A stretch of DNA of 64,000 nt. Origin: Slackia heliotrinireducens DSM 20476. Its GTDB lineage: Bacteria; Actinomycetota; Coriobacteriia; Coriobacteriales; Eggerthellaceae. The DNA is taken from contig NC_013165.1 of NCBI RefSeq assembly GCF_000023885.1, positions 1,612,001 through 1,676,000 of the forward strand. The letters run 5' to 3'. The notes under the pieces are model-generated. The model was not told the origin of the DNA. It was given only the letters and a program-made list of their open reading frames with translations, and did no database searches. Both the position numbers and the translations under genes were made by a program. Positions 1-64,000 of this stretch are shown here, in pieces; position 1 is the stretch's first letter; the number at the start of each line of letters is the position of its first letter.

Positions 1-1586
1 TCCCAAGTATCGCCCTCCACAGATGACGCCTTCTCGTCTGAGCAGACAACGGCAACCCTCATGGGCAATTTCGATTGATTAATCCATGCACGCATCGATT
101 GCCCGACAAGTGAAATGGAAGGCGCTAGGAACAATATGAATCCACCTTTGCCGACGAGCTTTTCAGTTAGCCTAAGGCTCGTCAACGTCTTGCCCGTTCC
201 ACAGGCCATAATGAGTTTGCCACGGTCGCTAATACTGAATCCTCGGATGCAGTCTTCGATGGCGCGCTCTTGATGCGGTAGTGGGTCGTAAACACTGCGT
301 TCGGCAATTTCCTTGCCCTCGATGAACGGCTGCCAGTCAATCTCGGCCTGGTCCATCTCGCTAGGGAATAGCCGCACGGTGCTCCAGTCGGTCAGAACCT
401 TGTCGAGGTTCGGCGTCAGGTTCTCCGTCGTCGAGATCAGCATGTTGTGCGCGTACGTGTCGTTGTTGCCCTGCGCTCCGAAGAACGTGGAGACCGTCTT
501 GTAGTCGAGCGTCGACTCCTCGTCGTAGCACTTGCACTGGATGGCCCAGTAGCTGCCGTCCTCGGCGTCCTGGGCGACCAAATCGATGCCGATGTCGTGG
601 CCGTTGTTCGTGGGAGCGTCCTTCCACATCCAGACGTCGGTGAAACGCGCCGAATACAGCGGGTCGTTCTTCAGGTAGTAGCGGCTCGCGCGTTCGAACT
701 TCGTTCCCTTGTCCGATTCCGATTCCGCCGTGTCGCGAATCCAGTCGATGACGTAGTAGATCGTCTGGCTCGGCTCCTTGCTCCAGTTAACGCGCTGAGC
801 CTTGTGCTTTTCGAAACCGAGGATGTCGGTCTGGATCTGGTCGAGAACATCCTCATCGAGGTCCAGCACGTCTATCGTCCACGACTTGTTCAAGCGCGGG
901 TTGTAGAAGCCGAGCTTTCGAATCGGCTTGAACTCTTCCTTCGAGCTGCGAAGCGAGAGCAGGTAGTACACGGCGAGCTGAAGCGTGTCAGCCGGGCTCG
1001 GCTTGTCCTTGGAAGTCTTCAGGTCCCAGAGAGTGTCCTCCGTCAGCAGGTCGGCGTCCCCGGAGTCGAGCACGTCGCCGTAGCCGCCCTCGAACGTAAT
1101 CCCGGCATCGACGACAGGGCCGTTCTCCTCGAAGAAGGAAACGGTACGCCTCACGAGCGTGCGGATGTCCGAAACCGTCTTCTCGTCGACCTCTGCGCCC
1201 TCGTTCGGGTTGTGCGACTTGGCACCTGCCCGATAGGCTGCGTCGTATCGTGCGAGCCTCACGGCGTTCCGGATGTCGTTATCGGTAAGCTCTCCGGAGT
1301 CGATGGCGTCCTGAAGCTGGTTCGCAAGGTCGTTGGCGTAGCCGGTCTCCTTGGCTCCAATGATGTGAGCGCCCATGATGGCAATCTCGAAAGCCTTCTT
1401 CACGGAGAAGCCGAGAAGCGCACGCGAAAGGTAATCCACGGTCGTACCCAGCGTGCCCGGAACGATGCTGTACTCCCCGTGGAAGGGAAGCCCGTCCTCG
1501 AAGGCGTGCTCGTCGAATCTCTCGAGGTTGATGTAACCGCCACGCGGCTGATGCGCCCTGCTCGTGATATGCGTTACGGAAGCCAT
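1..1586 (-). CDS. Partial helicase with two nuclease-like domains (type ISP restriction-like), 3' end outside window
   Basis: The first 528 codons are visible; the gene runs off the left edge. Residues 1-290 form an extra N-terminal domain with a RecB-like PD-(D/E)xK signature: D177/D179, then WDLK (D188, K190), then Q203xxxY207. Residues about 295-420 match the Mrr-type nuclease that opens type ISP restriction enzymes: E298, G-I-D335, Q350-C-K352. A superfamily 2 helicase then starts, with a Q-motif-like PHQ (437-439) and a Walker A GTGKT (463-467). In known type ISP enzymes a methyltransferase and target-recognition domain follow; that part is not visible. The start is supported by a GTAGGAG Shine-Dalgarno five bases before ATG. 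The location in an integrase-bearing island fits a defence gene. An anti-phage helicase-nuclease without a methylase is an alternative. Confidence 0.8.
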   Translation of the reverse strand, partial: MASVTHITSRAHQPRGGYINLERFDEHAFEDGLPFHGEYSIVPGTLGTTVDYLSRALLGFSVKKAFEIAIMGAHIIGAKETGYANDLANQLQDAIDSGELTDNDIRNAVRLARYDAAYRAGAKSHNPNEGAEVDEKTVSDIRTLVRRTVSFFEENGPVVDAGITFEGGYGDVLDSGDADLLTEDTLWDLKTSKDKPSPADTLQLAVYYLLSLRSSKEEFKPIRKLGFYNPRLNKSWTIDVLDLDEDVLDQIQTDILGFEKHKAQRVNWSKEPSQTIYYVIDWIRDTAESESDKGTKFERASRYYLKNDPLYSARFTDVWMWKDAPTNNGHDIGIDLVAQDAEDGSYWAIQCKCYDEESTLDYKTVSTFFGAQGNNDTYAHNMLISTTENLTPNLDKVLTDWSTVRLFPSEMDQAEIDWQPFIEGKEIAERSVYDPLPHQERAIEDCIRGFSISDRGKLIMACGTGKTLTSLRLTEKLVGKGGFILFLAPSISLVGQSMRAWINQSKLPMRVAVVCSDEKASSVEGDTW

Positions 1587-1807
1587 GTGAACTCCTACCA
1601 AATCGCCTAACAACGCGGAAAACCGCGCTCGTCAAATTATATCCCGCCGAGCTGCCATTGCGATGACTCCACGGTGAACATCTCGATAGAATGCCCCGAT
1701 GATATGGTTGCAGAAAAGTCCTCAGCATGTGTCCCATCCCCCGTACTCCTAGCCACCTTCCGTCAGCTACCATGCAGGTATCAGGTTCACGAAGGGAAGG
1801 AATCGCC

Positions 1808-2086
1808 ATGAGCAATGACTTCTTCAACAACCATCCATTCCTTGGCGGAATGTTCGACTTAGATCGCGACGGTTCGCTCGACCTCGGTGAAGCTGCATTC
1901 ATGGGAGGCATGGGCGCGATGTTCGCTAGTGAAATGGAACGCTCCACTCGTGAAGCTGAACGCGAAAGCTACCCATGGGACGACGATGACGACGAATACG
2001 ATGAATTCGGAAATCGGAAGCGGAAGAAACGCCGCAGCGACGATCCCTGGGATGACGATTATGACTCGGAAGACGATGACTGGTAG
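1808..2086 (+). CDS. Small acidic protein with one canonical EF-hand loop
   Basis: This encodes 92 residues. An ATG upstream at 1769 is in frame, but 1808 has a good ribosome site (GAAGGAA, five bases away). Residues 18-29 read DLDRDGSLDLGE, a perfect 12-residue EF-hand calcium loop (D1, D3, D5, S7, D9, E12). A Gly/Met/Ala-rich helix-like stretch follows, then a strongly acidic tail interrupted by a basic RKRKKRR block. There is no signal peptide or membrane segment. It is transcribed divergently from the helicase-nuclease gene. The function is unknown; Ca2+ binding is inferred from the loop alone, and a lone loop without its paired hand may be structural. Confidence 0.72.
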   Translation: MSNDFFNNHPFLGGMFDLDRDGSLDLGEAAFMGGMGAMFASEMERSTREAERESYPWDDDDDEYDEFGNRKRKKRRSDDPWDDDYDSEDDDW

Positions 2087-2225
2087 CTCGAATCCGTAAT
2101 GCCGCGTTCGCGGAAGATGCATAGGGTCGACGCTCGCATCTTTGAAACCGTGCTCGGTAAGAGGTCTTTTGCTCCTCGGGTGCAACGGAAATACAGCCAG
2201 GCCGCTCGATGCCAGCTCCATCGCC

Positions 2226-2447
2226 CTAGTTTTCATCTGCACCGCCCATAACATACTCGATGAAACGGCATTTCGGGACATACCAGCGAGCCTTGCCGAC
2301 CTGCACGGCAGGCAGGTCTCCGTTGCGGCACATCTTGCGAATGTAATGGGCCGTCATCCCGGTGATCTCTGAGAGGTGATTCGGTGTCAGGAGGTCCGGG
2401 TATTCCTCGAACATCCCGGAAGATGCCATGCGAGAAACGTTGCTCAT
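2226..2447 (-). CDS. Excisionase-like helix-turn-helix protein
   Basis: This 73-residue protein has the MerR/HTH_17 excisionase pattern. A helix-turn-helix spans about residues 22-46 (TPNHLSEITG, then YIRKMCRNGDLPAVQVGKARWYVP), where the wing typically reads R/K-x-W-x-V/I-P. The start ATG overlaps the stop of the upstream XRE gene in the arrangement TAATG, so translation is probably coupled. Proteins of this type either direct integrases toward excision or act as small regulators. The tyrosine integrase about 1.5 kb away makes the excisionase role likely. Confidence 0.75.
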   Translation of the reverse strand: MSNVSRMASSGMFEEYPDLLTPNHLSEITGMTAHYIRKMCRNGDLPAVQVGKARWYVPKCRFIEYVMGGADEN

Positions 2448-2674
2448 TACGATGTCGCCTGCATTTCGTGAATCTCGGCGAGCAGCGACTCGGGATCGTC
2501 AACGTCGAGGGCGTCGGCTATCTTCTGCAGTTGGGAGGGATACGGCACAAACCTTCCGGTCTCGATCCAGGCGATGGTTCCCGCCTGCATGCCGGTTGCG
2601 CGGGCGAGATCCGAGCGGTTCATACCACGTGCTTCCCGATATTTCGAAAGCGCCGTCGGTGTCATTTCGCGCAT
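2447..2674 (-). CDS. XRE-family transcriptional regulator
   Basis: This encodes 75 residues starting MREMTPTAL. The frame is open for 47 further codons upstream, but ATG 2674 carries the ribosome site AAAGGA at good spacing. The body is a single Cro/C1-type helix-turn-helix (about residues 10-64; SDLARATGMQAGTIAWIETG), followed by a short acidic tail. It is divergent from the zinc-finger gene at 2797, with repeated GGTTAC motifs between them. It probably represses one or both directions, in the manner of an island immunity or maintenance repressor. Confidence 0.82.
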   Translation of the reverse strand: MREMTPTALSKYREARGMNRSDLARATGMQAGTIAWIETGRFVPYPSQLQKIADALDVDDPESLLAEIHEMQATS

Positions 2675-2735
2675 CTTTTTTCCTTTCGACTCATACTTGC
2701 CATTGCGCTTGTACAGATACCATGGTAGAGTGATA

Positions 2736-2796
2736 CGTAACCTAATACAAGGGTGTTTTACGGTTACACGCGACTTATTACGTTTGAGGTTACACG
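2736..2796. promoter_or_regulatory. Candidate operator: three GGTTAC-type repeats
   Basis: Two direct copies of GGTTACACG (2762-2770 and 2788-2796) lie 26 bases apart, about two and a half helical turns. An inverted copy, GGTTACG, lies at 2736-2742. The second direct copy ends immediately before the GTG start at 2797, so occupancy would mask translation or early transcription of the zinc-finger gene. The XRE regulator encoded on the other side is the obvious candidate ligand. Confidence 0.5.
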
Positions 2797-3936
2797 GTGG
2801 AAGAATCCAAGACACAGAATAATGAGCTTCCGGAATTCAACGATTACGTTGAACCCGAAGAGGTTCTTTTACGGCGCGTCGCGAACATCTATAACGACTT
2901 CAAACCCGTTCTGTGGAAGACGGGCAAGGTCGAGCTCCTGCGCGATGACGACGGAAACGTAATCGGGTTCTACCATTTTTGGAAGCCCTGGGCTCATGGG
3001 ATTGATGTAAAGAGCTACCGCGACAGCCTGCCTCCCGAGATATTCAACCATCAACTCAAAGAGCTCGACGTTGATGACCCGGAAGCCGTTGCCGAGTTCA
3101 TGACCGAATACGGAATGATATTCGATAGCTGGGCGGGCAACATTAGCGAGATGGCGCAGTACAACAGGTTCGTAAACGTTGAAAGCTACGGCCGCCCCTC
3201 GGTTGAGAGCATCGACGCAATGGCCAGGATCGAAGGTTCTTGGATTACGCCGAGGGCATGGTATACGGAAAACCGCTATAACACGAAGATGCTGTGGGAA
3301 GCCGAATACAAGAGAATGCGTGCCTGCGCGGAAAGCGACGACTGGTCTTCATTCGAGCCGAAGCAGTTTCTCGTGTCGTATGGCGAGGTCAAAGAGAATA
3401 TCGGCTTGGTCTTCGAGATGGTTAAGCTTGCCAAGGCGGCATCTCAATACGAAGAAGAAGATCCGCTCGCCGAGGCGCTAGGGATCGATCGGAGCGGTCT
3501 TTTTGACGAGATCCTGTACCTCGACGAAATGCTCAATGGTCTCTTGCATGTATATCATCCCAAGGTTGGGTTCCAATACATACTTGACGGTGTACCGGGT
3601 AACCCGACATACCACTGCGATTTGTTTGATATCCACGATAGCGAAGGAGCGATGTCAGCGTCGTTTATGAACGCAGTCGCCCTGCAAATCCGCGACTTCA
3701 ACATCCACCTGAGCGACGCGCATCAATGTGCTGAGTGCGGTGAAATTTTCATCGTTAAGCAAACCGCTCGTGCGACGAAGCGCGCCCATTCCGACAGCAA
3801 GTTCTGCTGTGATAAGTGCAAGAACAAGAACACCCAGCGCCGGCATCGCGAATCTGCCGGATACAAACAGAAGCAAGCGAAGAAGAAGGCTTCTATGAAG
3901 AAGCCCTCGAAAGACGACGCCACTCCCGCCCAATAG
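2797..3936 (+). CDS. Island protein with C-terminal CGNR-like zinc finger, function unknown
   Basis: This encodes 379 residues from a GTG start; GAGGT lies seven bases upstream. The first 300 residues are a mixed alpha/beta sequence I do not recognise. Residues about 316-357 contain C-x2-C, about 23 residues, then C-x3-C followed by KNK and an RRHR basic patch. This resembles the CGNR zinc finger seen at the C-terminus of bacterial DNA-binding regulators. A Lys/Ser-rich tail (KKKASMKKPSK) follows. It sits between the divergent XRE gene and the integrase and is probably under the repeated operator. A DNA-binding role in the island is inferred from the finger and context only. Confidence 0.75.
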   Translation: MEESKTQNNELPEFNDYVEPEEVLLRRVANIYNDFKPVLWKTGKVELLRDDDGNVIGFYHFWKPWAHGIDVKSYRDSLPPEIFNHQLKELDVDDPEAVAEFMTEYGMIFDSWAGNISEMAQYNRFVNVESYGRPSVESIDAMARIEGSWITPRAWYTENRYNTKMLWEAEYKRMRACAESDDWSSFEPKQFLVSYGEVKENIGLVFEMVKLAKAASQYEEEDPLAEALGIDRSGLFDEILYLDEMLNGLLHVYHPKVGFQYILDGVPGNPTYHCDLFDIHDSEGAMSASFMNAVALQIRDFNIHLSDAHQCAECGEIFIVKQTARATKRAHSDSKFCCDKCKNKNTQRRHRESAGYKQKQAKKKASMKKPSKDDATPAQ

Positions 3937-3998
3937 GGCGTGATGGATACATATTCCCTGTTCAAGTTGCGTATTGCCGGAAAGGAAGGTGATAAGAA

Positions 3999-5354
3999 AT
4001 GGCAAATAATAGAGGAGATGGCAGCATCTACCAGGCTAAAGACAAGAATGGTAAGCCCATTCCGAACTGCTGGCGCATCAGCGTCTCATTCGGCAGCGCA
4101 GGCGGCGACCGTCAACGCGTGCAGTGCACCGTGCGCGGAACCAAGGCAGAGGCTAAGAAGAAGCGCGATGAGATCCGCCGTCAGCACGAGGAGGGTCTCG
4201 CAATCGACGCCGGCAAGGTAACGGTCTCGGAGTTCATCGAGACGTGGCTCGAAGCGCGCCAGACCACTGGCAAGGTCAGCGAGTTCACCATCAAGAACTA
4301 CCACGCAAGGCTCAAGACCATCGAGCCCTACATCGGCAAGAAGAAGCTCAACAAGGTGACCGCCGCCGAGATCGAGCGCGCCTATGCTCAGCTCAAGGCG
4401 AAGAAGAGCCTGTCGGACACCACGCTCAACAAGCTCCATATCCTCCTGAAGTCGGTCTTCGAGAAGGCGTGCGACTACGACCTCATCCTGCGCAACCCGT
4501 GCAACAAGGTCGAGTCTCCCAGCGTCGATAAGCCTGACCGCAAGTCCCTCACCCAGGAAGAAGGCGCAACGCTCCTGCACAAGCTCGACCTGGAGGAGGC
4601 GCGCATCATCCAGGAAATGGACGAGAAGGAGGAGCGCCAGGTGAAGAAGGGCAACCAGTTCGGCCGCAGCTCGATTCGCGGCCTGGCCAACCTCGGCTTC
4701 ACCATCGGCACGCGCATAGCGTTGGCAACCGGCCTCCACCGTGGCGAGGTCTTCGGCCTCACGTGGAAGAACGTGAACCTGCGGCAGAACACGATTACCG
4801 TAGCCCAAACGCTCACCAAAGAAGGCGAGATTAAAGATCCCAAGACCGGTGCCGGAAGGCGCACCATAAGCATCGACGAGAGCACGGCAGCCCACCTCAG
4901 GATGTGGCGCAAGCGCCAGCGCGAAGAGCTCGCGAAGCTGGCAATCAAGCTCGGAGACGCCACGCCCGTGTGCTGCAGCGAACGCGGCGAGTGGGTCAAC
5001 CTCGCGAACTTCGAGCGTTGGTGGCGTTCCTTCCGCGATGACGCAGGTTTCGAAGGGCTTCGTTTTCACGAACTGCGTCACAGTCAGGCCACGTTGCTCC
5101 TGGCAAACGGAACCGACCTCAAGACGGTCCAGGACCGCATGGGCCACGCCAACGGCGCAATCACCTTGAACTGGTATGCGCACGCCATCCCCGAGAACGA
5201 CCAGAAGGCAGCGCAGCTTGTTGGAAACCTCTTCGGGACGCCTTCGAAGCGGACACAACGCGGACAATCGAAAATCATCAACCTCGTCGAAAACTCTCCG
5301 CACGCAGAGACTTTTCGCGAAAAACCCGATGCGGTTGGCTTAGCTTTGGCTTAG
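3999..5354 (+). CDS. Tyrosine-type integrase of the island
   Basis: A 451-residue phage/ICE-type tyrosine recombinase with the usual three parts. An N-terminal AP2-like arm-binding domain covers about 1-65, a SAM-like core-binding domain about 75-165, and a catalytic domain about 180-410. Catalytic residues are visible: R248 (GLHRGEV), a likely K282, H357-x-x-R360 (HELRH), H383 (MGH) and nucleophile Y393 (NWYAH). The start is supported by AAGGAAGGTGAT upstream. The gene ends 67 bases from the 3' end of tRNA-Asp, the classical attachment geometry, so this element very probably recombines there. The tail after residue 410 is low in complexity. Confidence 0.95.
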   Translation: MANNRGDGSIYQAKDKNGKPIPNCWRISVSFGSAGGDRQRVQCTVRGTKAEAKKKRDEIRRQHEEGLAIDAGKVTVSEFIETWLEARQTTGKVSEFTIKNYHARLKTIEPYIGKKKLNKVTAAEIERAYAQLKAKKSLSDTTLNKLHILLKSVFEKACDYDLILRNPCNKVESPSVDKPDRKSLTQEEGATLLHKLDLEEARIIQEMDEKEERQVKKGNQFGRSSIRGLANLGFTIGTRIALATGLHRGEVFGLTWKNVNLRQNTITVAQTLTKEGEIKDPKTGAGRRTISIDESTAAHLRMWRKRQREELAKLAIKLGDATPVCCSERGEWVNLANFERWWRSFRDDAGFEGLRFHELRHSQATLLLANGTDLKTVQDRMGHANGAITLNWYAHAIPENDQKAAQLVGNLFGTPSKRTQRGQSKIINLVENSPHAETFREKPDAVGLALA

Positions 5355-5381
5355 CCGCCGCGATTCCTGGCCTCGGAGAAG

Positions 5382-5411
5382 CAAAAAGGCCAGCCACATA
5401 ACGGGCTGACC
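5382..5411 (-). terminator. Rho-independent terminator of tRNA-Asp
   Basis: Read on the minus strand, GGTCAGCC, an eight-base loop, GGCTGGCC and then TTTTTGC form an 8-bp stem (one G-U pair) with a U-tract. It lies just downstream of the tRNA and between it and the integrase. Confidence 0.75.
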
Positions 5412-5421
5412 AGGAGTTTCG

Positions 5422-5498
<77 letters not shown>

Positions 5499-5527
5499 GT
5501 TTCCGCCCCTTGCGAAGCAGCTTGCTT

Positions 5528-5556
5528 ATAGTAACCAACCTTAAGCCTGAGCGCAA
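5528..5556 (-). promoter_or_regulatory. Probable promoter of tRNA-Asp
   Basis: On the minus strand TTGCGC (5551-5556) and TACTAT (5528-5533) are separated by 17 bases and lie about 30 bases before the tRNA 5' end. Confidence 0.4.
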
Positions 5557-5593
5557 GAACCAATTTCCTGCTCACGAAAACCCGACAAGTCGC

Positions 5594-6256
5594 CTACTCG
5601 GCCCGCTGCGCGATGCGCATGAGCGACACCACATGAAGGCGCGTATCGGACCTTGCGGCACCGAGGTCGGTGTTCACCAAACCGTCTTCGGCTCCGTCAA
5701 GCATGGCGTTGACCAGCACGTCCGGTCGAAGCGACCCAGAAGGTTTGGCCTCCAGGGTGAATAGCATCTCGTTCCCGTTCTTCTCGAGGGCGCCCACCAA
5801 GAAGTCCGCCGGACGCAGCTGTTTCTCCTTCTTCTTGCGGATGACCGTAATCGAATCAGGCACTTGCAGGCCATCCACAGGACCGTCGAACACGGCCCGA
5901 TAGGTGCCGAACGGATACGCGACGCTTGCAGCCTTCACCTCTCGTGTGATGTATTCCACCGATTCGGGCATCAGGTCGTATGGGCTCGCGTCCTGCAGGC
6001 GCCTGAGCGCCTCGTCTGGGTCGACGTATTCCGTCATGGTGACGTCGAAGATCTCGTGGTCGCCGCCCACGCCAACAGGAAGCGCAGCTCCGAAAGCCAG
6101 CTTCATATGGGGCGAGAAGCCCTGCGTGACGGCAAATGGCAGATCGGCACGGCGAACCGCTCGTTCCAACGCGCGCGCCACCTCGAGATGCGACAGCATG
6201 ACAAGACGGCCCCGCATGGCATATGTCACGCGGATCTTGAATTCGCCTTCCATCAT
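5594..6256 (-). CDS. TIGR03936/DUF2344 radical-SAM-linked protein
   Basis: The protein has about 220 residues and belongs to the DUF2344 family, found next to or fused to TIGR03960 radical-SAM proteins and thought to work with them, possibly on tRNA. Hallmarks near the N-terminus are KIRVTYAMRGRLVMLSHLEVARALERAVRRADLP and the FSPHMKLAFGAALPVGV stretch. The start ATG overlaps the upstream stop (ATGA), so the two are translationally coupled; AGGGGGTG upstream gives a ribosome site. In related genomes rplU/rpmA often follow. Here the tRNA-Asp and the island follow instead. Confidence 0.88.
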   Translation of the reverse strand: MMEGEFKIRVTYAMRGRLVMLSHLEVARALERAVRRADLPFAVTQGFSPHMKLAFGAALPVGVGGDHEIFDVTMTEYVDPDEALRRLQDASPYDLMPESVEYITREVKAASVAYPFGTYRAVFDGPVDGLQVPDSITVIRKKKEKQLRPADFLVGALEKNGNEMLFTLEAKPSGSLRPDVLVNAMLDGAEDGLVNTDLGAARSDTRLHVVSLMRIAQRAE

Positions 6257-8133
6257 GAGCGCACCCCCTGCAACTGGATCTTGGAACCCAGGCCCATGCA
6301 CACGCCGCACACCGTGCAGTGCTCATAGGTGCAATCCGGCGTGGTTTTGGCTTCGTCGGCAAGCTGGCGTTCCCGCTGGAAATACCGTGTCTGTATGCCC
6401 AAGGAAAGATGCGCCCAGGGCGGAATGTAATCAGTGTCGTAGGTGCGCTGCGCGGTGCCTTCGAAATCAACGCCGCACTCGGCACACGCTTCCTTCCACG
6501 CATCCAAGGAGAACTTCTCGGTCCACGCGTCGAAGTGCTCGCCTTTTCGCCAAGCCGCCTCAACGACATCGGCTACTTCCCTACCGCCGCGGCTCATCAT
6601 GGCTTCCACCTGCGAGACATCGGGCGCGTGCCAATGGATGTCGATTGCACGGTACTTGACGGAGTTTCGAAGCAAGTTGATGCGGCGGATTGCCTCTTCG
6701 GGCGCAATCTGGCCGTCCCACTGAAACGGCGTCTGGGCCTTCGGCACGAACAGGGCGCATGATGCGCTCATGCGGATGTTGCCGCGCTGCCCTTCCGGCG
6801 TTGCCTGTTTGGCCACGTCATACGCTCGCTGCACCAGGCTGGCGATGCCTTTTATGTCGTCGTCGGTCTCCGTAGGAAGGCCGATCATGAAATAGAGCTT
6901 GCAGCGGCGCCATCCGGCTTCAAACGAAGCCCTTACAGCTGTGAACAGGTCCTCTTCCGTAACATTCTTGTTGATGACGTCGCGAAGACGCTGCGTGCCG
7001 GCCTCAGGGGCGAAAGTGAGTCCACCGCGCTTGCCGCCTGCCACAAGTTCGGCCATGTCCACGCCGAAGGAGTCCAGGCGCTGGCTCGGGATGCTCACGG
7101 AGATGCCCGTGCCTTCGAACGTCCTGTTCAAGCGGCGAAGGATATCCTCGATCTGGCTGTGGTCCGTGGTTGAAAGCGAGGTCAGGCTCACTTCGTCGTA
7201 TCCCGTTTCGGAAAGGCCGCGGATTGCGGCGGCGACAATGTTGTCAGCCGAACGTTCGCGCACCGGACGGTACATCATGCCCGCCTGGCAGAAACGACAG
7301 CCGCGGGTGCAGCCGCGTAGAATCTCGATGTTCAAACGGTCGTGAATGAGCTCCGCGTAAGGTACGACCTGAGGCTCGTAGGCATCCGACGTGGCGAAAC
7401 CCTCCCAGATCCGCTTCTCGATGACGGTTGGGATGTCGTCGTATTTCGGGACGATCCAGCTGCCGCGCTCCTGGGCTTCCGCTTCCGACACCACATCATA
7501 AAGAGAAGGCACGTACACGCCCGGCACCTTCGCCATGGCATGCAGCATATCGGCCCGGGACACGCCTTGGGCCAGCATGTCGCGGTGCATTCGCAGGAGC
7601 TCAGGCAGTACCTCCTCGCCTTCGCCGAGCATCAGCACGTCGAAAAACGGGGCGTAGGGCTCCGCGTTCAGCACACAGGGGCCGCCGCCCATGACGAGCG
7701 GATCGTTTTCTGTGCGGTTTTCAGTCCGAAGCGGAATTCCCGCCAGATCGAGCAGCTGCAGCACGTTGGTGGCGGCCAGCTCATGAGGAAGTGTGATACC
7801 CACAGCATCGAATTCGGCGATGGGCGCACAGCTTTCCATAGAGAACGCCGGAATGCCCGCCGCGCGCATGGCGTCCGCCATGTCGTCGGCAGGCACGTAG
7901 GCGCGTTCAGCCGCCATGCCTTCCACCAGGTTGACTCGGTTGCACAGGATGCGTACCGCCTGGTTGGCCTGGCCCAGCTCGTAAGTATCGGGATACACCA
8001 TGCAGAAGCGGTATGCAGCGTCGGGCTTGTAGGTGCAGCCCCACTCATGATTCAAATAACGGGTAGGCCGCTCGATGGACCGGCCTGACTCGCGCAGCAG
8101 GCGCTCCACCTGCGGCCACAAATCGGTTGTCAC
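6253..8133 (-). CDS. TIGR03960-type B12-binding-domain radical SAM protein
   Basis: This encodes 626 residues from a GTG start that follows directly on the upstream stop (TAAGTG). An N-terminal B12-binding-like domain covers about 1-230. The radical SAM core then carries the 4Fe-4S motif RGCTRGCRFCQAG (C-x3-C-x2-C). Near the C-terminus CTVCGVC (C-x2-C-x2-C) could hold a second metal or cluster. The partner TIGR03936 protein is encoded immediately downstream. The reaction is not established for the family; the pairing and conservation next to ribosomal-protein genes elsewhere suggest RNA modification. Confidence 0.9.
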   Translation of the reverse strand: MTTDLWPQVERLLRESGRSIERPTRYLNHEWGCTYKPDAAYRFCMVYPDTYELGQANQAVRILCNRVNLVEGMAAERAYVPADDMADAMRAAGIPAFSMESCAPIAEFDAVGITLPHELAATNVLQLLDLAGIPLRTENRTENDPLVMGGGPCVLNAEPYAPFFDVLMLGEGEEVLPELLRMHRDMLAQGVSRADMLHAMAKVPGVYVPSLYDVVSEAEAQERGSWIVPKYDDIPTVIEKRIWEGFATSDAYEPQVVPYAELIHDRLNIEILRGCTRGCRFCQAGMMYRPVRERSADNIVAAAIRGLSETGYDEVSLTSLSTTDHSQIEDILRRLNRTFEGTGISVSIPSQRLDSFGVDMAELVAGGKRGGLTFAPEAGTQRLRDVINKNVTEEDLFTAVRASFEAGWRRCKLYFMIGLPTETDDDIKGIASLVQRAYDVAKQATPEGQRGNIRMSASCALFVPKAQTPFQWDGQIAPEEAIRRINLLRNSVKYRAIDIHWHAPDVSQVEAMMSRGGREVADVVEAAWRKGEHFDAWTEKFSLDAWKEACAECGVDFEGTAQRTYDTDYIPPWAHLSLGIQTRYFQRERQLADEAKTTPDCTYEHCTVCGVCMGLGSKIQLQGVRS

Positions 8134-9339
8134 TTAGTTGCCTCTCTTTTCCGGATTGGCAGCGTATTCGATGGAATCCAAAACGGACATGGCAACGGCG
8201 CGGACCGCTTCGACAGATTTGTCAGGAGCCTGCCTGACCACATCGACGGCCTTGTCCACGGCTGCCTTGCGGGCCTTGTTCCCCAAATCCGCGACGGCCG
8301 CCTTGAAGCCCCGTCCCGCCCGGGTGGACTCGACGGTTGCCATGGCCTTGTCTTTTGCGGTTGCCAGCGTGTTCATCAAGCCGGACACGGACCCGCCACC
8401 TTCGAAGTACTCGATGGCAGCCATACCCATGGCCTGCGTTCCGCCGTAGCCAACGGCGGCCTTGACGGCCCAGCCCAATGCTGGAACCGCCGTGCATATC
8501 TGCCGTGCGGCGGCGCGGCATGCGAATCCTCCAGCCACCACGGCGACCAATTCCTTCACACGTTCGCGGGTAAGCTCCTGGCCATATGCGGCGGCAATCT
8601 GGATGACCATCTTGGCCTGGTTCGCAGTCATGATGGGCATGTCGGCGCCGGGGATGAACACGACGAAGCCGACGCCGGCGTTTTGCAAAGCCGTCGCGTT
8701 GATGGCTTCACGCGAAAGCGGTTTGCGCACGAAATCGAAGGCCTGGGCGAAGGCGAGTTTCTTCTGCGGGAAGGCTGCAACCACCCATTCGCCCATACGG
8801 TAAGCAAGTTCCTTCTCCAAGGTCTTGTCCAAGATGTACGGTTCGAAGGAATGCTCCTTCATCGGGTCGTAATCCCCCACCGTCGCATCGACGCCGTCCT
8901 TGCTGGACACGGTCATGGTTTCCGGCAGCATCAGGATGTCGCCGTCATTGATGACCGGAGCGATCAGGTCGCCCTGGGGAATGTCGGTATCGTTCTCCTC
9001 AGCGATGCCCTTCACGGTTTCGGGCATGGTGGTTACGATCAAGGTGGGAATGCCCGCGAAGCGCAGGTCCTCGGCGATCTGGCCCACTTGGAAGGTGGGG
9101 CCTGCGGCGATGACCGCCATATCGCTTCTCGGATCGTACATGGCACGCCCGTCGCGGAAGTAGTTCACGGACACGCGGGCCTGCGGCGATGCACTGGCGA
9201 AACGGGACCGCACGAAGGCAATCAAGTCGTCGGGCGCGGCATCGTCCAGCAGCACCGAAACGCTCAACGGCACAGAACGTGCCGCCTCGACATCGGCGGT
9301 TTCCCGAATCAATGCCGAAACATCAACCGGCAGTTTCAT
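8134..9339 (-). CDS. DUF697-like protein, function unknown
   Basis: A 401-residue protein. The N-terminal half (to about 190) is a mixed alpha/beta region with a VAVIAAGPT-type strand. The C-terminal half, about 210-330, is Ala/Gly-rich and helical with the pattern of DUF697 (YcjF-like) modules. Such modules usually accompany or are fused to GTPases, but none is encoded next to it. A Lys/Ala-rich amphipathic tail follows. The gene lies between rodA and the radical-SAM pair on the same strand and abuts the latter. I cannot assign a role. Confidence 0.72.
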   Translation of the reverse strand: MKLPVDVSALIRETADVEAARSVPLSVSVLLDDAAPDDLIAFVRSRFASASPQARVSVNYFRDGRAMYDPRSDMAVIAAGPTFQVGQIAEDLRFAGIPTLIVTTMPETVKGIAEENDTDIPQGDLIAPVINDGDILMLPETMTVSSKDGVDATVGDYDPMKEHSFEPYILDKTLEKELAYRMGEWVVAAFPQKKLAFAQAFDFVRKPLSREAINATALQNAGVGFVVFIPGADMPIMTANQAKMVIQIAAAYGQELTRERVKELVAVVAGGFACRAAARQICTAVPALGWAVKAAVGYGGTQAMGMAAIEYFEGGGSVSGLMNTLATAKDKAMATVESTRAGRGFKAAVADLGNKARKAAVDKAVDVVRQAPDKSVEAVRAVAMSVLDSIEYAANPEKRGN

Positions 9340-9383
9340 ACGAACACCTCACGAAATCCCAAGCGCCGCGGCGCGTTGTTGCC

Positions 9384-10601
9384 TTACACGTCCTGCTTGC
9401 TGCCCTTATGGGCGTAGACCGACCATACGACGCCGAGCAAGATGAAGTTCACCATCATGAACGATGTGCCGTAGCTCATGAACGGAAGCGGGATGCCTGT
9501 AATCGGCATAAGGCCGATGTCCATCCCGATGTTCTCAAGGATCTGGAACAGCCACATGCCGACAACGCACATTACGATGATAGTACCATGCAAATCGCCG
9601 GCATTGCGTGCAATGCTTATACATATGAAGATAAGGGCCAGATACAGCGCCAGAAGGAGCAGGGAACCGAAGAACCCGAACTGCTCGGCCAGCACGCAGA
9701 AGATGAAGTCGGTGGCCGACTCAGGCACGAAACCCAGGCTCGACTGCGTCGCGTTCATGTAGCCCTTGCCGAATAGACCGCCGGAGCCGATGGCGATCAT
9801 GGCCTGCTGCAGGTTGTAACCGCTGCCCGAAGTGTCGGCCTCGGGGTCCAAGAACACCAGCAGGCGGTTGCGTTGGTACTGCTTGAGCAGCTTGTATTCG
9901 CCGGTGGAGTTTTTGATGAGCTCGTCGATGCCGAACATCACGGCGACCAGCATAACGCAAACGGCCAAGGTGATGAGCAGGTACCGCGTTTTCGCTCCGC
10001 CGATGACCAGCGCCACAGCGTCGATGAACAGGTATACCAGGCCCGTGCCCAGGTCGGGCTGGGTCATGATGCACAAAAACGGTATGGCCATGATGCCCAA
10101 CACCTTCATGTATTCCCTGGGGTCGTCCAGGTTGGCACCGTAGCGGGCCATCAGGCTTGCATCCAGCAGGATGACCGTGACCTTGGCGAACTCGCCTGGC
10201 TGCAGCTGCATGCCCACATTGATCCAACTGGTGGCGCCGTGGCTGGTCACGCCGATGACAGGCAGGTGGGGCGACATGATAAGGACCACGTTCACGATCA
10301 ACAGCATGATGGTGTAGCCCGCAAGCATCCGATAGTCGAACATGCGCACGATGAGCATGACCACGATGCCCATGGCGATGCCGACCAGCTGATGCGAGAA
10401 GGAGTAGTCCGAGTTGCTGGCCACAGCCGCATAGACCACCACCAGGCCGTAGCCCACAAGCGCCGTGACAATAAGAAGCAACGGTACTGGCACCGTACCG
10501 GTCTTCTTGGAGCCGCTTGGATTGGCGTGCTTCTGCGTCTGGGCACCAGACGGGCTGTCCACAGGCGTGCGCAGGAATGAAATCTGGTTGAAATCGGCCA
10601 T
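9384..10601 (-). CDS. rodA: Rod shape-determining protein RodA (SEDS glycosyltransferase)
   Basis: About 405 residues of the FtsW/RodA/SpoVE family: some ten transmembrane helices, with the conserved late motif PFMSYGTSFMMVNF and the extracellular loop ending in GKGYMNATQSSLGFVPESATDFIFCVLAEQFGF. SEDS proteins polymerise lipid II into glycan strands together with a class B PBP. The start is taken at ATG 10601, one base after the PBP2 stop, which implies coupled translation of this cognate pair. Further in-frame sequence upstream would overlap PBP2 and looks spurious. Confidence 0.95.
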   Translation of the reverse strand: MADFNQISFLRTPVDSPSGAQTQKHANPSGSKKTGTVPVPLLLIVTALVGYGLVVVYAAVASNSDYSFSHQLVGIAMGIVVMLIVRMFDYRMLAGYTIMLLIVNVVLIMSPHLPVIGVTSHGATSWINVGMQLQPGEFAKVTVILLDASLMARYGANLDDPREYMKVLGIMAIPFLCIMTQPDLGTGLVYLFIDAVALVIGGAKTRYLLITLAVCVMLVAVMFGIDELIKNSTGEYKLLKQYQRNRLLVFLDPEADTSGSGYNLQQAMIAIGSGGLFGKGYMNATQSSLGFVPESATDFIFCVLAEQFGFFGSLLLLALYLALIFICISIARNAGDLHGTIIVMCVVGMWLFQILENIGMDIGLMPITGIPLPFMSYGTSFMMVNFILLGVVWSVYAHKGSKQDV

Positions 10602-10602
10602 G

Positions 10603-12732
10603 TTACTCACCACGCTCGCCGCTGTTCGTCGGAACGTATGCATGCCACGAGGTCACTTCGGGAATCACCGGCACGTCGTCGGTCAGTTCTCCGTCGCCGA
10701 ACTTCAGGCAGGCGTCCATGACCTCCAAAGCCACAGGCACGCCTGCATCCACGCCGAAGCCGCCGTCCTCGATGACGCAGGTAACCACATACTTCGGGTT
10801 GTCGTAAGGCGCGTATACGGCGAACCAGGAATATGCGTCCCGGCCGTTGCCGGCCTCGCCGGAGCCGGTCTTGCACGCAGCCTGATAGCCGTATTCCTCA
10901 ATCATCTTGGGTATGTCGCCGTCCTCCAACGCCACGCCCCGAAGCGCGTCGCGGATGGTGTCCATGACTTTGTCGTCGATGAGGCTCGTATCCAGGTCAC
11001 GGGAAGAGCGTTCGCCTTCAAGGACGATTTCGCCTTCAGAGTTGCGGACCTCTTTGAGCAGGTTCGGCGTGAAAAGTTTGCCTGTGGCAATGCCGCCGTA
11101 AGCGACGGCAAGCTGGATGGGCGTGATGAGCACGTTGCCCTGTCCAATGGCCGTGTTGGTCATATCGCCAGGAACCCACTGGGCCTCTTCGGGCTGGTTG
11201 GAGTAGTACTCCTTCTTCCATTCCGGAGTAGGAACGACACCGGTGGCTTCGCCCGACAGCGGAATGCCGGTGGCCTGGCTGAATCCGAACAGTTTCACAT
11301 ATTCCTGCATGGCTGCGTCGCCGATTTCGTTCCGAGCGTAGTAGAACTGGGCCGCAATGTCGTAGAACACCACGTCGCAGGAATACACGATGCCTTCGCG
11401 GAAATTCAGGTATCCGTGGCCGTCGGTGTCCCAGCACTTCTGGGCGTAGTCGTCGCCGAAGCCCGTCCACTCGCCCGTGCAGTTCCATCCGGACCCTTCG
11501 GTCACGAAGCCGTAGTGGATGGCGGCAGCACCCGTAAACGACTTGAATGTGGAAGCAGCGGGGTAGGTGCCAGCTATGGCGCGGTTCATGAGCGGGCGAT
11601 AACCGTCGTCGTCGTTGTAGCGGTCCCAGTCATCCTGCGAGATGCCGCCGATGAAGTTGGCAGGATTGAAGTTGGGGAAGTTGGCAAGGCACACCACATC
11701 GCCGTTGCTCAGGTCCATGCCCACGACCGCACCGGCCGTGCCGATGCCGTCACCGATGGTGCCGTAGGGTGCGATCAGCTTCGCCATGGCCTGCTCGGCC
11801 ACAGCCTGAACCCGCGCAGAGATGGTGAGGTACACGTCGTTGCCCTGGGTGGGCCTGGTCTCGCTTTTCACCTCATGGACCGTGCCGTCCACGTCGGCCA
11901 CCACGACCCTTTCGCCATGTGTTCCCGAAAGCAGGCTTTCATATGTGGCCTCTATGCCGGACTTGCCCACCTCGTCACCGCTCTGGTAGTCGGAGCCTTC
12001 CGGGGCGTTGTCCAGCTCTTCCTGCGACACGGTGCCCGCGTATCCCAGCAGCTGGCAGGCCAGCGCCTCGTACGGATACACACGGTGCGGACGGTCCTCG
12101 ATGGAGATGCCGTTGAAGGCGTCGGGGTGTTCGGCGATGTAGGCAACGTCGCGTTCGCGCGGAGACGACGTGACCACGCGCTGGGCCTGGGCTCCGTTTG
12201 TGGAGTCCTGGATGCGCTGGCGAATCACGTTGTACGGAAGGCCGAGCAGCGCCGACAAGCGGACGATGACGTCGTGTTGGGACGCCACGTCGGCATCGGC
12301 GAGGATGGTCGCGTTGATCTGGTTTCTGACCAGTTCGATCCCTTCAGTATCGAAGATTCGCCCGCGTGATGCAGGGGTCTTGATGGTGGTGAGCAGGTTG
12401 TCCTGGGAGTCGGAAAGATACTTCTCCGAGTTCAAGACCTGCATGCTCCACAGCTTGGTGCCCAACGACCCGAAAATGGCTGCGATAAGCACGTACATGG
12501 CCATGAACCGCGGCCTGATGCGGTCATACGGCGAATGCCCCGTGCTCGTGCCCGAGGCGTTGTTGGTCTTGGTGCTCGAGCCGCCGCCCATGTCCAAGGG
12601 GGTCGCCGACCCGATGGAAGACACGTCGTCGCGTACGGAAACGGAACCGCGCCCGCGCATGCTGCGCACGACGAGCACCGTCACGACAATGACTATGGCA
12701 ATGGCAAGGGCTATAAGCGCAGCAATCAGCAT
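10603..12732 (-). CDS. mrdA: Penicillin-binding protein 2 (elongasome transpeptidase)
   Basis: A 709-residue class B PBP. A dimerisation domain covers about 110-300 and the transpeptidase domain about 320-690. Active-site motifs are S394-T-F-K397, S451-C-D453 and K621-T-G. Unusually there are two hydrophobic segments at the N-terminus: residues 2-23, then a Ser/Gly/Thr-rich linker from about 35 to 68, then 77-97. The second is the usual PBP2 anchor. It cross-links glycan made by RodA, whose gene follows one base downstream. The ATG start lies three bases past the mreD stop. Confidence 0.95.
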   Translation of the reverse strand: MLIAALIALAIAIVIVVTVLVVRSMRGRGSVSVRDDVSSIGSATPLDMGGGSSTKTNNASGTSTGHSPYDRIRPRFMAMYVLIAAIFGSLGTKLWSMQVLNSEKYLSDSQDNLLTTIKTPASRGRIFDTEGIELVRNQINATILADADVASQHDVIVRLSALLGLPYNVIRQRIQDSTNGAQAQRVVTSSPRERDVAYIAEHPDAFNGISIEDRPHRVYPYEALACQLLGYAGTVSQEELDNAPEGSDYQSGDEVGKSGIEATYESLLSGTHGERVVVADVDGTVHEVKSETRPTQGNDVYLTISARVQAVAEQAMAKLIAPYGTIGDGIGTAGAVVGMDLSNGDVVCLANFPNFNPANFIGGISQDDWDRYNDDDGYRPLMNRAIAGTYPAASTFKSFTGAAAIHYGFVTEGSGWNCTGEWTGFGDDYAQKCWDTDGHGYLNFREGIVYSCDVVFYDIAAQFYYARNEIGDAAMQEYVKLFGFSQATGIPLSGEATGVVPTPEWKKEYYSNQPEEAQWVPGDMTNTAIGQGNVLITPIQLAVAYGGIATGKLFTPNLLKEVRNSEGEIVLEGERSSRDLDTSLIDDKVMDTIRDALRGVALEDGDIPKMIEEYGYQAACKTGSGEAGNGRDAYSWFAVYAPYDNPKYVVTCVIEDGGFGVDAGVPVALEVMDACLKFGDGELTDDVPVIPEVTSWHAYVPTNSGERGE

Positions 12733-12735
12733 GGG

Positions 12736-13263
12736 CTACCCCAAGCGGAGGTTGGTCGACTGCGGAGTCGGATGGATGGTCGTGGTCGAGCCGAACACGC
12801 GCATGCAGATGGGCAGCACGATGAGCACCATAGCCGAATCGAACAGGGCGCAAGGCACGGACCTTTGGATAAGCGCGTCAAGCAACGACACATCGGAGCT
12901 CAGGGCCGTGTAAGCCATCGCCATGACAATCTCCACGAACATGGCCGTCAGGATGGACACGACCATGGGGATGAGCAGCGTGTCGTTGTTGAACGCCTCG
13001 AAGGCTTTGCTCGAAACGAAGGATGCGATCAGCAGCAACGCGGCAGTAAGGCCCAGATGCCCGTTGCAGAACAGGTCATACGCCAGACCCATGATGAACG
13101 CTAACCAGACGGAGCGGTTATCGCTGCGCAGCATGGAGACCACAACCACGTACACCATGATGATGTTTGGCTGTGCCCCGAAAATGGATATGTTGGGCGA
13201 CACCACGATCTGTAGCACGATCGAGATGAGAGCGCCGATGATGATCTTGAATGTATCGGCCAT
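12736..13263 (-). CDS. mreD: Rod shape-determining protein MreD
   Basis: A 175-residue polytopic membrane protein with five to six hydrophobic helices. The characteristic MreD mid-region is present: NIIMVYVVVVSMLRSDNRS and a GLAYDLFCNGHLGL loop. MreD is the integral-membrane partner of MreC in the elongasome. It sits six bases after mreC and four before the PBP2 gene, in the standard order. Confidence 0.93.
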   Translation of the reverse strand: MADTFKIIIGALISIVLQIVVSPNISIFGAQPNIIMVYVVVVSMLRSDNRSVWLAFIMGLAYDLFCNGHLGLTAALLLIASFVSSKAFEAFNNDTLLIPMVVSILTAMFVEIVMAMAYTALSSDVSLLDALIQRSVPCALFDSAMVLIVLPICMRVFGSTTTIHPTPQSTNLRLG

Positions 13264-13269
13264 GATCGC

Positions 13270-14178
13270 TTACGCCCCTTCCCCATCTGCTACGACTTCG
13301 TCGGAGCCTTCGGCCTCAAGGTCAGTCTCTCCGACTTCCGCCATCGACAGTATGATGCTCACTTCTTCAAGCGACCCCGTGCTTGCAAAGGGCGCTACGA
13401 TGATGGTGCGGTCCGATGTGCCCGAAGACGCGTCGACATTCAGCACCGTTCCCACAGGCAAACCCGCATAGTAGGTTCCACCCATGCCGCTGGTCATGAC
13501 CACATCGCCCACTTCAACGTTGACGGAGGGGTCGACGTTTTCCAGATAGAGAAGCCCCTCGAGCGAACCGCTGACGACGCCGGTTCCGCGGCTGGACTGC
13601 AACATGACGGAAACGCCGCTGGCCGGGTCGTCGAGCAAACGGATTTCGCAGGTCACAGGCGTGACGTCGATAACCTGCCCGATAAGCCCGCCCGGGCCGA
13701 TGACGGGCATGCCCGCTTCGAGACCCTGCTTCGTGCCCACGTTGACCGTAATGACCCTGTCCCAGGCGTTCGGCACCGCGCCGATAATGCGCCCGGTGAC
13801 CAGGTTGAAGGAATACATGTCTTGTAGCTCCAGCAGCCCCTGCAGGCGCTCGGCCTCGAGACGGTACTCTTCGGCTTCCGCCAACGCAGCGCGCAGCTCG
13901 GCGTTCTCCTGCTGAAGCTCCGTCAGGGATGAGGCATCTGCACGCGCGTCGGCGATGCTTTCGCCCGCCGCCTGTTCGGCCGAGCCAATAGCGCCGTTCA
14001 TGTACGCGAAGGGGGTGGACGCCACCGCGAACACGTCTTGTACGTTATGCAGGATGCCTTCGTCGGACTCCCGGGCATACACGCTGGCGACCACCAGAGA
14101 TAATGCCAAAAGGGCAACCATAAGAATGTTGCCCTTGGAAGATCCGCTCATGTGTTGGTTCGAGTTGCCGTATGGCAT
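13270..14178 (-). CDS. mreC: Rod shape-determining protein MreC
   Basis: A 302-residue protein. A short cytoplasmic N-terminus is followed by one transmembrane helix (about 18-36) and a coiled coil (about 70-115, ELQQENAELRAALAEAEEYRLEAERL). Two beta-domains follow with the conserved NVGTKQGLEAGMPVIGPGGLIGQV stretch. MreC links MreB/MreD to PBP2. The C-terminal 25 residues are acidic. Ribosome site AAGGAA precedes ATG. Confidence 0.95.
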   Translation of the reverse strand: MPYGNSNQHMSGSSKGNILMVALLALSLVVASVYARESDEGILHNVQDVFAVASTPFAYMNGAIGSAEQAAGESIADARADASSLTELQQENAELRAALAEAEEYRLEAERLQGLLELQDMYSFNLVTGRIIGAVPNAWDRVITVNVGTKQGLEAGMPVIGPGGLIGQVIDVTPVTCEIRLLDDPASGVSVMLQSSRGTGVVSGSLEGLLYLENVDPSVNVEVGDVVMTSGMGGTYYAGLPVGTVLNVDASSGTSDRTIIVAPFASTGSLEEVSIILSMAEVGETDLEAEGSDEVVADGEGA

Positions 14179-14192
14179 GCGGTTCCTTCAGT

Positions 14193-15260
14193 TTATTTGG
14201 AACGCAGCAGCGTCTGCTTGAGTGCGGAGGGAGTCTCCAGCACCTTCAAACAGCCCATAGCCACGTTCGTCAACGCCGTGTCGGACGTCCATACGGGGAT
14301 TTCAAGACGGTTGGTGAGGAAGCGGTCCAAACCGGAAAGCAGGCCGCCGCCACCCGTCAGGAGGATGCCGTTGGAAATGATGTCCGACGCCAGGTCGGGG
14401 TTGGTTTTCTTGAACGTTTCCTTGATGTGCACGACCATCTCTTCAATTGGCGGCTGCAGAGCCGTGCGCACGTCTTCGGACTGGATGGTGACCTCGCGAG
14501 GCTGCTCGGTGACCACGTCCTGGCCGGAGATGATCATGTCCTTCTCGCGGCCGTCTTCGAACGGAAGGATGGAACCGATTTTAATCTTGATGATTTCAGC
14601 GGTGCGCTCGCCGACCTTGATGCCCAGCAGGTCACGCAGGTGCATGGCGATGGCTTCGTCCATCTTGTTGCCGGCCAGACGTAGGCTGGAGCTGGTCACG
14701 ATGCCTCCAAGCGAGATGACGGCCACTTCCGTGGTGCCGCCGCCGATGTCCACCACCATCGAGCCCGTAGGCTCGGTAACGGGCAGATCGGCACCCATAG
14801 CTGCAGCCATGGGCTCTTCGATCAGATAGGCCTGACGGGCGCCGGACTGGATGGCCGCCTCGAACACGGCGCGCTTCTCGACGGAAGTTGCGCCGCAGGG
14901 GATGCAGATGACGATGCGGGGCTTGGCCTGCCACGGATAGCGGCGGTCGATGGCCTTGTTGATGAAGGCCGACAGCATAGCCTCGGTCACATCGTAGTCT
15001 GCAATCACGCCGTCGCGCAGCGGATGTTCCGCCGAAAACGCGTCAGGCGTGTGGTTGATCATCTGTTTCGCCTCATGGCCAACAGCCAGCACACGATGGG
15101 TGCTGCGCTCGATGGCGACGACGCTGGGCTCGTTCAAGACGACGCCCTGGCCGGTGACGGCCACCAAAGTATTAGCGGTGCCCAGGTCGATGGCGAGGTC
15201 GCTAGAAGTAGCGCCACCAAAGCCTCCGAGCAGGTTACCGAGAAAGTCTCCGATAGGCAT
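14193..15260 (-). CDS. mreB: Rod shape-determining protein MreB
   Basis: A 355-residue actin homologue. The phosphate-1 motif DLGTANTLV and the GSMVVDIGGGTTEVAVISLGG phosphate-2 region are clear, as is the late GILLTGGGGLLSGLDRFL segment. The chosen start MPIGDFLGN has AAAGGA upstream, and the 66 upstream codons are unlike MreB. First gene of the mreB-mreC-mreD-mrdA-rodA operon; the long upstream gap should hold its promoter. Confidence 0.96.
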   Translation of the reverse strand: MPIGDFLGNLLGGFGGATSSDLAIDLGTANTLVAVTGQGVVLNEPSVVAIERSTHRVLAVGHEAKQMINHTPDAFSAEHPLRDGVIADYDVTEAMLSAFINKAIDRRYPWQAKPRIVICIPCGATSVEKRAVFEAAIQSGARQAYLIEEPMAAAMGADLPVTEPTGSMVVDIGGGTTEVAVISLGGIVTSSSLRLAGNKMDEAIAMHLRDLLGIKVGERTAEIIKIKIGSILPFEDGREKDMIISGQDVVTEQPREVTIQSEDVRTALQPPIEEMVVHIKETFKKTNPDLASDIISNGILLTGGGGLLSGLDRFLTNRLEIPVWTSDTALTNVAMGCLKVLETPSALKQTLLRSK

Positions 15261-15672
15261 GTTGCGTTTTATCCTTTTGTTAGAGCCTATACATAGGGAG
15301 TTTGATTCTATCACAAGCAGAATACCCATACCGAAAGAGTAGCCTGCTGCACACAATCCTACGAAATTTTCCAGCGTTGCCGAAATGCTCCCGCAACAAG
15401 CTGCTCCAAGGGGGTGAATCTTTTTGCGAACACATGCCCCACCGGTCCACCGGTCCACAACTTTTCCCGAAATGGCCCTTTCGCGCCAAAATAATCAAGT
15501 AGTGTACGACTTGTCAGAACCTCCGAATTCCACCTGACACATCGCAAGCTTCTGACCAGGGGTTATCTTTGACGCGCTTGTGAAGCCATTGAGGTGAGTT
15601 CAGCCGGCGTGTCGAAACCGAGTCCAGAAGGCCCAGGTACACGCCTTCGAGCAGGTCGCCTGCATGCGCTTC
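15261..15672. other. 412-base intergenic region upstream of mreB
   Basis: I find no convincing gene here. It must contain the mre operon promoter; a weak candidate on the minus strand is TTGTGA with TGTATA 17 bases further on, near 15288-15316. A short tandem duplication ACCGGTCC (around 15440-15457) is present. The remainder is the 3' flank of prmC. Confidence 0.4.
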
Positions 15673-16617
15673 CTATGCGTGAGCCACGATGATGCGCGGA
15701 CGCCCGGCCAGGTCTTTCGCTATTCGCACCTGGGTGTAGTGTGCCTCTTCGGCAAGCCGTGCTGCTTCCTCCAAGCAGGTCTCGTGCAACTCGCATGCAA
15801 GTATTCCGTCAGCTTTCAGGACGCGCTTGCCGTCGGCCAGCAGGCGTCGGTAGATGTCCAGTCCGTCCTCTCCCCCGTCCAGCGCCAGCCGCGGCTCGAA
15901 ATCGGCAACCTCGGCCGGAATCTCGGAATCGACCACTGCGGTAGGAACGTAGGGCGGGTTCGAAACGATCAGGTCGGCCCAGGAGTCTTCCGCATCGGCA
16001 AGCAAATCGCACAGACGCACCTCGATACGGTCCCCCAAGCCCAGATCGGCCGCGTTCTCCCGGGCAAGCTCGACTGCGGTTTCGGAAACGTCCGTCGCTA
16101 CAACTTGCGCGTTGGCGTGCTCGGATGCGATTGCGCAGGCGATGCAGCCAGACCCCGTGCAGGCGTCCACCACGTTGAAGGTCGGAATCTTGAACGCCTC
16201 GGCAGGAACGGGTTCTTCCCCGTCTACGGACATCGAGTCGCGGGCGGTGCGATGGGTAAACGCATCGGGCATGATGCTTTTCAGCTCACGCATGGCCTCA
16301 TCCACCAGGACTTCCGTTTCAGGCCGGGGTATAAGCACGCCCGGGCGCACCTTCACCTCGATGAACCGGAAAGGCGCACTGCCCTGGATGTACTGCAGCG
16401 GCTCCCCGGATCCACGGCGGCGCAGCGCGTCGCGCAGGACGTCGCGCTCCTCGGTGGAAAGCGGCCGTTCGTAATTGGTGTAGATCTCGACGCGGGAAAG
16501 ACCCGTTGCGTGGGACATGAGCCACTGCGCCGACAGACGCGGGTTCTCGTCGCCGTGGCGCTGCAGATACTCCTGGCACCAATCCAGCGTATTCTTCACT
16601 GTCCACACTTCAGGCAT
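15673..16617 (-). CDS. prmC: Release factor glutamine methyltransferase PrmC
   Basis: A 314-residue SAM-dependent methyltransferase that modifies the GGQ glutamine of release factors. A helical N-terminal domain (1-85) is followed by the Rossmann fold, with the SAM loop DACTGSGCIA and the substrate motif NPPY (220-223). A roughly 30-residue insertion (about 115-145) precedes the SAM loop. Its substrate gene prfA lies directly upstream on the same strand, the common prfA-prmC pairing, but a block of palindromes separates them. GGAGG precedes the start. Confidence 0.95.
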   Translation of the reverse strand: MPEVWTVKNTLDWCQEYLQRHGDENPRLSAQWLMSHATGLSRVEIYTNYERPLSTEERDVLRDALRRRGSGEPLQYIQGSAPFRFIEVKVRPGVLIPRPETEVLVDEAMRELKSIMPDAFTHRTARDSMSVDGEEPVPAEAFKIPTFNVVDACTGSGCIACAIASEHANAQVVATDVSETAVELARENAADLGLGDRIEVRLCDLLADAEDSWADLIVSNPPYVPTAVVDSEIPAEVADFEPRLALDGGEDGLDIYRRLLADGKRVLKADGILACELHETCLEEAARLAEEAHYTQVRIAKDLAGRPRIIVAHA

Positions 16618-16640
16618 GATTCCTCCAGCTCCCCCGTGGA

Positions 16641-16815
16641 TGTGTCAGTAGGGACGTTTCTTACTGACACATTTTCGTGTCAGTAGGGACACATCCGTCT
16701 GGAGTGCACTGCCTTCCGATCTACAAGACCTGTCCCTATTGACACATTTTTGTGTCAATAGGAAACGTCCCTACTGACACAAAATGGGACAAAGGGGACT
16801 GCCCCCTTTGTCCCA
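16641..16815. repeat. Nested intergenic inverted repeats (REP/MITE-like)
   Basis: Four palindromic units are packed into 175 bases. A 20-bp perfect outer inverted repeat joins 16641-16660 and 16762-16781. An inner 15-bp arm pair (16677-16691 and 16731-16745) has one mismatch. A perfect 11-bp hairpin (16735-16745 and 16752-16762) has loop ATTTTT. Separately, a perfect 13-bp hairpin TGGGACAAAGGGG / CCCCTTTGTCCCA (16785-16797 and 16803-16815) has a five-base loop. The shared core is GTGTCAGTAGGGAC. Lying between prfA and prmC, the block can fold in either transcript and may attenuate or terminate. Confidence 0.85.
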
Positions 16816-16833
16816 CTCTAGCGATTTCGCAGG

Positions 16834-17892
16834 TTAGACGGCCTGCTCCAGCTTGCGGGCGCGGTCGGCGGCCTGCAAGGCCGTGATCAGGTCTCCCAAA
16901 CCGTCGCCTAAAAGGACGCCGTTGTAGGTTCCGTTGTAGCCGATGCGATGGTCGGTCACGCGGTCCTGCGGAGCGTTGTAGGTGCGGATCTTCTCGGCGC
17001 GGTCGCCGGAACCGATCTGGGCCAGGCGCTCAGCGCCTTCGGCAGCCTGCTGTTCGGCCAGCATCTTCTCATACAGACGCGAACGCAGAACGGCCATGGC
17101 GGCAATCTTGTTCTGCAGCTGAGACTTCTGGTCCTGAGACTGCACTACCAAGCCAGAAGGAAGGTGCGTGATACGCACGGCGGAGTCGGTGGTGTTAACG
17201 CACTGTCCGCCAGGGCCGCCGGCGCGGTACACGTCGATACGCAGGTCGTTCTCGTTGATCTCGACGTCGATTTCATCGGCTTCAGGCAGAACAGCCACCG
17301 TGGCCGTGGAGGTGTGGATGCGCCCCTGGCTCTCGGTCTTGGGAACGCGCTGCACGCGATGCACGCCAGATTCAAACTTCATGAGCGAATAGACGTGATC
17401 GCCCTTCACCTTGAACTGGATCTCTTTGTATCCACCGGCTTCGGAGGCGGACACGTCCATGGTCTCGATCTTCCAACGCTGGCTCTCGCAGAATCGGGCG
17501 TACATCTTGTACAGGTCGCCTGCGAAGATGGCGGCCTCGTCGCCGCCGGCTGCGCCGCGGATCTCGACGATGATGTCCTTCTCATCGGCGGGGTCCTCGG
17601 GAATCAGCATGAACTTGATGTCTTCCTCCAACCCGGGAAGCTTCGCCTCGCACTCGGCGATGGTCTCCTGGGCGAACTCGCGCATGTCGGCATCACCCAA
17701 CATGGACTTCGCGTCGTCGATGTCTTCGCATGCCTGCAGGTACTCGCGGGCCTTTTCAACCAGCGGACCCTGTTTGGAGTACTCCTTGGACAGACGCGTA
17801 TATTCCTTTTGGTCTGCAAGCACCGCAGGATCGCCGAGCTTCTGCTCCAGCTCCTTGTAGCCTGCAACAATCTTCGAAAGTTTGTCTCGCAT
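16834..17892 (-). CDS. prfA: Peptide chain release factor 1
   Basis: A 352-residue class I release factor. The catalytic GGQ loop is at 228-230 (RAGGPGGQC) and the codon-recognition domain precedes it. Length is typical. The in-frame stretch before MRDKLSKIV is not conserved in character, and AAAGGA sits at proper spacing before ATG 17892. RF1 ends translation at UAA and UAG; prmC, which methylates the GGQ glutamine, follows. Confidence 0.96.
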   Translation of the reverse strand: MRDKLSKIVAGYKELEQKLGDPAVLADQKEYTRLSKEYSKQGPLVEKAREYLQACEDIDDAKSMLGDADMREFAQETIAECEAKLPGLEEDIKFMLIPEDPADEKDIIVEIRGAAGGDEAAIFAGDLYKMYARFCESQRWKIETMDVSASEAGGYKEIQFKVKGDHVYSLMKFESGVHRVQRVPKTESQGRIHTSTATVAVLPEADEIDVEINENDLRIDVYRAGGPGGQCVNTTDSAVRITHLPSGLVVQSQDQKSQLQNKIAAMAVLRSRLYEKMLAEQQAAEGAERLAQIGSGDRAEKIRTYNAPQDRVTDHRIGYNGTYNGVLLGDGLGDLITALQAADRARKLEQAV

Positions 17893-17984
17893 GTTCAATC
17901 CTTTATCGTGTATGCGACACTCAGCCGCACGGTTCCTAACGCACGAGCAGCAATGATACCATGCGAATCCGCATTGCCATTGCC

Positions 17985-18020
17985 ACACAAAACGGGCGCG
18001 ATAAAACTCTACGCGCCCGT
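17985..18020 (-). terminator. Terminator after the solute-binding protein gene
   Basis: On the minus strand a 9-bp stem ACGGGCGCG / CGCGCCCGT encloses an 11-base loop and is followed by TTTGTG. It lies 43 bases beyond the stop codon. Confidence 0.65.
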
Positions 18021-18062
18021 CAAATACAGGGACCTGCGCGGCCCCTGCAATCCTATGTCAAG

Positions 18063-19040
18063 CTAAGCCATCGTGCCGGTTGCCTCATCGTAGGTCATGG
18101 CCGAGCTCAGATAGCCCTTCTCGAGCATCCAATCCAGCACCGGCTGAACCATGTCGGCCGTAGGATCGCTGGCTTCGGGATACGTGCAGATGGGATACGT
18201 GGAAACAATCTCGGCGTTCACGTTGCACTTGTCCACCAACAGATCGCGGAAGCTCTCGGGGTCGGAATTGATCGTAGAAACGGACTGGTTCCAGGCCTCT
18301 TCAACGGAAACCACTGCACCGGAACCGCCGCCGTTGGCGAAATCGGCGCGGACTACGAACACAGACTGGCTGATGTTGTCGCCCTGCGTGTCATCGGCAA
18401 GCAGCACCATGCCATTCGCTTCGCCCAGAGCCAGCAGGCTGGCAGGCAGCGCGGCAGCAGCGACCTTGTTGTTCGCCATGGATTCGAAACGGATGGGAAG
18501 CTTCTTGATTTCCTCGTTGACGATTTCGTCCTCAGTGAACCCGGCGTCCTCCATCAGCTTGTCCATCACATACTCGGGTACGGTGTTGGAGCCGACGCCC
18601 ACAGGCACGCCTTTCAAATCCTCAAGGGAGGTGATGCCGCTGTTGGGCGAAGTCATGATACCGAAACGGCCCTGGGACGGATCGGTTCCCAGCGTGACCC
18701 ACTCCAGTACGACGTCGGTGCCGGAAGTCTGCAGCGATGCCGCGGTCTGCACGTCGGTCATGGCGCCGTCGATGGTGCCGGCGGCAAACGCCGTGGCCAG
18801 CTCCTGAGCGCTCTGGAAGGTTTCGATGGTGACGGAGACGCCGCACGCGTCGAAGTAGGAGCGCTCCTGCGCAACCCAGAACGGAAGCGAGTCTTCCGTC
18901 GGCAGCGTGCCGATGGTCATGGTCAGCTCGCGGTTGGACCCGCCGCTTTCGGATTCGGCGTCCGAAGCGTCAGATGCGCATCCGACCAGCGCAAGCATCG
19001 CGGTTACAACGCATGCCACAGCCAGCATCCACTTCTTCAT
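18063..19040 (-). CDS. Lipoprotein substrate-binding protein (NrtA/SsuA/ThiY-like), orphan
   Basis: A 325-residue protein with a lipoprotein signal: MKK, hydrophobic stretch, LVGC with Cys21. A Ser/Asp/Glu linker follows, then a type 2 periplasmic-binding fold of the NMT1/SsuA class (IGTLPTEDSLPFWVAQERSYFD near the start of the mature domain). Such proteins present nitrate, sulfonates or thiamine precursors to an ABC transporter; the ligand cannot be read here. No permease or ATPase gene is adjacent: prfA lies on one side and trxA on the other, each apparently its own unit with a terminator. The start is chosen for the GGAAGGAA ribosome site. Confidence 0.85.
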   Translation of the reverse strand: MKKWMLAVACVVTAMLALVGCASDASDAESESGGSNRELTMTIGTLPTEDSLPFWVAQERSYFDACGVSVTIETFQSAQELATAFAAGTIDGAMTDVQTAASLQTSGTDVVLEWVTLGTDPSQGRFGIMTSPNSGITSLEDLKGVPVGVGSNTVPEYVMDKLMEDAGFTEDEIVNEEIKKLPIRFESMANNKVAAAALPASLLALGEANGMVLLADDTQGDNISQSVFVVRADFANGGGSGAVVSVEEAWNQSVSTINSDPESFRDLLVDKCNVNAEIVSTYPICTYPEASDPTADMVQPVLDWMLEKGYLSSAMTYDEATGTMA

Positions 19041-19220
19041 GTCATTCCTTCCTTTAAGACAATGTTGCCGAATCATTATACCTCAAATCGAGCTTGCCAT
19101 GCGGCCATTCCTAGTCAGAAGTAGACCATACGAAGCCAAAAAACATCTGCCCTGCATGATTGATGCATTTAGGGAAAACGCCTGCCCCATCTCGCCTTCA
19201 TGCCAGCGGTCCGAAAACAG

Positions 19221-19242
19221 AAAAACCCGCCATGCAGGCGGG
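19221..19242 (-). terminator. Terminator of trxA
   Basis: On the minus strand CCCGCC-TGCAT-GGCGGG is followed by TTTTTCTG, about 20 bases past the trxA stop. Confidence 0.8.
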
Positions 19243-19262
19243 CTTAATCTGAACCCGATCGG

Positions 19263-19571
19263 TTATTTGAACAGCGCGACAATCGCGTCTTCGGGCTGAG
19301 CGCCCACAGCGCGGTTCACAAGCTCGCCGTTCTTGAACGCCAGCAGCGTCGGGACGCTCATAACGCGGAACTTCTGCGCGATTTCGGGGGACTCGTCGAC
19401 GTCTACCTTGTAGATGGAAACCTCATCTGCATGTTCGGCAGCAACCTTGTCAAGCGTGGGCGCCATTGCTTTGCAAGGGCCGCACCAGGTTGCGAACAGG
19501 TCCACGATAACGGGCTCGGTCGCTTTCAGTACTTTCTCTTCAAACTCAGCAGAGCTGATGACATCGGCCAT
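19263..19571 (-). CDS. trxA: Thioredoxin
   Basis: A 102-residue standard thioredoxin with the redox site W29-C-G-P-C33 and the cis-proline loop SVPTLLAFKNGE. It reduces protein disulfides in the cytoplasm. The start MADVISS follows GAAAGGAGG; twelve further in-frame codons upstream are discarded. It appears to be a single-gene unit. Confidence 0.95.
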   Translation of the reverse strand: MADVISSAEFEEKVLKATEPVIVDLFATWCGPCKAMAPTLDKVAAEHADEVSIYKVDVDESPEIAQKFRVMSVPTLLAFKNGELVNRAVGAQPEDAIVALFK

Positions 19572-19835
19572 GTTGGCCTCCTTTCGTATCCGCGAAACGA
19601 TTGCCACGAATCTTTCGCTTCGCGCGTTGTTTATGTTCGTGAGCAGGATACCATGTGATGCAGACTCCCCTGAATAGCCGTTGTTGTTTCGTTGCCCTCG
19701 TCAAGAAGTGGCCACAAGCGTGTCGTTTCCCGCACGACCACCACAACGCCGTTCTCCAAATCAGGTGAAAACGTGGCGCGTATTGACGATTCGCCCCCGA
19801 ACAACCAGTATTCATAACAGAAAGCGAGGCAAGGT

Positions 19836-20747
19836 ATGAAGCTCATCGATACGGATTCAGTGCAGCTCAACGAGAAGGCTGCCTATGTAGGAAAACCCAC
19901 CGTCAACGCAAACCTGGTTCTTGAAGGTGGCGCCATGCGCTGCATGTTCACGGCTGGCGTTCTAGATTATTTCATGGACAACGACCTGTGGTGCGAAACG
20001 GTCATCGGCGTGAGCGCAGGGGCCCTGAGCGGCTACAACTACGTGGCCGGCGAAGTCGGGCGCACCTGCTACCTGAACATGAAATACTGCAACGACCCCC
20101 AGTACCTCTCCATGCGCAACTTCGCCCTGACGGGCAACGCGATTCGCGAGGACTACATGTTCGACGAGATTCCCAACAATCTGGATCCGTTGAACTACAG
20201 CCACTTCGACGAATCCCCCATGAAACTCATCACGGTCGCAAGCAACATCGAGCTTGGCGAAGCCGACTACCATGTGATGGAAAACGGCCGCGACACCCGC
20301 TACCTGCTGGCAAGCGCGAGCATTCCCCTGGTATCGCAGATCATCGAGCTTGACGGAAAGAAGCTGCTGGACGGAGGCAGCTGCGACAGCGTGCCGGTCA
20401 CCTATTCGCGCCTGCTAGGCAATACGGACAAGCACATCGTCGTTTTGACCCACCATGCCGACTTCGTGAAGCGCCCCAACCGGGTGATGCCGTTGGCAAA
20501 CCGCGTGTACAGCGACTACCCGTTGTTCGTGGAGCGGTTGGAGTACCGCCATTACGAATACAACCGCCTGTACCGCATGATACGCCGCCTGCACGACGAG
20601 GGTGTCATCTTCGCAATCTTCCCGCCCGAACCGGTGGAGGTGGCGAACATGGAGAAGGATCCGGCCAAACTTTTCGCGTTGTATGAGCAAGGCTATGCCC
20701 ATGCCGCCGAGCAGTGGGACGCGCTTTCGGCCTATCTTGCACGCTAA
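19836..20747 (+). CDS. Patatin-like phospholipase
   Basis: A 303-residue patatin-family hydrolase with a Ser-Asp dyad: oxyanion-hole glycine motif LEGGAMR (29-35), nucleophile S60 in GVSAG, and D179 in DGG. A family trait is the C-terminal RxxxYNRLYRMIRRL helix. There is no signal peptide, so it probably acts on membrane lipids or acyl esters from the cytoplasmic side. It is transcribed alone and away from trxA. AAAGCGAGG precedes the ATG. Confidence 0.9.
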   Translation: MKLIDTDSVQLNEKAAYVGKPTVNANLVLEGGAMRCMFTAGVLDYFMDNDLWCETVIGVSAGALSGYNYVAGEVGRTCYLNMKYCNDPQYLSMRNFALTGNAIREDYMFDEIPNNLDPLNYSHFDESPMKLITVASNIELGEADYHVMENGRDTRYLLASASIPLVSQIIELDGKKLLDGGSCDSVPVTYSRLLGNTDKHIVVLTHHADFVKRPNRVMPLANRVYSDYPLFVERLEYRHYEYNRLYRMIRRLHDEGVIFAIFPPEPVEVANMEKDPAKLFALYEQGYAHAAEQWDALSAYLAR

Positions 20748-20795
20748 CCGATCGGTATCTGCCAAGCTTGCATGAGGAGTATCCGCCGCTAACCG

Positions 20796-22010
20796 CTAGA
20801 ACCAGTGCGCCCCGGTCATGACAAGCCAATAGTAATACACCCCGCCGATGAAGCATGCCAGAAGGAGCATGCAGCAGCCGAACACGGCTATTCGGCGGGT
20901 TTTGGACGCCTTCTCCCAGCCGCTAATCTGCTTCGCAAGAAGCACAAGGGAGCTTGTCCACAGAATCGCGCAGGCAATATAGTATCCCCACGCGAAGTTA
21001 CCCGCATAGGTGCTCTTCCCCGTTTGGGCGAACAGCGCATATTCCGCTATTCCGAAGACGAAACAGAGCACCGGAAGAATGGCATACGGATTCTTCAGCT
21101 CCTCACGCCCGGAAAGCAAGTAAGCATACAGAGGAAAAGCAACCAGGCACAAAAGGGAATACGGGATGTTCTCGCTATAGTAACTCCAAACGAGCAGCGG
21201 GGCGATCACCACATGGGCCTCTCCCGCCGGGCCCTCGCCAAGCACGAAATAGTATCCGTACTGAATCACGAAGACAAGCATTGTCGGCACGACCATGAGA
21301 AACGATGCGATCATGGATTTCTTCGTTGCGCCCTTCGTCAAGATGAAGTCCGCTACCACCATGCAGAAGACCGCAGGCATGAAGACCTGGAAGAACGACG
21401 GCTTGGCCAAATTGCACACGACCAGCAGCAGCGATACGCAAACATACCCGATGGTGTCTTTACGGTCGAAGGCCCCTTCGGTGTCGTGCCTTCTGGATGT
21501 CGCATACACGAAAGCATACAGGAAGCAGGTCCAGAGCGCGAAAGGCTTCACGGTTGCATTCGTGGGGTTATGCCAGGTGACAGGCCCCCCTGTGCCAAGG
21601 TAATACGTCTCACGTATCCATGGTATATACAGTGATCCGGCGAAAATGGCCACGATCAAAGCCACGTCGACCAACCAGACGGGGACGGCCCCATCCGCCA
21701 TTCGCAACATGGCCCATCGCATGATTACAACGGTCGCAAGTGCGAACACGCAAGCAGAAATGCTGGCGGCCACATTCAAAGGTAGCGAAAGCACCGCGTA
21801 AAAGAACCTGGTTGTCAAATGCCAGAGCGGATACATCATGACCGTGCCGTCAATGGACCACGTTGCATGAATTGCAAAATCCGAGTAGTAAACCCCCATC
21901 TGGCGCATGGTCATGAAATAAGTAGCGACAATCGCTATCGCATAAGCACCAATCGTTATGAAGCTCGTTCCCTGCACGACGAGCGGCGTATTCCTACTCC
22001 TGGAGTTCAA
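20796..22010 (-). CDS. Polytopic membrane protein, possible GT-C-like glycosyltransferase
   Basis: A 404-residue protein with about ten to eleven hydrophobic helices. The large loops carry WIRETYYLGTGGPVTWHNPT, a pattern I associate with unassigned membrane proteins of surface-polysaccharide loci. A helical core with short loops is compatible with polymerase or GT-C roles; no catalytic motif is provable. The start is TTG 22010, preceded by AAGGA at eight bases. It is monocistronic and convergent with the patatin gene, at the edge of the glycan locus. Confidence 0.7.
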   Translation of the reverse strand: MNSRSRNTPLVVQGTSFITIGAYAIAIVATYFMTMRQMGVYYSDFAIHATWSIDGTVMMYPLWHLTTRFFYAVLSLPLNVAASISACVFALATVVIMRWAMLRMADGAVPVWLVDVALIVAIFAGSLYIPWIRETYYLGTGGPVTWHNPTNATVKPFALWTCFLYAFVYATSRRHDTEGAFDRKDTIGYVCVSLLLVVCNLAKPSFFQVFMPAVFCMVVADFILTKGATKKSMIASFLMVVPTMLVFVIQYGYYFVLGEGPAGEAHVVIAPLLVWSYYSENIPYSLLCLVAFPLYAYLLSGREELKNPYAILPVLCFVFGIAEYALFAQTGKSTYAGNFAWGYYIACAILWTSSLVLLAKQISGWEKASKTRRIAVFGCCMLLLACFIGGVYYYWLVMTGAHWF

Positions 22011-22282
22011 GAGCGAATCCTTCCGTTCAATTATTTACATAAGGCGATACAGCCTGAATCAATACCTGATGATGGAATGATACTACATGAATCACATGCC
22101 ATTGCTTTTTCATGCAATACGCTCAGGACATGCCGATGGCAACGGTCAGCAACAAGCATCCGCACCCGATCATGTGGACTCCCCGACGCATCATGTTGTA
22201 GAATCACCGAATCTAGCAGCTCGTCAGCCAAAAGAGGCCTACACTCAAGCATCTTTTGCAACCCGAACCACGAAAGCAGACT

Positions 22283-23380
22283 ATGGGAAACGAACGTACA
22301 TCGACCACCGGAACAACGCCTGTTCACCGACGCGACCACGCCCTGGACTTCATCAAAGTTGTCGCCATCCTGCTTATCGTGTTCCACCATTACCAGCAGG
22401 ATTCGGGTGCATACTTCGACTGGGGTATCAACTTCTACCACGGCAACTTCTATTTCGGGTACGTGGTCGAACTGTTCTTCATCCTTTCCGGCATGTTCAT
22501 GCTCCCCTATATCAAGCGTATCGGCGATGGACTTACGCTCAAACGGTTTTACCTCAAGCGCGCGTTGCGTCTGCTTCCGCTTGTGGCGATTGCCGCCTGC
22601 GCCTATGAATTCATGGTGCTCATCTATTGGCATACGTTTCATGAGCGCCTCTTCGGCAAGACGTTTGACCTTTGGGGCATCGTCATCGATTCGCTGGGCG
22701 TGCAGGACGGCTGGGTGTTCGCCAACCCGGGCGTGAACAACCCGACGTGGTACGTGAGCGTTCTGCTGCTGTGCTATCTGGTTTTCTATCTGACGACGGC
22801 GCTGGCCCACCGCCTGAAGGTGAGTCCATACTACCTGTACGGTGCCGTGGTCCTGTGGGGCATCGCCATCAACACCTACGAACTGAATCTGCCTTTCATG
22901 ACATACACTTCGGGCCGCGGATACTGCGCCTTCTTCACGGGCGTATTGCTGGCCGCAGCGTTCAAGGCCAGGCCGAATCTGCCGAAACCGCTGGTCGGGA
23001 TCTGCGCTGTCATCCTCGTAGCGTTCCCTGCCCTCATCCATTTCCACCCGGACATCGAGAACCTGCGCTACCTGCTGGTCTTCATCTTCTACCCGTCGCT
23101 GATTGTCATCGCACGCGTGCCACAGGTGAACAGGCTTTTCGAATTCAAGTGGATCGAGACCCTGAGCAAGGTTTCCTTCGACGTCTACATCTGGCATGTG
23201 GTGTGCCTGCAGGCGGTTCTCTACGTCACGCGGCTGCTCAGCATAAACCCGCATTTCAGCTCGCATCTGACCATGCTTGCTTTCGCCGCGCTCACGTTCG
23301 CCGTCGGCGCCGTATCGTTCTATTGCATCGAACAGCCCATCACGAAGGCCATCAAAACGAAGACGCACCTGCTCGACTAG
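22283..23380 (+). CDS. Acyltransferase-3 family membrane protein
   Basis: A 365-residue protein with about ten helices of the Acyltransferase_3 (OafA/NodX-type) family. The N-terminal catalytic region HALDFIKVVAILLIVFHHYQ carries the His expected near helix 1, and ELFFILSGMFM matches the family's helix-3 motif. Such enzymes O-acylate surface glycans using acyl-CoA. The ATG at 22283 is preferred to a TTG nine codons upstream, although its ribosome site is weak. Its stop codon overlaps the stop of the convergent SMR gene. Confidence 0.9.
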   Translation: MGNERTSTTGTTPVHRRDHALDFIKVVAILLIVFHHYQQDSGAYFDWGINFYHGNFYFGYVVELFFILSGMFMLPYIKRIGDGLTLKRFYLKRALRLLPLVAIAACAYEFMVLIYWHTFHERLFGKTFDLWGIVIDSLGVQDGWVFANPGVNNPTWYVSVLLLCYLVFYLTTALAHRLKVSPYYLYGAVVLWGIAINTYELNLPFMTYTSGRGYCAFFTGVLLAAAFKARPNLPKPLVGICAVILVAFPALIHFHPDIENLRYLLVFIFYPSLIVIARVPQVNRLFEFKWIETLSKVSFDVYIWHVVCLQAVLYVTRLLSINPHFSSHLTMLAFAALTFAVGAVSFYCIEQPITKAIKTKTHLLD

Positions 23381-23733
23381 ATGCCGAACGAATAGATGAA
23401 GATGCCCGACAGTATAAGGACGAGTGCGATGACCTTCTTCGCGGTTATCTTCTCGTGGAAGATGAGTACGCCGAAAACAGTAACGTACAAATAGCTTGTC
23501 GATTCGAGCACCGGGCCGAACGACAGAGGAACTACCTGATAAGCCACAATGCACATGAACGTCGTCAGGAAGAACAGTGCATACGCGAACATCACAGGGA
23601 AATTCAGGTATTCCTTCAGCTTGCTAGCGTGTTCCTTTTGGGCTTCCTTTTTCAGAATAACCTGCGAAACGGCGCTGATGAACGTCCCCAAAAGCATGAT
23701 GCCGGAATACAGGAGCAAGGTGGTGTTCATCAT
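23377..23733 (-). CDS. Small EamA/SMR-type membrane protein (pair member 2)
   Basis: A 118-residue protein with four helices. Glu25-free helix 1 ends VSQVILKKEAQ; later come the SMR-like SFGPVLESTSYLYVTVFGVLIFHEKITAKKVIALVLILSGIFIYS segments. Paired small proteins of this sort (ArnE/ArnF) are proposed to flip undecaprenyl-phosphate-linked sugars. The start overlaps the end of the partner gene by four bases, and the polyprenyl glycosyltransferase gene sits upstream, so all three are probably co-translated. Confidence 0.85.
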   Translation of the reverse strand: MMNTTLLLYSGIMLLGTFISAVSQVILKKEAQKEHASKLKEYLNFPVMFAYALFFLTTFMCIVAYQVVPLSFGPVLESTSYLYVTVFGVLIFHEKITAKKVIALVLILSGIFIYSFGI

Positions 23734-24122
23734 GCATCGCCGTCCTGACCCGCTTCAGCCTGGTCCTGCTTGTGCAGCTCTCCGTCGGCAAAGGCGAACA
23801 GAATGACGCCCGAGATGATGAGGGCGGCTCCAACGATTTTCGGTAACGTGATGGATTCCCCGAACACGACAAGACCCCAGACGATGCCCCAGAACACCGT
23901 GATGGCCTTATTTGCGAAGGCCGATGTCAAAGGCATGCGCTTAAGCGCCTGCTGCCACCCGATGGCGTAGATGAAGAGAATGGCCAGAATGGCGGCATAG
24001 TACAGGCAGAAGCGCAGGCTCAGGAACTCGACGCCCGAAGCCAGTTTGCTGAAAATGCCGCTGCACGAGTATAGGACCAACAGCAGATGCAGTCCCAAAA
24101 GCGTTGTCGTTCTGCTTCCCAT
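23730..24122 (-). CDS. Small EamA/SMR-type membrane protein (pair member 1)
   Basis: A 130-residue, four-helix protein in the same EamA/SMR superfamily (FANKAITVFWGIVWGLVVFGESIT; LPKIVGAALIISGVILF). The C-terminal tail is Gln/Asp-rich. ATG 24122 lies one base after the stop of the glycosyltransferase gene. Together with the next gene it forms the heterodimer-like arrangement of ArnE/ArnF. In this locus it would translocate the lipid-linked sugar made by the upstream enzyme; multidrug efflux is the less likely alternative. Confidence 0.83.
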   Translation of the reverse strand: MGSRTTTLLGLHLLLVLYSCSGIFSKLASGVEFLSLRFCLYYAAILAILFIYAIGWQQALKRMPLTSAFANKAITVFWGIVWGLVVFGESITLPKIVGAALIISGVILFAFADGELHKQDQAEAGQDGDA

Positions 24123-24123
24123 G

Positions 24124-25128
24124 CTACTTGCCGTCACCCAGGCGATTCGTTTCCGAAGCCTTCAACCGACCTTGCGAATACGTCTCATCGCCGCAGTTCA
24201 ACGTGCTCTTTATGACGTATTGCGGGCTGTTGTTCAGCGAGATGTATATGCGGCCGATGTATTCTCCCAGCATGCCGAGCATTGCCAGAATCATACCTCC
24301 GATGATGAGCATAGCGGAAAACGTGGAAGCCCAGCCGATGGCCACCACCGGATTGATGAAGCGTCGGATGACAACGACGATGGCGCTTATGAAGCCGATG
24401 GCCGCGAACAGGGTGCCCACTACCGAACCCAGACGAAGCGGTTTGACGGAAAACGCCGTGAATCCGTTGAGCCACAGACCGACCAGCTTAACGAAGCTAT
24501 AGCCCGACTCCCCTGCCAGGCGTTCGGAATGCTCCACATCCACGTTGGCGATGTTCTTCGTCGCGCGGAGCATAAGGCCTTCGACATAGGGATAGGGGTT
24601 CTGGTACCGGAGCGCCTCATCGATAAGGAACCGCTCCGCAGCGAAATAGCTGGACATGGTGATTTCTTTGGGCTTACCGATGAGCGACTGCGCCATCAGC
24701 TCGTTGAGCTGCGAACCCCAGTTGCGGATCAGCGAATGTTTCTTCGAGTGATACTTGGCATACACCAGGTCGTACCCTTCGCCGATCTTATCGACAAGCT
24801 TGAAGATTTCTTCCGGAGGCGTTTGGCCGTCGTCGTCCATGCACACGACAATGTCGCCGGTGACGAATGCAAAGCCCGCCATAAGGGCCGAGTGCTGGCC
24901 GAAGTTCCGTGCCATGTGAATCACTTTGACGTAAGGGCGCGCCGCGGCGATGTCGGAAAGCACTTTGTACGTATCGTCAGGCGAGCAGTCGTCGATAAGG
25001 ATTATCTCGAAGTGCTCTTCATCCAAACGTTGCGTCAACGTTCCGACCAGTCGCTCGATAACGCCTTCGATCATATCCTGGGATCGGTAACATGGTATGA
25101 CGACGGACAGTTTCTGTTCGGAATCCAT
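24124..25128 (-). CDS. Polyprenyl-phosphate glycosyltransferase, GtrB/ArnC/CsbB-like
   Basis: A 334-residue family 2 glycosyltransferase with the SVVIPCYRSQ start, the donor-binding LIDDCSPDDT, the metal site CMDDDGQTPPE and the NFGQHSALMAGFAFVTGD motif. Two C-terminal transmembrane helices (about 228-250 and 262-285) complete the GtrB/DPM architecture. These enzymes load a single sugar onto undecaprenyl phosphate on the cytoplasmic face. The downstream SMR pair is its likely flippase. The start was moved to MDSEQKL because of the GGAAG site. Confidence 0.93.
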   Translation of the reverse strand: MDSEQKLSVVIPCYRSQDMIEGVIERLVGTLTQRLDEEHFEIILIDDCSPDDTYKVLSDIAAARPYVKVIHMARNFGQHSALMAGFAFVTGDIVVCMDDDGQTPPEEIFKLVDKIGEGYDLVYAKYHSKKHSLIRNWGSQLNELMAQSLIGKPKEITMSSYFAAERFLIDEALRYQNPYPYVEGLMLRATKNIANVDVEHSERLAGESGYSFVKLVGLWLNGFTAFSVKPLRLGSVVGTLFAAIGFISAIVVVIRRFINPVVAIGWASTFSAMLIIGGMILAMLGMLGEYIGRIYISLNNSPQYVIKSTLNCGDETYSQGRLKASETNRLGDGK

Positions 25129-25287
25129 GAAAGTCCACTTCCTTCTGCTCCTCCGCTTGTACATTCCGATTGATTATATACGTAGAGAATGTGCGCTGGA
25201 ACTGTATTATGAGAGAAATCACGAACACTGGTCGGGTGGCATCAACGTCCGCATGGCATAATACTTTTAAAACGAAAGGAACTCGAC

Positions 25288-26001
25288 ATGATTTTTACGG
25301 ACGCCTTCTGGGACACGCGCAATCTGGGCGTACGCACTGCGGAGCTCAAATTCGATGCCAATGAGACAGTTCCCGTGGATGAAATCGCACGCGCCATCGA
25401 AGGTTACGAATACATCGTAGCCAAGGTGCCGCAACAATCTCCGCTCACGCTGAAGCTGATGCAAGACGCGGGGTTCACCTTTTCGGAATGCCAAATCAAC
25501 TTCCGTCATGATTTGCAGGACCTTCCGGAACGCCAGGTTCTGCCGACTGGGTCCATCATGACCCATCGGCTTACACGCAACGAAGACGTCATTCTCGAAC
25601 AAGTGGGCAACGGCCTGTTCAACAGCGACCGGGTATTCCTCGATCCGGCTTTCTCGCAAGAAACTGCAGCCAAACGCTACGTGCACTGGATCGAAGACGA
25701 GCTCGAGCGCGGCAACCCGCTATTCGACGTTCTTGTAGACGATGAGCTGGTCGGGTTCTTCGCCTACAAGGAACCTGAAGAGCATGTTTCCTACCCCTAC
25801 CTGATCGGCCTGTTCCCCGAGGCCCGCGGGCGCGGCCTTGGCAAAGCGCTGGTCATCGAATCGCTCATCGCTTCGAAAGAACAGGGATGCACGGCATCGT
25901 CCACCCATGTGTCCAGCAACAACCCGCCCATCATCCGCTGCCAGGAAAGCGTTGGCTCCCGCATTGCCGCCATGGATTACGTTTTCGTGAAACACCAATA
26001 A
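25288..26001 (+). CDS. GNAT acetyltransferase, WecD-like
   Basis: A 237-residue protein. The GNAT domain occupies about 100-235, with an acetyl-CoA loop R-x-x-G-x-G/A as EARGRGLGKALV. The N-terminal 90 residues (TDAFWDTRNLGVRTAEL) resemble the WecD lead domain that recognises the nucleotide sugar. A WecE-like transaminase lies convergently next door and rmlA/rmlB are 6-8 kb away, so N-acetylation of dTDP-4-amino-4,6-dideoxy sugar is the natural proposal. GAAAGGA precedes the ATG. General GNAT function is secure; the substrate is inferred. Confidence 0.8.
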   Translation: MIFTDAFWDTRNLGVRTAELKFDANETVPVDEIARAIEGYEYIVAKVPQQSPLTLKLMQDAGFTFSECQINFRHDLQDLPERQVLPTGSIMTHRLTRNEDVILEQVGNGLFNSDRVFLDPAFSQETAAKRYVHWIEDELERGNPLFDVLVDDELVGFFAYKEPEEHVSYPYLIGLFPEARGRGLGKALVIESLIASKEQGCTASSTHVSSNNPPIIRCQESVGSRIAAMDYVFVKHQ

Positions 26002-26018
26002 CGCATGTTCGAACCCAT

Positions 26019-26072
26019 GAAGGAGGCCCCGGAACCTGCAACCAGTTAGGTTTGCACGTCCCGGGACCTTCC
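26019..26072. terminator. Possible bidirectional terminator between convergent genes
   Basis: An imperfect long hairpin pairs GAAGGAGGCCCCGG with CCGGGACCTTCC and has inner paired TGCAA/TTGCA. GTTTGT follows on the plus strand. It lies between the acetyltransferase and transaminase stops. Confidence 0.4.
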
Positions 26073-26104
26073 GTTTGTAACGAAGCGAGAACCGCGCCGC
26101 GTTC

Positions 26105-27238
26105 TTACTGTGCGTAGAAGCCGTGGACGGCATCGCACACGCGATCCACGTCCTCGTCGGTCAAACCGTAGTACATAGGCAGTCGCGTGAGCCTGTTGCT
26201 TTCGCGGTCGGTAACCGACATGTCGGCCGCCGTGCGGCCGTAGCGCAAACCTGCCGGCGACGAGTGGAGCGGCACGTAGTGGAAGACCGACATGATGTCG
26301 CGATCACCCAAATAGGAGATCAGACTCGTACGCTCTTCCAGGTCTTTGCATTTGATATAGAACATGTGCGCATTGTGCCCGCATCCTTCGGGTATGAAGG
26401 GAAGCTCGATGCTGCCATCGGCGGCCAGATCCGCCAAGTTCTCGTTGTAGCGGTTCCAGGCGTGGATGCGGCTGTCGTTGATCTCGTCAGCCCGCTCCAG
26501 CTGCGCCAACAGGTACGCGGCGTTCATGTCGCTGGGCAGATAGCTGCTGCCGTACTCGACCCACGTGTATTTATCGACCTGTCCGCGCAGGAAACGCGAG
26601 CGGTTGGTGCCCTTTTCGCGAATGATCTCAGCACGCTCGTTGAAACGCTCGTCGTTGATCACCAACGCACCGCCTTCGCCCATGGAGTAGTTCTTCGTCT
26701 CGTGGAACGAGTAGCATCCGAAATCGCCTATCGTGCCGAGCGCTTTGCCCTTGTAGGTGCTCATAACACCTTGGGCGGCGTCTTCCACCACCAGCAGGTT
26801 GTGCCTGCGGGCGATGTCCATGATGGCGTCCATATCGCAGGCAACGCCGGCATAGTGAACCGGAACTATCACGCGAGTCTTGTCCGTGATTGCAGCCTCG
26901 ATCTTCGTCTCGTCGATGTTCATGGTGTCGGGCCTGATGTCCACGAACACCAGTTTCGCACCTGCCAACACGAACGCCGTAGCGGTGGTCGAAAATGTGT
27001 AGCTGGGCAGGATGACCTCGTCACCGGGCTCGATTTCGCACAACAGGGCGGCCATCTCCAATGCAGTGGTGCCTGATGTGGTAAGCAGGGCCTTCTGCGC
27101 ATGGAAGCGCTCCTGCATCCAAGCATGGCATTTCTTCGTGAAGGGTCCGTCGCCGCAGATCTTGCGGTTAACCTCCGCCGCCTCGCGTACGTAATCCATC
27201 TCATTGCCAACATAAGGCGGCCGATTAAACGGAATCAT
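26105..27238 (-). CDS. wecE: dTDP-4-amino-4,6-dideoxygalactose transaminase (WecE-like)
   Basis: A 377-residue DegT/DnrJ/EryC1 aminotransferase. The PLP-binding lysine is K182 in SFHETKNYSMGEGG, with the phosphate-binding TTSGTTALEMAAL and catalytic VEDAAQ. The MIPFNRPPYVGNE opening and length match the WecE/RffA subfamily. It aminates the 4-keto sugar produced by RmlB. The start is ATG 27238, six bases after GGAGGA; the TTG two codons earlier would have no ribosome site. It overlaps the end of the YfhO gene by 14 bases, so it is the last gene of that operon. Confidence 0.9.
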   Translation of the reverse strand: MIPFNRPPYVGNEMDYVREAAEVNRKICGDGPFTKKCHAWMQERFHAQKALLTTSGTTALEMAALLCEIEPGDEVILPSYTFSTTATAFVLAGAKLVFVDIRPDTMNIDETKIEAAITDKTRVIVPVHYAGVACDMDAIMDIARRHNLLVVEDAAQGVMSTYKGKALGTIGDFGCYSFHETKNYSMGEGGALVINDERFNERAEIIREKGTNRSRFLRGQVDKYTWVEYGSSYLPSDMNAAYLLAQLERADEINDSRIHAWNRYNENLADLAADGSIELPFIPEGCGHNAHMFYIKCKDLEERTSLISYLGDRDIMSVFHYVPLHSSPAGLRYGRTAADMSVTDRESNRLTRLPMYYGLTDEDVDRVCDAVHGFYAQ

Positions 27239-30098
27239 GCTCAATCCTCCTCCGAGTTTTCCTTCTTCGTATGGTCAGAACAACCGCAAGCGTAACGCCG
27301 ATTATGGAAATGAGGGCTCCAGCCTTCAAACCGGGCGTGACGTAGTGCAGTTCAACATCGCAATGTTCATCACCGGGCAGCGCAACCGCCATGAAAGCGG
27401 TGTCGGCCCTCAGCACCTCGGCCGGTTCGCCGTTTACGGTTGCGGACCAGCCTTCGGAATACGGCACCGTGACGAGAGCGTACTTGCACTCCTGACAAGA
27501 ATCCAGCTTAGCCCAAACGGCGTCGTTGCCGAGGACAATCGTCGGATTCGACAGAGAGAGCACATGCTCCGCCTGGTCCACCAAAGGTTCGACGGGCTGC
27601 TCCACAATCCGGATGCTGTCAAACGTGTATCGGCCCCATGCATCGAAGGTCAATGTGATTTCGGACGCGGGTTCGTCGCCGGAAACAGCACCCATGAACA
27701 CCCAGTCATGCTTACCGCCATACGCGCTGCTGGTTGCATTGGCGATGCGAAGCTCTCGGGTGTTGCCCTGCGAACCTACGAGTATGAGGCCCTCGCTGGG
27801 CGCTTCCCAAACCCATTCCTTCCAACGGGTCTCCCATGTGACCGATTCGCCTTTCATTTCCGCGTATTCAGTCGGCGAGATGCCCTCGAAGTCCAACCCT
27901 TCGATGACCAGGTAGTATTCACAGTTGGGCTTGCCTTGGAACGTGAATTGCACGGGCAACCCGTTGTCAGAAACCGTGAATTCGCCGTCCGTCATCACGA
28001 TGCCGTCATCCAGACCGATGTCGAAATCGACATCATGGGATTCGCCTGCGAAGTCCTTCAGCGTAGGGTCTGCTTCGCAATCGTTCAGCACGCAGGCATG
28101 AAGCAGCAGCTCCTGACGCTGGACCATGTCCAGCGACCGGTATGTGTCTTCGGATGCCGCTTCGTCGAAGCCCACCACCAAAGGCAGTGCGTACGGCGTT
28201 TCGCTTACGGTGTAGCGCGTATCCCCTTCGAACACCAGACTGCCCGTATCGACGGGTCTATACGTCAGCGGCGTGCGCCATGCGCCGTAATCGCTGGCGA
28301 TGAAATACCTGCTGCCCGTAAGGCTGAGCAGTGCGAACCGAGAGTCCACACCTGTGAAGCTGTAGTTCAAGAAGTGGTCGGAAACTCCCAGCTCGGTACG
28401 GAAATCGTCCACATATTGGTTGTAGAAAGAAGAATAGAAGTTGTCCGACATGACGCCATGGGCAACGGTGGCGTTCTTCATGCCGTAGATGACCGGCGTG
28501 CTCACGCGTGACGGGTTTTCCTGCGAATCGCCGAGGCCCCGCAGGTCGTTGTCAATGGACACTCCGCCGGAATTCATCCCGTCAAGATTGCTGACCAGAC
28601 GTCCGACGTTTTCATGGTGCATCTCGGTCCAAGGCTCATCCAAAGCCATGTATTCGGAAACGTAGTCGCCCTTGTTGGAGGAAAACATGCCTTCCAACAT
28701 GGATGCCGTACCAACCAGAAGCGGCACCATCAGCATCACAACGACAGCGCGTTGCGACAACCCCGCATGCGCCGCATGGTTTCCGCCGCGCTTGATCCTC
28801 GTGCACGCAACTATACATCCGACCAGAACACACACGACGACAAAGCAGACAGCCCCTTGCTTGGCCCAAGGGTTCTTCCATCCGTAAGCGCCGGCGGCGA
28901 AGATCGCGCACAGCAGCAGACATACTGCAGCAACGCCGACGTAGTCCTTCCGCCGCAGCTTCCCGATCAGAGGGATGCCAGCCGCAACGCTGTAGGAAGT
29001 CAGAAAGCCGAATGCGAACATCCAGCGATCCGTGACGTACCCGAATCCGTTGAACGCCGAGCCGAATGCCGGCACAAGCATTGCCACAAGGCACAGGATA
29101 AATGCCGCCGTAATGAACTTCCAGGTCTTGTCCGCAAGACGGTTCCGACCCGCCAGAACCACCGTCAGCAGGATGACCAAGGGAAGCGGGCCGATGTAGG
29201 CGCCGCGCGGCGCAGCGCATCCCCCGACCCAGCTCAGCGGCAGATAAAGGTAGTATCCGAAATCATCGATGACGGGTATGACCCGCTCAAGACCGATGCG
29301 GCCCATCTGCGTCATGGTCAGCAGCACCGGCAGCCACAGCACGGCGGCTATGAGACCCGCCAAGACCAGCGGACCCGCTACTCGCACGAAGAACGAACCG
29401 AAGGCCCTCAGGCTTTTCGCATCTTCCTCAATACAGAACTTGAGCAGGCAATACGCAACAAGCACAAGGCACACCATATAGGAGTGATACAGAGAGAATC
29501 CGAAGAGCAGCGCTGCCGAAGCAACGAGCAGATACGCAGGCTTTCTGTCGAACACGCGGTCGATGCCCATCAACAGCAAAGGGAACAGGATGGCCACGTT
29601 CAAGAAACCGGGATGTCTGAGCACACCCCAGAACAGCACATATCCCGAGGTGGCATAGCAGATGCTTCCGATGAACGTCTGGCTTCTGGACAATCCCTTC
29701 GAGAAGCAGTATTCAGAAAACGCCGCACTCGCCAGCAGCAGACGGACCAGGATTAGCAGGACGAGCATATGGGCTGCATACCGGCTCGGGCAGATCGCCG
29801 ACACCAGATTCAACGGGTCGCTTACCATGCCGTTCATGGCGACGAACATATCGGCGCCGTAACCCATATCGAAGCTGTAAGCCGGAAACGCCCAGCCCTG
29901 GCCGGATGCCAGGCTTGCGAATCCTTCGCGTAGCCATTCACCCTCGTAGATGAAGAAGTTCAGGTACAAAGGCAACGCATCGGTCTTCCACAGGACGGTT
30001 CGCCCGTGGAAATAGCGCATGTACAAGACAAACGCTGCGAAAGCGAATGTGATGAAAAAGAACAGCGCAACGTAATATGTCAGTTTTGACCTATTCAC
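27225..30098 (-). CDS. YfhO-family membrane protein (GT-C type), copy 2
   Basis: A 957-residue protein with some thirteen hydrophobic helices up to about 460. A large extracytoplasmic domain (about 480-915) and a last helix near the C-terminus follow. The opening TVLWKTDALPLYLNFFIYEGEWLR and the DMGYGADMF region are typical of YfhO (PF09586). In Bacillus and Listeria, YfhO-type GT-C proteins transfer sugars from undecaprenyl phosphate to lipoteichoic acid, partnered with a CsbB-type GT2 and a flippase. It overlaps the other YfhO gene by eight bases and the transaminase by 14. Confidence 0.9.
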   Translation of the reverse strand: MNRSKLTYYVALFFFITFAFAAFVLYMRYFHGRTVLWKTDALPLYLNFFIYEGEWLREGFASLASGQGWAFPAYSFDMGYGADMFVAMNGMVSDPLNLVSAICPSRYAAHMLVLLILVRLLLASAAFSEYCFSKGLSRSQTFIGSICYATSGYVLFWGVLRHPGFLNVAILFPLLLMGIDRVFDRKPAYLLVASAALLFGFSLYHSYMVCLVLVAYCLLKFCIEEDAKSLRAFGSFFVRVAGPLVLAGLIAAVLWLPVLLTMTQMGRIGLERVIPVIDDFGYYLYLPLSWVGGCAAPRGAYIGPLPLVILLTVVLAGRNRLADKTWKFITAAFILCLVAMLVPAFGSAFNGFGYVTDRWMFAFGFLTSYSVAAGIPLIGKLRRKDYVGVAAVCLLLCAIFAAGAYGWKNPWAKQGAVCFVVVCVLVGCIVACTRIKRGGNHAAHAGLSQRAVVVMLMVPLLVGTASMLEGMFSSNKGDYVSEYMALDEPWTEMHHENVGRLVSNLDGMNSGGVSIDNDLRGLGDSQENPSRVSTPVIYGMKNATVAHGVMSDNFYSSFYNQYVDDFRTELGVSDHFLNYSFTGVDSRFALLSLTGSRYFIASDYGAWRTPLTYRPVDTGSLVFEGDTRYTVSETPYALPLVVGFDEAASEDTYRSLDMVQRQELLLHACVLNDCEADPTLKDFAGESHDVDFDIGLDDGIVMTDGEFTVSDNGLPVQFTFQGKPNCEYYLVIEGLDFEGISPTEYAEMKGESVTWETRWKEWVWEAPSEGLILVGSQGNTRELRIANATSSAYGGKHDWVFMGAVSGDEPASEITLTFDAWGRYTFDSIRIVEQPVEPLVDQAEHVLSLSNPTIVLGNDAVWAKLDSCQECKYALVTVPYSEGWSATVNGEPAEVLRADTAFMAVALPGDEHCDVELHYVTPGLKAGALISIIGVTLAVVLTIRRRKTRRRIEHDSV

Positions 30099-32892
30099 TC
30101 AAACCCGCTAGCTTTGTACGTTGTTCGTCATAGGCCGACCGGGCCCGCTTCCTCGCGAACAGAATCCCGATCACAACCGTGACCGCTATGCCAGCGATTG
30201 TGCAGGCAAGGCCTTCGAGCAGCAAGGGCGTTCGGTAGGTTAGCTGCACGTCGTGGACGCCTTCGCCCTGCAAACGCAGCGCCATGAACCCGACGTTCGC
30301 CTGAAGGATTTCAGCCGGTTTGCCATCGACGATAGCCGACCAGCCCTTAGAATACGGGACGGAAACGAACGCGTAATGGACGGCCTCATCCGATACCTCG
30401 AAACGAGCGTCGATCCGATTCTCACCCAGCTCCAACCGGCTGGCCGCAACGGCCTGCAACGCCTGGGCCTTCTCAGCCAGAGGCTCGCCGGGCTGAGCCA
30501 GCACATCCAACGTGTCGTAGGTATAGAAGCCTTTCTTGGAGAGCCATACCGTAATCGTCTCGGGAGCCTCCTCAGAGGTTCCCAGGTTGAACGCCCAATT
30601 CTCGCGTCCGCTGTATTGCTTGTTGAAATTATCGTACAGGCATAGGTACGTTTCGCGATCATCGGTGTACACGTATATTTCGGTGTATTCGTTGTTCTGG
30701 TTGCTGCACAGCCGCTTGATCTTGTTTTTAAGCGGCTCATCCACCGCCAGGCGTTCGGCCATGTCCTGCGGATCGGGAGCGTATTGCAGACCCGTGAAGC
30801 AGACCTCGGTCTCAAACGAGCCGGCCGGCACCTGCGTGCCTTCGGGAAGCACAAGGTCAAACGAAGCCTTGTCCTTAGATGCGTATATCATGCCGTCGCG
30901 GAATTCGATACCATCGGCGTCTTCGATTCGATACGGCAACGCTTCGCTCGTCAAATCCATGCTGCGACCGTCCTGGACATCGCCGCCCTCCAAGACGCAT
31001 GCCGAAAGCATGGCTTCTTGACGCTGCGCCAGATTCAGCTGGTTGAATGCTTCAAGCGATAAGGAGTTATCGTACATGAATGCAAGCGGTGCGGCATGCG
31101 TCGTGACGTAGAACGAATACCCCTCGGCTGCGTCGATGCCCGTATCCTCGTATCCATAAGGAACGCGCCAATCGGTGCCGTCGGCCACGATGACGTATTT
31201 CGAACCGGTCAGGTACTCCAAGGCGGTACGACCGTCGTTGCCCGCGAAAATATAGCAAGAATCCTTGTCGGCAACGCCTAATGCACTGCGGAATGTATCC
31301 ACATTCTGGTTGTAGTAGCTGCCGAAGAAATCGATGGCCATTACATCGTGGTAGAGGCTTGCGTTCCTCGGACCCTTACGGTCGACAGGACTCAGCCGCC
31401 AAAGACCTTGGCTTTCAAGATCGCTCGCCTTCCCCACGGCCGCATCATCGAGCTGGGGTACAGAAACGCCCGATGAGTTGAACTCTCCGAGATGATTTCC
31501 GCCCCAGGCCACCGTATACAAACAGCCCGTGGCCCCGGCGCCCACAAGCACGGCTGCAGCAAGGCAAAACGCATACGCGCCGTCGGGAATGCGCGTCGCC
31601 AGCGCCACAGAAGCCGCAACAACAAGCACAAAGCCGACACACATGATGAGAGCCCAGCGCGATTCGTACACAAAACCGTAGCTTCCAGATAGCACCAGAA
31701 GGATGCCGGACACCAAACACACACGGCCCCATTCCTGCTTAGATAGGCCTTTCACCACAGGAACAGCGCATACCGTTGCATAGGCCGCGACAAAATCGAA
31801 TACGAACAGCCATCGGTCGCTCACATACGCGAAGCCGTTCGTGACCGAACCAAGCTTGGGCACGCAAACGATGACCAGGCTCACAATCAACGCCACAAGG
31901 ACGATTCGCCAGGTGTTGCGATCAATGCGTTTGCGTCCGACCAGGAACACGATCAGACAGAAAGCGCCGACAGCGCCTATGCACAGGCCGCCGACGTAGG
32001 AGCTTCCGCCGATCAGATCCGTGGCGAAGCTCCAATACCTGCCGCCGTCGTAGAGAAGCGGTATAGACCGCTCGAGGCCTACACGGCTCATGCTTAACAC
32101 GACGGACAAGCCGGGCAACACCGAAACGCCCGCGATGCAGAGCCCCAACAACGCGTAGCCGATGAACTGAGCCACAAGCTTCGCCAGGTCAGATAAGGAT
32201 TTCTGCTCGCGTTCGAACACGTATTTCGCTATGCAGTACACGATAAGAGCCAACGCTACCATGTATGTGAAATAGAAGGTCGTGTACAGCGAGAACGCCA
32301 GGGCAAGAATATACATGATGGGCGATTTGCCCTCGAAGAGCCGGTCGGCTCCCAGCAGGACCAGCGGAAACACCAACGCGACGTTCACAAACGAAGCATG
32401 GTGCATGATGGCTTGGAATATGACATAACCGGAAAACGCGTAGACCAAGGCCCCGACGAAACAGGCCCAAGGTCCGTGCCCCTTGCTTTTCGCATACCAG
32501 ACGAAAAAGGTTGCGCACAGGCCGATGCGCGCATACAAAAGCAGCTCGTAGGCGATTTCGGCATGCTGAGGCGGCCAGATTACCGAAAGCAGGTTGAAGG
32601 GGTCGTTCCAAAAGCCCATGACCGACCAAAAGACATCGGTACCGTAACCCAGGTTGTACGTGAACATGGGCGCCGTGAACTCCCCCGTGACGAGGCCGGC
32701 CAAGAAGGCGCGGATCCATTCGCCGGTATAGATGAAGAAGTTGATGTCCTGGGGCACGCTGTCATTGGCCCAGACATGCGTAAGCCCATGACGCATGAGC
32801 ACGATAGAAGTGAGCGCCAGCCCCAACAGGCAGGCGCACCACAGCAATCCATAATAGAGTATTCGATTCGGTCGGCGATGTATGTCGGCCAT
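30091..32892 (-). CDS. YfhO-family membrane protein (GT-C type), copy 1
   Basis: A 933-residue paralogue of the next gene with the same build: cytoplasmic start, multiple helices to about 460, large outside domain, terminal helix with a basic tail (RKRARSAYDEQRTK). Shared landmarks are the NDSVPQDINFFIYTGEWIR and NLGYGTDVFWS regions. The start lies three bases after the rmlB stop. Having two diverged copies in tandem suggests two acceptors, two sugars or a heteromer. Function is by family analogy. Confidence 0.9.
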   Translation of the reverse strand: MADIHRRPNRILYYGLLWCACLLGLALTSIVLMRHGLTHVWANDSVPQDINFFIYTGEWIRAFLAGLVTGEFTAPMFTYNLGYGTDVFWSVMGFWNDPFNLLSVIWPPQHAEIAYELLLYARIGLCATFFVWYAKSKGHGPWACFVGALVYAFSGYVIFQAIMHHASFVNVALVFPLVLLGADRLFEGKSPIMYILALAFSLYTTFYFTYMVALALIVYCIAKYVFEREQKSLSDLAKLVAQFIGYALLGLCIAGVSVLPGLSVVLSMSRVGLERSIPLLYDGGRYWSFATDLIGGSSYVGGLCIGAVGAFCLIVFLVGRKRIDRNTWRIVLVALIVSLVIVCVPKLGSVTNGFAYVSDRWLFVFDFVAAYATVCAVPVVKGLSKQEWGRVCLVSGILLVLSGSYGFVYESRWALIMCVGFVLVVAASVALATRIPDGAYAFCLAAAVLVGAGATGCLYTVAWGGNHLGEFNSSGVSVPQLDDAAVGKASDLESQGLWRLSPVDRKGPRNASLYHDVMAIDFFGSYYNQNVDTFRSALGVADKDSCYIFAGNDGRTALEYLTGSKYVIVADGTDWRVPYGYEDTGIDAAEGYSFYVTTHAAPLAFMYDNSLSLEAFNQLNLAQRQEAMLSACVLEGGDVQDGRSMDLTSEALPYRIEDADGIEFRDGMIYASKDKASFDLVLPEGTQVPAGSFETEVCFTGLQYAPDPQDMAERLAVDEPLKNKIKRLCSNQNNEYTEIYVYTDDRETYLCLYDNFNKQYSGRENWAFNLGTSEEAPETITVWLSKKGFYTYDTLDVLAQPGEPLAEKAQALQAVAASRLELGENRIDARFEVSDEAVHYAFVSVPYSKGWSAIVDGKPAEILQANVGFMALRLQGEGVHDVQLTYRTPLLLEGLACTIAGIAVTVVIGILFARKRARSAYDEQRTKLAGLSE

Positions 32893-32895
32893 GTC

Positions 32896-33966
32896 CTACC
32901 TTTCTGAATACATGTTCCTGTAATAGTTCATGTACTCGCCGGAAACGACGTTCGCTACCCAGTCCTGATTGTCCAGGTACCAGGCGATGGTCTTCTTGAT
33001 GCCGTCTTCGAATTTCGTTTCAGGATACCAGCCCAGATCACGCTTGATCTTCTCGGGGTCGATGCCGTAGCGACGGTCGTGGCCCTTGCGGTCGGTCACG
33101 TGTTTGATCAACTGCTCCCCTACCTCAGGATCAACGTTGTTCTTCACATAGTCGATGATCGTCTCGACGATGAAGATGTTCGAGCGTTCGTTATGGCCGC
33201 CCACGTTGTACACCTCGCCCAGCACGCCGTCGTTGATGACCATGTCGATGGCCTTGCAGTGATCCTCCACATACAGCCAGTCACGAACCTGCATGCCGTC
33301 GCCGTATACCGGCAGGTCACGGTGCTGCAGGCAGTTGTTCAACATGAGCGGAATGAGCTTCTCAGGGAACTGGTACGGACCGTAGTTGTTGGAGCACCGC
33401 GTGATGTTGTAGGGCAGCTTGTACGTGTCGCCGAACGCCTTGACGAAGAAGTCGGCAGACGCCTTGGATGCGCTGTAGGGGCTGTGCGGATCCAACGGTC
33501 GGGTCTCGACGAAGAACTCGTCGGGGCGGTCCAATGAAAGCGTGCCGTACACCTCGTCGGTGGAGACCTGGAGGTATTTCACGCCGTCCTTATAGGTGTC
33601 GTCGCCGGTCAGCCACGCCTCCTTCGCGCACTGCAGCATGTTCACCGTACCGTCCACGTTGGTCTCCACGAATGCCTGGGGGTTCGCGATGGAGCGGTCC
33701 ACATGGGATTCGGCGGCGAAATTCACAACGTAATCCACGTCGAATTCGTCAAACACGGCCTTCACAGCTTCACGGTCGCAGATGTCGACCTGACGGAACG
33801 CGTAGCGGGGATCGTCCTCGACGGACTTCAGATTCTCGAGGTTGCCTGCGTACGTCAGCTTGTCGACATTCACGATGCGGATGTCATCGTACTTTTTCAG
33901 CATATACAGCACGAAGTTGCTGCCGATGAATCCTGCACCACCTGTGACCAGGTACGTTTTAGCCAT
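32896..33966 (-). CDS. rmlB: dTDP-glucose 4,6-dehydratase
   Basis: A 356-residue short-chain dehydrogenase/reductase. NAD is bound by TGGAGFIG (8-15); the catalytic set T136-D137-E138 and Y164-x3-K168 is intact. It turns dTDP-glucose into dTDP-4-keto-6-deoxyglucose. Its start shares one base with the rmlA stop (TAATG). rmlC and rmlD are not present, so the 4-keto sugar is more likely channelled to the WecE-like transaminase than to rhamnose, at least from this operon. Confidence 0.96.
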   Translation of the reverse strand: MAKTYLVTGGAGFIGSNFVLYMLKKYDDIRIVNVDKLTYAGNLENLKSVEDDPRYAFRQVDICDREAVKAVFDEFDVDYVVNFAAESHVDRSIANPQAFVETNVDGTVNMLQCAKEAWLTGDDTYKDGVKYLQVSTDEVYGTLSLDRPDEFFVETRPLDPHSPYSASKASADFFVKAFGDTYKLPYNITRCSNNYGPYQFPEKLIPLMLNNCLQHRDLPVYGDGMQVRDWLYVEDHCKAIDMVINDGVLGEVYNVGGHNERSNIFIVETIIDYVKNNVDPEVGEQLIKHVTDRKGHDRRYGIDPEKIKRDLGWYPETKFEDGIKKTIAWYLDNQDWVANVVSGEYMNYYRNMYSER

Positions 33967-34868
33967 TAGTCACCTTCCTTGCTCATGAAAATGCGGTTCT
34001 GGGCAACACGCTTCAGGTGATGCCCGTAATTCGATTTGCCGTACTTCTCGGCGGCTTCGACGACCTGCTCCCTTCCGATCCAGCCCATGATGTAGGCGAT
34101 TTCCTCAGGAACGGAAATGGCCAGACCCTGGCTCTTCTCGATAGTGCGCACGAATTCGCTGGCCTCGTACAGAGAGTCCATGGTGCCCGTGTCCAGCCAG
34201 GCGTAGCCGCGGCCCAACGTGACCACATTCAAGGTGCCGTCGGCGAGATACATCTGGTTCAATGTGGTAATCTCAAGCTCGCCGCGTTCAGAAGGTTTCA
34301 CCTGCTTGGCGAATTCGCAGACCCGGCTGTCGTAGAAGTACAGGCCCGTAACCGCGTAGTTGCTCTTCGGATGTTCGGGCTTCTCCTCCAGCGACACGGC
34401 GTTGTTGTTCTCGTCGAATTCCACGATGCCGTAGCGCTCCGGGTCGTCGACCCAGTATCCGAAAACAGTGGCGCCCTTGCCGGACTCTGCGTCAGCAACC
34501 GCTTGCATCAGATGGCGGGAAATGCCGTTGCCGTAGAAGATGTTATCGCCCAGAATGAGCGCGCAGGGCTCGCCGTTGATGAAATCCTCGCCGATGATGA
34601 ACGCCTGTGCCAAGCCCTCAGGCCTCTCCTGAACGGCATAGCTCAGCTCCAAGCCGAACTGCGAACCGTCGCCCAGCAGCGCTTCGAACCGCGGTAGGTC
34701 ATCCGGCGTGGAGATGATGAGAATCTCGCGGATGCCTCCCAACATCAGCGTCGAAAGCGGATAGTAGATCATGGGCTTGTCGTAAATAGGCAGCAGCTGT
34801 TTGGAAGTGACACGGGTCAACGGATACAGCCGCGTACCGGAACCGCCCGCCAAAATTATGCCTTTCAT
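33966..34868 (-). CDS. rmlA: Glucose-1-phosphate thymidylyltransferase
   Basis: A 300-residue nucleotidyltransferase starting [18 protein letters not shown], the canonical RmlA signature, followed by [25 protein letters not shown]. It makes dTDP-glucose from glucose-1-phosphate and dTTP. The start is set by AAAGGACCACC-ATG; the in-frame upstream extension overlaps the intergenic gap. It is the third gene of the GT2, ATP-grasp, rmlA, rmlB, YfhO, YfhO, wecE run. Confidence 0.96.
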
Positions 34869-34899
34869 GGTGGTCCTTTCAGTCGTATGTGGCACGGCG

Positions 34900-36171
34900 T
34901 TAATGCCCTGCCGGTAGCTGGTTGCCGAACAGAAGGTTCTCACCTTCGCCGTTTAAGAACTTCACATCGCGGTACAGATCCGCCGTAACGACGTCGAGCG
35001 CCTTGCGGGTATCCGCCGTGATGTAGATGCGCGCAGCATAGGGCATGGCTCCGGCCCCGCGCAGCGCACGCTCCCCTTCCGCATAATACGACAGGGACTC
35101 GTCCAAGGTGACCTCGCCGATATCCTCCGACGGCATGCCGAGAATCTTCGCGATGTCACCCTCGTGCGCATGGAAATACAGCCCGGCGCTGTGACGACGA
35201 CCTTCAAGCTGCAGCCCGGAAAGCCGTTCTTTCATGGCTTCCCGGTCGTACACGTAATCGATGAGCAGTTCCTCGATGGAGAAGCCGTAGGCGTTCTGCA
35301 CCAGCTCATGCTCGTATCCGAAAAGCCGGCCTGCGGCTTCGCACACCGTGATGCCTCGCTTCTCGTCGTAGAAGAACTGCATGGACAAAGGCCCGGTCTC
35401 AATGCCGATGTATGCGGCGATCTTCTCGGCCATGGCGCACACGTCGTCCTGCACCGCACGAAGGTGCTTGGATGGCTGGATGATGCGGCTCACATGGGGA
35501 ATGGCATGGGCCAGCTCCACGGACTTTTCGCGGTCGGCCAATCCGATGACCGTCGCCTTCCCGTCGCATACCCAGGTCATGGCGTTGATTTCATCACCTT
35601 GCACGTACTCTTCGACGATGATGTAGCCGCGGTTCGAATAGGCCTCCACCTCGTCGAAGCATTCACGCACCTCTTCGGCGGTATCCAGCACGTACACGCC
35701 GCGGGACCCGTACGAATCCACGGGTTTCGTCACACAGGGAAACGTTATGCCGGAAAGGTCGTCCTCGAGCGTGTCCTTATGCACCTGCACAGATTTCGCG
35801 TGGGGAATGCCCAGCTCGTCGAACATCCCTTTCATCAGGGTTTTATCGCGAACATATGCGAACCTGTCTGGCTTCGCGTAGCACGGCAGCCCCGCAGCGT
35901 CGGCGATGTTCACCAGGCATTCCGCCAGCAGATCGGAAAACGATGCGATGATTCCGTCGACCCGCTGCTCTTGGCACAGCTTCGCGATTGCCTGCGTGTC
36001 GCGCACGTCAATATTGAAAGACGCATCGGCTATGGCTTTTGCTAAGCCGTTGGGATACCCATCGCAAGATATGACGTAGATTCCCCGGGCCTGGGCCCTG
36101 CGTACCAGCTCGATGAACTCCTGGGCAGACCCCAGAACCATGAGTCGATGCTGCGTTTCGTTATTCGTCAT
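34900..36171 (-). CDS. ATP-grasp ligase of unknown substrate
   Basis: A 423-residue ATP-grasp protein. A pre-ATP-grasp Rossmann-like domain ([21 protein letters not shown]) covers about 1-110. The ATP-grasp fold follows, with [19 protein letters not shown] as the phosphate loop, [15 protein letters not shown] as the adenine/metal strand and the late E of [11 protein letters not shown]. Such enzymes ligate a carboxylate to an amine. The operon makes an amino sugar, so aminoacylation of that sugar is an attractive guess. ATG 36171 overlaps the upstream GT gene by 11 bases; ATG 36186 is an alternative start with GAGG upstream. Confidence 0.82.
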
Positions 36172-37099
36172 GGTCGGCCTTATCATCAAGAACCTCTTTT
36201 ACAACGTACTGCGGCGCTTTGTTCATGGTCATGAACAAGCGTCCCAGGTATTCACCGATGAGCCCCAAGAACATGATGATGGCACCCGAGCACACAAGCA
36301 TGGTGACCATAAGCGAGCTCCAGCCCATGGCCACAGTCGGATCCAGCAAACGCCTGATAATGAGCGCGATGGCGCCGATCAGGCCGATCGAGCCGAGCGC
36401 CGCGCCCACGATTGCCGCCGCCCGAAGCGGCGCCATGGAGAAGTTCAGCACGATGGACCACAAGCGGACCAGGCTTTTCAGGTTGTATCCCGACACGCCG
36501 CTCTCACGGTCGAAATGCTCGACCGGCACATTCGTCATGTTATGCGTGATGCGGAACAGGATGCCCTGCACGTATACGTAGGGACCTTCGTATTTGGCGG
36601 CTTCTTTGGCGATGTAGTCGCGCATGACGAAGAAGTTGCTGGACTCGACACCCTTTGGACGGTGCTGCAACGTGCGCATGGTCCACATGGTGAAAGCGGA
36701 TCCCATACGTCGCCACCAGGCCTCATGCTGCTCGGGGAACTCGGCGAACACCACGTCCCAACCGTTTTCCATCTCACGGACCAGCTTCAGGCATTGCGAA
36801 GGATGGGTCTGCATGTCGTCATCCATCAGCATGACGTAGTCGCCGGTCGTGCGGCCCAATCCGGCCATGATGGCGTTATGCTGGCCGAAGTTCTTCGCCA
36901 GGTTAACACCGATGATCTTCGGGTCTTCTTCATGAAGAGAGCGGATGACGTCGAACGTGCCGTCGGTGGAACCGTCGTTTACCAGGACGAATTCGTAGTC
37001 GTATCCCGCACCCGTCAGCTCGGCCCGGGTCAGGGCAACCACTTTCCCAATCATGTCCTTCGAGTAATAACACGGTATGACAACCGAAACGCACGTCAA
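36161..37099 (-). CDS. Polyprenyl-phosphate glycosyltransferase, GtrB/ArnC-like (second copy)
   Basis: A 312-residue GT2 with VSVVIPCYYSKDM, LVNDGSTDGT, LMDDDMQTHPSQ and NFGQHNAIMAGL motifs and two C-terminal helices (about 225-247 and 258-282). It is a clear paralogue of the gene at 24124. It starts with TTG; an ATG further in would delete the first beta strand. It heads the dTDP-sugar operon and is the likely partner of the YfhO proteins. No second flippase pair is visible beside it, so it may share the SMR pair. Confidence 0.92.
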   Translation of the reverse strand: MTCVSVVIPCYYSKDMIGKVVALTRAELTGAGYDYEFVLVNDGSTDGTFDVIRSLHEEDPKIIGVNLAKNFGQHNAIMAGLGRTTGDYVMLMDDDMQTHPSQCLKLVREMENGWDVVFAEFPEQHEAWWRRMGSAFTMWTMRTLQHRPKGVESSNFFVMRDYIAKEAAKYEGPYVYVQGILFRITHNMTNVPVEHFDRESGVSGYNLKSLVRLWSIVLNFSMAPLRAAAIVGAALGSIGLIGAIALIIRRLLDPTVAMGWSSLMVTMLVCSGAIIMFLGLIGEYLGRLFMTMNKAPQYVVKEVLDDKADHDE

Positions 37100-37189
37100 A
37101 ACAATCAGTCCCTATCCTGGCCCGTCAATATCAAGGCATAAGTATACCGCGACCGCACTCAGAACATGTAAAACGTGCGTCTAATATCG

Positions 37190-38986
37190 CTAATCATTCG
37201 CAGAATAGTCGTACACGGAAACCCAGTAGGCCTTGTCGTTTCCGATGTTCACCTCATCCACAACCTGCATGGTGGCATTCGGGTAGTAATGCTCCTGAAG
37301 ATGCAGCAGCACGCCGTCGGCAATATCGGGATTGTGCGTAACCAGCACCGTTCTGTCGTCTTCAACCAAGGACTTGATGGTGTTGTCGATTCCGATGTTC
37401 TCCAAAGAGGAATTGGACATGGGCGAATTGATGGTCCAGCCGCCTAAGAACTGGTTGCTCTCGAGGAAGTCCTTGCTGGGAATGTACCGGTACTCGAATC
37501 CCTGCTCGATGCGGGTGTAGGCCTTGACATCCCAGATGCGGATGACATCGGGGTCGCTTGCGAACTGCAGGGACGCCTTCTCCATAACGGGCTCGTCCGA
37601 CATGACGAAGGTGTCTATCTTGGCGGGGTTGAACGCAGGCACAAGATGCGCGACCACGAACAGTGTGGCCAGCACCCATACGACGCCCGATGCCCCCGAA
37701 ACCACCATGGCCCTTGCCTGGGCTTTGGCCTCTTTTTCCGACGTAGTTCGTCCGCCCTCCCTCGAAGCCAGCATAATGCCGATCACGACGAAGAGCCATA
37801 CGGTGTGCTCGACACGGTTAGGGAATCTACCGATAAACACCAGCACAATGGCGACAAGGGCCATCATGCCTATCAGTCCGTACACCATGCGTCGTCCGCG
37901 TTTGCCGTTGGCCATGAGCAACCCGCCGATGGTAACCGCAAGGATGCCCAAGAAGAACGTCCGGTCGTGGATGAGCAGCGTGGATGCGAACCATTTTGCG
38001 GTGTCAAGGGGCGTGCGCAACGTGCCGTGACCTACGCTCACGATGTCTTCAAGCTTTTCGCTCGTGAAATACTCAGGGTCGGCGGTAACCCAACTGTCAG
38101 CCAAAACGTAGTCGTTTTTCGATACGCCCAGAGCCTGAAGCTGGTCTTCGGCCTCATCGTATTCGGGCATGAGGAAGTCCGAGATGTTCGAACGCCAATG
38201 GTTGTATTCCCGCCAATCCTGCCAGCCGTCCAACTCCCACTGGGCAGTCGTATAGGCATATGCGCACCCACACAGGACGAGTGCAACCACGGTAGGAAGA
38301 AGCCGGCGGACCCATTCCTTCCCCTCAAGCGCAAATCCACTGGTCCAGATGTCAACGAAGATAATCAAGGCCGTAAGGCCGATGAACGGAAGACTGATGA
38401 AGAACACCTCGTAGCGCCATTCGAGACCGAACACGCACAACAGCACGGCCGTAACCTGCGCCCAGACAGGGACCTTGTCGCCCCTGAACGTGGCGAGCAG
38501 CGTGAGCCATCCGGCGGCTGTTACGAGGCCTGATACATAGGAGAAATTGGACGCATGCGAAACACCGGAAAAGAGGAAGAACTCGATGAAGCAAAGACCG
38601 ATGGCGGCCGCGCCCAAACGGGTGCTTCCCAACGCGATGTACACGAACAGAACAAAGGCCACCAGCGCCATAAATCGCTCGGCGATCAGAAACCAGTTAA
38701 GCCCCACGATATGGGTGTTCAGCCAGTACACCAGATGAGCCAATGTGGATCCGATGAAAAGACAGTTTCCGCCTACGTCGTAATGGCCGCTCAACAGAAC
38801 GCCCATGGTCCAGTCGTCATTGGGACCGTAGTATTTATTTGTCAGGCAACCCAGGGCGAACAGGAACAAACCGAACAGCGCAGCAAAAAGAAACCTTCGT
38901 ACGGGGCTTGCCGCAAACCTGTCAACGGCAGCCTCCATTGCCGCGCATTTCGGCTGCAAACGAGTGATGACGCCGTTGATGGACAT
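37190..38986 (-). CDS. Large polytopic membrane protein, GT-C-like
   Basis: A 598-residue protein. A short cytoplasmic N-terminus is followed by about eleven helices up to about 450 and a soluble C-terminal domain (about 460-598). The first outside loop NKYYGPNDDWTM contains the acidic NDDW motif in the position where GT-C glycosyltransferases keep their catalytic Asp. Donor would be a lipid-phosphate sugar. GGAAGGTG precedes ATG 38986. It is a separate unit from the dTDP-sugar operon (90-base gap). The family name is not certain. Confidence 0.75.
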   Translation of the reverse strand: MSINGVITRLQPKCAAMEAAVDRFAASPVRRFLFAALFGLFLFALGCLTNKYYGPNDDWTMGVLLSGHYDVGGNCLFIGSTLAHLVYWLNTHIVGLNWFLIAERFMALVAFVLFVYIALGSTRLGAAAIGLCFIEFFLFSGVSHASNFSYVSGLVTAAGWLTLLATFRGDKVPVWAQVTAVLLCVFGLEWRYEVFFISLPFIGLTALIIFVDIWTSGFALEGKEWVRRLLPTVVALVLCGCAYAYTTAQWELDGWQDWREYNHWRSNISDFLMPEYDEAEDQLQALGVSKNDYVLADSWVTADPEYFTSEKLEDIVSVGHGTLRTPLDTAKWFASTLLIHDRTFFLGILAVTIGGLLMANGKRGRRMVYGLIGMMALVAIVLVFIGRFPNRVEHTVWLFVVIGIMLASREGGRTTSEKEAKAQARAMVVSGASGVVWVLATLFVVAHLVPAFNPAKIDTFVMSDEPVMEKASLQFASDPDVIRIWDVKAYTRIEQGFEYRYIPSKDFLESNQFLGGWTINSPMSNSSLENIGIDNTIKSLVEDDRTVLVTHNPDIADGVLLHLQEHYYPNATMQVVDEVNIGNDKAYWVSVYDYSAND

Positions 38987-39047
38987 GGAGCAGCACCTTC
39001 CTGCACTCTGCAGCGCCGCCCGCTGCACCTCTTGAAACGTAGATATC

Positions 39048-41501
39048 TTACCCTATCCACGCGCCGTTGGAGGCGAAGCGATAAGTTTTTCCACCTATCG
39101 TCTGCGTGCCGGTTCGCATGGCGCCGTCGCCGCCGAAATAGAACCACGTGTCAGCTCCCGCATACCTGATCTTCTTCCATCCGGTGGCCATCGTGGCGTC
39201 GCCGTTAAAGTAATACCACCTGGTAGACGACCCATACGCCAGCTTCTGCCAACCGGTTACACCGGCACCGTCGCCTCCGAAGTAGTACCAATGCCCGCCG
39301 GCCTTCTGCCAGCCAGTGACCATGACGCCCGAACCGTCGAAATAGAACACCTTGTCAGAACCGCCGTATCGTATAGTCTGCAACCCGGTCAGCATCTTGC
39401 AGTCACCGTTGAAATAGAACCATTTCGAAGAGCCTCCGTAGGACAGCTTCTGCCACCCCGTAAGCGCAGCTCCGTTGCTTCCAAGGTAGTACCAGCCGCC
39501 ACCGGATTTAAGCCAGCGGTTCTTCTGCATGTGCCCGCTGCTGTCGAAGTGATACCAGTACGAACCCACTTTCTCCCATTCGCTGGCAGCCGCGCGCCCA
39601 TCGGACTTAAAGTAATACCAGTACCCGTCGATTCTCTTCCATGCGTTGCAAACGGGGCTGTCGTTCACATAATAGTACTGGCCCCCGTCTTCGAGGACCC
39701 AGCCCTCCCGGCTCACGTGGCCTCCCATAGCATTCAGCTGCTTGGCCGCCGCGTTGAAGTTGATAACGCCGTAGCCGTAATAGATGTCGTACCCCGAAGC
39801 ACCCAAATCGGTGCTGGTCGACCTGATGAACTTCTTGAATTCGGAGACCGTCATGCTGCCGTCGACGGATTTGCACATGGCGGCAAGAGCACTCACCATA
39901 GGCGCAGCGTAGGACGTTCCGCTTCCTGCGGAATACGCAGACTTATTCGCTATTGCCGTGCTGAGAATGTTTTGGCCAGGCGCCACGCAATAAACGCTAT
40001 CGTTGAACTCGGATGACGGATAGTGGTCTAGGCTTCCCTGCGAAACGCCGCCTACACCCACAACGTTGCTGAACCCTGCAGGGTACATGAGGGGATTTGA
40101 CCCGGTGCCGTAGTTGCCGACAGCCGCAACCATAAGCACGTTTTTGGATGCCGCATAATCGACGGCCGCCTGCAACGGCGAGATGCTGTGGTTCTCAAAG
40201 TACATTTCGGACACACCCACGCTGAGGTTCATGACATTTGCACCCGTATAGTCGACACCAGCATAAATACCGGCTATAAGGTTACTCACGCTCGTGCTGC
40301 CCGAATCGCCGAAGATCATTACGGGAGCCATAGCGGCATCGGGCACCAGGCCTGCTATGCCCTTGCCGTTGTTCTGTTCGGCACCGATTATGCCGGCGCA
40401 CATGGTGCCGTGACGAGACACCGGTGCGGTATCGTACGAACCTGCGACGACGTTCCAGCCAGCTACAACGTTGCCATAATTGATGTCTTCATGCTTTACG
40501 GAAGAAGACCCCGTTCCGCACAATCCCGTGTCGACGATCGCGACCAGCGGTCTGACGCCCTTAGCAGATTCGCTGACCGCACCGGTGTATCCCGCCGCCC
40601 ACGCTGCGGAGGCATTTGTAGATGTAAGGTACCATTGCTCCGATATGCGCGGATCGTTGTACCCCTTGATCGCTTGCGTCTCCACCGGCTCTTCCGAGGT
40701 TTCGTCCGTCTCTTCTGACTCAGGCTGCGCTTCAGACTTCGCAGCTTCGGAAACGTCAGCAGATTCGTCCGTATCAGGCTCCGAGGATTCGTCGGAAGCG
40801 TCTGCTTCGTGCGTATCCGATGTAACGGCGTCGCCCATCACTTCCGTGTCGGATGCGGTTTCAGGAGCCTGATCAAGGCCGCTTTCCGACTCCAGCACTG
40901 GACGCACATCGGGAACAATGCCTTCGTCCGATCCATCGTCAAACGCCTCGACATAGTAATCAGGCTCAATCGACTCGACCATGTCGGCATGAATAGTTCC
41001 GGGGAGGCTCCTGTAATCGTTGCAGGTGTAGAAGTTGCCCGCTACAGGTGTCAGCACTCCAGCATCGACAGCGGCTTCGAGCTCCATTGCGAATTGGAAG
41101 TCTGCCAACCGCTCTTCGTCAACGGAGACGATGTAGCCATCATACGCGTCTGTTGGCACATCGGCGACGGTGCCTGATTCCCCGGAGCCGCCCACGAGCA
41201 GCTGCTCGAAATCCTCTATCTCGCTATCGGGTAGTCCCGGCTCATCCGACGCTTCTACAACCGAGTCGGTACCCTTGGTGACAGCTGGATCGGCGAGTGG
41301 TTCATAAACATCGGATTCATTTGAGTCTCCCTCATCGACAACCTGCAAAGCGGCATCGTCGATAGTGTCAAAAGATATATCGCTCGGATTATAATCTTGC
41401 TGTACAGAACATCCGCCCAGTACAACGAGCATGCACAGCCAAACCAGACAGACGCACATCTTCTGGATCGGGGCGCCTATGTAGTGTATTGCGGGCTTCA
41501 T
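39048..41501 (-). CDS. Secreted lipoprotein subtilase with cell-wall-binding repeats
   Basis: An 817-residue protein. The signal peptide ends in lipobox LGGC (Cys31), and an acidic low-complexity linker follows. A probable I9-like propeptide (about 123-192, YIVSVDEERL) leads into a second acidic linker. The S8 domain (about 285-590) has an intact triad: D324 (VDTG), H364 (RHGT), S530 (GTSYAAP). About nine to ten Trp/Tyr-rich repeats of the choline-binding type (GW-x-K-x-x-G-x-W-Y-Y-F) run from about 600 to the end. Lipid and repeat anchors together would place it between membrane and wall. It could process neighbouring surface proteins. Confidence 0.92.
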   Translation of the reverse strand: MKPAIHYIGAPIQKMCVCLVWLCMLVVLGGCSVQQDYNPSDISFDTIDDAALQVVDEGDSNESDVYEPLADPAVTKGTDSVVEASDEPGLPDSEIEDFEQLLVGGSGESGTVADVPTDAYDGYIVSVDEERLADFQFAMELEAAVDAGVLTPVAGNFYTCNDYRSLPGTIHADMVESIEPDYYVEAFDDGSDEGIVPDVRPVLESESGLDQAPETASDTEVMGDAVTSDTHEADASDESSEPDTDESADVSEAAKSEAQPESEETDETSEEPVETQAIKGYNDPRISEQWYLTSTNASAAWAAGYTGAVSESAKGVRPLVAIVDTGLCGTGSSSVKHEDINYGNVVAGWNVVAGSYDTAPVSRHGTMCAGIIGAEQNNGKGIAGLVPDAAMAPVMIFGDSGSTSVSNLIAGIYAGVDYTGANVMNLSVGVSEMYFENHSISPLQAAVDYAASKNVLMVAAVGNYGTGSNPLMYPAGFSNVVGVGGVSQGSLDHYPSSEFNDSVYCVAPGQNILSTAIANKSAYSAGSGTSYAAPMVSALAAMCKSVDGSMTVSEFKKFIRSTSTDLGASGYDIYYGYGVINFNAAAKQLNAMGGHVSREGWVLEDGGQYYYVNDSPVCNAWKRIDGYWYYFKSDGRAAASEWEKVGSYWYHFDSSGHMQKNRWLKSGGGWYYLGSNGAALTGWQKLSYGGSSKWFYFNGDCKMLTGLQTIRYGGSDKVFYFDGSGVMVTGWQKAGGHWYYFGGDGAGVTGWQKLAYGSSTRWYYFNGDATMATGWKKIRYAGADTWFYFGGDGAMRTGTQTIGGKTYRFASNGAWIG

Positions 41502-41610
41502 TCAGGCAGCACCTTACGGATTAGTTGACAGGTCTGCACCTTACCATGCTTTCCGTGAGGATACAGCCGCATTCACCATTAACCCAGAACGCCACAGACG
41601 TAGCAACCAG

Positions 41611-41638
41611 TAAAAAAGGGCGCCCCGAAGAGCGCCCC
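41611..41638 (-). terminator. Terminator of the L,D-transpeptidase gene
   Basis: On the minus strand GGGCGC, an eight-base loop, GCGCCC and then TTTTTTA follow the stop by about ten bases. Confidence 0.85.
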
Positions 41639-41645
41639 TGTTTCA

Positions 41646-43244
41646 TTAGTAGATGTACACCTTTGTGCCATATGGAATGTTGTTCTGAATCCATTTAGCA
41701 CGCTCGATCGGCATACGAACGCAACCGTGCGAGATGTTCATGCCCATGCGTCCGTCCTTCACGTCATCTGCGGAAGGCCTGCTGTAGTACAGGATGGAGT
41801 GCATCAGGTAGTCGTTGAAGAACTGCGTGTAGTAGTAGCACTGATAGTACTGGTTGCCGAAGGAGTAACCCTTGCTGCCTACGGTGAATTCTCCCTTCAC
41901 GGTAGGCGTCGCGGCGGCTCCGGTGGAAACGCGCCAGTAATCATACAGGTAACGGTTGCCGTTGGGACCCTTGTAGATGTAAATCCAATTCTTATGGGTG
42001 TCGATAATGACCACCCAATTCGTAGCGCTGTACAGGGAGTTCGCCTTGGCAAGGTTCGTGTCCTTAACCCACTTTCCGTTAGCATTCACATAGTAATTGC
42101 CCACGTAGGTGTTGGATGCCATGGCACCGCTGGAGTAGAAGTAGTACCAGTCGTTCTTCACCTTCAGCCACTGGCTGTTCACCATGCGGCCGCTGTCGCG
42201 GAAGTAGTACCAAGAGCCTTTGATCTGCTTCCAGCCCTTCTGCATGGCGCCGCTCGCAGCGAAATGGTACCAATCGCTGCCGTCCTGAATCCACTGGTCG
42301 TAAGCCATGCGGCCAGACCCCTTGAAGTAGTACCAGGTGGTTCCTTCTTTCATCCAGCCGGTCTTCATGGTGCCGTCGCCATTCATGAAGTAATAGTCGG
42401 AGCCGTCATGTACCCAACCGGTCGATGCGGCGCCGCTCTTGGAATCGAAGTGGTACCACGAACCGTCGACCTTCTTCCAGCCGGTCTGCATGGCGCCGCT
42501 GCCGTTCATATAATACGTTTTGCCATTGACGGAGATAAGGCCCTTCTGCATAACGCCGGAAGGGGAATCCATGTAGTACCAAAGACCCTTGTCCTTAACC
42601 CAGCCGGTCTTCATGGCTCCATCGGGATCGCTCATGAAGTACCACTTGGAACCGCTCTTCACCCAACCGGTCTTCATGATGCCGGTCTTAGTATCGAGGT
42701 AGTACCACGTGCCGGCATCGTCCAGCCAGCCGGTCTTCATGATGGCGGTCTCGGTGTCGAAGTAGTAGCGCTTGCCGTCGATGTCCTGCCAGCCCTTGGC
42801 CTTCGTCTTGTCCTCAAGCACGTAGAACTTTCCGGTGCCGTCTTCGGTGTCGTGCCAACCAGGGGTAAGCTCTTCCTCTTCGGGATCTGTGAGGGTTTGT
42901 ACGGTATCTTCAGACCCATCTTCCTCAACAGCGGCTTCGGCAGGAGCCTCAACCTCAGGTTCCTGGACGGCATCGGCATCTTCAGCGTTTTCGATGTCGG
43001 CTACAACGCCTTCGGCATCTTCGCCAACCATGCCGGCTTCGGTCTCAAGCGTCCCTTCAGCAGGCTCCGCAGCTTCGTCGAGAGTGGCTTCGGCAGCAAG
43101 GTCCGTTTGGCCGTCGGCAGCGACTTCATCGGCAAAAGCCTGAACAGAAGTCATGCCGCAGACGAACGCAACCGCCACAGTCGCGAGAAGAGAAGCCAAA
43201 GCCAAACGAAGCGCAACGTTGGCGTTCTGTTGCTTCACGTACAT
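41646..43244 (-). CDS. L,D-transpeptidase with cell-wall-binding repeats
   Basis: A 532-residue secreted protein. The signal peptide is cleaved about at AFA-DE (39-40). An acidic Ala/Glu/Asp linker covers about 40-130, and about twelve to thirteen choline-binding-type repeats cover about 130-400. A C-terminal YkuD domain has the catalytic motif SHGCVRM (H506, C508). These enzymes make 3-3 or lipoprotein cross-links in peptidoglycan or exchange terminal residues. The repeat domain precedes the enzyme, as in several actinobacterial and clostridial proteins. It has its own terminator; the promoter lies in the 108-base gap upstream. Confidence 0.95.
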   Translation of the reverse strand: MYVKQQNANVALRLALASLLATVAVAFVCGMTSVQAFADEVAADGQTDLAAEATLDEAAEPAEGTLETEAGMVGEDAEGVVADIENAEDADAVQEPEVEAPAEAAVEEDGSEDTVQTLTDPEEEELTPGWHDTEDGTGKFYVLEDKTKAKGWQDIDGKRYYFDTETAIMKTGWLDDAGTWYYLDTKTGIMKTGWVKSGSKWYFMSDPDGAMKTGWVKDKGLWYYMDSPSGVMQKGLISVNGKTYYMNGSGAMQTGWKKVDGSWYHFDSKSGAASTGWVHDGSDYYFMNGDGTMKTGWMKEGTTWYYFKGSGRMAYDQWIQDGSDWYHFAASGAMQKGWKQIKGSWYYFRDSGRMVNSQWLKVKNDWYYFYSSGAMASNTYVGNYYVNANGKWVKDTNLAKANSLYSATNWVVIIDTHKNWIYIYKGPNGNRYLYDYWRVSTGAAATPTVKGEFTVGSKGYSFGNQYYQCYYYTQFFNDYLMHSILYYSRPSADDVKDGRMGMNISHGCVRMPIERAKWIQNNIPYGTKVYIY

Positions 43245-43352
43245 GATTTACCCTTTCCATCTTAGTGCGAACTGCTTCAGTATAGGCCAAATCGACATAG
43301 ACATCTGTCTAAAACTGCCAACGGCCCTTAACTGTAATATTCGCAGATATAC

Positions 43353-45662
43353 CTATGCTGCCTTTGGCGCAACGGCCACCTGCGACTTTAAGACGCCGTT
43401 GCTGTCGAACGTGCACTTCATGTCATTGATGGTCACAACGCCAGTGACCATGCGTCCTTCAGGCGTGAAGAAGAATTTCTCGTTCTTGCCGTTGTAGGCA
43501 ATGGTCTGCCACCCGGTCAGCATGGTGCCGTTCGAAGCGAACCTGAACCAGCTGGTTCTTCCGTTAAGAGCAAGCTTCTGCCAGCCGGTCTGCATGGCTC
43601 CGTTCGCGTTGAAATAGAACGTCTTCTCAACACCCCCGTATACAATCTTCTGGAAGCCTGTCAGCATCTTTCCCTCGGTATCGAAGAAATACCATTTGGC
43701 AGAGGTTCCAGAGCCCACCTTCTGCCACCCGGTCTGCATGACGCCTTCGGTGTTGAAATAGTACCAGGTGCCGTCAAGACTCTTCCAGCCGATGGCTGCG
43801 GCACCGTTGGCGTTGAAGTAATACCGCTTCACGACGCCGTTCGATTCGATCTGCCGCCAGCCCGTGAGCATCTTGCCCGCGTCGTTGAAGTAATAGTATC
43901 TGGAGGTAGACCCGGACGTGATCTTCTGCAGGCCCGTCTGCATGATGCCTGCTGAGTTGAAGTAGTACCAGACACCCGACAGCTTCTTCCACTCTGTGGC
44001 CATGGCACCCGTGGAGTCGAAATAGAACGTACTGGTTGCGCCCTTGTACAGCAGTTTTTGGAATCCGGTCAGCATCACGCCGCTATCGGGATCGAGGTAA
44101 TACCACTTCCCCTTCACGTCGCCCTTGTCGAGCTTCTGCCAACCCTTTTGCATGATGCCGGCGCTGTCGAAGTAAAACTGTGCCCCGTCATCTATGGTCT
44201 GCCAACCGGTCAGCATCTTCCCGCTTGCGCTGAAGTAGAACCTTTGGTCCACACCGTTGTAGGTGATGGTCTGCCAACCGGTCAGCATCCTGCCGCTGGC
44301 ATTCATGTAATACCACGAGCCGTTGACCTTGCACCATCCGGTGACCATGGCGCCCGAGCTCTTGAAGTAATACCAGGAGCCGTTCACTTTCGCCCAGCTA
44401 TTAGCATACATTTTGCCGTTGGCGTCGAAACGGTACCAGGTGCTGCCCGATTTCCACCAGCAACTTGTCAGAGCGTAGCCGTTGGCATCGAAACGGTACC
44501 AATACCCGTCAGCGAAGCCCCAAGCGTTCTTCACGTAGGACCCGCCTTCCTTCAGCATGATATGGCCGTTTACCACCTCGATGGTGCCCAGATAGTTCTC
44601 GCAGTCTTTCAGCTCGTTGCGGTACCTGTTTTGCCAGCCTTGATGGTATTGAGGCTGGCTCGGATAGAAGTATGCCACGTTGTTAACCACGTAGTTGCAG
44701 AGCACCGTGACGAATTGCCTGTCCGACATGGACTTCTTAAGCCCAGCACCAGGGTTGTTACCGTAGTAGTAGCCGCCCACGAACTGACGCCACCCTCCGG
44801 ATCCGAACAGATTGCACATACCCCAGCAAAGGCCTTTTACACAATCGGCGCGGTTCTTGATGGGAACTCCGATGCTGGTCATGTGCGCTTCCGCGATAAT
44901 GTAATAGTTCTTGTAGGCCCAGCCGTCCTGAAGCGCCGCGAATTCCTTGGGATTGGCCTTGTAGGCGGCGTGCCAGGAAGCGTTCAGCGTGGCGCCCACA
45001 GACGTCAGACCGCCGTCGTACATGGCGTTCCAGGCTTTGAATTTGCTTTCCGTCATCGTGGTGTACGACTTGAACATGGAATAGGTCTTCGGATTGTAGT
45101 TGTAGCAGGCGATCAGGAACTCAAGCAGGTCGTAGCGGTTGTCGAACTGATAGTATCCGACGGCGTGGTATCCGTCGAAGTAGCTCAACCCCTGGTCATA
45201 GTTCTGATTGCTCTCGTATTTTGCGAAGTATTTCATCTCATCGGAGAGATACATCGGTGTTACTGTGGGTTCAGCCAGAGTTCTCACCTGGCCGTCTTCG
45301 TCGGAAGCTTCGGCATAGAAGTCCATCTTGTCGTAACCGGAAGGCTCCGGCACGGACGTGTCGACCACCTCGTATGGATCCTCCTCCGCCTGCTCATCCG
45401 CAGACTCGACAGATTGAGAAGCAGCTTCTTCCTCGTCTAGGGCAGCAAGCAGCTCCTCGACCATTTCGTCCTGCTCGGCAGCTTGCGTTTCATTTTCTGC
45501 ATCCTGCACTGCGGCAGAATCAGCGTCTTCGGTTGTAGTTTCAAGAGCCTGGTTTGCATCCGCGTCAACGGTCTCGTCTGCGAAGGCCTCGGGAACGATC
45601 CCCATGGTGCAAAGGGCAACGGTCACCAGGCAAACAAGTGTTGTTTTTAAGGCGTGTTTCAT
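43353..45662 (-). CDS. Secreted lysozyme-like protein with ~17 cell-wall-binding repeats
   Basis: A 769-residue protein. The signal peptide is cleaved near AFA-DE; an acidic linker runs to about 130. A novel-looking domain covers about 136-365. It contains YES at 149-151 and GYYQF at 169-173, spaced like the catalytic Glu and the Gly-Leu/Tyr-x-Gln motif of lytic transglycosylase or lysozyme folds. Paired Cys residues occur in DCVKGLCWGMC. About sixteen to seventeen choline-binding-type repeats fill the rest. A muramidase-type cell-wall hydrolase is inferred; the family is not named. Divergent from the cysteine-peptidase gene at 45804. Confidence 0.85.
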   Translation of the reverse strand: MKHALKTTLVCLVTVALCTMGIVPEAFADETVDADANQALETTTEDADSAAVQDAENETQAAEQDEMVEELLAALDEEEAASQSVESADEQAEEDPYEVVDTSVPEPSGYDKMDFYAEASDEDGQVRTLAEPTVTPMYLSDEMKYFAKYESNQNYDQGLSYFDGYHAVGYYQFDNRYDLLEFLIACYNYNPKTYSMFKSYTTMTESKFKAWNAMYDGGLTSVGATLNASWHAAYKANPKEFAALQDGWAYKNYYIIAEAHMTSIGVPIKNRADCVKGLCWGMCNLFGSGGWRQFVGGYYYGNNPGAGLKKSMSDRQFVTVLCNYVVNNVAYFYPSQPQYHQGWQNRYRNELKDCENYLGTIEVVNGHIMLKEGGSYVKNAWGFADGYWYRFDANGYALTSCWWKSGSTWYRFDANGKMYANSWAKVNGSWYYFKSSGAMVTGWCKVNGSWYYMNASGRMLTGWQTITYNGVDQRFYFSASGKMLTGWQTIDDGAQFYFDSAGIMQKGWQKLDKGDVKGKWYYLDPDSGVMLTGFQKLLYKGATSTFYFDSTGAMATEWKKLSGVWYYFNSAGIMQTGLQKITSGSTSRYYYFNDAGKMLTGWRQIESNGVVKRYYFNANGAAAIGWKSLDGTWYYFNTEGVMQTGWQKVGSGTSAKWYFFDTEGKMLTGFQKIVYGGVEKTFYFNANGAMQTGWQKLALNGRTSWFRFASNGTMLTGWQTIAYNGKNEKFFFTPEGRMVTGVVTINDMKCTFDSNGVLKSQVAVAPKAA

Positions 45663-45803
45663 AGGTCAATCCTCGTTTGTCGGTCTGAACAGCCATTTTA
45701 CACGAGGTGCCAAATTGTTACGGTTGGAAGAACCCTGAATGGCCCCATAACACGTATAATCGATACAGCAAAAACACGAATACGACGAATAAACGGACAT
45801 AGT
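45663..45803. promoter_or_regulatory. Divergent promoter region of two repeat-protein genes
   Basis: The 141-base gap must serve both directions. On the plus strand a perfect TATAAT lies at 45755-45760, 43 bases before the ATG, without a convincing -35 box. Confidence 0.4.
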
Positions 45804-47342
45804 ATGCACATCTCATTCACAACTCACAAAGGTACACGCGCATTCGCAGGCCTGCTGACAGCCGCCTGCTTGACCTCGATGCTTCTCCTGTCGGGAGCCG
45901 CCTATGCCGACGACACGGTTTCGCCTGATGCGGGCCTGAACGCAACGGAGCAGAGCACGCCGGACGGGAACACCGCCGTGACCGGCGACACCGAATCGAA
46001 CGGCACGGGCGAGTCGGAAGCCGTCGACGCATCCGACGAAGCACCCGATGCCGAATCCGGAGCAAACGACGGCAACGCCGCAGACGGCGACTCGGACAGC
46101 CAGGACGGAAACCCCGCGCCGGACGACCAAGGAGGACAGGGCGCCGATTCCACAGATGACCCGGGCACCGAGCCCGACCCTCCTGTGGACCCCGACCCGG
46201 TCGACCCCGATCCTGAAGAAGACCCCACGCCGCCCGACGGATGGTTCGAAGACAACGCCGGATGGCACTATCGCCAAAACGGGAAACTGAAAACCGGCTG
46301 GCTCGTGTACAAAAACAAGTACTACCTGCTCAACTCCAAAGGCGTCATGCTGACCGGATGGCAGCAGAGGTCTGGTTCCTGGTATCACTTCAACGGTTCC
46401 GGCGCCATGGAGACCGGCTGGAAGAAACTGTCTTGGGACTCGAAGAAAGCCTGGTACTACCTGGGCGGCAACGGCAAGATGCGCACCGGATGGCTGAAAT
46501 ACGACGGCCATTGGTATTACCTGGGCAAAGACGGCGCCATGCGCACCGGCTGGCTGAAAGATGACGGCTATTGGTTCTACCTGGGCAGGAACGGCGCCGT
46601 GCGCACAGGCTGGCAGTCGATCGACTACAACGGCGCCAAAACGTGGTTCCGCTTCGACGGCGGCGGCCGCATGTACACGGGCTGGACGAAATCCGGCGGC
46701 TTCTGGTATTACCTCGGCGGCAACGGCGCCATGCGCACCGGCTGGCAGGCCGTGGGTGGCGAATGGTATTACCTGTCCGATAACGGCAAGATGGACACCG
46801 GGTGGCTGAAATACAAAGGCTCCTGGTACTACCTTCTGTCCAACGGCATGATGGTAAGCGATACCTGGCTACGCATCGGTGGCGTCTACTACTACTTCAA
46901 GCCGCACGGAGACGTCCCGTCGGTAAATTATCCTACCGAGGGATCCCTGACCAGCAAGCAGCAATCGGTGCTGAAATACACCTCCAAGACCCCCTGGCCT
47001 GGTCCCGGCTATTGTGCAGGTTGGGTCAACACCGTGTTCAGCAACGCTTTCGGTTCCAAGAAATACCCGGCGTTGGGAAATGCTGACGACATGTACTACG
47101 GCTGGGGCGATTCCGGCAATTTGAACAACCTTCGAACGGGCATGATTATTGCCGTGCCCTCGCATACGCATACGTGGGCGGGATACTACTACGGACACGT
47201 CGGCATCTACGCAGGCAACGGCAAGGTCGTCGACAGCGCCAGTGCAGGTCTGCGTACAGTCGACCTGGGATCATGGATGTACTGGTACGGGATTACCCAC
47301 ACGCCGAAATGGGGCTGGCTGAACAACATATCTTTACGGTAA
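45804..47342 (+). CDS. Secreted cysteine-peptidase-like protein with cell-wall-binding repeats
   Basis: A 512-residue protein. The signal peptide is cleaved near AYA-DD. A low-complexity Asp/Pro/Gly linker reaches about 150 (PDPPVDPDPVDPDP), and about eleven choline-binding-type repeats follow to about 375. The C-terminal domain has Cys404 (GYCAGWV) and His465 (YYGHVGIYAG), the pattern of NlpC/P60 or CHAP amidases and endopeptidases. The start MHISFTTHK was chosen because the preceding 50 in-frame codons do not look like protein and cross the divergent promoter. Peptidoglycan stem-peptide cleavage is the likely activity. Confidence 0.88.
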   Translation: MHISFTTHKGTRAFAGLLTAACLTSMLLLSGAAYADDTVSPDAGLNATEQSTPDGNTAVTGDTESNGTGESEAVDASDEAPDAESGANDGNAADGDSDSQDGNPAPDDQGGQGADSTDDPGTEPDPPVDPDPVDPDPEEDPTPPDGWFEDNAGWHYRQNGKLKTGWLVYKNKYYLLNSKGVMLTGWQQRSGSWYHFNGSGAMETGWKKLSWDSKKAWYYLGGNGKMRTGWLKYDGHWYYLGKDGAMRTGWLKDDGYWFYLGRNGAVRTGWQSIDYNGAKTWFRFDGGGRMYTGWTKSGGFWYYLGGNGAMRTGWQAVGGEWYYLSDNGKMDTGWLKYKGSWYYLLSNGMMVSDTWLRIGGVYYYFKPHGDVPSVNYPTEGSLTSKQQSVLKYTSKTPWPGPGYCAGWVNTVFSNAFGSKKYPALGNADDMYYGWGDSGNLNNLRTGMIIAVPSHTHTWAGYYYGHVGIYAGNGKVVDSASAGLRTVDLGSWMYWYGITHTPKWGWLNNISLR

Positions 47343-47382
47343 ATGCAATGCCAACAAACGCACATATAGCATGACAATCGCT

Positions 47383-47388
47383 TATAAT
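47383..47388 (+). promoter_or_regulatory. Candidate -10 box for the LicD/TagF-like operon
   Basis: TATAAT lies 38 bases before the ATG of the first LicD-like gene. No clear -35 is visible. Confidence 0.35.
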
Positions 47389-47425
47389 CGTTGCGTACAT
47401 ATGCAGGACTACCGAGGATATTAAT

Positions 47426-48676
47426 ATGGCCACACCCTTGCAGAAGAAACTGCTCGATTTAGTGCGCGAATTCGACAGCGAGTGCGCGCAACAGCACGTG
47501 CCCTATGCCCTTTTCGGGCAGACAGACATGCTGGCTCGCAATCACAAAGAATTTCGCAACTCAACCTACGAATTCCACGTCATGATGCCGGCCAACAAGG
47601 TCCATTCCGTTTTGGATGCGCTACTCAAGCAGGGCGGCGACCAGCGCGAAGTTGAAAGCCTGGCAACCAATCCCCTGCTCCGCTGGAACACGTACCGCTA
47701 CGTGCACGCAGGAACCACGCTGGTGAACCGCGATGATTTCCTGCATTTCAAATGCCGCGGCGTGGCGCTGGAAATCCATCCCGTGTACAGCAAGGGACCT
47801 TCCAAAATCCGGGCGGCGCTTTCGCTCGGCAACCATGCAGCCCATTTGAAGCCGTCCGTGTCTTTCAAATTCAAGAACGAAAAACAGGAAACGGCATACG
47901 GGTATTACAGGAAAACCGTACAGTACCTCGGCGAACAACGCGTCGCGAATTACCTTGAGGGCTTCTGCAAAAAGAGCGGATCGCTTAAAGCCGGCCGCGG
48001 ATGCTTGGAAACCCTCGACGGCGCCATCAAGACCGTTGAGAAACTGGATTTAACGAACACGAAGAAGGTTTCGTTCGAAGGCCTGGACCTGCCCGTTCTG
48101 GTTTCTTACGAGAGTTATCTCAAGGCCTATTTCGGCAGCAAATGGAAAGAAGAGAGCAAGAAGAAGCAGCGCCCCGCAAATACATCCGCAGTCATCTCCT
48201 CCGCAACGCGCCCGTATAAAGAGTCGATCGAGGCATTCAAGGGTATTGGAGTGGATTTCGACGACTTGGACGCCAGATATGTCAAGTACGAAGACCTGCT
48301 GCGCGACGTGCTTCCTGTCTCGAAAAAGAACACGGATCACGATTACCACATTGCCACGCTATGCGGGCATCGCATCGATACGTATGCCGAGCTCCGTGGT
48401 AAAGAGGACGAGCTTCATCGCTTGATTGCTGCAGGAAACTTCACACAGGCCAAAGCCATCATGCACAGTTACCTCGAATACACCGACAAGTATTTGAAAA
48501 TGGGGCTCGGATTCTTCGTTTCGCAGGAATTGCACGATATTGCTGCTGCCATCTGGGAACATGACGGAGATAAAGAAAAGGGAGCCAAGGTTTTAAGCTG
48601 CGTGCCCCCCGCTTTGAAAACCCGCAATCTCGACGAAACCGTCGGTGCTTTTCTGGCCGAAAGGAGCGAGAAGTAA
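47426..48676 (+). CDS. Degenerate LicD-like protein
   Basis: A 416-residue protein. The opening LQKKLLDLVREFDSECAQQHVPYALFGQ follows the LicD pattern. Where active LicD proteins carry G-T-L-L-G-A..H..F-I-P-W-D-D-D-x-D, this one reads TDMLARNHKEFRNSTYEFHVMM, so the metal-binding aspartates are gone. The C-terminal third (from about 255) is helical. It is probably non-catalytic: a partner or regulator of the active LicD encoded two bases downstream (stop 48676, start 48679). GAGGA precedes the start. Confidence 0.72.
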   Translation: MATPLQKKLLDLVREFDSECAQQHVPYALFGQTDMLARNHKEFRNSTYEFHVMMPANKVHSVLDALLKQGGDQREVESLATNPLLRWNTYRYVHAGTTLVNRDDFLHFKCRGVALEIHPVYSKGPSKIRAALSLGNHAAHLKPSVSFKFKNEKQETAYGYYRKTVQYLGEQRVANYLEGFCKKSGSLKAGRGCLETLDGAIKTVEKLDLTNTKKVSFEGLDLPVLVSYESYLKAYFGSKWKEESKKKQRPANTSAVISSATRPYKESIEAFKGIGVDFDDLDARYVKYEDLLRDVLPVSKKNTDHDYHIATLCGHRIDTYAELRGKEDELHRLIAAGNFTQAKAIMHSYLEYTDKYLKMGLGFFVSQELHDIAAAIWEHDGDKEKGAKVLSCVPPALKTRNLDETVGAFLAERSEK

Positions 48677-48678
48677 TC

Positions 48679-50301
48679 ATGACCCCCACTCAAGAACATC
48701 TGCTCAAGCTCCTGCTCGAAATCGACGAGATTTGCAGAAGGCATGACATCACATATTTCCTAGAAGCCGGCACGCTGCTCGGCGCCGTGCGTCACAACGG
48801 ATTCATCCCCTGGGACAATGACCTCGACATCACCATGAAAGAGGCCGATTACAACCGGTTTGTGGAAGTGTGCCAGCAAGAGCTCGACCCGACGAAACGC
48901 GTCATGGCCGACAATCGCCGCAACCGCGAATATCCCAGCGTATTCGGTCGTTACATCGACCGTGAAACCTGCCGCATCAACAACACCACGTTGTTCTGGG
49001 ACGACTACATCGGACAGAGCATCGATGTGTTCTGCATGGTCGAACTGCCCGCCGATCCGGAAGACATCTACGAGGCAGAGGTCCGCTACAACGCTTACGA
49101 CGAGGTGGTCAACCGGAGCTTCCGCCATTTGCGCCGTAAGCGCAGCTACACCATGGATCGGTACAACGAATACCTCAAAGCGTACGAGACCGACCGCGAC
49201 GCTTTCTTGGCGGAGGTTGAGCCTAAAATCTTCGGCCACACCTATGAAGGCTCCCAATGGTACATGGTGACCAGCGCCAACGGATACAACATCCTGCCTC
49301 GCGCACCTTTCGAAAAGGTCGCATACGTGTCCTTCGAGGGACACATGGTTCCGATTCCGGAAGACTACTTCGACTTGATGGTGTATTACTACGGCGATAC
49401 GTTTGGGCTCATTCCCGACAAAAAGCAGATCCATACGGAGATGTCCCACAACCACATCCCCTGCAAATACTATTCAGATGAGTTCCGCGCGTGCATCGAC
49501 ATGCCGGAGTTTTTGGGCAAGCGCGCCACCTGGAAAAACAACATGATGCAGGAAGGCGCCATGTGGACCGATGCCTATCTCGACTACACGTCCTGCCTCG
49601 GCCTCATGTTGAAGATGGACATCGAAGACGAGATCGCCGAAAAGAACATCGACGTCATGGACCTTGTGAACAACCCCACTCCAGAGGGTGACGAAGTACT
49701 CCGCAATTTGTTCAATCTGTATATCGAGCGGCAGACCTCCTCGACGGTGGTCTATGCCAAATGCCATCTTGCCCTCGGCGAGGATCTTGAGTACGCAGCG
49801 CTATACACAGCCTTGTTGCTAAAAGGAGACAGAGCCGCCTTCGACGATATGATCTCAGTAAGGACCGTCAACCGCGTTCCCATGACGGACCGTATTCAGA
49901 ACCTGGTTGATTACGCCCGTCATTACCGCGCCGCAAAGAAGTTCATCCTGTATCGCGAATTCGCTAAATCCCAGGAGCACATCGACTGGTGTGTCGAGCG
50001 CCACGGTACGAACAGCAACTTCAAAACAATGCAACTTATGGTTGACAGCGGACTGGCGGAAACAGCCGATGATTGGCAATCCGTTCTGAACTCTGCAGAA
50101 GAGATACTGGTCGAAAGCCCCGACAACGAATACGCATGGGAAGCCAAGGCCGATGCGCTTCGGTTCATGGGCGAAAGAGAACAGGCGAACGAGATCTATG
50201 TCAGGCTTCGAGATACGGCCGTTGACGGTTTCGTCATGAACCGTGCCATCCAACAGGTCGGACCGTCCGAAACGCCGCGTTTCTCAACCACCAAGGAGTA
50301 G
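48679..50301 (+). CDS. LicD-family phosphotransferase
   Basis: A 540-residue protein. The LicD domain (about 5-260) has an intact core, EAGTLLGAVRHNGFIPWDND (29-48), with D46, D48 and D50. LicD relatives move phosphocholine (pneumococcal LicD) or ribitol phosphate (fukutin/FKRP) from a CDP-linked donor to a glycan. The C-terminal half (about 330-530) is helical and TPR-like (NEYAWEAKADALRFMGEREQANEIY). It lies in a three-gene run with the degenerate LicD and the glycerophosphotransferase; spacing is two and nine bases. Confidence 0.92.
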   Translation: MTPTQEHLLKLLLEIDEICRRHDITYFLEAGTLLGAVRHNGFIPWDNDLDITMKEADYNRFVEVCQQELDPTKRVMADNRRNREYPSVFGRYIDRETCRINNTTLFWDDYIGQSIDVFCMVELPADPEDIYEAEVRYNAYDEVVNRSFRHLRRKRSYTMDRYNEYLKAYETDRDAFLAEVEPKIFGHTYEGSQWYMVTSANGYNILPRAPFEKVAYVSFEGHMVPIPEDYFDLMVYYYGDTFGLIPDKKQIHTEMSHNHIPCKYYSDEFRACIDMPEFLGKRATWKNNMMQEGAMWTDAYLDYTSCLGLMLKMDIEDEIAEKNIDVMDLVNNPTPEGDEVLRNLFNLYIERQTSSTVVYAKCHLALGEDLEYAALYTALLLKGDRAAFDDMISVRTVNRVPMTDRIQNLVDYARHYRAAKKFILYREFAKSQEHIDWCVERHGTNSNFKTMQLMVDSGLAETADDWQSVLNSAEEILVESPDNEYAWEAKADALRFMGEREQANEIYVRLRDTAVDGFVMNRAIQQVGPSETPRFSTTKE

Positions 50302-50310
50302 CACGGCTGC

Positions 50311-51495
50311 ATGGGCTCGCTCAAGTCGACATTGAAGTTCTTGGCCGCGGATGCCGTGTATGGGCACATGCTTCCGAACGCTTATCGGAAGGCATGTGCC
50401 CAGTATCCCATGGTCAAGGGTCGTGTCGTTTTTGTCGAGAACAACGGGTCCACCCTGTCCGAGAACTTCAGCCTCATCAGCCAGCGTTTGGAAAAGCATC
50501 CCGAATACTCTCAGGAGGCCGTGTTTCTGCATGAAACCACAGCAGGCTTGAAGGGCCGTCTGGACAACTCGAAGGCTTCCATGAGGGTTTTGGCGGAAGC
50601 GGAATACATCTTCCTCAACGACGCCTCGCAGCTGGTAAGCTGCTTGCCGCTGCGTGACGGCACGCGCGCCTTCCAGCTGTGGCATGCGTGCGGTGCATTC
50701 AAGAAATGGGGCTTGAGCTGCGTCGACCTGAAATACGGTGCCGACGCCCGCATGTTCAAGAAACACCCGTACTATGCCAATCTTTCTCTGGTCAGCGTGT
50801 CTTCCCCGGATGTTTCCTGGGCATATCAGGAGGCCATGGGCATCGCCGATGCGTCCACCATCAAGCCCTTAGGTGTAAGCCGCACCGATGTGTTCTTCAA
50901 TCAAGGCTTCCTTGTCCGGTCGAAGGAGAAGCTCGCAAGGCTCTTCCCTGCCGCAGACGGGAAACAAGTCATTCTGTACGCGCCCACGTTCAGGGGCCGT
51001 CCCGCAACGGCAGCAACGCCCCATGATCTTGACATCCAATTGCTCAAGGAGCGTTTCGCAGACACCCATGTGCTCATCATCAAGCAGCATCCTTTCGTGA
51101 AGGACCCTTACGCCATTCCCGTAGAATGCGCATCGTTCGCATACGAGGTTTCGGGCGAGCTTTCGATTTCGGAGCTTCTGGCTTGCGCCGACGTCTGCAT
51201 CACGGACTATTCTTCCATCGTATTCGAATACAGCCTGCTCGACCGGCCGATCTGCTTTTTCGCCACCGACCTGGAAGACTACCGATCGTGGCGTGATTTC
51301 TATTACGACTTCGAAGAGATGACGCCGGGCCCCGTATTCACGACCTCTGAAGACGTCGTGAACTGGGTCGATGCAACCGCGCATCGGTTCTCGAATGACC
51401 GCATCGCGGAGTTCCGCGACAAGTTCATGCGCGCCTGCGATGGCCACAGCACCGACCGCATCTGCACCGAGGTATTCGGCTCTACGCTCGAGTAA
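50311..51495 (+). CDS. CDP-glycerol-type glycerophosphotransferase (TagF/TagB family)
   Basis: A 394-residue Glyphos_transf (PF04464) protein with typical blocks: QLWHACGAFKKWG, LYAPTFRG, IIKQHPF and the C-terminal ISELLACADVCITDYSSIVFEYSLLDRPICFF. These enzymes add glycerol or ribitol phosphate units in teichoic-acid synthesis at the inner membrane face. It is shorter than full TagF polymerases and thus closer to primases or single-unit transferases. It completes the LicD operon. Its terminator has been split by the insertion element just downstream. Confidence 0.92.
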   Translation: MGSLKSTLKFLAADAVYGHMLPNAYRKACAQYPMVKGRVVFVENNGSTLSENFSLISQRLEKHPEYSQEAVFLHETTAGLKGRLDNSKASMRVLAEAEYIFLNDASQLVSCLPLRDGTRAFQLWHACGAFKKWGLSCVDLKYGADARMFKKHPYYANLSLVSVSSPDVSWAYQEAMGIADASTIKPLGVSRTDVFFNQGFLVRSKEKLARLFPAADGKQVILYAPTFRGRPATAATPHDLDIQLLKERFADTHVLIIKQHPFVKDPYAIPVECASFAYEVSGELSISELLACADVCITDYSSIVFEYSLLDRPICFFATDLEDYRSWRDFYYDFEEMTPGPVFTTSEDVVNWVDATAHRFSNDRIAEFRDKFMRACDGHSTDRICTEVFGSTLE

Positions 51496-51512
51496 AGAAT
51501 CGCCTGCAACGT

Positions 51513-51528
51513 AAAACGCCCGCTCAAC
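51513..51528. terminator. Left half of an IS-disrupted bidirectional terminator
   Basis: AAAACGCCCGCTC (51513-51525) is the exact complement of the right arm at 52982-52994. The next three bases, AAC, are the left copy of the target-site duplication. Without the IS, a 13-bp stem with loop AACC would lie here. Confidence 0.85.
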
Positions 51529-51574
51529 TGAACCGTCTCCCATTTCTTGGACATGAGAAATGGGAGACTTCTTT

Positions 51575-52090
51575 ATGGATGGAAGAGTGCTTTATGACGA
51601 GACGACGCGGCGGCGGGCTGTAGCCCTTTTCGAAAAGGGCATGGGCTACAAGGCTGTCGCCAGCCTGCTGGACATTCCGCGTGAAACCGTGAGAAAATGG
51701 CTAGACGTATACAGATCCGTTGGCATCGAGGTCCTGGCCATGATGGGAAAGAAGCACACCACCTACTCGTTCGAGACGAAGCTGGCCGCCGTCAGGGCGG
51801 TCGTGGACGAGGGCATGACGAGGCCCGAGGCCATGGCCAAGTTCGGGATAGCCTCGCCAAGCTCCTTCAAGAAATGGCTGAAGGCGTACAGGGAGGAGGG
51901 CCCCGAGGCGCTCAAGCCGAAGCCCAAGGGGAGGCCGAGGGGGTCCGGCTCCCCGCCTAAAGAGCTAACGCGCGAGCAGGAGCTAGAACGTCGGATACAG
52001 AAGCTCGAAGCGGAGAACGCGTACCTAAAAAAATCGATAGCCCTGAAGGCGGAGAAGCGCTCTCGAACCGCGAGAAAGCCGCGGCCGTGA
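51575..52090 (+). CDS. IS3-family transposase OrfA
   Basis: A 171-residue protein with two helix-turn-helix domains (about 8-50 and 58-100; FEKGMGYKAVASLLDIPRETV and MTRPEAMAKFGIASPSSFKKW). A basic Pro/Lys linker and a leucine-zipper-like coiled coil (about 125-155) follow. The start ATG 51575 has GGGAG upstream; ATG 51560 is possible but lacks a site. It binds the IS ends and, through -1 frameshifting, forms the N-terminus of OrfAB. Confidence 0.92.
   Translation: MDGRVLYDETTRRRAVALFEKGMGYKAVASLLDIPRETVRKWLDVYRSVGIEVLAMMGKKHTTYSFETKLAAVRAVVDEGMTRPEAMAKFGIASPSSFKKWLKAYREEGPEALKPKPKGRPRGSGSPPKELTREQELERRIQKLEAENAYLKKSIALKAEKRSRTARKPRP
52027..52033 (+). other. Programmed -1 frameshift site of the IS
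   Basis: The heptamer A-AAA-AAA is in frame with OrfA (codons CTA AAA AAA TCG). The -1 frame is open from here straight into OrfB, so a fused OrfAB transposase can be made as in other IS3 elements. Confidence 0.85.
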
Positions 52091-52938
52091 GCGAGCTTTC
52101 GGGGCGATACCCCCTCGCCGACCTGCTGGAATGCGCCGATCTTGCCAGGTCGAGCTACTACTACGCGCTGTCGCACCCGAAGGCCCCGACCAGGCCGGAG
52201 CTCTGGGAGGCCGCCGCCGAGATATTCTCGCGCACCGCCAACGGCTGCGGCCACAGGCAGATCGCCATGTGCCTGCGCGCCGAGCAGGGCGTGCGCATAG
52301 CCGACAAGACCGTGCTCAAGATGATGCACGAGATGGGGATCAGCTGCGGGATCCGCCGCGAGACCGACTACCACAGGTACAACTCGTACAGGGGCGCAGT
52401 CGGCAAGACCTTCGAGAACATCATCGGCCGCGACTTCGCAGCCGACGGGCCGTGGGAGAAGATGGGCACCGACGTCACCGAGTTCAAGCAGCCCTGGGGC
52501 AAGGCCTACTTCGCGCCGGTCTACGACTTCGGCAGCAAGGAGATCGTCGCCTGGTCGACGTCGCTGCACCCCAACATGGCCCAGCAGCACGAGCTGCTCG
52601 ACCAGCTGCTTTCCAAGAAGCCGGAGGGTTGTGCCCCAATACTGCATTCCAATATGGGCTGGCAATACCAGCAGGCCGGGTGGTGCAACAGGCTGAAGGA
52701 GGCCGGCATCGTGCAGAGCATGTCCAGGAAGGGCAACTGCATCGACAACGGCGCGACGGAGCAGGTGTTCGGCCATCTGAAAGACGAATTCTTCCGGAAC
52801 CAGACATGGCCAAGCTTCGAAGAGTTCAGGCGCGACCTAGATGCATACATCGTCCACTGGAACACGAGGAGGCGTCAGGTTAAACTGAAGGGACTGACCC
52901 CGGAGGAATTCCGGAATCAGTCCCTACGTGCGGCGTAG
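52087..52938 (+). CDS. IS3-family transposase OrfB, probably inactive (D to N)
   Basis: A 283-residue protein with an HTH_21-like segment (about 25-95) and an rve integrase core. The catalytic triad should be D129 (GTDVTEF), D189 and E225 (ATEQVFGHLK). Residue 189 is Asn (HSNMGWQY; codon AAT at 52651), where the family has HSD. Spacing to E225 is exactly 35 residues, so this is the catalytic position. It starts at GTG, overlapping the OrfA stop (GTGA). All else is full length. Either this copy is dead or the base is an error. Confidence 0.9.
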   Translation: MSELSGRYPLADLLECADLARSSYYYALSHPKAPTRPELWEAAAEIFSRTANGCGHRQIAMCLRAEQGVRIADKTVLKMMHEMGISCGIRRETDYHRYNSYRGAVGKTFENIIGRDFAADGPWEKMGTDVTEFKQPWGKAYFAPVYDFGSKEIVAWSTSLHPNMAQQHELLDQLLSKKPEGCAPILHSNMGWQYQQAGWCNRLKEAGIVQSMSRKGNCIDNGATEQVFGHLKDEFFRNQTWPSFEEFRRDLDAYIVHWNTRRRQVKLKGLTPEEFRNQSLRAA

Positions 52939-52977
52939 GCCGTTTATTAGCCCGTCCAGGAACTGGGGTGCAGTTCA

Positions 52978-52994
52978 AACCGAGCGGGCGTTTT
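52978..52994. terminator. Right half of the IS-disrupted terminator
   Basis: AAC (52978-52980) is the right target-site copy. GAGCGGGCGTTTT (52982-52994) is the other arm. For the minus-strand gene ending at 53014, this arm lies just past the stop but now lacks its partner. Confidence 0.85.
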
Positions 52995-53013
52995 GGTGTT
53001 TATGCGTTGGCAC

Positions 53014-54822
53014 CTAGACGAACAGGCGCATGCAGCCGCGCGGAACGCCGTGCGCCCAGATGCTTGCGATGCGAACGTTACCCGAGACAGTGGTCGCTTC
53101 GATCATCTGGTCGTTACCGATGTAGATGCCTACATGGCCGTTCCAGGAAAGGATGTCGCCGCGCTGCCTATCAGCCAGAGCCACGTGCTTCACACTGCCG
53201 TAGTTCCAGAAATTGTTGGCGTCGTGGCTGTGCCAACCGTTCGGACCTGTGGCGTAGTGGTTATAGGGGTTGAACTCCCCCAGGTCCATGCCGCAGGCAT
53301 AGGCGCATTGGTACACCAGGCCGATGCAGTCGACGCCCACGCCGGGCTGCAGCGAGTAGTTCCACATGTACGGCGTGCCCAGGTATTGGTACGCGCGTGC
53401 GATGAACACGTCGACACATTCGGAACGCGTCGCCTTACGTGTGATGCGGCTCGGCGTGACGTAATCGAAATTGGTTCCGTGGCCGTCCACATACACGTTT
53501 TTGCTGCTGACCTGGTAGTATTGCGACGGGTTTTGATAGCCGGCCTTGTACGTGGTCGAGTAGCTCGAATACGCACCGTTAGGCATGACGTAGTAGTCGC
53601 CAATCCAAGTATCCGTGGCCATCTTGCCGCCCTTGTAAGAGTAGTACCAGGTGGAATCAACCTTGTACCAACCGGTCAGCATGGCACCGTTCGTGCCCAG
53701 CCTGTAGTAATAACCGTCTTCCTTCAGCCAGCCGGTCTTCATTTTTCCGTTGCTGTTGAAGTAATACCATTTGCCAGATACTTTCTGCCATCCTGTAGCC
53801 ATGCTGCCCGATTCGCGCATGTAGTACCAGCAGTTGGTGCCCTTCAGCCAGCCAGTGGCCATGTCGCCGCCGGACTTGAGGTAATACCACTTGCCGTCAA
53901 TCTGCTTCCAGCCTTTGACCAGCGTAAAGTCCGAAGCAAGATAATAGTACTTGCCGTTGTAGGACGCCCACCCGGATTTCTGAACCATCTTGCAATTGGC
54001 CCGCATAAGGTACGTCTTGCCATCGACCGTCGTCGGCCCGACGGCGGCCGCACCGTTATCCTTCAGGTAGTACTTTTCGCCATCAAGGGTAAGCCAGCCG
54101 GTACGCATCCTGCCGGAGTTGGCAAAGTAGTACCAGGCATCGTCGATCTTCTGCCAGCCCTTGGACATGGATCCGCCTGGCTTCATGTAGTACGTGCCAT
54201 CTTCGAGCTTCAGCCATCCCGTCTGCATGGCGCCGCTTTTCGCCATGTAATACCAGGTTCCGTTGACTTTCTGCCAGCCCGTGGTCATTTTTCCATCGGA
54301 ATCCATGTAGTACCAGACGTTTTTCACCTTCTGCCAGCCTGTGGTCATGGCACCGGTATTCTCGTCGAAGTAATACCAGATGCCATCGATCTTCAGCCAT
54401 CCACGCACATACTCGCCGTTCTGGCCGTAGTATTTGGCACCGTCAACCTCTTGCCAGCCATCTGCAATGGCAGGTTCTTCGGGAGTCTCGCCAGTATCCT
54501 GGTCGTCCCCGTCTGCAAGCGTCTCCGCTTCGGCCTCATCAGGTTCTGCGGCATCAGGAGCAATGGAAGGCTCTTCACCGCCCGTAGCTTCGGACTCGAC
54601 CGCAGAATCACCATCCGCAACCGGCACATCGGCATCTGCAACGGCACTATCGGACGCATCGTCGGCAGGTTGCTCTTGGCCGACGGCTTCTGCATCCATT
54701 GCATCCGCCGCAACCGTATCGTCAGCAAAAGCCACTCCGCCCGAAAGGAAGACGAGCAAAACCACTGCCGCAACCATCATGGCGATGGGCAGAAAACGAG
54801 CTTCGCATTTCACGCTATGCAT
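53014..54822 (-). CDS. Secreted NlpC/P60 endopeptidase with ~15 cell-wall-binding repeats
   Basis: A 602-residue protein. The signal peptide ends near AFA-DD, an acidic Asp/Ala/Glu linker runs to about 135, and about fifteen choline-binding-type repeats fill about 135-430. The C-terminal NlpC/P60 domain has Cys499 (VDCIGLVYQ) and His563 (NGHVGIYIG). It cleaves peptidoglycan stem peptides. ATG 54822 is preferred: the upstream ATG codons at 54831 and 54861 sit on or before the AAAGGA ribosome site. It is the last gene after cytidylyltransferase, GatD-like, GatZ-like and LicD on the same strand. Confidence 0.92.
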   Translation of the reverse strand: MHSVKCEARFLPIAMMVAAVVLLVFLSGGVAFADDTVAADAMDAEAVGQEQPADDASDSAVADADVPVADGDSAVESEATGGEEPSIAPDAAEPDEAEAETLADGDDQDTGETPEEPAIADGWQEVDGAKYYGQNGEYVRGWLKIDGIWYYFDENTGAMTTGWQKVKNVWYYMDSDGKMTTGWQKVNGTWYYMAKSGAMQTGWLKLEDGTYYMKPGGSMSKGWQKIDDAWYYFANSGRMRTGWLTLDGEKYYLKDNGAAAVGPTTVDGKTYLMRANCKMVQKSGWASYNGKYYYLASDFTLVKGWKQIDGKWYYLKSGGDMATGWLKGTNCWYYMRESGSMATGWQKVSGKWYYFNSNGKMKTGWLKEDGYYYRLGTNGAMLTGWYKVDSTWYYSYKGGKMATDTWIGDYYVMPNGAYSSYSTTYKAGYQNPSQYYQVSSKNVYVDGHGTNFDYVTPSRITRKATRSECVDVFIARAYQYLGTPYMWNYSLQPGVGVDCIGLVYQCAYACGMDLGEFNPYNHYATGPNGWHSHDANNFWNYGSVKHVALADRQRGDILSWNGHVGIYIGNDQMIEATTVSGNVRIASIWAHGVPRGCMRLFV

Positions 54823-54875
54823 ATGTTTCATCCTTTCGCAAAAGGCATGGGACATGCCCATGCCTTCATGCTTCT

Positions 54876-56684
54876 TTACTCTTCGCCAGCGTTGTTCTCG
54901 CCTGAGAAGAAGTCGTTTTCAGCCTCACGGCCTCCTCCGACGCCTTCCGCATCGGCCCAGAATAACAAATCATGGCCGACTCGTTGATGCGGATACGGCG
55001 GAACCATGTAGTCACCGTATTGCATGCGCAGGAACTTCTCAGGGTTCTTCGGAAGCATGATTTCGATGCCGTCGAATTCAACACGCTGGGCCGGATAGAG
55101 ATCTTCCACCTTCGCCATCGTGTAAGACGGAACGAAACTGGCCACGTATTCCAGACCTTCTTCTTCGGCCACATCGTTGTAGCAGGTAACCGTCTCGTCG
55201 TAGTCCTTCTGGGTCTCATCCAACGAAATGCCCCAGTAGTGCTTGGCCAGAATCTTGCCGTTGTTCTGGGCAATCATCCAGTCCAGATTCTTGCGGTCCG
55301 TGGGCATCTCTTCGGCCTGTGCTTTCGGATACTGACGGTTGACCACGCGATGATGCGCCTTGGCCTTACCGCGGACCTTGCTCTTGAACGAACGCTGCTC
55401 GGCGAAATCATTCGGAATGTAGTCGAACGGGAACACATCCACGCAGATGCCCTTGTGGAACGGGCGGAACTTGTTGTAGTCAGTAATGTATTCCGTATCG
55501 TTCATGCGAACCTTCGAGAACAGGTACGGAATGTTCGGGTCGCTCTCGCGAGTCTGCAGGAAGAAGCGATCGCCGTCAAGAATTGCACCGGCTTCGGCCT
55601 TGAACCGCTCGTAGTCGGCGCGCAGCATGCCGATATCGATGTCGTCGTCCCAGGGAATGAAGCCGCCGTGGCGGACATATCCCAGCATAGTGCCGCCGCA
55701 GGCGAAGTACTGGATGCCCAGCTCCTGGCAGACGCGGTCGATCTCGACCACGATCTCCTTCGCGTCGTTCTGCAGACGGCGCAGTTCAGGGGTGGTTTCC
55801 AGAATGGGCTCCTTGCCCCAGATGTCAGGACGGTCGGGGCAGCGCACCATAAGGCCGGCAAGGTTCATGCGCTGGATTTCGCCGATGTCGGATTTCGGCA
55901 CCGTGTATGAACGCCAGCTGAGCATGCGGGTCACATTGCTCATGCCGCGGCCCTGATACCGCTTGGCCAGATGGTGGATGCGCCAGGACGCCAGACGCAA
56001 AGGCATGATCTTGTATCGCAGCATATGGCGGTCGATGATGGCGCCGTAACCGTCTTCATAGTTCGCCTCGTTCATGTGGCGGCAAGCGATGGTGCGCCTG
56101 AACGTGACGCTGCGGCGCTTCATCTGGCGGTAAAACTTCTTACGGGTGAAGAAGTCGTCGGGCACCTCATCGAACACCGTGGCCTGGATCATGCCGCGGA
56201 TGACCATGGGCAACGTGTTGTCACCGTACAGGATGTCCAAATCATCTTCAACGTACGTGTATTCGATGGCGTCGATGTGCGCATAGATTCGGCGGATGTT
56301 CTTGTACCGTTTATCCGTGAAGAACGGGTTGTACTTGAATCCCAGCTCTTCAATCTGCTCATCGGTCAGCGCGTTGAACGCCGCCTCGAACTTATCCATC
56401 TCAGGACGGAGGAATCCAAGGTCGATGCGGGAATAGCCAGGCAGGAAGTCCTGGTATGCAACAATGCCGGCAAGGGTTTTGCCGTACACGAAGTACTTGA
56501 TGCCGTGCTCTTCGCAGAACGCGTCGATCTTGCGCATCAGCTCAAGGTTGGCCTCTCGCGTCGCTTTGAGCAGAAGCGTGTCACGGTACGTGACATACGA
56601 CTGGTGCTCTAAGAAGCTCGACCCCATCACGTCTTCGATGAGGTCGAGTTCTTTTTGCGTTCTGGCCGTTTTGATGTCCGCCAT
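54876..56684 (-). CDS. Tandem LicD protein (degenerate + intact domain)
   Basis: A 602-residue protein. The N-terminal LicD-like domain (about 45-230) has lost most metal residues: GKTLAGIVAYQDFLPGYSRID (only D88 remains). The C-terminal LicD domain (about 300-575) is intact, with GGTMLGYVRHGGFIPWDDDI (330-349) and aspartates 346, 347, 348 and 350. The gene is 47 bases downstream of the GatZ-like gene and 53 upstream of the NlpC/P60 gene. The operon context points to a CDP-polyol as donor. The decayed domain may bind the acceptor glycan. Confidence 0.92.
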   Translation of the reverse strand: MADIKTARTQKELDLIEDVMGSSFLEHQSYVTYRDTLLLKATREANLELMRKIDAFCEEHGIKYFVYGKTLAGIVAYQDFLPGYSRIDLGFLRPEMDKFEAAFNALTDEQIEELGFKYNPFFTDKRYKNIRRIYAHIDAIEYTYVEDDLDILYGDNTLPMVIRGMIQATVFDEVPDDFFTRKKFYRQMKRRSVTFRRTIACRHMNEANYEDGYGAIIDRHMLRYKIMPLRLASWRIHHLAKRYQGRGMSNVTRMLSWRSYTVPKSDIGEIQRMNLAGLMVRCPDRPDIWGKEPILETTPELRRLQNDAKEIVVEIDRVCQELGIQYFACGGTMLGYVRHGGFIPWDDDIDIGMLRADYERFKAEAGAILDGDRFFLQTRESDPNIPYLFSKVRMNDTEYITDYNKFRPFHKGICVDVFPFDYIPNDFAEQRSFKSKVRGKAKAHHRVVNRQYPKAQAEEMPTDRKNLDWMIAQNNGKILAKHYWGISLDETQKDYDETVTCYNDVAEEEGLEYVASFVPSYTMAKVEDLYPAQRVEFDGIEIMLPKNPEKFLRMQYGDYMVPPYPHQRVGHDLLFWADAEGVGGGREAENDFFSGENNAGEE

Positions 56685-56731
56685 AATGCAAAAACTTTCT
56701 ATTCGAACGTGTAGTTACCCCTCAGCGTTCA

Positions 56732-58066
56732 TTATCGCGGTTCCATGGGGATTTCGGGAGCCCCCATTCCGCAATAATCGGTAGCGCGCAGGTAGCCGTC
56801 GATGCTGTCGCCAATGTGGTCCCAGATGATATCGGCAGCTTCGTTGCGAATTTCGCCACGACGTACACGATAATACTGAATGGGCAAGAATTGGCTGAGC
56901 ATGCAGTGCGGAATGACATTTCCGCTCAGATTCTCAACAAGTTTGTTACGCGCGGCTTTGATTTCGGGCTTAGCGAAATAGTAGCGGCAACGGTCGTAGA
57001 AGCTGTACGCACGCGCGATGCGCTGCTCGTTGGGCGTACCCTGATAATAGGATTCCCAGGAGGACGGGTCGTCCATCATGACCTTTTCCAGCGTGTCGCG
57101 GTAGTTGGACCACACTTCGGGGGTCTCGGCGTAAATCTCGCGCTCGATGTTCTCCAGGGCGAACAGGGATTCGCGCAGGGCGAACGTCAGAGCCGGGCCC
57201 ACCTTGAGGATGGCCACGCCGTCTTCAACCATACGGCCCAGGTTCTTTTGAGTCTGGTAGTCGGTGGAGTGACCCTCGATGCACAGCGGCTCCTCGCGCA
57301 TAGCGGCAACGGTTTCGGCAGCGCGCGGGCGGTTGTACTCGTCCAGATGGAACTCGTGGAACTCGACGCCCATCTCGATGACGATACCGACGACGCGGTC
57401 GAACACGTCATGCAGGCCATGGCGCTCGAAGGCTTCCCTGTAAATGCGGATGGTGTTGGTGGCGTCGCTGGCCGTGGTCACACCCATCTCGCCGGCGTTG
57501 AAGTCGCCGCCGGGAACGGGAACCTCGCTGCCGATGACGTACACGGGCTGCACTGCGTCAGGATGGCTCTTCTTGTACTCCTTGAAGGCCTCTTCAGCGG
57601 CCTGGCACATACGGGCACCGCGCTCGGCGCAGGTGGCGGTCAGGAAAGGCTGGTCGGGGTCGTCGGAGGCGACGCGCATGCTGGTGTCCAGGTGGATCTT
57701 CTCATAACCCGCAAGCACGCAGTCTGCTGCCAGGCGGCAGGCATTCTCCATGGCCTCGTCTTCGTTCAGGTTCGTCCAAGGCAGCGGGCCCAGATGGTCG
57801 CCGCCCAAAATGACCTGGGAGAACGGAACGCAGAGTTCCTCGGCCAGGCCCTTGACGAAATCAGCGAAATCAAACGGGGTCATGCCCGTGTAGCCGCCCA
57901 TCTGGTTCACCTGGTTGGAGGTGGACTCGATCAGGGCCGGCGTGCCGGTCTTGTAGGCACGCAGCAGCGCCGCACGGATGACGTCCTCGTTTGCCGAGCA
58001 GCACGAATAGATGCCGACACGACGTCCAGACTTGTTCTTCTGGACAATTTCCTGCATGGTATGCAT
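56732..58066 (-). CDS. GatZ/KbaZ-like class II aldolase-fold protein
   Basis: A 444-residue member of the GatZ/KbaZ family (PF08013). Motifs include GYTGMTPFDF, GGDHLGPLPW, the HLDTSMR strand and the ECxTDYQT-like EGHSTDYQT. In E. coli, GatZ/KbaZ support the catalytic GatY/KbaY subunits of tagatose-1,6-bisphosphate aldolase. No GatY partner is encoded here, so it may work alone or have another role. The start ATG shares a base with the stop of the dehydrogenase gene (TAATG), with GAGG upstream. Coupling to that gene and to a cytidylyltransferase suggests polyol- or ketose-phosphate chemistry. Confidence 0.88.
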   Translation of the reverse strand: MHTMQEIVQKNKSGRRVGIYSCCSANEDVIRAALLRAYKTGTPALIESTSNQVNQMGGYTGMTPFDFADFVKGLAEELCVPFSQVILGGDHLGPLPWTNLNEDEAMENACRLAADCVLAGYEKIHLDTSMRVASDDPDQPFLTATCAERGARMCQAAEEAFKEYKKSHPDAVQPVYVIGSEVPVPGGDFNAGEMGVTTASDATNTIRIYREAFERHGLHDVFDRVVGIVIEMGVEFHEFHLDEYNRPRAAETVAAMREEPLCIEGHSTDYQTQKNLGRMVEDGVAILKVGPALTFALRESLFALENIEREIYAETPEVWSNYRDTLEKVMMDDPSSWESYYQGTPNEQRIARAYSFYDRCRYYFAKPEIKAARNKLVENLSGNVIPHCMLSQFLPIQYYRVRRGEIRNEAADIIWDHIGDSIDGYLRATDYCGMGAPEIPMEPR

Positions 58067-59124
58067 TAGTTGACCTCTTTCCATGAGTCAATGAGGATCT
58101 TGCCACGGACCTTTTCCGTCCCGACGAAGCGGTCGAAAGCCGTAGCCGTCTCCTGCAATTTATAAACACCATCAATCATCTCGGGCACCACGCGCATGAT
58201 GCCCCGGTTGAAGAAATCGTCTACGTTTACCCATTCGACACCGGGCCACGGTGCGGAATAGGACATCCACGAACCGATCAGGGTAAGTTCCTTGCGATTG
58301 AGCATCTCCCATTCGCGGATGGTGAAGGCCACATCGTCTTTTGGCGTGCCGACGAACACCACCGTGCCCTTGCTGCCCGCGACGGCCATCGCATCGATGA
58401 TGGTCTTGGGCGTGCCGGCAGTATCGAACACGTAATCAAAGCCCTTGCCGCCGTTGAAAGCCTTGGCGGTTTCCAGCCAGCCCTCTTCAGAAGTGTTGAC
58501 CAGGTTTTCCAGCCCTGCCGCCTTCGCAGCGTCGAGTCGCACCTGGGAGTGGTTCGAAACCACCACAACACCTGCGCCGTAACCGGACAGGGCCTGTCCC
58601 AGCAGAATGCCGATGGTGCCGGCGCCGATGACGATAGCCGAGGCGCCTTCACGGAAATTCGCCAGCTCGATGCCGTGGAGGGCAACCGTGGCCGGCTCGT
58701 AGAGCGCGCCTTCCATGTCGGTCACTTTCTCACCCAGCGGAAAGACGTTCTCGACAGGCAGGACCACGTATTCGGCCATGCTGCCCTGAGAACGGGAGCC
58801 GACGAAGCCGTAATGGCCGCACAAGGAGAAGTTTCCGTTCTTGCAGTCCTCGCATTCGCCGCAGGGCTCCAGAGGAATGCCCGAAACGCGGGTGCCGACC
58901 AGAGAAGCGTCGACGCCCTGGCCCACCGCGGTGATTTCGCCGGAGAACTCGTGGCCTAAAACCAGCGGGAAGTTATGGACAGCGCCTTTATGGAAGCGCG
59001 GCACGTCCGATCCGCAGATGCCCGTGAAGTGCACGCGCACCTGCACCTGGCCGGCACCCGGCTCAGGCGTCGGCAGTTCCAGGTATTCCATTGTCTTCGT
59101 GTCTTGCAGCTGAGCGGCAAACAT
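58066..59124 (-). CDS. GatD-like zinc polyol-phosphate dehydrogenase
   Basis: A 352-residue medium-chain dehydrogenase. Catalytic zinc ligands are C37 and H58-E59; structural zinc ligands are C88, C91, C94 and C102; the nucleotide loop is GAGTIG. The segment RKELTLIGSWMSYSAPWPGVEW and the early ICGSDVPRFHKGAVHNFP closely follow E. coli galactitol-1-phosphate 5-dehydrogenase. Other options are sorbitol dehydrogenase or a TarJ-type ribulose-5-phosphate reductase. Encoded 11 bases after the cytidylyltransferase, it would supply or consume the polyol phosphate that is activated. Confidence 0.9.
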   Translation of the reverse strand: MFAAQLQDTKTMEYLELPTPEPGAGQVQVRVHFTGICGSDVPRFHKGAVHNFPLVLGHEFSGEITAVGQGVDASLVGTRVSGIPLEPCGECEDCKNGNFSLCGHYGFVGSRSQGSMAEYVVLPVENVFPLGEKVTDMEGALYEPATVALHGIELANFREGASAIVIGAGTIGILLGQALSGYGAGVVVVSNHSQVRLDAAKAAGLENLVNTSEEGWLETAKAFNGGKGFDYVFDTAGTPKTIIDAMAVAGSKGTVVFVGTPKDDVAFTIREWEMLNRKELTLIGSWMSYSAPWPGVEWVNVDDFFNRGIMRVVPEMIDGVYKLQETATAFDRFVGTEKVRGKILIDSWKEVN

Positions 59125-59135
59125 CTAAAGCACTC

Positions 59136-59855
59136 CTAGAAGTAGTAGTTATGGAACAGCTCCCTGAAGGCGTCCATGTCGTGGCGGTACGTAATCTTCA
59201 GGTTGATGAGGTCGGTCGGAACGATCTTCATCTTGATGTCGTGGGCCAATGCCAAAGCACCGGCCGACGTGTACAATTCAAGATGCTCCTCGTCCATCTC
59301 TTTATAGATGGGCCAGATCAGACCGAATTTAAAAGCCTCGGGGCTTGCGCCGGTCACCACGGTCTGACGTGGGATAACGCTTACGAGCTCCTTGCTTTCG
59401 GGATCCATGCCATACACGGTGTCGTACTGGCATTCGGCCATGGTCGCTCCGCCGAAGTTCGCCGCAGCGGAGGACAGGTCACCCAAATGGGCGGCATCCA
59501 CATAAGGATGCGTGGTGTCGTGGATGAATACGATGTCGTCGTCGGTTGCCATTTCGGCCACCTTGGTCAAGCCGTTTTTGACAGATTCCGAGCGGCTGGA
59601 GCCACCTGGGACCACGCAGTAATCGAAGCCTTCAAGCCCAAGGTCCGCAATCCACTTGTCCGTGAAGTCGACCCATTTGCGATGGCAGACGATAACGGTG
59701 TAGTCGGCGAAACCAAGCTCGGCATACTTCTCCACGAGGTAGCTGAACGTGGGCTTTCCCTCAACTTCAACAAACTGTTTGGGCACGTCAGCACCGAAAC
59801 GCGTACCGGAGCCGCCCATCATGAGCAGCAAGTACTTCTTATAACGTGTCGTCAA
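59136..59855 (-). CDS. IspD/TarI-family cytidylyltransferase
   Basis: A 239-residue nucleotidyltransferase. The CTP loop LLMMGGSGTRFGADVPKQF and the VIVCHRKW, PGGSSRSESVKNGL and IHDTTHPYV segments place it in the IspD/TarI/ISPD family. It starts at TTG with AAGGAG seven bases upstream. IspD proper is a housekeeping isoprenoid enzyme, but this copy leads an operon with a polyol-phosphate dehydrogenase and LicD, the setting of TarI and human ISPD, which make CDP-ribitol. The 277-base AT-rich gap upstream should hold the promoter; TATAGT near 59905 is a weak -10. Confidence 0.9.
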   Translation of the reverse strand: MTTRYKKYLLLMMGGSGTRFGADVPKQFVEVEGKPTFSYLVEKYAELGFADYTVIVCHRKWVDFTDKWIADLGLEGFDYCVVPGGSSRSESVKNGLTKVAEMATDDDIVFIHDTTHPYVDAAHLGDLSSAAANFGGATMAECQYDTVYGMDPESKELVSVIPRQTVVTGASPEAFKFGLIWPIYKEMDEEHLELYTSAGALALAHDIKMKIVPTDLINLKITYRHDMDAFRELFHNYYF

Positions 59856-60132
59856 AACGAGCTCCTTAAAGTGAAATTGCCTGAAAACATGTGTTTGTCC
59901 ACTATAGACATATCTCTACTTGTTTTGGGAGTTCCTGACCAAAATCACGTTATCTTAAAAATTAGCCTTGGTTAATTTCCATAATTCATTTCGTTATGAC
60001 ATCGTACGGAGGCATAAAACACGAAGGTGCATTTTAGTTCGCATAGGCGATCCGACACGATACCCCGCCTGGATAACGCAAAATCAGACACGCATACGCA
60101 ACAGGCAATCCGCAATAGGGCCTTTGGTGAAA

Positions 60133-62043
60133 CTAACCTTTAAAAAAGCGGCTTTGGAACTTGCGCACCATCGAATTGTTCTCGGTTTTCGATGCGGCAT
60201 CGGACTTTAAGGCAGCTTTCGTCTTTCCCTTGGCTTCCGCATTCTTGGCAGCTTCAGCTTTTCTTGCAGCACGAACGTTGGGTATCGAATCATAGTCCTC
60301 TCGAATGACGCATTCGAGAACGGCCCTTTCCGTATACGAAAGCCTATCAAGAATTCCAGGTCGCCACAGCGGTTCGATGGTGTCCTTGAGTTCGGGCAAT
60401 AGGGGCTTCTCCTCTTCCCAACTTCTTTTGTCCATTGACGTAGTGATGATCGCATATGTTGGCTTTTGGAGCAAAAGGGCAACCAACGGCTCCTCCAACT
60501 CCTCCGTTTGTGCACCACGAATGCATTCCAACAGCGCCTTCAAACCAGTCAACCTTCCGTTGAACGAGGTGTCGGAAGACGTTAGCCAGGTGCTTATACC
60601 CCTCGACGCCGCAACATTGTTGCAGGTGACTTCACAGGTGCCAACCTGCATCTTGAGGTCGTATCGCAAGCCGTCAACCCCGACCAAACCCTCATCCACC
60701 GGGACGCACCATAAGCCGCCAAGCTCTTGATCGCCCTTCAAAGGCAGGACGTATTCGAATAATTCGGCTTCCAGCCAACCATCGTTGCTGTCGTGAATGC
60801 GAACACATAGAGAATCGATGTAGGCGATTGCGGGATTGGCCCTATAGGCCCCAACCACGTAATCGCGTTTCCCGGTACTTAGAATGCCCACTGAAGAAAA
60901 CAAGGTTTTATCCAGCTGACAGACCAGACACGCCCGCTCCAGAAAGAGCGGGATACGACCGAGCAAATCATGAATGGGCTTCACCGGATGCTTTTCCTCA
61001 AGAGAGTTGACAGCAACTTTGTGGCTACGTCGGGACGAAGCCACCCTTTTCGCCAAGGTTCGTATTTCGGGTATCTGCCCATATCGTTCATTCATCAAGG
61101 CGTCGAGCACTGCATGCTCGGTAAACTTCAAATGCCCAGCGATCTCTTCATCCCAGTACGGCAGCAGAGCCATCCTCAGTTGAGGCATTTTCTCAACCTC
61201 ATTACCCCATCCTCGATCCATTGAGGTTGTAATGAGTTTATATGCAGAATGCCCGAAGATCTTCTCATACAAATACGGATACGCTTCGCACTCTGCATGA
61301 CTGTCGCGGATGGCATCCAGCATAGCTTGGATTCCTTCGAGTCTTTTCTCGAACGTCTTCAGAGGATGCAGGTCATTGCTATGTATGATGCTTTCGTTTC
61401 TCTGAATGTAATCAACGTAAGGATAGTCAGAGGCAAACGACACAACGTTCGCCTTTAGAAGAACCTCGATTGCAAACAGGAAGTCCTCGGAATACGTGTT
61501 TGCAAAGCGAATACCATTCTCCTTGATTGTTGACAGGCGGAATAGCTTTCTGGCATCCAAAACCTCCACCATCGGCAACATGAATCGATGTCCACTTGGG
61601 ATGCAAGAGTATAGTTGCTCACTATGCGTCGGAACGACAGCGAATGACCCCGTGGAAGGGTCGACCACCCTTTGGGTAAATCCGACAACGTCCGAGCCCC
61701 ATTCCAAGGCATGGCGCACAAGGCGTTCGCATGATTCTGGCCAAAGAATGTCATCCGCATCATGGAACAAGACGTACTCTCCGCAGGCATGTTCGATTCC
61801 CTTGTTCCTTGGCGCAGATGCAAATCCGGAACCAGGCTGATGAAAGCATCGGATATTCTCATGTCTTTCCGCATATTCGTCGCAAACGTCTTCAGAACCG
61901 TCGTCGGACCCATCGTCGATTATGATGATTTCGAAGTCCTCGCTAGGCATGGTCTGCCTGACCAGCGAATCCAAACACGGCCTGAAGTACTCCCCGGCGT
62001 TATAGACGGGAACAACAATGCTCAGTAGTTTCACTGTTTCCAT
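60133..62043 (-). CDS. Family 2 glycosyltransferase with duplicated C-terminal module
   Basis: A 636-residue protein. The GT-A domain occupies about 1-230: LLSIVVPVYNAGEYF, IIIDDGSDDGS and the metal motif D95-A-D97. Two related helical modules follow, about 231-332 and 495-595. They share GI/LxA-M/L-L, ITTSMD, PxLRxxLxPxW and L(K/S)(F/Y)TE(H/R)AVL. Between them (about 335-490) lies a beta-rich segment. The Lys/Ala-rich tail (about 590-625) could be coiled or surface-binding. The start METVKLL has AGGA upstream. It is likely a wall- or capsule-polymer glycosyltransferase; acceptor unknown. Confidence 0.9.
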   Translation of the reverse strand: METVKLLSIVVPVYNAGEYFRPCLDSLVRQTMPSEDFEIIIIDDGSDDGSEDVCDEYAERHENIRCFHQPGSGFASAPRNKGIEHACGEYVLFHDADDILWPESCERLVRHALEWGSDVVGFTQRVVDPSTGSFAVVPTHSEQLYSCIPSGHRFMLPMVEVLDARKLFRLSTIKENGIRFANTYSEDFLFAIEVLLKANVVSFASDYPYVDYIQRNESIIHSNDLHPLKTFEKRLEGIQAMLDAIRDSHAECEAYPYLYEKIFGHSAYKLITTSMDRGWGNEVEKMPQLRMALLPYWDEEIAGHLKFTEHAVLDALMNERYGQIPEIRTLAKRVASSRRSHKVAVNSLEEKHPVKPIHDLLGRIPLFLERACLVCQLDKTLFSSVGILSTGKRDYVVGAYRANPAIAYIDSLCVRIHDSNDGWLEAELFEYVLPLKGDQELGGLWCVPVDEGLVGVDGLRYDLKMQVGTCEVTCNNVAASRGISTWLTSSDTSFNGRLTGLKALLECIRGAQTEELEEPLVALLLQKPTYAIITTSMDKRSWEEEKPLLPELKDTIEPLWRPGILDRLSYTERAVLECVIREDYDSIPNVRAARKAEAAKNAEAKGKTKAALKSDAASKTENNSMVRKFQSRFFKG

Positions 62044-62433
62044 ACGATTCAATCCTAATCTCTCGCCCGTTGACCCTGATAGGCCACGAATGGATGCGAC
62101 TCGAGACTTACCTAACAGTATCGGCCGATTCCGCAACTCGGCATCACCACAACAATGCAACGGGCTGCTTTTCGAGAGTTTTACTGTACCATTTCTGCCT
62201 TCAAACGCATGTATTCATCTTACGCAAGACCCAACCTATATGCACGAATCATACTTGCAGCCTCTATTCGTTTTTGGATTTCCGCTGAAGCACATCCGGT
62301 CACAAGGCGATGCGGATTACCAGCCAGGCAAAACGGAATTGCTGTGACATGCCCCGCCATGGAGGGTTTGTTACTACCCCGTAGTGCCCGAACAGCATAA
62401 TGACCATACATATTGCAGGCAGGTAGGAGAACA
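62044..62433. other. 390-base divergent intergenic region
   Basis: This lies between divergent GT2 and acyltransferase genes. I see no credible gene, tRNA or long repeat. It is locally AT-rich around 62160-62290 and should contain both promoters. CATAATGACCATACATAT near 62396 may include a plus-strand -10. Confidence 0.4.
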
Positions 62434-63498
62434 ATGGACGAATCGCGCTTTGACTTGAACATCATCAGCAAGTACAGGGCACCGCTGTACGGAATCAGCA
62501 TTTTCTGGATTATGCTTTTCCACGGGTATGCCAAAGATTTGGTCGATTACTCCTTCGGGCAATCATGGCTGCAGTGGTTCTACGAGTTCATCAAGGTTGG
62601 AAACGTCGGTGTCGACATCTTCCTGTTCCTATCGGGCGTATGCCTGTATTTTTCGTTCGTGAAAAACCACGACCACTATGCGTTCATCAAGAAACGGCTG
62701 GCTCGGGTATACATCCCCGTTATCGCCGTTTTCTTCATATGGTGGTTCTTCAAGAGCATCATCCAACATAGCGGAGGCTGGACGTATCTGCTCAGCAGAC
62801 TCTCCCTTATGCACTTCTGGCTAACGTACGACGCCAGCGTGTGGTTCGTGTCTCTGATCATCATCCTGTACTTCGCTTATCCCTATATCCATGACTTCTT
62901 GTTCGCCAAGGGCGCAAACCCCGAAATCCGATGTGTCATCCTGGTGTTGGGCGCGCTGCTCATGAACCACATCCTCGGACGCATCTGGCCGGGATTCTTC
63001 GACGGAACGGAAATCGCCCTCACACGCATTCCCGTGTTCATTATCGGCTGCTGGTTCGGAAAATACGTTTACGAGAAGAAGACGCTCCCCTATAAGAACC
63101 TTTGGATCGCGCTGGCCGTCATCGCGGCCGTCGCATTCATCTACATCTGCTTCCTGGGTGTTCTGCACGGCGTCGTCCGACGCTATTTCTACACGGTCGG
63201 CGGCATCGCTTGGGCATACGTTTGGTCCTTGGCTTTTGCCGGATTGGATCAGCTCCGAGGCGGAAAAGGCGCTTCGTACCTCGGCAGATTCATGGGCTGG
63301 CTGGGCGGCTTCTCCCTGGAGTTGTACGTGTCGCACATCATGCTTAACCAGGTGTATCGCAGCTTCGGCTTCTACAACGAAGGTTGGCTGCCGGGTTATC
63401 TGGTGGTGGTGGCTTTGGCCATCCTGCTTGCATTCGCGGCATATAAGCTGACCGATCCGTTCATAAAGAGAATAAGCGGTAAACCTCGCGCGGCATAA
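62434..63498 (+). CDS. Acyltransferase-3 family membrane protein (second)
   Basis: A 354-residue protein with about ten helices. YGISIFWIMLFHGYAKD carries the His typical of Acyltransferase_3, followed by VGVDIFLFLSGVCLYFSFVK. The ATG has TAGGAG five bases upstream; seven codons before it are discarded. It O-acylates a surface glycan in the membrane. The partial SGNH-type gene directly downstream on the other strand is a plausible functional partner. Confidence 0.9.
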   Translation: MDESRFDLNIISKYRAPLYGISIFWIMLFHGYAKDLVDYSFGQSWLQWFYEFIKVGNVGVDIFLFLSGVCLYFSFVKNHDHYAFIKKRLARVYIPVIAVFFIWWFFKSIIQHSGGWTYLLSRLSLMHFWLTYDASVWFVSLIIILYFAYPYIHDFLFAKGANPEIRCVILVLGALLMNHILGRIWPGFFDGTEIALTRIPVFIIGCWFGKYVYEKKTLPYKNLWIALAVIAAVAFIYICFLGVLHGVVRRYFYTVGGIAWAYVWSLAFAGLDQLRGGKGASYLGRFMGWLGGFSLELYVSHIMLNQVYRSFGFYNEGWLPGYLVVVALAILLAFAAYKLTDPFIKRISGKPRAA

Positions 63499-63525
63499 GC
63501 CGATCGTCCACACCGAAACGTATTC

Positions 63526-63567
63526 AACGAGGGCCTTTGCGAAAATGCAATCGCCCTCGTTTTCGTT
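63526..63567 (+). terminator. Terminator after the acyltransferase gene
   Basis: AACGAGGGC and GCCCTCGTT (63526-63534, 63553-63561) form a perfect 9-bp stem with an inner TTGC/GCAA helix and are followed by TTCGTTT. It may also act on the convergent gene. Confidence 0.75.
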
Positions 63568-63573
63568 TATGGG

Positions 63574-64000
63574 TTAGTCCGTCCCAAGGAACCCCGGCGA
63601 CATGCTGTAGATGAAATCCGGCGCATAGGCGTGCCCGAGGACGACCACATGGTCCACATCGTATCGGTCTGCATACCAATCGACGTTGCCGTCCGTCGAT
63701 ACATTGCCAGGCACAATGCAGATGGTGGATTCAAAGTTCAAGGCAATGTAGCGCCTGATAGAGTAGCTCATGGAATCGCCTACGACCAGGCACGTTGTAC
63801 CCTTTTGAGCATTCGGGTTCTCAATCCAAACAGCACCGTTGCCGTAATATTCGGAGTATACGTTCGTCATGTCTATGTCGTTTTCGCCAACCGCACCGTC
63901 CAGATAACCCTGGCGTTTTCCGAGTTCGAACATCTCGCCTTTTCCGGAGTCCGTCAACTTGTAATACCTGTAATCGGAAAAGTCATAGGCGTGGTCAACG
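63574..64000 (-). CDS. Partial SGNH-hydrolase-like protein (AlgX/DltD-type), 5' end outside window
   Basis: The last 141 codons are visible; the frame stays open to the window edge. CLVVGDSMSYSIRRYIALNF has the Gly-Asp-Ser block of SGNH hydrolases and of the AlgX/AlgJ/PatB acetyltransferases. Further on are DVDHVVVLGHAYAPDF and NPNA stretches. Convergent to an Acyltransferase_3 gene, it fits an extracytoplasmic step of glycan O-acetylation. N-terminal anchoring cannot be seen. Confidence 0.7.
   Translation of the reverse strand, partial: VDHAYDFSDYRYYKLTDSGKGEMFELGKRQGYLDGAVGENDIDMTNVYSEYYGNGAVWIENPNAQKGTTCLVVGDSMSYSIRRYIALNFESTICIVPGNVSTDGNVDWYADRYDVDHVVVLGHAYAPDFIYSMSPGFLGTD

Follow-up and report, generated by a model that had tools for sequence, protein, structure and literature searches.

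A predicted CDP-hexitol operon with GatD-like, GatZ-like and tandem LicD proteins in Slackia heliotrinireducens

Several described systems can be compared with the operon analysed here. TarI and TarJ also combine a cytidylyltransferase of the same superfamily with a zinc-type dehydrogenase, adjoining teichoic acid genes; the present operon differs in having a GatD-type dehydrogenase and an extra GatZ, and the TarI of its genome lies elsewhere. According to the accessible portion of the source, Mnp1/Mnp2 (CDP-mannitol, Streptococcus pneumoniae 35A) and HS5.18/HS5.17 (CDP-6-glucitol, Campylobacter jejuni HS:5) likewise use a PF01128 enzyme and lead from fructose-6-phosphate to a CDP-hexitol for a surface polymer, but their PF01370 reductase acts after activation, there is no 4-epimerase, and the hexitol is another one (PMC10918830). 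The E. coli gat operon shares the GatZ and GatD enzyme families; unlike the operon here, for which the genome holds no class II aldolase match, it is catabolic and comes with PTS genes and GatY. In mammals, ISPD makes a CDP-alditol and fukutin and FKRP are LicD-family transferases, whereas the bacterial LicD protein is a tandem with one degenerate half and the predicted product is CDP-galactitol, not CDP-ribitol. Finally, the related bacterium Eggerthella lenta has a strain-variable teichoic acid region, which differs in being of ribitol or glycerol type; in the portion of that study available, the presence of tarI/tarJ followed that of features putatively assigned to ribitol (PMC10234575), and the words "hexitol" and "galactitol" occur nowhere in its main text.

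A first-pass annotation of this locus knew of no described bacterial route of this composition. That stands for the gene set but not for CDP-hexitols generally, given the CDP-mannitol and CDP-glucitol routes set out in the accessible text of PMC10918830. CDP-galactitol, CDP-hexitol, galactitol phosphate and dulcitol phosphate were not found in a literature search that covered mainly open-access papers and hence only part of the classic teichoic acid chemistry.

The operon and its predicted pathway

S. heliotrinireducens is an anaerobic gut bacterium. All four reading frames are present on the minus strand of the window (the whole 64,000-nucleotide stretch of DNA analysed; Table 1), and they bear out the tight packing described in the first-pass annotation (a gap of 11 bases, an overlap of 1 and a gap of 47). 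Its family labels hold as well: the cytidylyltransferase matches PF01128 with 87 bits against a cut-off of 27, which places it in the IspD/TarI superfamily, the GatZ-like protein matches PF08013 with 570 bits, and the match to PF04991 (158 bits) is confined to the second half of the LicD protein. For the dehydrogenase, PRK10309 (GatD) is the best of the 23 NCBIfam families listed, at 264 bits, which is below the equivalog cut-off of 550, and the next family scores 166. The longest frame of the GatZ-like gene begins at 58084, and the ATG at 58066 is preceded by a purine-rich site; two homologues (L034 and L036) begin at the equivalent Met-His. A scan for promoters and terminators is uninformative, with counts below the shuffle mean for either type of site (2 versus 4.2; 5 versus 7.4).

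Table 1. Features of the operon and its neighbours (window positions)
Feature	Position	Strand	Remarks
IspD/TarI-family cytidylyltransferase	59136..59855	-	239 aa; TTG start, AAGGAG upstream; predicted galactitol-1-phosphate cytidylyltransferase; groups with other module copies
GatD-like zinc dehydrogenase	58066..59124	-	352 aa; predicted tagatose-6-phosphate reductase giving galactitol-1-phosphate
GatZ/KbaZ-like protein	56732..58066	-	444 aa from ATG at 58066; predicted fructose-6-phosphate 4-epimerase
Tandem LicD protein (LicD_op)	54876..56684	-	602 aa; first half degenerate, second intact; predicted CDP-hexitol:glycan hexitol-phosphate transferase
Intergenic region before operon	59856..60132	-	simple scan: no sigma-70-like site listed
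NlpC/P60 protein, choline-binding-type repeats	53014..54861	-	neighbour; surface context, outside pathway
Glyphos_transf (TarL/TagF-like) transferase	50311..51495	+	neighbour; wall polymer context
Second LicD protein	48679..50301	+	neighbour, 540 aa

The reading first proposed, that of a CDP-polyol route serving a surface polymer, still fits best as a prediction, and the polyol is likely a hexitol, for instance galactitol. The GatZ-like enzyme would epimerise fructose-6-phosphate to tagatose-6-phosphate, the GatD-like dehydrogenase would reduce this to galactitol-1-phosphate, and the IspD-like enzyme would use CTP to convert the latter to CDP-galactitol. The tandem LicD protein, from the family of mammalian FKRP, would transfer galactitol phosphate to a cell-surface polymer, probably wall teichoic acid. 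We consider it probable that the operon is a dedicated biosynthetic one carrying out these three enzyme steps from fructose-6-phosphate to CDP-galactitol, and are less sure of the LicD transfer step. What the computation shows is the genes, their conserved linkage and residues, the lack of a class II aldolase match, an ispD and a TarI apart from the operon, and the setting among teichoic acid genes; all substrates and products, the acceptor, and whether reduction precedes activation are what we infer. As a caution on substrates, members of a family can switch substrate.

The wider proposal, that Coriobacteriia make CDP-galactitol from fructose-6-phosphate by way of a recruited GatZ and that an FKRP-like tandem LicD protein puts galactitol phosphate in or on teichoic acid, a new class of wall polymer, is one that we put forward tentatively, at slightly short of even chances. 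If this is true, both the nucleotide-activated alditols and the constituents of teichoic acids would gain a new member, GatZ/KbaZ proteins would have a biosynthetic role, and the ISPD-FKRP pair would have a counterpart in bacteria. The genes could then serve as a marker predicting wall chemistry in human-associated Coriobacteriia (e.g., Slackia exigua), in which teichoic acids may be important for recognition by phages and the immune system.

Three enzymes predicted to lead to a CDP-hexitol

The IspD-like protein falls under the cut-offs of both specific families (116 bits against 181 for TIGR00453, IspD; 106 against 166 for NF001183, TarI, where the genome's own TarI scores 359), and the NCBIfam scores of the GatD- and GatZ-like proteins are likewise all under curated cut-offs. 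Its best solved-structure match is 4jis, a ribitol-5-phosphate cytidylyltransferase. In an alignment, the equivalents of R20, K27, D106, R157 and K213, which we take to be the catalytic residues, are kept in all 14 IspD-like proteins of the module. These same proteins carry His at the position of Arg109 (0 of 9 others do), and the protein departs from IspD and TarI there and at other positions. Identity between the IspD-like module proteins and the S. heliotrinireducens TarI is 24-31%; in a midpoint-rooted tree with long branches, a branch with support of 100/99 has them on the same side.

The scores below curated cut-offs and the departures at the Arg109 position and elsewhere would also suit a CDP-alditol route for some other alditol, such as talitol, altritol, or a pentitol reached through a 4-epimerised pentulose phosphate. 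However, GatZ and GatD jointly indicate tagatose-6-phosphate, and ribitol is already covered: ~7 kb from the operon is a TarI that scores above its curated cut-off, which argues against ribitol as the operon's polyol. We therefore consider another alditol unlikely.

The first-pass annotation had allowed that the cytidylyltransferase might be the only ispD of the genome. This is excluded, as a separate ispD lies at C1:2180324, adjoining an ispF-like gene (ispF recognised by eye). Family membership could still accommodate a relic of galactitol catabolism beside either an ordinary IspD of isoprenoid synthesis or another TarI/TarJ pair. The separate ispD and TarI and the lack of a GatY-type aldolase make this reading very improbable, and it also runs counter to the conserved IspD-like/GatZ linkage (see below) and to the organism being reported, in the part of its description available, not to use carbohydrates (PMC3035243).

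That GatZ is present without GatY, as first noted, is confirmed: PF01116 (class II aldolase, GatY/KbaY) has no match in the one-contig S. heliotrinireducens genome, in a search that found matches in 11 of 14 named genomes as a control. In the accessible portion of one study, GatZ and KbaZ of E. coli are reported to have fructose-6-phosphate 4-epimerase activity on their own; cells with either protein plus a phosphatase yielded tagatose, and with FbaA, KbaY or GatY none, although the activity is called low and the active-site residues are proposed from modelling (PMC11907403). By analogy, the lack of a GatY beside GatZ does not have to mean that the pathway is incomplete, and a GatZ-like epimerase would supply the step from fructose-6-phosphate to tagatose-6-phosphate that the first-pass annotation lacked. 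All seven proposed residues (C29, E53, D96, H97, E187, H272 and K294, numbered in the 450-aa form) are kept here and are intact in 19 of 19 aligned proteins; catabolic-type copies keep them equally, so that they are no marker of the module. The GatZ tree does not separate wall from catabolic copies, and two copies that have SIS-domain and sugar ABC-like genes as neighbours fall inside the module group.

The solved chain closest to the GatD-like protein is E. coli galactitol-1-phosphate dehydrogenase (E 3e-65). Of eight positions that are presumably zinc ligands, seven are kept in all 14 GatD-like rows and the eighth in 13. The window protein has all of them and shares with E. coli GatD the stretch GSWMxYSxPWPG, which is a feature of the present alignment and not a published motif. 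Among 12 relatives, a Parvibacter protein (L038) is without one presumed zinc ligand and two others (L037, L058) read GAWM; both Parvibacter GatD copies contain an insertion.

The dehydrogenase also bears on the order of the steps. The cytidylyltransferase might first make CDP-6-tagatose, leaving the dehydrogenase to reduce the nucleotide-linked ketose; this would follow Mnp1/Mnp2 and HS5.18/HS5.17, in which, in the text available, fructose-6-phosphate is activated by the PF01128 enzyme before reduction (PMC10918830). However, those reductases are PF01370 proteins, whereas the one here is a zinc enzyme most similar to GatD, whose substrate is the free phosphate, and we regard activation before reduction as improbable.

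Recurrence in Coriobacteriia

Co-occurrence of the genes, to which the first-pass annotation had pointed as informative, was surveyed in 396 Coriobacteriia genomes. The IspD-like clade (at least 53% identity) is present in 12 of these (the next best three matches are at 29-33%) and GatZ in 15. Eleven genomes share both, always on one contig and 1.0-1.6 kb apart, with GatD between them in the loci read; in the twelfth IspD-like genome (G011), GatD comes next and then the contig ends. The association has a Fisher p of 2e-17, uncorrected for kinship. Because it recurs in related genomes, the four-gene arrangement exceeds chance. Among 396 genomes drawn from the phylum, the clade had no match at E<=1e-36 beyond its own genome. 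A collection-wide scan, built on eight-residue patterns from this GatZ and thus favouring close relatives, had a single match named outside Coriobacteriia (L041, Erysipelotrichaceae), which lacks a neighbouring IspD-like gene within the stretch examined; a further match, L031, is named just as a bacterium.

LicD_op orthologues at E<=1e-90 occur in nine of the 12 module genomes, the other three being without a strong orthologue. At E<=1e-40 there are 10 genomes of the 396, nine of them module genomes; the tenth, the only match among the other 384, is weaker and half-length (residues 297-573 only). In module genomes G383 and G190, LicD is not directly downstream. The conserved core comprises three genes, to which LicD is linked strongly though not in every genome. 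A TarL-like gene stands in place of LicD in Parvibacter, and this TarL/TagF-like transferase may take over its role. Genes of the TagD, WecA/TagO-family and TarL-like kinds lie nearby. A separate scan found teichoic acid genes within 10 kb in seven of 11 loci; in the other four, no TagD, TagO or TagGH relatives were seen within the stretch examined.

The tandem LicD protein

The two halves of LicD_op align profile to profile with 99% probability over 239 columns, which bears out the tandem. The aspartate motif is lost in the first half (PGYSRIDLG versus PWDDDIDIG in the second).

The genome also encodes a choline-kinase/nucleotidyltransferase fusion (LicC/LicA-type), matched in eight of the 12 module genomes (one match a short piece), along with choline-binding-type proteins, and LicD is the transferase of lic1 in the accessible portion of PMC10434233. 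LicD_op might then be the phosphocholine transferase of a lic1-type pathway beside the polyol module, which would be compatible with CDP-galactitol. For the LicD protein by itself we think this rather unlikely: LicD_op tracks the IspD-like clade, and the genome has three other LicD matches. That LicD depends on choline activation is made less likely by three module genomes (G383, G190 and G293, two of them fragmented drafts), in which a strong LicD_op orthologue occurs and the choline fusion goes unmatched at E<=1e-10.

In a search with a predicted LicD_op model of moderate quality (pLDDT 72.9), all 13 structural matches at E<=0.001 were FKRP chains, with low TM-scores of 0.2-0.3. PWDDDID is invariant in all eight aligned sequences.

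Gene order and linkage of the operon

The host genome is a single contig of 3,165,038 bases, and the window covers bases 1612001-1676000. Slackia heliotrinireducens RHS 1T is an anaerobe from sheep rumen, described in PMC3035243 as asaccharolytic, in that it “does not utilize carbohydrates”. Reading frames and family matches bore out the first-pass annotation's placement of all four genes on the minus strand. The start codon of the IspD-like gene is the TTG at 59855, with an AAGGAG site upstream. For the GatZ-like gene the most probable start is the ATG at 58066, which produces the one-base overlap that the annotation had also claimed.

Given these genes, their linkage and their conserved residues, the best reading of the operon is a route from fructose-6-phosphate to galactitol phosphate. 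The GatZ-like protein would convert fructose-6-phosphate to tagatose-6-phosphate, the GatD-like protein would take this to galactitol-1-phosphate, the IspD-like protein would form CDP-galactitol, and LicD would place galactitol phosphate on a surface polymer.

Among 396 Coriobacteriia genomes, GatZ is present in 15, and a partly different set of 15 has an IspD-like protein (E<=1e-30; 53-100% identity in 12 genomes, 29-33% in three). All 11 genomes with both carry them on one contig, 1.0-1.6 kb apart, and GatD occupies the gap in the loci read; the two Parvibacter loci differ in that their IspD-like gene is encoded on the other strand. The twelfth genome of the IspD-like clade (G011, 82% complete) shows the IspD-like gene, then GatD, then the contig end. 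Co-occurrence of GatZ and the IspD-like gene gave a Fisher's exact p of 2e-17, uncorrected for shared ancestry. A separate contig scan, which overlaps the 396 genomes and is not independent of them, found GatD and IspD-like genes adjacent in 11 of 14 loci.

Four genomes have GatZ and no IspD-like gene (G008, G020, G032 and G026; loci L063-L066). By eye, sugar ABC transporter-like genes lie near GatZ in the first three and a SIS-domain gene in two of them (a family scan covered the L063 SIS gene only); in G026 (L066), GatZ sits where the contig ends, and its surroundings give no clear context. At L063:6105-9659, from another Coriobacteriia family, GatZ sits beside SIS-domain, BadF-type and sugar ABC-like genes, and this GatZ (L039 in the tree) is nested inside the module clade. 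The arrangement suggests that wall and amino-sugar loci have undergone exchange.

Enzymes of the proposed route and competing readings

In a 2025 study (PMC11907403), E. coli GatZ and KbaZ are reported to work on their own as fructose-6-phosphate 4-epimerases; the activity is described as low, and active-site residues are proposed from modelling, not mutagenesis. All 19 aligned proteins, the window's among them, keep all seven of these residues. Because the alignment takes in catabolic-type relatives as well as GatZ and KbaZ of E. coli, such conservation shows an intact enzyme and not a module-specific one. Galactitol catabolism as the operon's role is opposed by the genome search, which returned one GatZ gene and zero matches to the class II aldolase family PF01116, leaving GatZ without a recognizable GatY/KbaY partner.

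The solved structure nearest to the dehydrogenase is E. coli galactitol-1-phosphate dehydrogenase (E 3e-65; next, 1.8e-39), with which it has the stretch GSWMxYSxPWPG in common; the GatD-like proteins of two of 12 module relatives (L037, L058) have a GAWM variant. Of the presumed zinc ligands, seven positions are kept in 14/14 GatD-like rows and the eighth in 13/14, the exception being L038, whose copy has no Glu144 equivalent. Both Parvibacter GatD proteins (L036:8383-9831, L038:8508-9761) carry an insertion of ~50 residues.

The residues that we take to be catalytic are conserved across the IspD-like clade. At the position of E. coli IspD Arg109, all 14 module proteins have His, and nine other aligned family members have Arg (eight) or Ala (one). 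The family tree, which is midpoint-rooted and has several long branches, places all 14 together on the same side of a branch supported at 100/99. A family search of the host genome found PF01128 at six places.

PF01128 places in the host genome
Place	Location	Observation
1		adjoins ispF-like gene (ispF recognized by eye)
2	~7 kb from operon	359 bits with ribitol-5-phosphate cytidylyltransferase model (cut-off 166)
3, operon's IspD-like gene	59136-59855	106 bits with the same model (below cut-off 166)
4 and 5	second LicD cluster	two matches
6	2434007	partial match

That the operon gene is an ordinary IspD is argued against by the separate gene at place 1. A ribitol route is likewise disfavored by the separate gene at place 2 and the subthreshold score of the operon's own. 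Downstream of place 2 are a TarL-like gene and, in the TarJ position, a zinc dehydrogenase (assigned by Pfam; no NCBIfam match at 1e-20). A study of Eggerthella lenta (PMC10234575) reports that the presence of tarI/tarJ goes with features assigned putatively to ribitol; the words “galactitol” and “hexitol” do not occur in its main text.

In the second LicD cluster (L009:9714-11606), two IspD-family proteins occur in tandem. One has, by eye, an N-terminal helix-turn-helix-like part; the other has Phe and Ala at the Asp106 and Arg109 equivalents, and so is possibly inactive.

In the known CDP-mannitol and CDP-glucitol routes, as described in PMC10918830, fructose-6-phosphate is activated first and then reduced by PF01370 reductases, whereas in the module the GatD-like character of the dehydrogenase makes reduction before activation the likelier order. 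CDP-hexitols are thus already known as a kind, and the module's product is predicted to be new; among the open-licence PMC papers listed by the searches, none mentions CDP-galactitol, CDP-hexitol, galactitol phosphate or dulcitol phosphate.

The tandem LicD protein and its cell-wall setting

Genes no more than ~16 kb away from the operon include a glycerol-3-phosphate cytidylyltransferase gene (over its cut-off), a WecA/TagO-family gene (below its cut-offs), ABC transporter genes that we take to be TagG/TagH-like (named from sequence, with no family scan), Glyphos_transf genes (two by Pfam, two more by resemblance only) and another LicD gene. TagGH/TagD/TagO relatives are within reach in seven of 11 module loci (L030, L031, L032, L034, L036, L037, L038); none were seen in the stretches examined of L028, L029, L033 and L035. 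An IS3/IS150-like transposase pair (51560-52938; by eye, no family scan) sits inside the wall cluster, between a Glyphos_transf gene and an NlpC/P60 gene.

The tandem LicD described in the first-pass annotation held up: profile comparison identifies the first half as a degenerate copy of LicD, and the PF04991 score comes from the second half only. The halves match with 99% probability over 239 columns; with two profiles alone compared, the E-value cannot be read as one from a database search. In the window's protein the first half has lost the aspartate motif, whereas the second half keeps it invariant in 8/8 aligned sequences.

Of the 396 genomes, 10 have a match to the tandem LicD at E<=1e-40, nine of them module genomes; in the tenth (G317) the match is limited to residues 297-573. 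At E<=1e-90, nine of 12 module genomes match, with the match split into pieces in G190 and G350. One Parvibacter genome has a weak match (E 5.9e-15), and the other Parvibacter and the incomplete G011 have none. In P. caecicola (L036), the gene immediately after GatZ is a Glyphos_transf (TarL-like) one, and L038 is alike at a contig end. G383 and G190 have the LicD orthologue, but in neither is it immediately downstream.

A LicC/LicA-type fusion (L008:3304-5169; winged-helix, nucleotidyltransferase and choline/APH-kinase domains) is matched in eight of 12 module genomes, by a short piece in G325. Three module genomes without a fusion match keep the LicD orthologue, so LicD tracks the polyol module more closely than it tracks choline activation, with the proviso that drafts may miss genes.

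At E<=0.001, FKRP chains were the only matches to the predicted LicD structure (pLDDT 72.9), and their TM-scores were 0.2-0.3. FKRP may be the sole solved relative, so this match of a model shows family, not substrate.

Elsewhere, LicD orthologues lie inside very long open frames (L058:4184-7741, 1185 codons; L035:11250-15134, 1294 codons) that contain additional LicD-like stretches. In the window, a 416-aa protein with no Pfam match (47426-48676) directly precedes an intact LicD gene and by eye resembles a LicD copy that has degenerated; the pairing of a degenerate with an intact LicD may be a recurring theme here.
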